From Patescibacteria group bacterium (lineage in GTDB: Bacteria; Patescibacteriota; Microgenomatia; 2-02-FULL-39-11), in the NCBI GenBank assembly GCA_023379265.1, contig JAMCUI010000008.1:1-32584 (forward strand): a DNA stretch of 32,584 bases, in the 5' to 3' direction. Position 1 is the stretch's first letter. Each line of letters opens with the position of its first letter. A program made the translations under genes and the position numbers. The notes beneath the pieces are model-generated. The model saw only the letters and a list, made by a program, of their open reading frames with translations. It had not been told where the DNA came from and did not search any database. Positions 1-32,584 of this stretch are shown here, one piece after another.

Positions 1-2
1 GG

Positions 3-803
3 AAATATCTTACGGAGAAAAAAGTCACCGACATCCCCCTGAACAAAAACACTCTCTATATCAGCCAGCCGGTCACCAGCATTGACGGAAAACTTACCGC
101 GATAAACGGCAACACCATTACCGTCACTCATCATTACGTACTTTCTGCAAGTGTAGGCGATATTCCCCGGGACCAGAAAAGCAAAGATGTCAGTTTCCAG
201 TTTTCCGTGACGCCTCAGACCAAGATTTTCCGCCCGCCAACCTTTATCCCCTATCTTTTCAAAAAAGAGCAGGATACCAGTGACCAGATACTGCAACAAA
301 ACGAGCTGAAAACCGGCCAGTTTGTCATGGTGCAGACCAATGGAGATTTACAGGTTACCCAATCAATACCATATCGAGCAACCTCTATCCAGGTGACCCG
401 TATCGCCAACAATGTCAGCGGTACGATATCTGCGGTTACGGGTACTACCATGACCATCAATGCACCTTTACCACCTTTGCCAGCTTCATTTCCACCGCAA
501 ACGCTGACTTCACCTCAAACATATACGGTCCGCGTCACCCCTGATACGGAAATATCGCAACGAGAATATAACGAAGGCGCACCACACCAATTAGACATGA
601 GCTCCCTCACCAAGGGAGCACCGGTTGCCGCGTATACCACACAAGACACAGGAGTGGAACACACTATCACCGCTCTTCTTATTACCGTGTTTGACCGGCG
701 TCCGGCTCCATCTCCCTCCGCAACATCAAGTATTCCAACTGTCCCAACAGCAAGTACCCAAAGTCCAACGGGTGCAGCCACCCAGCCGCCAACTTCCCGG
801 TGA
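3..803 (+). CDS. Hypothetical secreted/surface protein with Pro/Thr/Ser-rich C-terminus, 5' truncated by window edge
   Basis: Frame of ORF 207..803 stays open back to base 3; tail PAPSPSATSSIPTVPTASTQSPTGAATQPP. Confidence 0.65.
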   Translation, partial: KYLTEKKVTDIPLNKNTLYISQPVTSIDGKLTAINGNTITVTHHYVLSASVGDIPRDQKSKDVSFQFSVTPQTKIFRPPTFIPYLFKKEQDTSDQILQQNELKTGQFVMVQTNGDLQVTQSIPYRATSIQVTRIANNVSGTISAVTGTTMTINAPLPPLPASFPPQTLTSPQTYTVRVTPDTEISQREYNEGAPHQLDMSSLTKGAPVAAYTTQDTGVEHTITALLITVFDRRPAPSPSATSSIPTVPTASTQSPTGAATQPPTSR

Positions 804-940
804 CCGCCGATTATTCTACGCTCCCGGGGTAAATCAGATGCGATACTTATAACACAGCGATTACGTGTTTGCACCTTGTTCTAGAACTTCAAGTTCTAAT
901 TAAATGGACTATTCTATTCTTCTTGACTTTCAGATAATGT

Positions 941-1252
941 ATGTATATCATATGTACAATGCTTGATCTGAGCAAATATAAGAGTTTTGAATGGGATAAA
1001 GGAAATTTTGACAAAAGTTATCACAAACACGGCATAAGTCCCAATGAATCAGAAGAAATATTTTTAGACGAAGAGCTCAAAATCTTAAAAGATATCAGAC
1101 ATTCACAAAAAGAAGAAAGGTTTATAGCTTTAGGTACAGTTTTTTCCGGTAAAAAATTATTTGTTGTTTTCACTTTACGGGGCGAGAAAATCAGAATCAT
1201 CTCTGTCCGCCCGATGAACAAAAAGGAAAGGGAGAATTATGAAAAAACTTAA
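941..1252 (+). CDS. BrnT-like (DUF497) toxin; true start may be the ATG at 959
   Basis: FEWDKGNFDKSYHKHGIS...EERFIALGTVFSGKKLFVVFTLRGEKIRIISVRPMNKKERENYEK matches the BrnT/DUF497 pattern; overlaps downstream gene by 14 nt. Confidence 0.8.
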   Translation: MYIICTMLDLSKYKSFEWDKGNFDKSYHKHGISPNESEEIFLDEELKILKDIRHSQKEERFIALGTVFSGKKLFVVFTLRGEKIRIISVRPMNKKERENYEKT

Positions 1253-1493
1253 AAAAATTCCTTATTTTAAGTCAGAACAGGAGGAGAGAAAATTTTGGCA
1301 AAAAGTTGACTCAACCGGATATGTTGATTATTCCAGACTGGAAAAAGCGCGATTTCCGAATTTAAAACTAACCAGTAAACCTATTACCATCCGCCTGCCG
1401 GTTTCGCTTTTGGAAAGAGTGAAAATTAAAGCCAATCGTCTCGATATTCCATATCAATCTTATATCAAACAACTGATTGCCAGAGGTTTATAA
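1239..1493 (+). CDS. BrnA/CopG-like ribbon-helix-helix antitoxin
   Basis: C-terminal SKPITIRLPVSLLERVKIKANRLDIPYQSYIKQLIARGL is RHH/CopG-like; adjacent to the BrnT-like gene. Confidence 0.75.
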   Translation: MKKLKKIPYFKSEQEERKFWQKVDSTGYVDYSRLEKARFPNLKLTSKPITIRLPVSLLERVKIKANRLDIPYQSYIKQLIARGL

Positions 1494-1632
1494 AACACAT
1501 AACTCAATTTCTCCCCATAACCGTTGATAAGGGTATCCTGAAATAGGGTCCTGTAAGAACAGCTTTACAAATTATCAGCAGGATGGTAAAATCTTTTTAC
1601 CTGATATGAAATATTGTTAGGGAGGCGGGAGT

Positions 1633-1684
1633 AGGAGCCGGAACAAATCTTATTTAATCTGTTTTGTTTGCTCCTTTTCTTTCC
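1633..1684 (+). terminator. Terminator/attenuator-like hairpin in rplK leader
   Basis: AGGAGC (1633-1638) pairs GCTCCT (1670-1675), inner AACAAA/TTTGTT, followed by TTTCTTTCC. Confidence 0.4.
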
Positions 1685-1688
1685 TCGT

Positions 1689-1716
1689 TTATTTCTTAGT
1701 TCTTAATTTGTAATTT
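1689..1716. repeat. Heptamer-phased degenerate repeat upstream of rplK
   Basis: TTATTTC TTAGTTC TTAATTT GTAATTT. Confidence 0.6.
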
Positions 1717-1721
1717 AGTCT

Positions 1722-2147
1722 ATGCCAGCAAAAAAAGTAAAAACAGTGATAAAACTAAATCTTCCGGCAGGTACAGCAACTCCGGCGCCTCCTGTTGGTC
1801 CGGCTCTTGGTCAACACGGACTGCCTATAATGGATTTTGTCCGCGCCTATAATGACAAAACAGCCAAACAGAAAGGACAGATCATCCCGGCCGTCATCAC
1901 TGTCTATACCGACCGTACTTTTTCCTTTATCACCAAACTGCCACCCGTTGCCGAAATGATAAAGAAAAAGCTGGGGCTGGAAAAAGGTTCCGGTAAAGCA
2001 GGCCGCGAACAGGCAGGGATGCTAACACGCCAAATCGCCGAAGAAATCGGAAAGGAAAAAATGGCAGACCTCAATTGTGATACGGTTGAGGCAGCCGCAA
2101 AAATAGTCATGGGAACAGCCAGAAGCATGGGAATTAAAGTTGAGTAA
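1722..2147 (+). CDS. rplK: 50S ribosomal protein L11
   Basis: KLNLPAGTATPAPPVGPALGQHGLPIMDFVRAYNDKT and C-terminal GTARSMGIKVE are diagnostic of L11. Confidence 0.97.
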   Translation: MPAKKVKTVIKLNLPAGTATPAPPVGPALGQHGLPIMDFVRAYNDKTAKQKGQIIPAVITVYTDRTFSFITKLPPVAEMIKKKLGLEKGSGKAGREQAGMLTRQIAEEIGKEKMADLNCDTVEAAAKIVMGTARSMGIKVE

Positions 2148-2161
2148 GTGAATTTCTAAAT

Positions 2162-3034
2162 ATGGGAAAAATCAAAGTTGCCACACTAGGTTCAGAAGAC
2201 GAAAAAGCCCTCCGCGAAAAAAAGGAACGCCAGCGCGAAGAAAAAAAGAAGCGTGAGCAAGCCCGGAAGGTACATATTGCGGGACTTAAGGGCGGTCAAA
2301 GGATCAAATCTCTTGAGGGAGACGAAGCTGAAGTGGAAAAAATGGCCAAATTAGCAGAGGAAGTGGAAAAAGATCAGGCTGAAGGCATAAAATCTGAAGG
2401 GGAAGAAAAGAAAACAAAGAAAAAGGTACGCATCCGTGTCCGGTCACAAAAATACAAAGAGGCCCTCATGAAAATTGACCATGATAAACAATATTCCATC
2501 AGTGAAGCGGTTTCTCTTTTGCGAGAAGTCTCGTTTGCCAAATTCGGCGGATCCGTAGAGCTTCATATAAATACTTCTGAAAAAGGTCTTCGCGGAAATG
2601 TAAAATTGCCACATGGCACAGGGAAAGAGGTGCGGGTGGCCATCGCAAATGCCGAAACAATAGACAAACTGGTGGAACAGGTGGAAAAAGGCAAAATAGA
2701 TTTTGACGCACTTGTAGCCCACCCGGCTGTCATGGGCAAATTGGCCAGGGTAGCCAAATTTTTGGGACCTAAGGGACTCATGCCCAACCCCAAAGCCGGC
2801 ACCATCTCCCCTACTCCAGAAAAGATTGCGGAGAAATTCAAAGCAGGAGAGATAAACTGGAAAACGGAATCGGAATTCCCCATCATACACCAAGTGATTG
2901 GCAAGATGGCTTTCAAAGACAACCAGCTTACCGAGAACTTTGAGGCCTTCATAAAATCAGTCTCTCCCATGAAAATAAAAGCCATCACACTGAAATCTAC
3001 AATGTCCCCGGCAATTAAGGTTAAGGTCGAATAA
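2162..3034 (+). CDS. rplA: 50S ribosomal protein L1 with ~90 aa charged N-terminal extension
   Basis: KYKEALMKIDHDKQYSISEAVSLL...VAHPAVMGKLARVAKFLGPKGLMPNPKAGTI is L1; preceded by a Lys/Glu-rich extension. Confidence 0.95.
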   Translation: MGKIKVATLGSEDEKALREKKERQREEKKKREQARKVHIAGLKGGQRIKSLEGDEAEVEKMAKLAEEVEKDQAEGIKSEGEEKKTKKKVRIRVRSQKYKEALMKIDHDKQYSISEAVSLLREVSFAKFGGSVELHINTSEKGLRGNVKLPHGTGKEVRVAIANAETIDKLVEQVEKGKIDFDALVAHPAVMGKLARVAKFLGPKGLMPNPKAGTISPTPEKIAEKFKAGEINWKTESEFPIIHQVIGKMAFKDNQLTENFEAFIKSVSPMKIKAITLKSTMSPAIKVKVE

Positions 3035-3118
3035 CCGCATTCGAAACTGTCTGCCGGCAGGGAGATCCGCCATGTCCTCCGGGATTAAGGTACAAGTCGG
3101 ACAAACTCCACTCTTCTA

Positions 3119-3637
3119 TTGAAATCTTATAAATTCAAGCAACCCTTGACAACACACTTTTTCCTCAATATGATGGAGAAAATGGCAAAAACAAATTCAT
3201 CATCTCCTCTGGCGCAGCTGGAAAATACTCTTGACCTTTATTGTGGCCAGAAAGCCCCGGCTCTTCCGACTAAATGGAAAGAGACGATAGTAAAAGTTGC
3301 TCCATGGATTACGCTTATATTCCTTCTTCTTAGCCTTCCAGCTGTACTGGCACTTCTTGGAATTGGAGCACTTCTTACTCCGGTAAGCTATCTGGGAGGA
3401 CCTACGTTTGGAATAACCTATACTTTATCACTTGTCTTTTTGGCTATTACAATAGTACTGGAAGCACTATCTCTTCCCGGACTTTTCAAAAAATCCAAAC
3501 AAGGTTGGAGTTTTGTTTACTACTCCACACTGGTTGGCGTCATTTCCAATATAGTTTACTTTAATCCAGGCGGCATCATACTTGGCACCGTCATCCCTCT
3601 CTACTTCCTCTTCCAGATAAAATCGTATTACAAATAA
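3119..3637 (+). CDS. Multi-pass membrane protein
   Basis: Open reading frame with about four hydrophobic segments; start codon uncertain (possibly ATG at 3170 or later). Confidence 0.65.
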   Translation: MKSYKFKQPLTTHFFLNMMEKMAKTNSSSPLAQLENTLDLYCGQKAPALPTKWKETIVKVAPWITLIFLLLSLPAVLALLGIGALLTPVSYLGGPTFGITYTLSLVFLAITIVLEALSLPGLFKKSKQGWSFVYYSTLVGVISNIVYFNPGGIILGTVIPLYFLFQIKSYYK

Positions 3638-3712
3638 CGCTTTTTTAGAACTTACACCTTGGGTACACGTAAGCGTCATTCCCGACCAGCTTCGCCGAAG
3701 CTCCCGCTTCGT

Positions 3713-3801
3713 CTAGAACTCATCTCGATATTCTATTTTTAGCTTCGCTTATTGCTAATGTTCATGCTTGAGAATGAGGTTTTGAGATGACTTCTAGTCG
3801 A
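3713..3801. repeat. Palindromic repeat element E1, copy 1 (empty site)
   Basis: CTAGAACTCATCTC...GAGATGACTTCTAG inverted repeat; second diverged copy at 29098-29296. Confidence 0.65.
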
Positions 3802-3965
3802 AGACGAGGCGAGTCAGTGAGACAAGCCTGATCGGGAATCCGGATTATCTCCTTCCTGCCTCGCCGGCAAGGCGGGCTTGAGAATGACACGTGGCGTGAA
3901 GGTAGAAATGCCGCTTTTTCCACTTGCGCGTTTTTCCACTTTATGGTATAAATTAGAGGTCCAAA

Positions 3966-4135
3966 GACAGTAGGCGGTTTAGTTGTTAGTTATTGGTTAT
4001 AAGTGACAACTAAATAGAAGACCTACCGAGGAAAATAAAGAATTAAGAATCAGGAATCAAGAATGAAGGACAAAAAATCCCTTTATTCCTTATTCATAAT
4101 TCCCGCTTCCCCGGTAGAGCCGGGGATTTTTTATT
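3966..4135 (+). promoter_or_regulatory. rplJ (L10) leader/attenuator-like structured RNA
   Basis: GTAGG 3970-3974/CCTAC 4023-4027; TTTAGTTGT 3978-3986/ACAACTAAA 4006-4014; terminator CCCCGG 4109-4114/CCGGGG 4120-4125 plus T-run; alternative pairing CTACCG 4024-4029/CGGTAG 4112-4117. Confidence 0.7.
4041..4103. repeat. Two heptamer-phased repeats in opposite orientation in the rplJ leader
   Basis: GAATTAA GAATCAG GAATCAA GAATGAA (4041-4068) and TTATTCC TTATTCA TAATTCC (4083-4103). Confidence 0.65.
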
Positions 4136-4158
4136 AAGCAAAGGAAAAGGAGAAAATT

Positions 4159-4722
4159 ATGTCAAAACAAGCCAAAAAAATCACGGGTAAGTCAAGAAAG
4201 ACTGATACAGTCAAAGCTCTTTCTGAAAAACTTGCCAAAACCAAATCGTTATTCCTGACTGATTATAGAGGTCTTACCCATAAACAGATGGAAGAGTTGC
4301 GCCGCGCTCTAAAAAAAGCTGAAGCTGACTTTTTGGTAGCCAAAAATACGCTTCTGAAAATTGCCTTAAAAGACTGGAACAGCGAGGCTGAGAAAGAATT
4401 GGATTCATTACTGAATAACCCCACTGCCACATTTTTTACCTATGGTGATGAGGTAACCGCCATAAAAATTCTTGCACAGTTTATGAAGGCTAACCAGCTG
4501 CCCAAAATAAAAGCAGGAGTGTTTGGCGGCAAACAGGTTTCAGAAGCAGATTTCCAGAAACTAGCAAGTCTCCCGTCACGCGAAATCCTTTTGGCTACAC
4601 TTGCCGCAAGACTGCAGTCCCCCGTATCGGGGTTGCACAATGCCCTCAGTTGGAATTTGCGGAAATTTGTCACGGTTTTAGATAACATCAAAAACAAAAA
4701 GCCTCAGACAGCGGCTAATTGA
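4159..4722 (+). CDS. rplJ: 50S ribosomal protein L10
   Basis: LSEKLAKTKSLFLTDYRGLTHKQMEELRRALKKAEADFLVAKNTLLKIAL; precedes L7/L12. Confidence 0.95.
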   Translation: MSKQAKKITGKSRKTDTVKALSEKLAKTKSLFLTDYRGLTHKQMEELRRALKKAEADFLVAKNTLLKIALKDWNSEAEKELDSLLNNPTATFFTYGDEVTAIKILAQFMKANQLPKIKAGVFGGKQVSEADFQKLASLPSREILLATLAARLQSPVSGLHNALSWNLRKFVTVLDNIKNKKPQTAAN

Positions 4723-4777
4723 AATTAAAAATATTGCTTCAAAATCTTTTTTATTCACAGGAAGGATGGTGATATAA

Positions 4778-5167
4778 ATGGCAAAACTTACAAAGGAAGA
4801 AATACTCAAAGCGGTGGAAGAAATGTCAGTTCTGGAACTAGCAGATCTGGTCAAATCTTTGGAAGAGAAATTCGGAGTTTCAGCAGCACCGGTAGCTGTG
4901 GCAGCACCCGCAGCAGCAGCCGGAGCAGCAGCTACAGATGCGGCATCAGAACAGACTACGTTTAACGTAGTCCTTACAAATGCCGGAGCCAACAAGATAA
5001 GTGCGATTAAGGTGGTACGCGAGTTAGTACCCACACTTGGTCTTCAGGAAGCAAAAGCACTGGTCGAGTCAGCTCCTAAGGATGTCCTTACAGGTGTCAA
5101 CAAAAAGACAGCTGAGGAAGCCAAGGCAAAACTGACTGCCGCTGGAGCTACAGTTGAACTGAAATAA
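4778..5167 (+). CDS. rplL: 50S ribosomal protein L7/L12
   Basis: Ala-rich hinge and [57 protein letters not shown]. Confidence 0.98.
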
Positions 5168-5170
5168 TTT

Positions 5171-5219
5171 CTAAATTGAATTTTAAGTCTCAATTTGACA
5201 TTTGAGCTTTGAAATTATA
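5171..5219. repeat. Heptamer-phased degenerate repeat downstream of rplL
   Basis: CTAAATT GAATTTT AAGTCTC AATTTGA CATTTGA GCTTTGA AATTATA. Confidence 0.5.
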
Positions 5220-5228
5220 AAACGTATT

Positions 5229-5252
5229 CCCCTCCCATAAAGAGGGGTTTTA
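5229..5252 (+). terminator. Rho-independent terminator after rplL
   Basis: CCCCTC (5229-5234)/GAGGGG (5242-5247) followed by TTTT. Confidence 0.75.
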
Positions 5253-5268
5253 CGTACCCGGAAACTAC

Positions 5269-5298
5269 TTGACATTCTCTTTACTACTGTGATACATT
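5269..5298 (+). promoter_or_regulatory. Sigma70-type promoter
   Basis: TTGACA (5269-5274), 18-nt spacer, TACATT (5293-5298), directly after the rplL terminator. Confidence 0.55.
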
Positions 5299-5435
5299 AA
5301 GCGAGAGATTGAGATTCAAAAGATTATAAGTAATTATTAAGTCTCAATCTGTTCTTGATTTTCCACTGCCTCAATTATTATTAACGTTCTTGAGGTAGTT
5401 AATTAGTTAAAGTTATTAGTCTATCTCCGTTTCTA

Positions 5436-5470
5436 AATAACTAACAACTTACAACTAATAACTAATATCT
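5436..5470. repeat. Heptamer-phased repeat abutting the HTH gene start
   Basis: AATAACT AACAACT TACAACT AATAACT AATATCT. Confidence 0.7.
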
Positions 5471-5473
5471 ATT

Positions 5474-5677
5474 ATGGCGCTAGGCGATGAATGGCCAGAT
5501 TTGTTAACTGTCCGGGAAGTTGCAAAAATTTTAAGAGTCTCCCCTCTCACAATCAAAAGATGGGGTAAGCGCGGAAAACTCCCTGCTATAAGAATTAATT
5601 CCCGCGGTGACAGAAGGTATAAAAAAGAGGCTGTCCTGTGGCTTTTGGGCTTGCAACAAAAAGGTCAGACTGTTTAA
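5474..5677 (+). CDS. MerR/excisionase-type HTH DNA-binding protein
   Basis: LLTVREVAKILRVSPLTIKRWGKRGKLPAIRINSRGDRRYKKEAVLWLL. Confidence 0.85.
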   Translation: MALGDEWPDLLTVREVAKILRVSPLTIKRWGKRGKLPAIRINSRGDRRYKKEAVLWLLGLQQKGQTV

Positions 5678-5731
5678 GAGTCAAGCGCGTATCGGTACTG
5701 AAAATAATTTCTTCACGCTTAACGCTTTCTG

Positions 5732-6589
5732 CTAGATATCAATTCCCATCAATTCTTTTGCTGCATCAGTAGGATCAGCCACGTTGACTGACAAACCGGT
5801 ACCAAGCTCAAATCCGGCACGATGTACAAGACGGGGAATAATACGGATAAACCAATCTTTTCCGTGGTGGATATAGTAATTGTAGGCAAATGGTAAAGTA
5901 CCGTGATTTTTCTTTGTCGCTATTTCCTCATATTTCTTATATAATCTTCTAATTGCCCTTTGTAATAATCCTGACAATATCTTCAACTCTTCATCTGTCG
6001 TCTCGGCAAAATTTGTCCCTTCTTTTTTAGGAGCAATCCATACCTCATAAGGCCATTGGGAAAAATCAGGACAATAAGTATAAAACAAATCATTTTCCTC
6101 AAGGATATTCATCACCGGCTCACGCACCAAGGCATCCAGATTTATCTGGTGGGGTATAACTACCACCTGGGAATGAGGATGGGCAAGGGAGGCCCCGGCA
6201 TGTTCGCCATGATTGGAAAATACGATGACATGACCGTCAGTCATATGCGTCTGGAACCTGGACCTATATACAGACAGCAATAATTGAATATGAGCCAAGT
6301 CAAAATCCTGAATATCTTTATCATGTTTGTCACTGTGCACTATAACCTCATGAATGTCGGTGATGGGAAATTTGTTGGGAAATACCCGTATCTTCCATCC
6401 CGGCTTTTCCTTCTCTCCTTCCCCCAACCTCATAATCTCCGGAGGCGTTTCGCATTCATTGCCCGGACAAAAAGGGCAGACATGAGATTTTTCTGCAGAA
6501 ACAACATGAGTATCCGCCGGTCTGGCTGTCCGTGCCGGAGCAATCACTATCCATCTTTGCGTCTTTACATCGGGTACAAATTTAGCCAT
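5732..6589 (-). CDS. galT: Galactose-1-phosphate uridylyltransferase family (HIT superfamily)
   Basis: CPFCPGNECETPPEI, VIVFSNHGEHAGASLAHPHSQVVVIP (HPH motif), YNYYIHHGKDWFIRIIPRL. Confidence 0.85.
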   Translation of the reverse strand: MAKFVPDVKTQRWIVIAPARTARPADTHVVSAEKSHVCPFCPGNECETPPEIMRLGEGEKEKPGWKIRVFPNKFPITDIHEVIVHSDKHDKDIQDFDLAHIQLLLSVYRSRFQTHMTDGHVIVFSNHGEHAGASLAHPHSQVVVIPHQINLDALVREPVMNILEENDLFYTYCPDFSQWPYEVWIAPKKEGTNFAETTDEELKILSGLLQRAIRRLYKKYEEIATKKNHGTLPFAYNYYIHHGKDWFIRIIPRLVHRAGFELGTGLSVNVADPTDAAKELMGIDI

Positions 6590-6601
6590 ATATTTAAGAA
6601 T

Positions 6602-6636
6602 AATAAATTATAAATCTGGAATCAAGAATAAACAAT
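6602..6636. repeat. Heptamer-phased degenerate repeat upstream of galT
   Basis: AATAAAT TATAAAT CTGGAAT CAAGAAT AAACAAT. Confidence 0.5.
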
Positions 6637-6745
6637 GAGAAGTACCAACAAAGATTTGTATACTGGATATCTGTAAGGTAGAATACATTAATAATATATT
6701 ATTAATAAAATAAGTCCGGTAATATATCCGGAACAAACCACAAGA

Positions 6746-8044
6746 GTGAAAAAAAGGATGACGCAGGATGTTCAAAAATTGGAAAGGTATTTCCGGCAGC
6801 ACCGGAAACTGGCTTATTCCCTGATAATTCTTGTCGTGCTTATGATGGCGGGCACCATCGTGCTGTCTTTAAACATCCAAAATCACCAGGCCTACGTGAC
6901 AACTCCTGAAGCGCACAACCGGGCGGCAAACCCGCCTGAACTGAATTTTAACGGAAACGGAATTGAGGGAATCGGACTCAACGGCAGCAGTCTTTTCCGC
7001 ATGTACGCGGGATTGGGTCCGGTATTCAGCAGGAATCCTTCTCTCACGAGACAATTGGCCCGCAAATCCCTGGAGGATGCCGGAAAAGAAGGATTTTCCT
7101 ATATGAGAATCAATGCCGGGGGTTTTTACGGGAGCGAGTTCCAACAGTGGAAATCAAATCCTGCCAGTTGGTGGCAGTCCTTTGACCAGATGGTTGCTGA
7201 TGCCTCCTCTTACCATATTAAACTAATTCCCTCGATTGCCTGGTGTCTCTATGCTTTTCCCAATGAAGCCGGAGAGTCGATAACAAGCTTTTTTACGCCC
7301 GGATCGACGAGTAATAATGATCTTAAGGAATATGCGAAACAGCTCATAAATAGATATAAAAATAATCCCGGCATCCTTTTTTGGGAACTCGGTAATGAAT
7401 ATAACCTCAAAGCTGACCACGCGAACAGCCAGGATACCGCTTGTAAAGCTGGCGTCGGTAACGGGCAATTTTCCAGCACCCAATTAGGAAACTTTGTAAC
7501 CGATTATGCCACCTATATCAAAGATCTCGATCCCAACCACCTGATTTCTTCGGGCTACAGTCGACCCCGACCTTATGCTTATCACCTTTGGCAAAGTTAT
7601 CTCCAGGGTAAAAAACCCGATTATCAGCCGGACAGTTTCTCCCAACTGACCATTTACCTCAGAACGGTCTATCCTTCCACGGTTAATTTGATGTCGGTCC
7701 ACCTTTATCCGGCAGCACAGAATAAAATCGCCGACTGGACTGTCAGTGACCTGATCAGTTCAGCGGATATTTTAGGCAAAAAACTTTTTATCGGTGAATT
7801 TGGTGATCTGGGAAATAACGGTCAGTGGAAAAAAAACAGTTCCTTTATTGATAATATACTCAAATATGTTTCTGCCGGAAAAATCGCCTACTCTGCGCCC
7901 TGGACATGGGAAAGTTACAAAACCATATCTCCCGCCGGTCTGGAGGATTACAGTCTGATCCCCGGAAGACAGCCTGATCAAAAATGGATCGATAAATTCA
8001 GACAGATTAACGGCCGGCTGAAATCTCAACCCGCACATGACTGA
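6746..8044 (+). CDS. Membrane-anchored clan-A (GH5-like) glycoside hydrolase
   Basis: GTG start; N-terminal TM anchor; FWELGNEYN acid/base motif and KKLFIGEFG nucleophile motif. Confidence 0.75.
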   Translation: MKKRMTQDVQKLERYFRQHRKLAYSLIILVVLMMAGTIVLSLNIQNHQAYVTTPEAHNRAANPPELNFNGNGIEGIGLNGSSLFRMYAGLGPVFSRNPSLTRQLARKSLEDAGKEGFSYMRINAGGFYGSEFQQWKSNPASWWQSFDQMVADASSYHIKLIPSIAWCLYAFPNEAGESITSFFTPGSTSNNDLKEYAKQLINRYKNNPGILFWELGNEYNLKADHANSQDTACKAGVGNGQFSSTQLGNFVTDYATYIKDLDPNHLISSGYSRPRPYAYHLWQSYLQGKKPDYQPDSFSQLTIYLRTVYPSTVNLMSVHLYPAAQNKIADWTVSDLISSADILGKKLFIGEFGDLGNNGQWKKNSSFIDNILKYVSAGKIAYSAPWTWESYKTISPAGLEDYSLIPGRQPDQKWIDKFRQINGRLKSQPAHD

Positions 8045-8214
8045 TTTTGAAAGAAACTTAGCGCCCAAACCTGAACTGGAGGTTTTTACTGAAATAAACA
8101 GTTGCAAACCGGATATATTGAAGTGCCTACTGAACTATTGTAAGCTATAATACATAAACAGAATAGAAAAACATTGACATACCCGGCAAAATATATAAAA
8201 TTTGTCCATAAATA

Positions 8215-10068
8215 GTGAAAAAAAGGATGGCACAGGATGTTCAAAAATTGGAAAGGTATTTCCGGCAGCACCGGAAACTGGCGTATGCCCTGATAATTAT
8301 CGTTGTGCTTATGGTGGCAGGCACCATCGTGCTGTCTCTAAAAATCCAAAATCACCAAGCCTACGTGACAACTCCTGAGGCACACGACCAGACTGTAAAC
8401 TCTACTCTTCAGACTCTAAATGTCGGCGAGCTGAAAAAGCACCTGACAAAAAAAGAAAAAAAGTGTATCGTCAGTACTCTGGGAAAAAAGGTGGCAAAAC
8501 GCATATTTCTTGATCTGAAAGATTCGGATAAAATCGGCAAAAAAACACTGGATAAAATTGCGTCCTGTCTGCCCGGTGACATAAGCGGAGGAAACAATAA
8601 TCCCAAAGGCAACGGCGGCGGTTCAAAGGGGAAAATAGCTTTAACTCCGCCTCCGTATAATGGAAGGATCAGTCCTTCTTTATTCCTCGCTGAACCGCCG
8701 GCCCAATCCAACGGATTTGCGGCGTACGCGCAGCCGCTGGAATTCGGAGCGCAAATCAACTCGTATGAAATTACGACTGCATGTCAGTTTGCCCCCAAAA
8801 TGGGAGTACATGCCACCACCGTCTGGACTGACTGGGGATCGCTTGAACCTCAACCGGAAACTTTCACTTTCAGCGGACTGGACAGCAAACTTTCTCAACT
8901 TTCTTCATGCGGAGTCACGGATATCGGATTGCATATCATGTTAAAAAACAACTGGGGGACAACAGAACCGGGAATTGAATCCCCGCCGGCCGATCCCAAC
9001 AAGCTCTATACTGCACTCACGGCAATAGCCGCGCATTATAAATCTTTAAACCTGCCCAACGGCGGAAGAGTGACCAGATTTGCCCTTGGCAATGAATATG
9101 AAAGTGCAAACCACTGGCCATCCAGCATTTCCAGCTATACCAGTCTTCTGCAGGGAGCATACCAGGCTGTAAAAGCCGGAGATCCGCAGGCCCAGCCTGA
9201 AGAAAGCGGAACCGGCGGATCGTGTTTCGGTGTTGCGGTTGGAAATCAGCTTTTACAATCAGGCTATGACCAGGAAGCAATTGATTATGTCAACAGTTAT
9301 TATGGCGTGAGACCGGCATTTAATTATGCCGGCCAGATAACGTATATCTCGCAATTACAGAACTTTCTTTTAAATGCGGACGCGAAAAGCCGGTTTGCCT
9401 GCCGCTTCAATACATGGTTTTCCTCTCTATATTCAGTCAACCTGGGATACAGTACCAGTCAGATTCACTATTATGCACCGTGGGATGATCTGACGACTGT
9501 TTTTCATTTTGTCCGCAACGGACTTCAGCTGGGAGGCAAACCTGCGTCTTTTCCGATTGAGGTATGGGAGCTTGGTTACGGATGGCCTGACAGGACAACT
9601 TATAATCAGCAAAACCACTCGCAGACAGTAGTTAAGCTTCTGGCAACAGCAGCGGGAGAAGGAGCTGACAGGATTATATACTGGAAACTTCTTGACGAGA
9701 TGTTTAAACATCAGGGTTCCGGAGGCACAAGTCCCAGCAGGGATGTCGGACTGGTACAGGAAGACCAGGCGGGAAATTACGCCATGGATCCTCCGGCAAC
9801 CGCGTATCAGGTTACCGTATCCAAACTCTCCGGAGCAACCGGCGCAAAAAGTGTCGATACGGGCAATCCCTCGGTATGGGTATACGGGTTCAATTTCAGC
9901 GACGGTCACACTGTCTATGTGGCCTGGACAGCGGATAATGCGGCGTCTGACACGATCAGTCTGCCGATAGCAACGTCAACGGTTTCAGTAACTGATATCA
10001 CGGGGGCGGTATCACAGGCCAACCCATCCTCAATTCCCGTCGGACCATCACCTGTTTTTATACAGTAA
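8215..10068 (+). CDS. Membrane-anchored glycoside-hydrolase-like (TIM barrel) protein
   Basis: GTG start; N-terminus near-identical to the preceding gene; FALGNEYES and FPIEVWELGYGWP clan-A-like motifs. Confidence 0.65.
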   Translation: MKKRMAQDVQKLERYFRQHRKLAYALIIIVVLMVAGTIVLSLKIQNHQAYVTTPEAHDQTVNSTLQTLNVGELKKHLTKKEKKCIVSTLGKKVAKRIFLDLKDSDKIGKKTLDKIASCLPGDISGGNNNPKGNGGGSKGKIALTPPPYNGRISPSLFLAEPPAQSNGFAAYAQPLEFGAQINSYEITTACQFAPKMGVHATTVWTDWGSLEPQPETFTFSGLDSKLSQLSSCGVTDIGLHIMLKNNWGTTEPGIESPPADPNKLYTALTAIAAHYKSLNLPNGGRVTRFALGNEYESANHWPSSISSYTSLLQGAYQAVKAGDPQAQPEESGTGGSCFGVAVGNQLLQSGYDQEAIDYVNSYYGVRPAFNYAGQITYISQLQNFLLNADAKSRFACRFNTWFSSLYSVNLGYSTSQIHYYAPWDDLTTVFHFVRNGLQLGGKPASFPIEVWELGYGWPDRTTYNQQNHSQTVVKLLATAAGEGADRIIYWKLLDEMFKHQGSGGTSPSRDVGLVQEDQAGNYAMDPPATAYQVTVSKLSGATGAKSVDTGNPSVWVYGFNFSDGHTVYVAWTADNAASDTISLPIATSTVSVTDITGAVSQANPSSIPVGPSPVFIQ

Positions 10069-10318
10069 AACATTCTTTACAAGTTTGCGGTGGATTAAGC
10101 CCGGGTTTATCGCTATCTTTACCAGTTGAATAAAGAATTTATCATAAATATTTCATTTATTTTAAATTCTTTCCAGTGTAATCAGCTTTGCGTTGAAATC
10201 GAAACGTTGGCGGTCTGCGCTTACTGAAAAAATCTTCTTTTCCATATCCTCAACCTCATGGGTATTCCCTGATATATTGACAAAATATTCCACTACTGAT
10301 TTACTTAAATTAATACAT

Positions 10319-11332
10319 ATGCAGAAAAAAAATCCTCAAGGTGGAATTTTATATTTTTGGCATAAACAAAACAGAAGCCAGAAATTGACCCTCGTCTTGA
10401 TTCTGCTGCTTTTACCCTTTGTCCTCCTAGCGGCCCTAAACAAGGTAAACATCTTTCCTAAAGCAGCCATATACACACCTTCCGCTTCTATCTTTCCTAC
10501 TGTTACTCCTCCACCGGTTGCTCTGCCAGATATCTTGAATAGTAAAGGACCGTTTTTGCCCCAGGAACAAGTTGCCGCAAAAGTCGGTCAAGAAAATATT
10601 TATAATAAAGATCTGAATTATGCCGTTTATTCCAGATATTACTCTGAGCTGATAAAACCCAGCACCAGCTCCGCCAATCTGAAAAATAAAGTGCTCTCGG
10701 AATTAATTGATGACTCAATACTTCTTCAAGCCAGCCAGCTATATCCGCAGATTTTCGGCAATGTCAACCTCAATCAGTCAATCTTTGATAATATCGACAA
10801 AGATTATCAGCAGAGAGATAAAACACTAGAACAGCTAAAGGATTCTTTCAAAAATAAGCTTGAGGAAAAAATATCTGGAGGTAGAATCTCCATATGGTAC
10901 CACAACGTAAATCCTCCTGCCAAATACTCAATTGAAGAAGCACGAACTATAGCTCAAAACAAAATTCAGGCTATTTACCAGAACTTAATTTCCGGAAAAA
11001 TCACATTTTCAGAAGCAGGTAACCAGATAAAAAACGACGATTCGCTTATAGACCTCGATCCAAATTACAAAGGTAATGCTATCTATCTTTTTGACAATGT
11101 ATCACCGGATACAATTGCCTTTCCTTCACAACAGGTAAAAGATATGGTTTTACGTTTGAAGCCCGGTCAAATATCTACTGTTACTGAACAACAAAGCCCA
11201 AAACCATCTAGTATTGGAGAGGAATTTTTCGCAATCTGGACCATTACCAATATTACAAACAGCGGTGAAGGTGACCTACCCAACTGGATAGACAAACAGA
11301 AAAGTAGTTTCAATATCACTACATTCAACTGA
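10319..11332 (+). CDS. SurA/PrsA-like membrane-anchored foldase-like protein
   Basis: TM anchor, then QEQVAAKVGQENIYNKDL...LKNKVLSELIDDSILLQAS (SurA N-like) and a degenerate parvulin-like region; ORF extends to 10193 but ATG 10319 is a better start. Confidence 0.55.
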   Translation: MQKKNPQGGILYFWHKQNRSQKLTLVLILLLLPFVLLAALNKVNIFPKAAIYTPSASIFPTVTPPPVALPDILNSKGPFLPQEQVAAKVGQENIYNKDLNYAVYSRYYSELIKPSTSSANLKNKVLSELIDDSILLQASQLYPQIFGNVNLNQSIFDNIDKDYQQRDKTLEQLKDSFKNKLEEKISGGRISIWYHNVNPPAKYSIEEARTIAQNKIQAIYQNLISGKITFSEAGNQIKNDDSLIDLDPNYKGNAIYLFDNVSPDTIAFPSQQVKDMVLRLKPGQISTVTEQQSPKPSSIGEEFFAIWTITNITNSGEGDLPNWIDKQKSSFNITTFN

Positions 11333-11333
11333 A

Positions 11334-13274
11334 GTGAAAAATAGATTTTTCAGAATATCATTTCTACTTTTTCTGGGAAGCACTCTAATAATATTAGAAT
11401 CTTCTCAAGCAAAACCAGCCTACGCTATTGCCGGCGCATTCGGACACGTCACCTGGTGTGGTACAAATATCGGTCTTAATGGGGTTTATATCCGCATGCG
11501 TCAACTCACCAACAATACAGACCCTGGACATGGAAAACAACCCAGAGATTGGACGGTAAAAACCACTAATGGCCCGCTTACATATATGCTTGATGGAAGC
11601 TGTAAAGATAGCAATGGGACGCCGGCGGGTGCAGGTTGGTACGCCGTGTTGGGTGGACCGGCATACTGCTATGTTCCCGGATTTGACTGTGCCGGTGGAA
11701 TTGGTGGTTATTACCAGAATCTTATCGGACCAGCATCGGTGGATGCTGCCGGACAATCTCTATGGCCTCCTGAAGTACCAAGAACAGGTTATTTTATACC
11801 CACTTCTGCTTATTCTTTTGATGCCGGCTTTGGCAATGATCAACCGCTTCCAGAACACGATTTCTGCTGGTACGGCTTAACTACTCCGACTCCCACCCCT
11901 TCACCTACAATTACTCCAACTGCTACACCAACTATAACACCCAGTCTTACTCCCACTCTTACCCCAACCTTAACACCTACTTTAACGCCTACACCCACTC
12001 TTACTCCTACACCCCCTAACACACCAACTCCTACACCAAACACCTGCAACAGCTGTCAATATCAGGCTGACCTTTACTGGGGCCAAACTCTTATGTCATT
12101 TGCCGGAGGAACCCGCTACAGTTTTTACAAAAGGCTTATTGCTACGGCCTCAAACCTCACTTATGACGGGTGCACTCTTGCTCCTGTTACTCCCTCACCT
12201 ACCACTATACCGGCTCTATCCGCCGGTTGCGACGATCCGGTAGGCAATCACTATCTGACAGGATCAATTGACGACAATATGGCAGGCTTACCTTTTGGAT
12301 ATATAAGAGGCACTATTAACAATACCTCAACCTGTACGTATGACGTGGGACTGGCTTCATATAAAGCCAACGGCACTAACATAGATATCCAAAATATCAA
12401 TGATTATCAAACTACGTCTATCGGTCCCGGTCAAACGGTTATCCTCTACGTAAAATCACCAATGAACAATGATGCTCCCAGCTGCCACATTAATCCGCCC
12501 ACGACTCCCACAACTACTCCTATCAACACCCTCACACCAACACAACCATCAAATGCTTGTGAAGTGAATTTTAACATACCTGACACTGCGGTCTGTTGGC
12601 CAGATTTCATTAGCTCTGTACCTGTAGACGGTACAATAGTCTCTCTGCCTGAAGGGGATTATTACCTTCAAAAAGCCTGGACTGTAATTGTACACCCAAC
12701 TGATAAAAGTATAGATTATGGTGCAATCTGTGAAGGGTTAAAGACCGATTCAAATAAAGTTTACTGGTCCGGCGAGACTTGTTATACCACAGATTATTCT
12801 ACCCCGTTAAAAGTTGGTGATAAATTCACAGTTTCTGTTCCCTGGCCTGGAATAAAACCGACTGATTCTTCTGTTGAAACTCACGTAGGTGTAAATATAG
12901 TCGATGTAAACGGAAATCCTATCAGCCCAAATTGTACCGCCGGACAGGATTACTATACGCCTTACGGATGTATTGACTCGATTTTTACTACCCCGAGCCA
13001 AGAACCAAATACACTCACACCTACTTCAAATGATCAATCAAATAATTTGCAATCCTCAGCTACCGCAACTCCAACCGGAAATGACTGCCCCAGGAAAAAA
13101 GAGGGGGATGCCAATTGTGACGGATCAGTAGACCTTATCGATTACTCCATTTGGTTAAATAGCCAATGTAACAAAACAGCCAGCGGAAACAATTGCAGCG
13201 ATACCAGAGCAGACTTTAACGGAGACGGGAGTGTAGACGACTCTGACTTAACAATCTGGAAATCAAATACCTGA
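11334..13274 (+). CDS. Secreted protein with Thr-Pro linkers and C-terminal dockerin-like domain
   Basis: Signal-peptide-like N-terminus, TPTLTPT repeats, C-terminal GDANCDGSVDLIDYSIWLNSQ...RADFNGDGSVDDSDLTIWKSNT (two Ca-binding-like loops). Confidence 0.8.
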   Translation: MKNRFFRISFLLFLGSTLIILESSQAKPAYAIAGAFGHVTWCGTNIGLNGVYIRMRQLTNNTDPGHGKQPRDWTVKTTNGPLTYMLDGSCKDSNGTPAGAGWYAVLGGPAYCYVPGFDCAGGIGGYYQNLIGPASVDAAGQSLWPPEVPRTGYFIPTSAYSFDAGFGNDQPLPEHDFCWYGLTTPTPTPSPTITPTATPTITPSLTPTLTPTLTPTLTPTPTLTPTPPNTPTPTPNTCNSCQYQADLYWGQTLMSFAGGTRYSFYKRLIATASNLTYDGCTLAPVTPSPTTIPALSAGCDDPVGNHYLTGSIDDNMAGLPFGYIRGTINNTSTCTYDVGLASYKANGTNIDIQNINDYQTTSIGPGQTVILYVKSPMNNDAPSCHINPPTTPTTTPINTLTPTQPSNACEVNFNIPDTAVCWPDFISSVPVDGTIVSLPEGDYYLQKAWTVIVHPTDKSIDYGAICEGLKTDSNKVYWSGETCYTTDYSTPLKVGDKFTVSVPWPGIKPTDSSVETHVGVNIVDVNGNPISPNCTAGQDYYTPYGCIDSIFTTPSQEPNTLTPTSNDQSNNLQSSATATPTGNDCPRKKEGDANCDGSVDLIDYSIWLNSQCNKTASGNNCSDTRADFNGDGSVDDSDLTIWKSNT

Positions 13275-13339
13275 AAACTATTTTTGAATCTTTTCAATAC
13301 TGCTGTAAGATCTGTAATAGATAGATATTATGTCCAAGT

Positions 13340-13735
13340 ATGTACAGATTTGTAGTTCACGAGCATCACGCCACCAGGCTACACTGGGATTTCAGGCTGG
13401 AAATGACCGAAAACCCTGATGGCAGCGGAAAGCTTGTCCTCAAAAGTTGGGCAGTGCCCAAAGGCCCGCCCCTCTCTCCCAAAGAAAAAAGGTTAGCCAT
13501 GGCCACTCCTGACCATGAAGTCAGTTATATCGATTTTGAAGGAAACATTCCGGAAGGATATTATGGTGCCGGAGAAGTGATTATCTGGGACAATGGCACT
13601 TATACACTGGAAGAAAGAAGCGAAACGGAGTATAAATTTATATTGGAAGGGAAAAAACTCAAAGGAAGCTTTGCACTCTTTCATCCGAAAACTTTCGGCA
13701 AAGACCAGTTTCTATTTATCAAACACGAATTATGA
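13340..13735 (+). CDS. Stand-alone LigD-type 3'-phosphoesterase domain protein
   Basis: FVVHEHHATRLHWDFRLEM...LKSWAVPKGPPLSPKEKRLAMATPDHEVSYIDFEGNIPEGYYGAGEVIIWDNGTY. Confidence 0.9.
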   Translation: MYRFVVHEHHATRLHWDFRLEMTENPDGSGKLVLKSWAVPKGPPLSPKEKRLAMATPDHEVSYIDFEGNIPEGYYGAGEVIIWDNGTYTLEERSETEYKFILEGKKLKGSFALFHPKTFGKDQFLFIKHEL

Positions 13736-14082
13736 ATAACTCACTAACTTCAAAAAAATGTATACCATGTGAAGGAGGAGCGGCTCCGCTGATTGCTGAG
13801 GAAATAGAAAAATACATGCCCCTGATACCACAATGGATGCTTGAAGAAGGAAAACTGGTAAGACGCTTTCAGTTTAAGGATTTTAGGGAGGCTATCGCTT
13901 TTGTCAATAAAGTGGCAGACTTGGCTGAGCGCGAAGGACACCATCCTAATATTTCTGTTTATGGCTGGAACAAGGTCAAACTCACCTGCTTCACTCACGC
14001 TATCCAAGGTCTGCATTTGAACGATTTTATCCTTGCTGCCAAAACCGACCAAATCTATCTCCGATCAACCCTATCAAGGTAA
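13732..14082 (+). CDS. Pterin-4a-carbinolamine dehydratase
   Basis: RRFQFKDFREAIAFVNKVADLAEREGHHPNISVYGWNKVKLTCFTHAIQGLHLNDFILAAKTDQI; overlaps previous gene by 4 nt. Confidence 0.92.
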   Translation: MNNSLTSKKCIPCEGGAAPLIAEEIEKYMPLIPQWMLEEGKLVRRFQFKDFREAIAFVNKVADLAEREGHHPNISVYGWNKVKLTCFTHAIQGLHLNDFILAAKTDQIYLRSTLSR

Positions 14083-14901
14083 TACTATCGTAAGAAACTG
14101 TATAATTGATTCCTTTGTCCTTTGCAGAAAATCTCCCAAATTATTTCCTATGATTTTTATGACAGGTACGCTAGTCGGAGTAGGAATAAGCGTAGCTGTT
14201 GGTGGAGGCACATACACTGTTGGCAATACAAATGTTGTCGGATACACTTGAGATGGATTGGTAGGATAGACTATGGTGGGAATTGATGTAGGCATTACCG
14301 TCGCTAAAGGAGTTTGTGTAGGAACAGAAGTGGGCGAAATAACCACGGTAGGAATTGCTGTAGGTAAAGGAGTCGGAAGAGGAAGGGACGTAGGAGTAGG
14401 TGGTGCGATCGTCGAACCGTCTGGTCCGTACTTCGGCCTCATAGAGGCCTCAGTATCCCCTATCATACATCCATAACCATCCGGTGTATTGGTACCCAAG
14501 TGATATGAATTACCATTGGCGTCATGAAAAATCCAATACCAGCCACACTCGCCCCTATATTTTTTCCCTGCCGGCAACTGGTTACAAATCGACATCTGGC
14601 AGTATCCCCTTATTGGCCAATCGCAAGCGTGATAGGGCTGCTCACCATCAGGCAGGTCAGTAATATCTCCTTTAGCATTTAACTGAGTGATTATGTCATT
14701 ACAGCAGGAAGGCTGGTTTACGCAGTATTTCTGGTCGTCTTCTATGCTGGCGCGGGTCCTGATATCCCCGGAAGGATTATTTAAGAAGTGGCTGGAAACA
14801 AAAATAGTACCAGTCAAAACAACAAGCCCCAAACCCAAAAGAATCCTTCTATCTAAAAATCTCAATTTTCGGACATTCTTTTTTTTCTTTGTCCTTTTCA
14901 T
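14074..14901 (-). CDS. Secreted/surface protein with Thr-Pro linker and hydrophobic C-terminal tail
   Basis: N-terminal basic/TM segment, Cys-rich region, PTPTSLPLPTPLPT linker, C-terminus IIQFLTIVLP. Confidence 0.65.
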   Translation of the reverse strand: MKRTKKKKNVRKLRFLDRRILLGLGLVVLTGTIFVSSHFLNNPSGDIRTRASIEDDQKYCVNQPSCCNDIITQLNAKGDITDLPDGEQPYHACDWPIRGYCQMSICNQLPAGKKYRGECGWYWIFHDANGNSYHLGTNTPDGYGCMIGDTEASMRPKYGPDGSTIAPPTPTSLPLPTPLPTAIPTVVISPTSVPTQTPLATVMPTSIPTIVYPTNPSQVYPTTFVLPTVYVPPPTATLIPTPTSVPVIKIIGNNLGDFLQRTKESIIQFLTIVLP

Positions 14902-15019
14902 GATAACAATAGTAGGAGTTTAGAGATAACAAGTCAATAACTGAAGGAGTAGTCGCTAAAAATTTGAGAAACAGCAAAAAATGATAATCTGGCTGTCCGG
15001 TTCTATCTAAAGTCAAATA

Positions 15020-15781
15020 TCATTTCTTTTCAAAATAGAGCGTAACAGTGGATGTAACCGTCTGTGTTCCCGGCTCAATTTGAGGACCGCCTCCACCAAG
15101 CCCTGCCGCACGGGGCAAAGCAGAAGACAATCCGTAATCATAATTTATCGGCTGACTAGGATTGGACTCGACAATATTAGTCACTTTTCCCAACGATATC
15201 CCCAGATTTTGAGCCAGTTTGACTGCCTGGTCTTTGGCATTCTGGATAGCTTTGTCCCGCGCCTCTTCCCTGAATTTTTCAGGATTATCGACAGTAAAAC
15301 GAGTACCGGTAACCTCGTTGGCTCCGGCGCCGGTTGCCTCATTTATCACTTTTGTAGCCAATTTTATGTCTTTAATCTTTATTTCTACGGTAGCGTTGCC
15401 GTTGTAACCTGTAATCCGGTTACCTTCTTCAGGCTTATAGCTATAAGCAGGCGTAATGTTATAACTTGAGGTTTTAATATTTTCTTTGGCTATTCCCAAT
15501 GCTTTCATCGCATCTATCAGCTTGTTATTCACCTCATCAATCTTTGATTGTACTTCATCTGCAGTTGGTAAATTATTTACAGTAATCCCGGCGTCGACAT
15601 AAACAGTGTCAGGAGTAACATCCACTTTTCCCTCTCCTACTATGGCTAGCTCGGTAGACTTAGTTGTATTGGTAACCGTAATATCAAGAGGATAAGAAAT
15701 GTTAAAAACTTTTATGGCAAAAAGGAAAGCAAGGGTAATAAGAACTAAAACCAAGTACTTAAAAACAAGATCAAATTTCAT
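15020..15781 (-). CDS. SIMPL domain (DUF541) protein
   Basis: LAIVGEGKVDVTPDTVYVDAGITV...IKTSSYNITPAYSY...GYNGNATVEIKIKDI...ARDKAIQNAKDQAVKLAQNLGISLGKV. Confidence 0.88.
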   Translation of the reverse strand: MKFDLVFKYLVLVLITLAFLFAIKVFNISYPLDITVTNTTKSTELAIVGEGKVDVTPDTVYVDAGITVNNLPTADEVQSKIDEVNNKLIDAMKALGIAKENIKTSSYNITPAYSYKPEEGNRITGYNGNATVEIKIKDIKLATKVINEATGAGANEVTGTRFTVDNPEKFREEARDKAIQNAKDQAVKLAQNLGISLGKVTNIVESNPSQPINYDYGLSSALPRAAGLGGGGPQIEPGTQTVTSTVTLYFEKK

Positions 15782-15873
15782 ATTTCCATTTTACAACGGA
15801 TTTTTCCCAAAAATCAATTTTTGTAATCAAATTCACAAATCAACATCTTATACTGTGATATAATATCTCTTTT

Positions 15874-16251
15874 ATGCCAGAAACCGTTTCCCATAAACAC
15901 GAATGCCAGGCAATTGTAGTTTCTTGTATGGACCATAGACTAAGATCTTTTCTGAGAAAATGGACTATTGCAAATATTAGCGAAGGATTCGATAGGGTCG
16001 CAATCGCCGGAGGAGTAAAAAATTTACCGTTTGTGGTAGAGCAGATTGATCTCTCGGTCAAACTACACAATATCAAAGAAGCATACCTCATAAACCATGG
16101 GGATTGTGGAGCATATGGCGCAGAAGGTACGTTTGAAAAAAACAAGGAAGATTTGCTTTTTGCCAAGAAAATCCTGCAACACAAATTCCCCAGACTCAAG
16201 ATTATCCTCTTCTACCTCAAGCTTAACGGTGAGTTTGTAAAGATTTTGTAG
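15874..16251 (+). CDS. Small beta-carbonic-anhydrase-like protein
   Basis: SCMDHR (C-x-D-x-R) and INHGDCGAYG zinc-ligand motifs in a 125-aa protein. Confidence 0.65.
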   Translation: MPETVSHKHECQAIVVSCMDHRLRSFLRKWTIANISEGFDRVAIAGGVKNLPFVVEQIDLSVKLHNIKEAYLINHGDCGAYGAEGTFEKNKEDLLFAKKILQHKFPRLKIILFYLKLNGEFVKIL

Positions 16252-16310
16252 AACCCTAAAACGTTTGCTTCATCATTGTAGAAAACCACTATTGAACTGA
16301 CTCCTCAATT

Positions 16311-17549
16311 TTAAGGCAATATCGTATGGATAAATATTACGGCAAGCCCGGGAAGTGATTGTATAAATCTGATTACTGGGCTCTCTACAATTTTTTGCGA
16401 TAAAGGTTTTTCGGGAGTAGGTGTGGGAGGAACGGGTGTGACGCTAGATGAAGGCACAACATTGTTTACTGGTGGGGTTGGCCACTGATTTATCGGGTTT
16501 GACACTACCGGCCGGGAAACAATTAGGGTAGGAGTCGTAAATACGGGAGGATTAGTCGCAACCACTTGAGGTGTCGGAGTGTTAGAAGGAGGTTGACTAA
16601 TAGACTGTGTGGGTTGTACCACTGGTTGGGTCAGCTGACCCGGGGGCTGAGTCGGTTGAACCACCGATTGAGTGGGGGGGACAACTGGAGCGGTTGGCAG
16701 ATCGCCAAATCCCTGCCACCAGTCTTTCCGGCTTCGCGGATCCATCCAATCACCTGAATCTCTAATGGCCACCCTGAAATCCCCGCCATTACCATATCCG
16801 AAAACCTGACCTGTTCTTATAACCGGCAACGACCCTCTACCATTTGAATCCTCCTTTTCATATGAAGCGTAGAGGTTGGAATCAAGGCAAAAATTGTCCA
16901 TATGAATAAAATATCCATCGCCTGGATTATCACCTAAACCATGCACAAAAGTAGCAGAAGTGGAAGTAGCGTAAACCAACATTAAAACATGCCCTCCACC
17001 TATGTCTCTACCTGCTTTAGGCCCAACCAGCTGCTCCCCAGCATAAGTTGATAAACCTATAAGATTCACAGGCCAATGCTGTTCCAGATTTGGACTGGGA
17101 GCATTTTTTGACCAATCCCATTGATGCACGGCATAAGTCTTTACGATACTTGGTAATACCGGAAACATTGTTCCGAGGTTTGGCGGCATCACCGGATCAG
17201 TATCACCTCCATAGCTTACCAACTGTTTATCTCCTGGTACCTCCGCATACCCCCTCAGGTTCATATTGATTTCAGGATTTTGGCCAACGTTTGAAGGTCT
17301 TTGATAATCACTTTGCACTCTTAATGTGTCATAACTTTGTGAAGATGTTGTAGGACAACCACCCGAAGCGCTTTGAAATTTACTGGTGGTATAATTTTGA
17401 CTCACTAGGTTGCTGGCATGAGAAAGAATGGTAAAAACTATCTTTGCCTGCAGAATAAAGGAAACAATAAAAACTGATAATCCTATAAAGAAATATATAC
17501 CAAACTTCACATAATCGGTCTTTTTGGCCTGACGTTTCAACTTTCTCAT
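16311..17549 (-). CDS. Secreted/surface protein with Pro/Thr/Gln-rich linker and hydrophobic C-terminal tail
   Basis: N-terminal TM, long PTQ/PTP linker, C-terminus FIQSLPGLAVIFIHTILP. Confidence 0.65.
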   Translation of the reverse strand: MRKLKRQAKKTDYVKFGIYFFIGLSVFIVSFILQAKIVFTILSHASNLVSQNYTTSKFQSASGGCPTTSSQSYDTLRVQSDYQRPSNVGQNPEINMNLRGYAEVPGDKQLVSYGGDTDPVMPPNLGTMFPVLPSIVKTYAVHQWDWSKNAPSPNLEQHWPVNLIGLSTYAGEQLVGPKAGRDIGGGHVLMLVYATSTSATFVHGLGDNPGDGYFIHMDNFCLDSNLYASYEKEDSNGRGSLPVIRTGQVFGYGNGGDFRVAIRDSGDWMDPRSRKDWWQGFGDLPTAPVVPPTQSVVQPTQPPGQLTQPVVQPTQSISQPPSNTPTPQVVATNPPVFTTPTLIVSRPVVSNPINQWPTPPVNNVVPSSSVTPVPPTPTPEKPLSQKIVESPVIRFIQSLPGLAVIFIHTILP

Positions 17550-17682
17550 CTAAAATATAATAGCATAAAACCAGCTTGTATATAAAAATACGGAGTAGAA
17601 CTGGTGGCAAAAGTTAAAACCAAACCTATCGAAATCAGTTTGAGAAACAATCTACTTCTGAAGGTGAAAAAGATGATACTGT

Positions 17683-18552
17683 CTAACTAAATAATTTATT
17701 CCAGTCATCCCAAAAGGTCTGGATGCCCTTGGCGGTAAGTTCGTGGGATAAATCGTAGTCGGTAAAAGCGCTCCCCAAAAGGATATCTTCTCTATAGGGG
17801 ATTTCCGTAAGTTCCGGCTTATTATAGACATAATCTGCTCCAGGCTCTGGAAATCCACCCTCTCCCCATAAATTGAAAACCTTAAATGGAACGGTAACAA
17901 TATCGGATTTCAGCTGTAGTGCATACATGAGGTGATCAAGATTCCGTATGCTGGCGGTCAAAACCTCCACGTGCCCATCCCCACCCTCATACATCTTCTT
18001 AATATTTTTTACTACCTGCATGCCATTTTGACCCAAATCATCAAGCCTGCCGACAAAAGGAGAGATAAAAACAGGATATTTTGCACCTTTTGTAGCCTCA
18101 TATACTGCTGCGGCCTGGCTCTGGGAGAAAACCAATGTGATATTTACCGGCGTCTCCTGGCAGGCAACGTTTACAGCCTTTAAGCCTTCGGTTGTGCAAG
18201 GGAATTTGATCGAATGATTGGGAATCCAGTCATATCGCAATCTTCCTTGGGAAAGCATATCCTGCGCTTTTGTATCCGCATTGGCAAAAACCTGAATCGA
18301 AATGGAGCCTTCAGGAATAATTTTATTCATTTCCTGCACTATTCTTTTATATTCATTTAATGCATCCTCTTGAGTAATTTTTTTTTGTTCTTTGTTCTTT
18401 GTTCTTTGTTCTTTACCCAGAAGATTTTTGGCAATAAGCGTAGGATTAGTAGTCTGGCCGTCTAGAAAACCCAAGAGTCTTTTTGCCTGAGCTGTCTCTT
18501 CAGGCACTCCACCGTCTATAAAAATCTTGGAAGAAAAATGTTTATCAAGCAC
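17683..18552 (-). CDS. tal: Transaldolase (TalC/FSA-like)
   Basis: FLDGQTTNPTLIAKNL, HSIKFPCTTEGLKAV (Schiff-base Lys context), ISPFVGRLDDLG. Confidence 0.88.
   Translation of the reverse strand: MLDKHFSSKIFIDGGVPEETAQAKRLLGFLDGQTTNPTLIAKNLLGKEQRTKNKEQKKITQEDALNEYKRIVQEMNKIIPEGSISIQVFANADTKAQDMLSQGRLRYDWIPNHSIKFPCTTEGLKAVNVACQETPVNITLVFSQSQAAAVYEATKGAKYPVFISPFVGRLDDLGQNGMQVVKNIKKMYEGGDGHVEVLTASIRNLDHLMYALQLKSDIVTVPFKVFNLWGEGGFPEPGADYVYNKPELTEIPYREDILLGSAFTDYDLSHELTAKGIQTFWDDWNKLFS
18387..18414. repeat. Perfect 7-bp tandem repeat (GTTCTTT)x4 inside the transaldolase gene
   Basis: Direct reading: GTTCTTT at 18387, 18394, 18401, 18408. Confidence 0.97.
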
Positions 18553-20482
18553 TTAAAACCTCCCTTACTTTTTTAGTTATTTCTTGAGCTGATATACCCT
18601 CAAAATCCAGAAGTTCTGCCGGCTTGCCGGAGTGAGGCAGTTTGGTCACGGCTAACTTGTAAACTTTGACGAAAGGAGTCTGGGCAAAGACGTTTAACAC
18701 TGCATCTCCAAGCCCGCCTTCAAACCAGTGATCCTCGACGGTAATAATATTAGTTATGGATTGGGCAAGAGAAACTAAAGTCTTTTGGTCTATTGGCTTG
18801 ACTGAATAACAATCTACAACAACTGCCTCAATTCCCTCTTTTGCCAGTTCCTCCTGCGCTTTTAGCGCTTCATAAAGAGTTATTCCCGTAGCTGTAATAA
18901 TAACTTTGTTATTTGTTTTTTGTTTGCCCTGAGCCCCTTCTTGTGCCGGGGCGAAAGGTTCTTTGTTCTTTAAATAATGCACTTTGCTCCCACCTATTTC
19001 AAATTTTTCATCGTTACCATATACAATTGCCGTCCCAGGCCTGGCTACTCTAATATAGGCGATACCCGGCTTCTCAATCATCTCCTGCATAAGTTTTGTC
19101 GCCGATACTGCATCTGCCGGCTGCAAGACCACACTTCCCAAAAGAGTCCTGAAAAGGGACATATCCTCAAGCCCCATTTGTGAAGCCCCGTCGGCTCCAA
19201 TGGATACCCCGGCATGGGAGCCGATAAATTTGATATTTGCCGCAGCCAGTGCAGCCATCCTAATCTGATCGTAAGCGCGCGTCATGAAAGCTGAAAACGT
19301 GGTCATAAAAGGTATAAAACCACGACGGGAAAGACCAATTGCCATATCCACCATGTTCTGCTCAGCGATAAACATCTCAAAATAGCGGTCGGGGTGCTCC
19401 TTCATCGTGTTTTCTGTATAAAGGGAATTTTTGACGTCGCCATCCAAAACGACAATTTTGGGATTGCCATACATTAAGGCTGTCAATGCATTACCCGTGG
19501 CTTTCCTTGTAGCAACAGATTCATCACTTTTATATGTCGGCAACTGATGGCCGGCAACTGATGGTTGATTCTTTTTTACATTTGCCACCGGCTTACTTAC
19601 TTCTCCCTTAATTCTAAAATCAACTTCTCCCAATTCTCTAACCGCCACCTCAAACATATCCAGTGGAAGTGGTTTACCATGCCATCCGTCTTTATCCTCG
19701 AGCGCTTTTACGCCACGGCCTTTGAATGTTTTAGCTAAAATAATTACGGGTTTGCCTTTTCCCGTCTGTGAAATTGCTTCTTTATAAACTTTTTCAATTT
19801 CGGTAAAATCATGCCCATCAACTGTCAGCGTGTACCACCCGAAGGCTTCAAACCTTTGTTTATAAACCTCAAGATGATGCTCATACATGGTCGCCTGGCT
19901 TTGACCCTGACGGTTTACGTCAACTATAGCCACAAGATTGTCTATTTTGTGATATGATGCGGCGGCAGCCGCTTCCCAAACTGAACCTTCCGCTATCTCC
20001 CCGTCGCCCAAAAGCACAAAGACACGCGGTATACCGATGCTTTCATCAGAAAAAATCAGTTTCTTTAGCGCCAATGCTTCACCCAAACCTATAGATAAAC
20101 CCTGTCCCAAGGAGCCTGTTGGAGCCTCAGTATAACGGAATTCCAATGTTGGATGGCCTTCAAGAGGGCTATCAAACTTTCTATACTTTAGAAGCTCATC
20201 ATGGGTCACCTCTCCAGCTGCGGCATAAAGTGAATAGAAAAGCGGGCTGGCATGACCTTTGCTGAATATGAGCCTGTCGTTTGACTCATTTTCCGGACTA
20301 TCAAGATCAGCCCGGAAGATTCCTCCAAACATAAGGGCGGTCATCATCTCTACCGCCGAAAGAGACGAGGTGGTATGTCCGCTACCAGCAGTGGTTGTAG
20401 CAAGAAGAATGTAATACCTTATAAGCCGAGCCAGTTTTTGCAGTTTTTCTATATCCATATAAATTTTAGAGAGGCTTTTCAC
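18545..20482 (-). CDS. tkt: Transketolase (start possibly at 20458, MDIEKLQK)
   Basis: GSGHTTSSLSAVEMM, GHASPLFYSLYAA, LLGDGEIAEGSVWEAAAAASYHKIDNLVAIVDVNRQGQS, FIAEQNMVDMAIGLS. Confidence 0.93.
   Translation of the reverse strand: MKSLSKIYMDIEKLQKLARLIRYYILLATTTAGSGHTTSSLSAVEMMTALMFGGIFRADLDSPENESNDRLIFSKGHASPLFYSLYAAAGEVTHDELLKYRKFDSPLEGHPTLEFRYTEAPTGSLGQGLSIGLGEALALKKLIFSDESIGIPRVFVLLGDGEIAEGSVWEAAAAASYHKIDNLVAIVDVNRQGQSQATMYEHHLEVYKQRFEAFGWYTLTVDGHDFTEIEKVYKEAISQTGKGKPVIILAKTFKGRGVKALEDKDGWHGKPLPLDMFEVAVRELGEVDFRIKGEVSKPVANVKKNQPSVAGHQLPTYKSDESVATRKATGNALTALMYGNPKIVVLDGDVKNSLYTENTMKEHPDRYFEMFIAEQNMVDMAIGLSRRGFIPFMTTFSAFMTRAYDQIRMAALAAANIKFIGSHAGVSIGADGASQMGLEDMSLFRTLLGSVVLQPADAVSATKLMQEMIEKPGIAYIRVARPGTAIVYGNDEKFEIGGSKVHYLKNKEPFAPAQEGAQGKQKTNNKVIITATGITLYEALKAQEELAKEGIEAVVVDCYSVKPIDQKTLVSLAQSITNIITVEDHWFEGGLGDAVLNVFAQTPFVKVYKLAVTKLPHSGKPAELLDFEGISAQEITKKVREVLSA
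18903..18975. repeat. In-frame palindromic element flanked by 7-bp-phased repeats inside tkt
   Basis: CCTGAGCCCC...GGGGCGAAAGG hairpin (GCCCC 18933-18937/GGGGC 18948-18952) flanked by TTATTTG TTTTTTG and TTCTTTG TTCTTTA; encodes KNKEPFAPAQEGAQGKQKTNNK. Confidence 0.5.
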
Positions 20483-21182
20483 CTAACATTTTTAACTTAT
20501 CTATTGCCATCTTAACATCCTCAGAATGAAAAATAAATGAATTGGAATTTATCCTTGTCGCTCCAGCCGCAACTACCTTGGCCGCATTTATATCATCCAT
20601 GGCACCATCAACTGCGATAGGTATATCCGCGTCCAACATGCGCAAATCCTTGATTCTTTCTGCCGTCTCCTCCCGATAGGGCTGGCCGGAAAAACCGGCT
20701 TTTATTGCCATTACCAATACCACATCAAGCTTATCCATATAACCCTTTATCTTTTCAAGAGGAGTGGGACCGTCTATGGCCAAACCTACCTCAACGCCAA
20801 GTTGACGGCATTTTTCTATAAATTCATCTGTATAATCTGCTTCCACATGGGCAAAGAAACGCTTAAAACCCGCCTTGGCAAAATTCTCCACAAAACGCAA
20901 CGGGTCCTTTACCATAAGATGCGCTTCAAGTTTTATGGAAGTGGAAAGGAGAGCAAAAGGGGCGGGGTCAAGAAAAGTGGCATTAGGAACCAATGTATCG
21001 TTTGCACAATCTATCTGAACCCAATTTACCAGACCTTCTACCAACCTAATCTTTTTCTCAATCTCGGCAAAATCTTTCTCCAGGATGGCAGGAATTACCT
21101 CTAGTACTTTATTCTTTTGAATTTGATAGCGTTTATTATACTTGACCCGATCGTTTGGATTTACAGAATCTAGTGCTATCAC
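20466..21182 (-). CDS. rpe: Ribulose-phosphate 3-epimerase family protein (divergent)
   Basis: EVIPAILEKDFAEIEKKIRLVEGLVNWVQIDC...LEAHLMVKDPLRFVENFAKAG...VVLVMAIKAGFSGQPY...IPIAVDGAMDD. Confidence 0.8.
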   Translation of the reverse strand: MIALDSVNPNDRVKYNKRYQIQKNKVLEVIPAILEKDFAEIEKKIRLVEGLVNWVQIDCANDTLVPNATFLDPAPFALLSTSIKLEAHLMVKDPLRFVENFAKAGFKRFFAHVEADYTDEFIEKCRQLGVEVGLAIDGPTPLEKIKGYMDKLDVVLVMAIKAGFSGQPYREETAERIKDLRMLDADIPIAVDGAMDDINAAKVVAAGATRINSNSFIFHSEDVKMAIDKLKMLGEKPL

Positions 21183-21268
21183 TCTTCAAATATAACTCAT
21201 GACATATTGAAAATCAATATAAAAATTGGCAAAATACCGATAAATAACATATATAATGTATTTATAGT

Positions 21269-21739
21269 ATGAAAAATAAAAAAAAGTTAATTACAGTAAT
21301 AATAGGACTTGCTATCCTTATAGCAGGAATAATTTCCGCGGGTATTTACTTGGAAACAAAACAACAAAAAAAGACTAACCTCTCAAATGCCACATCAGAC
21401 CAAACTCAAACGACCCAAAATATAGTGGAAAAAGTAGGTAAACTTGCCTATCTGCCGCAGGATGAGATTCCGGTTATTGCCATCGTTTCTGACCTCTCTA
21501 AATTGAAAGGTCAACCATTTTTCTCAAATGCCAAAGCTGGTGATATAGTGCTTTTTTACAACAATGCCAAAAAGGCTATACTTTATGATCCAAATGACAA
21601 CAAAATTGTCGAGATGAGACCGATGCTTTTTTCCGCCCCACCGCGCATAAGCACCGATTCAGGAACCCTTTTTACCTCGCCTTTAGGAGAAATTAAATCA
21701 TTTGGCAATACGATATCTACCCCATCTGCAAAAAAATAA
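21269..21739 (+). CDS. Single-pass membrane protein of unknown function
   Basis: N-terminal TM (LITVIIGLAILIAGIISAGIYL) then ectodomain VIAIVSDLSKLKGQPFFSNAKAGDIVLFYNNAKKAILYDPNDNKIVEMRP. Confidence 0.75.
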   Translation: MKNKKKLITVIIGLAILIAGIISAGIYLETKQQKKTNLSNATSDQTQTTQNIVEKVGKLAYLPQDEIPVIAIVSDLSKLKGQPFFSNAKAGDIVLFYNNAKKAILYDPNDNKIVEMRPMLFSAPPRISTDSGTLFTSPLGEIKSFGNTISTPSAKK

Positions 21740-21870
21740 TAAATCAGAAAATTATAGAAATATACCACAACCATTGCATATTCCGTCTGGAATATGATAT
21801 TTTGATTATTGAAGGCCAAATCTGAAAAAGTTCTGATTACGTTTTTCGTGAGAACAATTATAATAAATAT

Positions 21871-22725
21871 ATGGCTGCCCAAAGGTCCCAACTTTTATCT
21901 GTCATAACAATCATCCTTTTTGGGGGCTTTTTTGCCTTTTTTCTTCCTCCTTTTCATAAAACACATGCCCAACAGCTTTCCACTTTTAGCATAGCCACAA
22001 CTTACCCAATAAGCGATAAGAATATAAAAGATGGGGATATCGTATCTCTGGTGGATGGCAGCGACAAGCTAAAACTATCAAAGACAGCCTACGACGATAA
22101 AATGTACGGCGTCTATGTGGCTTCACCCAAAATTGTATACCGGGCTCCCAACGGTTCAAACTTTCCCATCATCAGAGACGGAATAGCCTCAGTCAATGTG
22201 ACCACTTTGGGAGGCCCGATAAAGATTGGCGACTATCTGACCTCCTCCCCTATTGCCGGGGAAGGGCAAAAGGCAACGGAAATTTCTGGCTATGTTTTGG
22301 GGATTGCCCTACAGAATTTTTCCGATAAGGACGGCGCAAAAATAGATTATAACAAGCAGAAAGTAACATCAGGCAAAATACTGGCAATATTGGGAATTGG
22401 CCCAGCTTCTCCTGTACAGATAAAATCCGCAGGCGGCTTTTTCGGGACTCTAAAAGTACTCCTGACAAACTTTATTTATAGCATCACTTCCACCAAAGAA
22501 GGTATTTCACTGGTCAGATTTGCTATGGCAGCAATGGTAGCTGTGGCCACAATTTACATAAACTTCCGGACTTTTGGTAAAAATGTCACCCAAGGAATTG
22601 AAGCAATAGGCAGAAATCCGCTGGCAAAAGCTTCTATACAATCCATGATTATTCTAAATATTGCCTTAATCGCTCTTGTAAGCATTGGCGGCATTGTACT
22701 GAGTTTGGCAATTATTACGATATAG
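21871..22725 (+). CDS. Fusion: signal peptide + fiber-type (peptidase-G2/autoprocessing-like) domain + degenerate F-type c-subunit-like TM hairpin
   Basis: Ectodomain GDIVSLVDGSDKLKLSKTAYDDKMYGVYV...GPIKIGDYLTSSPIAGEGQKATEISGYVLGIAL; C-terminal FGKNVTQGIEAIGRNPLAKASIQSMIILNIALIALVSIGGIVLSLAIITI resembles c-subunit loop (R-x-P) and helix 2; sits in the atpE position. Confidence 0.65.
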   Translation: MAAQRSQLLSVITIILFGGFFAFFLPPFHKTHAQQLSTFSIATTYPISDKNIKDGDIVSLVDGSDKLKLSKTAYDDKMYGVYVASPKIVYRAPNGSNFPIIRDGIASVNVTTLGGPIKIGDYLTSSPIAGEGQKATEISGYVLGIALQNFSDKDGAKIDYNKQKVTSGKILAILGIGPASPVQIKSAGGFFGTLKVLLTNFIYSITSTKEGISLVRFAMAAMVAVATIYINFRTFGKNVTQGIEAIGRNPLAKASIQSMIILNIALIALVSIGGIVLSLAIITI

Positions 22726-22781
22726 ATTAAGCTGAATTTTAACAACTATTCAAAATTAATTTTTTAACTATATAATCAATT

Positions 22782-23504
22782 ATGGCTCTTGGCGTAAATC
22801 TGTATACCCTTCTTTATTTCTCACTGGGACTAAATATATTCCTAGTCCTTTATTTCCTCATGCGTCTTTTATCAGGGGGCAACATCTCATCCGCCACTGA
22901 GAAAACACAACATGACTCGTCTGAAATAGTCACAAAAACAAAAACAGAGTCAGCAGACATTCTCTCTAAAGCCATCAGACAGGCAAACAAAATATTGGTA
23001 AATTCCGAACTTAAGGGCTTAAGAATCGTGGCAAAGGAAAAGCTGGACAGCAAAAAAATAGCCGATGAGTACCAGGAGCATATAAAATCCCTTGAACAGA
23101 AACTGGAAAAACAATATGCCCAACAGTTGGAAGATACCCAAGAAGGCTATAACATCTTTCTTTCTACAGTCGAAAAAAGCCTCCAGGAAAGGATTGACCA
23201 GAACCAGAAAATGCTTGAAGCCAGAGCTTTGGCCTTTATTGACCATTCTGAAAGATTGATGGAACAGTTTACCGAAAGTATGCAAAATCAGGTTAGAGAG
23301 AAAGTTGAAAAAGAGTTGCAACAGGCAAAGGCCGAAATCGAGACTTATAAACAACGCCGGATGCAAATACTGGATGAAAATATCATTGAAATCCTGGAGA
23401 AAACATTACATGTTGCTCTGGGCAAAAAGCTTTCTCTTGCTGATCAGAGCGACTTGATATACCAGGCCTTGGAAGATGCCAAAAAGGAACACGCGCTTGA
23501 TTGA
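22782..23504 (+). CDS. atpF: F-type ATPase b-subunit-like protein (long form)
   Basis: N-terminal TM followed by long charged coiled coil; located between c-like and delta-like genes. Confidence 0.7.
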   Translation: MALGVNLYTLLYFSLGLNIFLVLYFLMRLLSGGNISSATEKTQHDSSEIVTKTKTESADILSKAIRQANKILVNSELKGLRIVAKEKLDSKKIADEYQEHIKSLEQKLEKQYAQQLEDTQEGYNIFLSTVEKSLQERIDQNQKMLEARALAFIDHSERLMEQFTESMQNQVREKVEKELQQAKAEIETYKQRRMQILDENIIEILEKTLHVALGKKLSLADQSDLIYQALEDAKKEHALD

Positions 23505-23597
23505 ATTCCCAACATCTCTTTTCAGGCACAAAAATAAACTGTGTGCGCGGCTTAAAACAAATTTATAAGGCGAATTCAAATATGAGTTGAGTCACCA

Positions 23598-24131
23598 ATG
23601 GATGATATCTCTTTACTACTCAAACCTATATTGCAAAATTCATTTTCAAAGACAGACATTCTGCGGCGGCTGCATCTTATCAGAGAATTCCTGGAGGCTT
23701 CTTTTTTCTCAGGCAGCAGGGAAAGTTTAGATTCATTTTGCCGGAGAAAAAACCTTTCTCCCCTGGACAGCCAATTTCTCTTCTCGCTAGGTAAAAATTT
23801 TTTCCAGTCTTTTTCCTCCAAAAATATGTATAAGATTCTTGATAGAATTGACAAGGAAGTAAAAAATGTTCCCGCGGTCATCATGTATCTTCCCTATATT
23901 CCTGATGAAAACGAAATTTATAAATTGGGATTGTGGTTTAAGGAAAATCTAAAAAAAGACATGCTTATCGAAATAAAAAACGACAGGGAAAAAATAGGTG
24001 GTTGTGCCCTATCCAAGGAAGGCTACTACAACGATTATTCCCTTCATCATTTTATCTCCAAAAGAAAATCGGAAATTCTCTCCCTTCTAGATGAATATGA
24101 CAAAAACCGTCCGGCACAGGCTAAACAGTAA
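23598..24131 (+). CDS. atpH: F-type ATPase delta-subunit-like protein (divergent)
   Basis: 177 aa, position directly upstream of alpha; C-terminal IEIKNDREKIGGCALSKEGYYNDYSLHHFI resembles the delta C-terminus. Confidence 0.6.
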   Translation: MDDISLLLKPILQNSFSKTDILRRLHLIREFLEASFFSGSRESLDSFCRRKNLSPLDSQFLFSLGKNFFQSFSSKNMYKILDRIDKEVKNVPAVIMYLPYIPDENEIYKLGLWFKENLKKDMLIEIKNDREKIGGCALSKEGYYNDYSLHHFISKRKSEILSLLDEYDKNRPAQAKQ

Positions 24132-24158
24132 TCTGATTTATAATAAAAATTATTCACA

Positions 24159-25856
24159 ATGATTCAAGACAATAGTGAAGAAAAAAAAGAAGTAGGATAT
24201 GTTGTTGGAGCTCAAGATTACCTGGTGTATCTTGAAGGTCTTCCTTCAGCCAGAATAAACGATATAGTTATCAGCCAAAAGAGCGGACGGGCTATAGTCA
24301 CAGCGCTTGAAAGGGAAAAGATTGAAGTACAGATGCTAGATTCGGAAAAGCCCACGCCTGGAGACTCTTTCCAACTGACGGGAAAAGGGCTCACTCTACC
24401 CCTAAAAGCCAATCTTTTGGGCCGGGCAATTGATCCCCTTGGAGTTCCAATTGACGGAAAAGGCAAGTTACCTCCCATAAAAAATGTGGAAATAGATTTG
24501 GATATTGTCGCACCCGGTATAGACGCCAGAGAAGTCATATTGGACCAATTCACAACCGGCCTTCTTGTTATCGATACTCTTCTTCCTATTGGAAAGGGAC
24601 AGAGGGAATTGCTTTTCGGGGAACCCAGGAGTGGAAAAACATCGCTTCTTCTGGATATTATCCTGAGCCAAAAAGACACTGGACGCATCTGTGTCTACAA
24701 TGCTATAGGCAAATCTGAAGTGGATATACTCCGTTTCCTTTCTGCTTTGGAAAAATTTGAGGCGATTGGATATACGACAGTTGTCGCCGCCGACTCTAAT
24801 ATGTCTGCTCCTATTATAAACATCTCCCCTGCTGTCTCTCTATCTTTGGCTGAATACTACCGGGATCAAGGACGGGATGTACTACTTATATTGGATGATC
24901 TGTCAACTCATGCCAAATATCTGCGTGAAGCATCGCTTCTTGCTGGACGCATACCAGGCCGTGAATCATACCCAGCAGATATCTTCTACCAACACAGCCA
25001 TCTGGTGGAGCGGGCTGGATATTTTAACGATAAGTACCACAAAGGCTCAATTACCCTACTACCTATGATTGAAACGAATATAGAAAACCTGACAAGCGTC
25101 ATCCCCACAAGTGTCATGTCTATGACTGATGGGCATATACTTTTCTCTTCAGCCCTGCGCGCTCAGGGAAAATACCCTGCTATTGAGGTGGACAAATCCG
25201 TCACCCGTGTAGGACGACAGACCCAAAAGCTGATTCATAAAAAAATATCAGACAGGATAAGATCGCTCCTCTCACACTACCATGAGGTGGAAAGACTAAG
25301 CAGATTCGGTTCAGAGCTGACCGCAGAAACCCAACTGGTACTAAAACGTGGCGTCATAACAGAAGGACTCATTAGACAAGAACCTCTCAAACCAATACCG
25401 GTTCAAATCCAAATTCTTTTACTTACTCTAGTCTTTGCCACTTTTTTTGATAACAAGGATCTTGACTTCCTGAAAAAATACAAACAGAAAATAATTGACA
25501 CTCTTTCCCAGGAAAAAACCTACAAGGATATTGCTGCCCAACTGGACAAATTGAAATACAAAGAACTAGTAGAGTTGCTCCAGAAAAATCTCCAACCTCT
25601 GGAAAATGCCTGCAGGGAAGACGAAACGTCGCAAACTACCACGGCAACTATTACCACTGTCGCACAGAAACCACCACAAGAGACAAACGGTACAGCGTTA
25701 AACAATAAACAACCTCTGCCTATTAACAACACGACATCTATTCCTAAACAGACTCAGCAAACAAATGGTACAACTAGTACTGGGAATCAAATACAACAAA
25801 CATCCGGTTCAAATATGACAAATGTTCAAGCGAGGCCGGCAACAATACTGAAATAA
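24159..25856 (+). CDS. atpA: F1 ATPase alpha-subunit-like, short N-terminus, Q/N/T-rich C-terminal tail
   Basis: LLGRAIDPLGVPIDGKGKLP, PIGKGQRELLFGEPRSGKTSLLL, GRESYPADIFYQHSHLVERAG, ITLLPMIETNIENLTSVIPTSVMSMTDGHI, SVTRVGRQTQ (Arg finger). Confidence 0.93.
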   Translation: MIQDNSEEKKEVGYVVGAQDYLVYLEGLPSARINDIVISQKSGRAIVTALEREKIEVQMLDSEKPTPGDSFQLTGKGLTLPLKANLLGRAIDPLGVPIDGKGKLPPIKNVEIDLDIVAPGIDAREVILDQFTTGLLVIDTLLPIGKGQRELLFGEPRSGKTSLLLDIILSQKDTGRICVYNAIGKSEVDILRFLSALEKFEAIGYTTVVAADSNMSAPIINISPAVSLSLAEYYRDQGRDVLLILDDLSTHAKYLREASLLAGRIPGRESYPADIFYQHSHLVERAGYFNDKYHKGSITLLPMIETNIENLTSVIPTSVMSMTDGHILFSSALRAQGKYPAIEVDKSVTRVGRQTQKLIHKKISDRIRSLLSHYHEVERLSRFGSELTAETQLVLKRGVITEGLIRQEPLKPIPVQIQILLLTLVFATFFDNKDLDFLKKYKQKIIDTLSQEKTYKDIAAQLDKLKYKELVELLQKNLQPLENACREDETSQTTTATITTVAQKPPQETNGTALNNKQPLPINNTTSIPKQTQQTNGTTSTGNQIQQTSGSNMTNVQARPATILK

Positions 25857-25924
25857 ATATTAAAACGCAAACTGCAATTGTAAATAGTTTATAATTTATA
25901 TTATTTGTCAAAAAAAAGCGAAAA

Positions 25925-26770
25925 ATGTCTACAATAATTGAGCTTAAGGAAGAACTGGATGATGTACAAACACTAAACTTTATTAGTCAAGCCTTCACGG
26001 AAGCAAGTGCTGCCAAACTACAAAAAATCCGGGGTGATTTTGAAAAAAACAAACAGTTCTACGAAGAGATAAGCCATGTCTACCATCTGGTAAAAACAAG
26101 CGCGGTCAAAGCCAAAAAGCTACATGATAAAGCGGAAAAAACTCAGGTTGATGAAAAAACTCTTCATGTTGCCCTGACCTCCAACCAACATTTTTACGGC
26201 AACATAAACTCGGAGCTGATGCGCAAATTCACTAGTGACGCCGCAAGCACCAAAGCCGACCTTATGGTTATCGGAAAGACGGGAAACGATTTTATGCGCT
26301 CGGCCAGGCTGGGAAAACCATATAAGACTTTGCAATTTACCAAAGACTCCCCCACCCGGGAAGAACTGGTCACTTTTCTGGACAGTGTTAAAGAATACCT
26401 TAAGGTATTTGTCTATTATCCCAAATTTGTCACCCTTTTGACACAAACTGTTGCGGTAACCGATATTACCCAATTTTCCAATCCTGACGCAAAAGAATTA
26501 AATGAAGAAATACACATGATATTTGAACCGGAATTGCATCAGATGCTGGACTTTTTTGAACGCACTGTTCATACAGTCCTTTTTTTGCGCGTCATACTTG
26601 AAACTGACCTTTCAAGGACTGCAGCAAGACTTATCGCCATGAGCTCGGCTGATGAAAGATCAAAAGAAATGATAAGTGAGAAAAAACAGGAAATCAGAAA
26701 ACTTGAGATGTCTCTGATGAATGCGCAGATGCTTGAGACTTTTTCCGGGATGAGTAAATGGAAAAAATAG
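25925..26770 (+). CDS. atpG: F1 ATPase gamma-subunit-like
   Basis: N-terminal FTEASAAKLQKIRGDF, TSNQHFYGNINSELM, C-terminal DLSRTAARLIAMSSADERSKEMI...SLMNAQMLETFSG; between alpha and beta. Confidence 0.82.
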   Translation: MSTIIELKEELDDVQTLNFISQAFTEASAAKLQKIRGDFEKNKQFYEEISHVYHLVKTSAVKAKKLHDKAEKTQVDEKTLHVALTSNQHFYGNINSELMRKFTSDAASTKADLMVIGKTGNDFMRSARLGKPYKTLQFTKDSPTREELVTFLDSVKEYLKVFVYYPKFVTLLTQTVAVTDITQFSNPDAKELNEEIHMIFEPELHQMLDFFERTVHTVLFLRVILETDLSRTAARLIAMSSADERSKEMISEKKQEIRKLEMSLMNAQMLETFSGMSKWKK

Positions 26771-26771
26771 T

Positions 26772-26874
26772 TACAACTCACGTAACGCAGGTTTGCAACT
26801 GAGTTACTCAGTATATACCCATCTACTCTGCTTTTTCAGCTCTACGAGCTTCAAACCAGAGTAAGATGTGTATA
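26772..26874. repeat. Palindromic repeat element E2, copy A (fills the atpG-atpD gap)
   Basis: ACTCACGTAACGCAGGTTTGCAACTGAGTTACTCAGTATATACCCATCTACTCTGCTTTTT...CAGAGTAAGATGTGTATA; homologous to 29114-29224. Confidence 0.85.
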
Positions 26875-26875
26875 A

Positions 26876-28555
<1,680 letters not shown>

Positions 28556-28849
28556 GAATATTGAATTCTATCCGTAGACTTGGATATATAACTATCTTTA
28601 TATATCTAAAAGTATCAACTAATCCTAATATACGTAAAAAAAGATCGTATAAAACACATACCCTATAATTCGAACGATATTAAAAAGAAACATATGCCTT
28701 ATAGTATTAATTACAACAATTATAAATCTTTATTTCCCCTTCATATTTTTCAAAAAATGTTGGTAATTAATTCTAAATAAAAGTCAAAAATATGTTGATT
28801 TATATATAACAAACTATTAAAATAATAATCATTCTCTCTCAAGTATTCT

Positions 28850-29101
28850 ATGAAAAACTTATTGACTATCCGTATTTCAAGCCCAGAAAATCTAGTGTGG
28901 GAAGGAAAAGGTGAATGGGTATCCTCAATCAACTCAAAAGGGCCTTTTGACATACTACCTATGCATGCAAATTTCATCACAGTTGTCGAAAAACATCCTA
29001 TTAAAGTCAAGGATGAGACTGGAAAAGTAAACGAATACTCATTTGATCGGGCTGTACTATATATCCACGACAACCAAGTATCTATCTACGTAGGTATCTA
29101 G
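28850..29101 (+). CDS. atpC: F1 ATPase epsilon-subunit-like, beta-sandwich domain only
   Basis: LTIRISSPENLVWEGKGEWVSSINSKGPFDILPMHANFITVVEKHPIKV; 83 aa, no C-terminal helical domain. Confidence 0.85.
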   Translation: MKNLLTIRISSPENLVWEGKGEWVSSINSKGPFDILPMHANFITVVEKHPIKVKDETGKVNEYSFDRAVLYIHDNQVSIYVGI

Positions 29102-29296
29102 AACTCATCTCAATATACTCACGTAACTCAGGTTTGCAACTAAGTTACTCAGTATATACCCATCTAATCTGCTTTTTACCCTTCGTTGGGACTTAGGACT
29201 GCAAACCGGAGTAAGATGGGTATATCCTGTTTTTAGCTTCGGATTATATTATTCCCTCAGGCTTGAAAATGAGATTTTGAGATAGCCTCTAATTCG
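29098..29296. repeat. Palindromic repeat element E1, copy 2, interrupted by E2 copy B
   Basis: CTAGAACTCATCTCAATA ... TTTTTAGCTTCG ... CTTGAAAATGAGATTTTGAGATAGCCTCTAATTCGA aligned to 3713-3801. Confidence 0.7.
29114..29224. repeat. Palindromic repeat element E2, copy B, inserted in E1
   Basis: TATACTCACGTAACTCAGGTTTGCAACTAAGTTACTCAGTATATACCCATCTAATCTGCTTTTT...GGAGTAAGATGGGTATA; 12-bp ATATACCCATCT/AGATGGGTATAT inverted repeat. Confidence 0.85.
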
Positions 29297-29704
29297 AATT
29301 TCCTTTATTTCCAATCATTTAAGTGTTTTTTACTCTATCTATATTTTCCTAAAATATCTCTTTTTTGTTTAAAATTTTCTATCAAAAAAATCACAAAATT
29401 TAACGGAAAACTTACTTTTTTTATGGAAAAATTTCTAAAAATTTGTATTTTTATAGGTCCTTCAATTTTATAAAAATTATAATTTCTTATAACAAATTTT
29501 TTGTCAATTTTAAGTATCCTCTCCTCTTTTTTCAAAAACGATTTTCCCAAAAAAAACATTTTCACAAAATTGAAGATTTTTCCCAGTTTTTGATATTTCT
29601 TTTCCAGATTAAAAATTTGAAAAAAAGCGGGAAAAATTTTAAGTATTTGTGAAATCGTTGTACGACCTCTTGACTTCTCCGTGAAAACATGTTGTTATTA
29701 TAAT

Positions 29705-29753
29705 TGTTACTAGTAACATTTGTGTAACTACTTGATATATCAATCAGTTATAC
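29705..29753 (+). promoter_or_regulatory. Tandem palindromes (candidate operators) upstream of the collagen-like gene
   Basis: TGTTACTAGTAACA (29705-29718) and GTGTAACTACTTGATATATCAATCAGTTATAC (29722-29753, core TTGATATATCAA). Confidence 0.5.
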
Positions 29754-29763
29754 AAGTCAATAA

Positions 29764-32584
<2,821 letters not shown>

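Follow-up and report, generated by a model that had tools for sequence, protein, structure and literature searches.

In the window, by which we mean the whole 32,584-nucleotide stretch of DNA analyzed here, a seven-gene operon appears to encode an F-type rotary ATPase without ion transport, in which ATP hydrolysis would drive a motor whose torque is handed on to surface domains arranged in a ring; we put the probability of this reading at roughly 0.6. The loss of ion coupling and the fusion architecture on which it builds are well supported, and from them we infer the rotation of surface structures. Judging from its sequence, this fusion-type “ATP synthase” probably burns ATP for surface work instead of making ATP.

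The operon is positioned on contig C8 of a 1.53-Mb genome whose nearest named relatives are Gottesmanbacteria, and all features described below lie on the + strand. It is headed by an open reading frame of 284 amino acids (21871..22725, ATG start, TAG stop) in the atpE position, directly 5' of six genes resembling those of other ATPase subunits, which gives the order fusion-b-delta-alpha-gamma-beta-epsilon. The original prediction of a 284-residue fusion in place of atpE thus concerned a real reading frame, and its product was found to combine a signal peptide, a phage-fibre/cement-type ectodomain and a c-subunit-like hairpin (open reading frame, alignment, AlphaFold2, hhalign and Foldseek). 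The signal-peptide-like N-terminus was likewise borne out, as residues 1-34 (21871..21972) form a hydrophobic segment that ends at a signal-peptidase-like site (...THA/QQ), and in most homologs of the alignment this segment ends similarly in ...AQ. AlphaFold2, supplied with a 76-sequence alignment, gave a model with a mean pLDDT of 90.5, in which an N-terminal helix, a beta domain, a further helix (residues 189-207, 22435..22491, possibly amphipathic) and two long helices packed as a hairpin follow each other.

The beta-rich ectodomain (residues 40-178, 21988..22404) resembles phage cement or decoration proteins in the PDB (8hdt and 8pkh; Foldseek E-values 6e-5 to 4e-4) and, among viral models, the barrels of fibres and preneck appendages (E-values as low as 5e-11). 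At the sequence level, it matches phrog_563 and, weakly, the phage cement and minor-capsid families PF22758, PF09956 and PF23982, with PF22758 scoring 18.9 bits against a curated cut-off of 27. The fibre-type fold that had been proposed for this domain therefore stands, but the accompanying peptidase G2/PF11962 label was recovered by none of Pfam, PHROGs and Foldseek. The fold is the same as in phage cement/decoration proteins (Pam3, BB1) and in fibre/preneck-appendage barrels, whereas here the domain sits on a bacterial membrane ring subunit within an ATPase operon.

The C-terminal hairpin proved homologous to F-type c subunits, as its designation as c-subunit-like required. A profile of the family hairpin aligned with 27 canonical CPR c subunits at a probability of 97.4% (hhalign, E 1.3e-11), with the loop GIEAIGRNPLA of the fusions opposite ALEAIGRNPEA of the canonical subunits. 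Against solved c-rings in the PDB, Foldseek returned a probability of 1.00, TM-scores (by target) of up to 0.86 and best rmsd values of 1.3-1.6 Å, with weak E-values (0.03 and above) because the hairpin is short. Single sequences were less telling: the window protein alone matched the NCBIfam models of ATP synthase c weakly (E 0.011-0.037), and PF00137 was matched by 6 of 76 fusion homologs, at best with 3e-4. In the alignment and the AlphaFold2 model, the hairpin consists of TM1 (residues 209-236, 22495..22578), the gamma/epsilon-docking cytoplasmic loop EAIGRNPLA (residues 244-252, 22600..22626) and TM2 (residues 255-283, 22633..22719). The family consensus of the loop is EA-I/L-GRNPLA, and its E, G, R, N, P, L and A are invariant in 81/81 distinct homologs, which comprise the window and the genome-contig loci and are a subset of 102 sequences with duplicates. 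The canonical packing motifs of TM1 (GxGxG/Pro) are replaced, so that ring size, and even ring formation, could differ.

In canonical c subunits, an essential Glu or Asp lies 18 residues after the loop proline. This position holds Glu in all 27 canonical CPR c subunits, and in the fusion family it is taken by Ile, Val, Ala, Leu, Phe, Gly or Thr, the window protein having Ala268; no Asp or Glu was found anywhere in helix 2 of the 102 homologs, some of which are duplicates. An Asn five residues before the carboxylate position (Asn263) is conserved in 72/81. Subunit a was detected in none of the fusion loci by an HMM that was built from three canonical operons and recovers those same three, and clustering of the conserved neighbors of the operon yielded no replacement for it. 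On this sequence evidence, no member of the fusion family is able to bind ions by the known mechanism, and selection has preserved the motor together with the contact between rotor and ring but given up the ion site. The original prediction was hence correct as to architecture but incomplete on the main point, namely that a ring with neither an acidic residue in helix 2 nor an atpB partner is unable to carry ions.

The remaining parts of an F1Fo enzyme, i.e., the catalytic alpha/beta/gamma core and the b/delta peripheral stalk, are present. The beta subunit (26879..28555; TIGR01039, 494 bits, above the cut-off) has its catalytic residues intact, Walker A and GERxRE being conserved in 68/68 family members and the arginine finger of alpha in 73/73, and both subunits match F1 models far better than FliI/SctN models; the DELSEED motif is not conserved. 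Gamma (25925..26770) was assigned by PF00231 (E 9e-29). The epsilon subunit (28850..29101; PF02823, E 9.5e-12) retains only its N-terminal beta sandwich, and the inhibitory C-terminal helices are gone family-wide (median length 92 vs 141 amino acids). The alpha subunit (24159..25856, profile searches) carries about 7 residues ahead of its core, compared with 22, and most of its N-terminal delta-binding helix is therefore absent, suggesting that the stator may be altered. The delta/OSCP-like subunit (23598..24131) belongs to a family of which 26/36 members match PF00213, with a PDB match to OSCP at E 1.6e-7. The b-like subunit (22782..23504), recognized by PDB profile matches to subunit b and weakly by PF00430, is modeled as one transmembrane segment (residues 5-31) followed by a 167-residue helix (residues 47-213), which is long for a b subunit; with subunit a missing, the membrane part of the stator consists of single b helices only.

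The fusion is widespread in the phylum. Although the window protein used as a single-sequence query found no relatives among viral and genome contigs, an alignment query retrieved 151 from genome contigs, and among the 80 kept, every one with a named group was CPR (Gottesman-, Davies-, Levy-, Roizman-, Ames-, Woese- and Curtissbacteria, WWE3, and Sungbacteria and other Parcubacteria). Almost all loci share one gene order, the seven genes each recurring in 87-113 of the 113 loci, and clustering of all neighbors at these loci revealed no eighth conserved gene. The survey that had been called for alongside the original prediction detected full-length fusions in at least 62 of 384 evenly drawn Patescibacteria genomes, so that the fusion is due neither to an assembly artefact nor to chance. 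At least 26 of these 62 sampled fusion-bearing genomes have no match to PF00119 (subunit a). In three genomes (G046, a single contig at 99% completeness, G321 and G343), the only two PF00006 proteins are the alpha and beta subunits of the fusion operon, and no canonical c (PF00137) was found. Five genomes of family f72 likewise hold only the alpha and beta of the fusion operon, plus weaker Rho-like or other PF00006 matches, and one of the 26 genomes without PF00119 (G175) has, at another place, an extra PF00006 pair and c/K-type genes, which presumably belong to an A/V-type enzyme. In the tree, beta subunits of the fusion type are parted from canonical CPR beta subunits by one branch with 100/99 support.

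Giant proteins recur beside the operon and usually combine a DNA-binding-like motif at the N-terminus (an HTH of MerR type or an integrase SAM, recognized by pattern) with a transmembrane segment and a long repetitive ectodomain. Such a protein lies within 2.5 kb of the operon in 43/104 loci, a rate taken from related genomes and from contigs of which many are cut; counted by reading frames, giant fibre-like proteins make up 44/338 within 2.5 kb, 4/319 farther out and 0/201 around canonical operons, with 27 upstream and 17 downstream of the fusion operon. As related genomes are not independent, these rates are descriptive. The fusion ectodomain is also present in several giants. In the window, the candidate partner is a giant surface protein (29764..32584) with two phage-integrase SAM-like domains, a transmembrane segment and collagen-like repeats, which runs off the contig end and whose adjacency recurs in the family. 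It would join a domain of DNA-binding type to a surface fibre.

In F-type enzymes, both ends of subunit c face the outside, and the loop points toward gamma and epsilon. Together with the signal peptide, this topology predicts a beta domain outside the cell, and each rotor protomer would thus carry a surface domain, as originally proposed. We suggest that the fusion protomers form a ring whose beta domains stand as a crown outside the membrane, that ATP hydrolysis would turn gamma and epsilon together with the ring and its crown, and that torque would pass to the crown and from there probably to the giant fibre-like proteins encoded next door, the whole forming a machine that would serve attachment, movement or host interaction at the cell surface. 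We counted in favor of this motor the fully conserved loop (81/81), the kept catalytic residues, the lack of ion parts, an epsilon without its inhibitory domain, the retention of the operon in genomes without PF00119, the separate grouping of its beta subunits and the accumulation of giant fibre-like proteins close to it, several of them with the ectodomain of the fusion; counted against it were a stator with nothing but single b helices in the membrane, the shortened alpha, the lost TM1 motifs and the presence of giants in only 43/104 loci. A more far-reaching proposal, to which we would give somewhat less than even odds, is that of a phylum-wide, unrecognized CPR machine in which F1 spins an ion-blind c-ring with a phage-fibre crown, coupled to giant fibres, for host-cell attachment or movement, and which in several lineages (e.g., WWE3) would be counted as their “ATP synthase”. 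To our knowledge, this would also be the first c-ring known to have been turned into a mechanical rotor for domains outside the cell, distinct from the F1-like motors of mycoplasmas.

Other explanations have been considered. By analogy with FliI/SctN, the F1 head could power secretion or assembly of the neighboring giants, with the ring as a docking platform and no spinning crown; giant surface proteins do adjoin the operon and share the ectodomain with the ring protein, but gamma, epsilon, b and delta are kept and make up a complete rotary stalk and stator, which in such form is absent from export ATPases, the alpha and beta subunits are far closer to F1 than to FliI/SctN models, the giants have transmembrane segments for ordinary export, and no export gate genes are conserved around the operon, which makes this role seem unlikely. 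We regard as similarly improbable a non-rotating scaffold or sensor, in which the ring would anchor F1 and ligand binding by the ectodomain would gate ATP hydrolysis without work being done outside. Such a device would be consistent with the lack of a visible stator anchor in the membrane and with the shortened N-terminus of alpha, yet full conservation of the rotor loop and the catalytic residues, as well as retention of the long b stator, would not be expected of it.

Far less probable still is an ordinary ion-translocating F-ATPase with an unrecognized subunit a or an alternative ion site. The homology of every other subunit to F1Fo and the polar Asn kept in TM2 (72/81) speak for it; against it stand the acid-free TM2 in 102/102 homologs, the lack of an extra conserved membrane gene and the retention of the operon by genomes without any PF00119, and the absence of both the carboxylate and subunit a nearly refutes an ordinary proton pump. 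Canonical operons also occur in some of the genomes, which would suit a decaying ATP synthase duplicate or an assembly chimera, but one gene order across the phylum, invariant motifs and the position of the operon as sole F1 in several near-complete genomes leave this origin a negligible chance, and the conservation pattern excludes a pseudogene. A motor without ion transport remains the preferred reading and was compared with known systems.

The closest of these are the F1-like X0 ATPases of mycoplasmas, among which the Type 3 enzyme is one on which MIB-MIP function depends (PMC12994834), and the Type 2 or G1-ATPase of Mycoplasma mobile is the proposed gliding motor (PMC11864180, PMC12994834). 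The CPR operon shares with Type 3 a seven-gene cluster with alpha, beta, gamma and epsilon, the lack of a usable ion channel, an alpha without the N-terminal helix and a link to surface proteins (PMC12994834, PMC3369863), and the fusion protein resembles mycoplasma Protein 5, by description, in its signal peptide, its large N-terminal part and the pair of transmembrane segments at its C-terminus (PMC12994834). In contrast, mycoplasma clusters contain a 12-TM protein and lack recognizable b, delta and c (PMC12994834, PMC3369863), whereas the CPR operon retains b and delta as well as a hairpin truly homologous to c, and has no 12-TM protein; with no gene conserved beyond the seven, no counterpart of the 12-TM Protein 1 was found. 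With Type 2, the likeness lies in an F1-type head proposed for surface movement rather than ion flow, but an additional N-terminal domain of the Type 2 beta takes part in hexamer pairing, and the membrane partners of Type 2 are different. The type-specific mycoplasma models all stayed below their cut-offs (MSC_0618, 390 bits vs 570; MSC_0619, 230 vs 520; and, for Type 2, MMOB1670, 355 vs 850; MMOB1660, 330 vs 600), as did that of the N-ATPase or alternate F1F0 (TIGR03305, 464 vs 752), from which the operon also departs in having neither subunit a nor the carboxylate. Canonical CPR F1Fo operons, including those of the same genome (L045, L044), have the same subunit set and order except for a, but they possess atpB, a c subunit with Glu, a mostly longer epsilon and a beta in a separate group.

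In the open-licence PMC literature we found no description of such a CPR system, which is no proof of novelty. ProAD requires both a and c before it accepts an ATP synthase as functional (PMC11738941), and would consequently overlook an ATPase of the fusion type. A study that surveyed how ATP synthases evolved reported incomplete complexes in CPR and interpreted them as loss (PMC10656485). In addition, it has been regarded as a puzzle that the F-type ATP synthase is kept in Patescibacteria, most of which lack respiratory chains (PMC11665869), and the dispensable ATP synthase of Southlakia epibionticum raises the same question (PMC10633639). Our results show that part of the F-type ATPases of the phylum lack ion-moving parts; these enzymes probably consume ATP to work as motors at the cell surface, so that inference of energy metabolism from alpha and beta genes alone is unsafe in Patescibacteria.

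Several further observations concern variants and neighbors of these operons. In Sungbacteria and other Parcubacteria, fusions of 434-580 amino acids have the layout HTH-TM-ectodomain-c hairpin (L101 9026-10636; L109 9356-10660; L113 1513-3087; L127 8894-10636), and the extra HTH-TM head of the Sungbacteria fusions resembles that of the giants. In family f109 (L182, L187, L193), a single F1 operon is flanked by two different fusion paralogs, which suggests a mixed ring. C-terminal tails of about 80 residues, rich in Thr, Gln and Pro, extend the alpha and beta subunits of the window and are absent in most relatives. Relatives of a small transmembrane protein of the window (21269-21739) adjoin the fusion gene at other loci (L025, L026, L041), and another, in the same genome, adjoins a giant protein of the surface type (L046 3974-4750). 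This genome also has atpB and c in canonical F-type operons, on contig C9 and at the ends of contigs C11 and C13, so that the genome (G000) holds three F-type ATPases (C8, C9, C11, C13): the ion-blind enzyme, a canonical but divergent enzyme on a long branch (L045) and a usual canonical enzyme (L044). The last is split over contig ends and has two adjacent c genes, and such tandem pairs of differing c-subunit genes, both with Glu, occur in canonical CPR operons (L044 229-456 and 499-717; L147).
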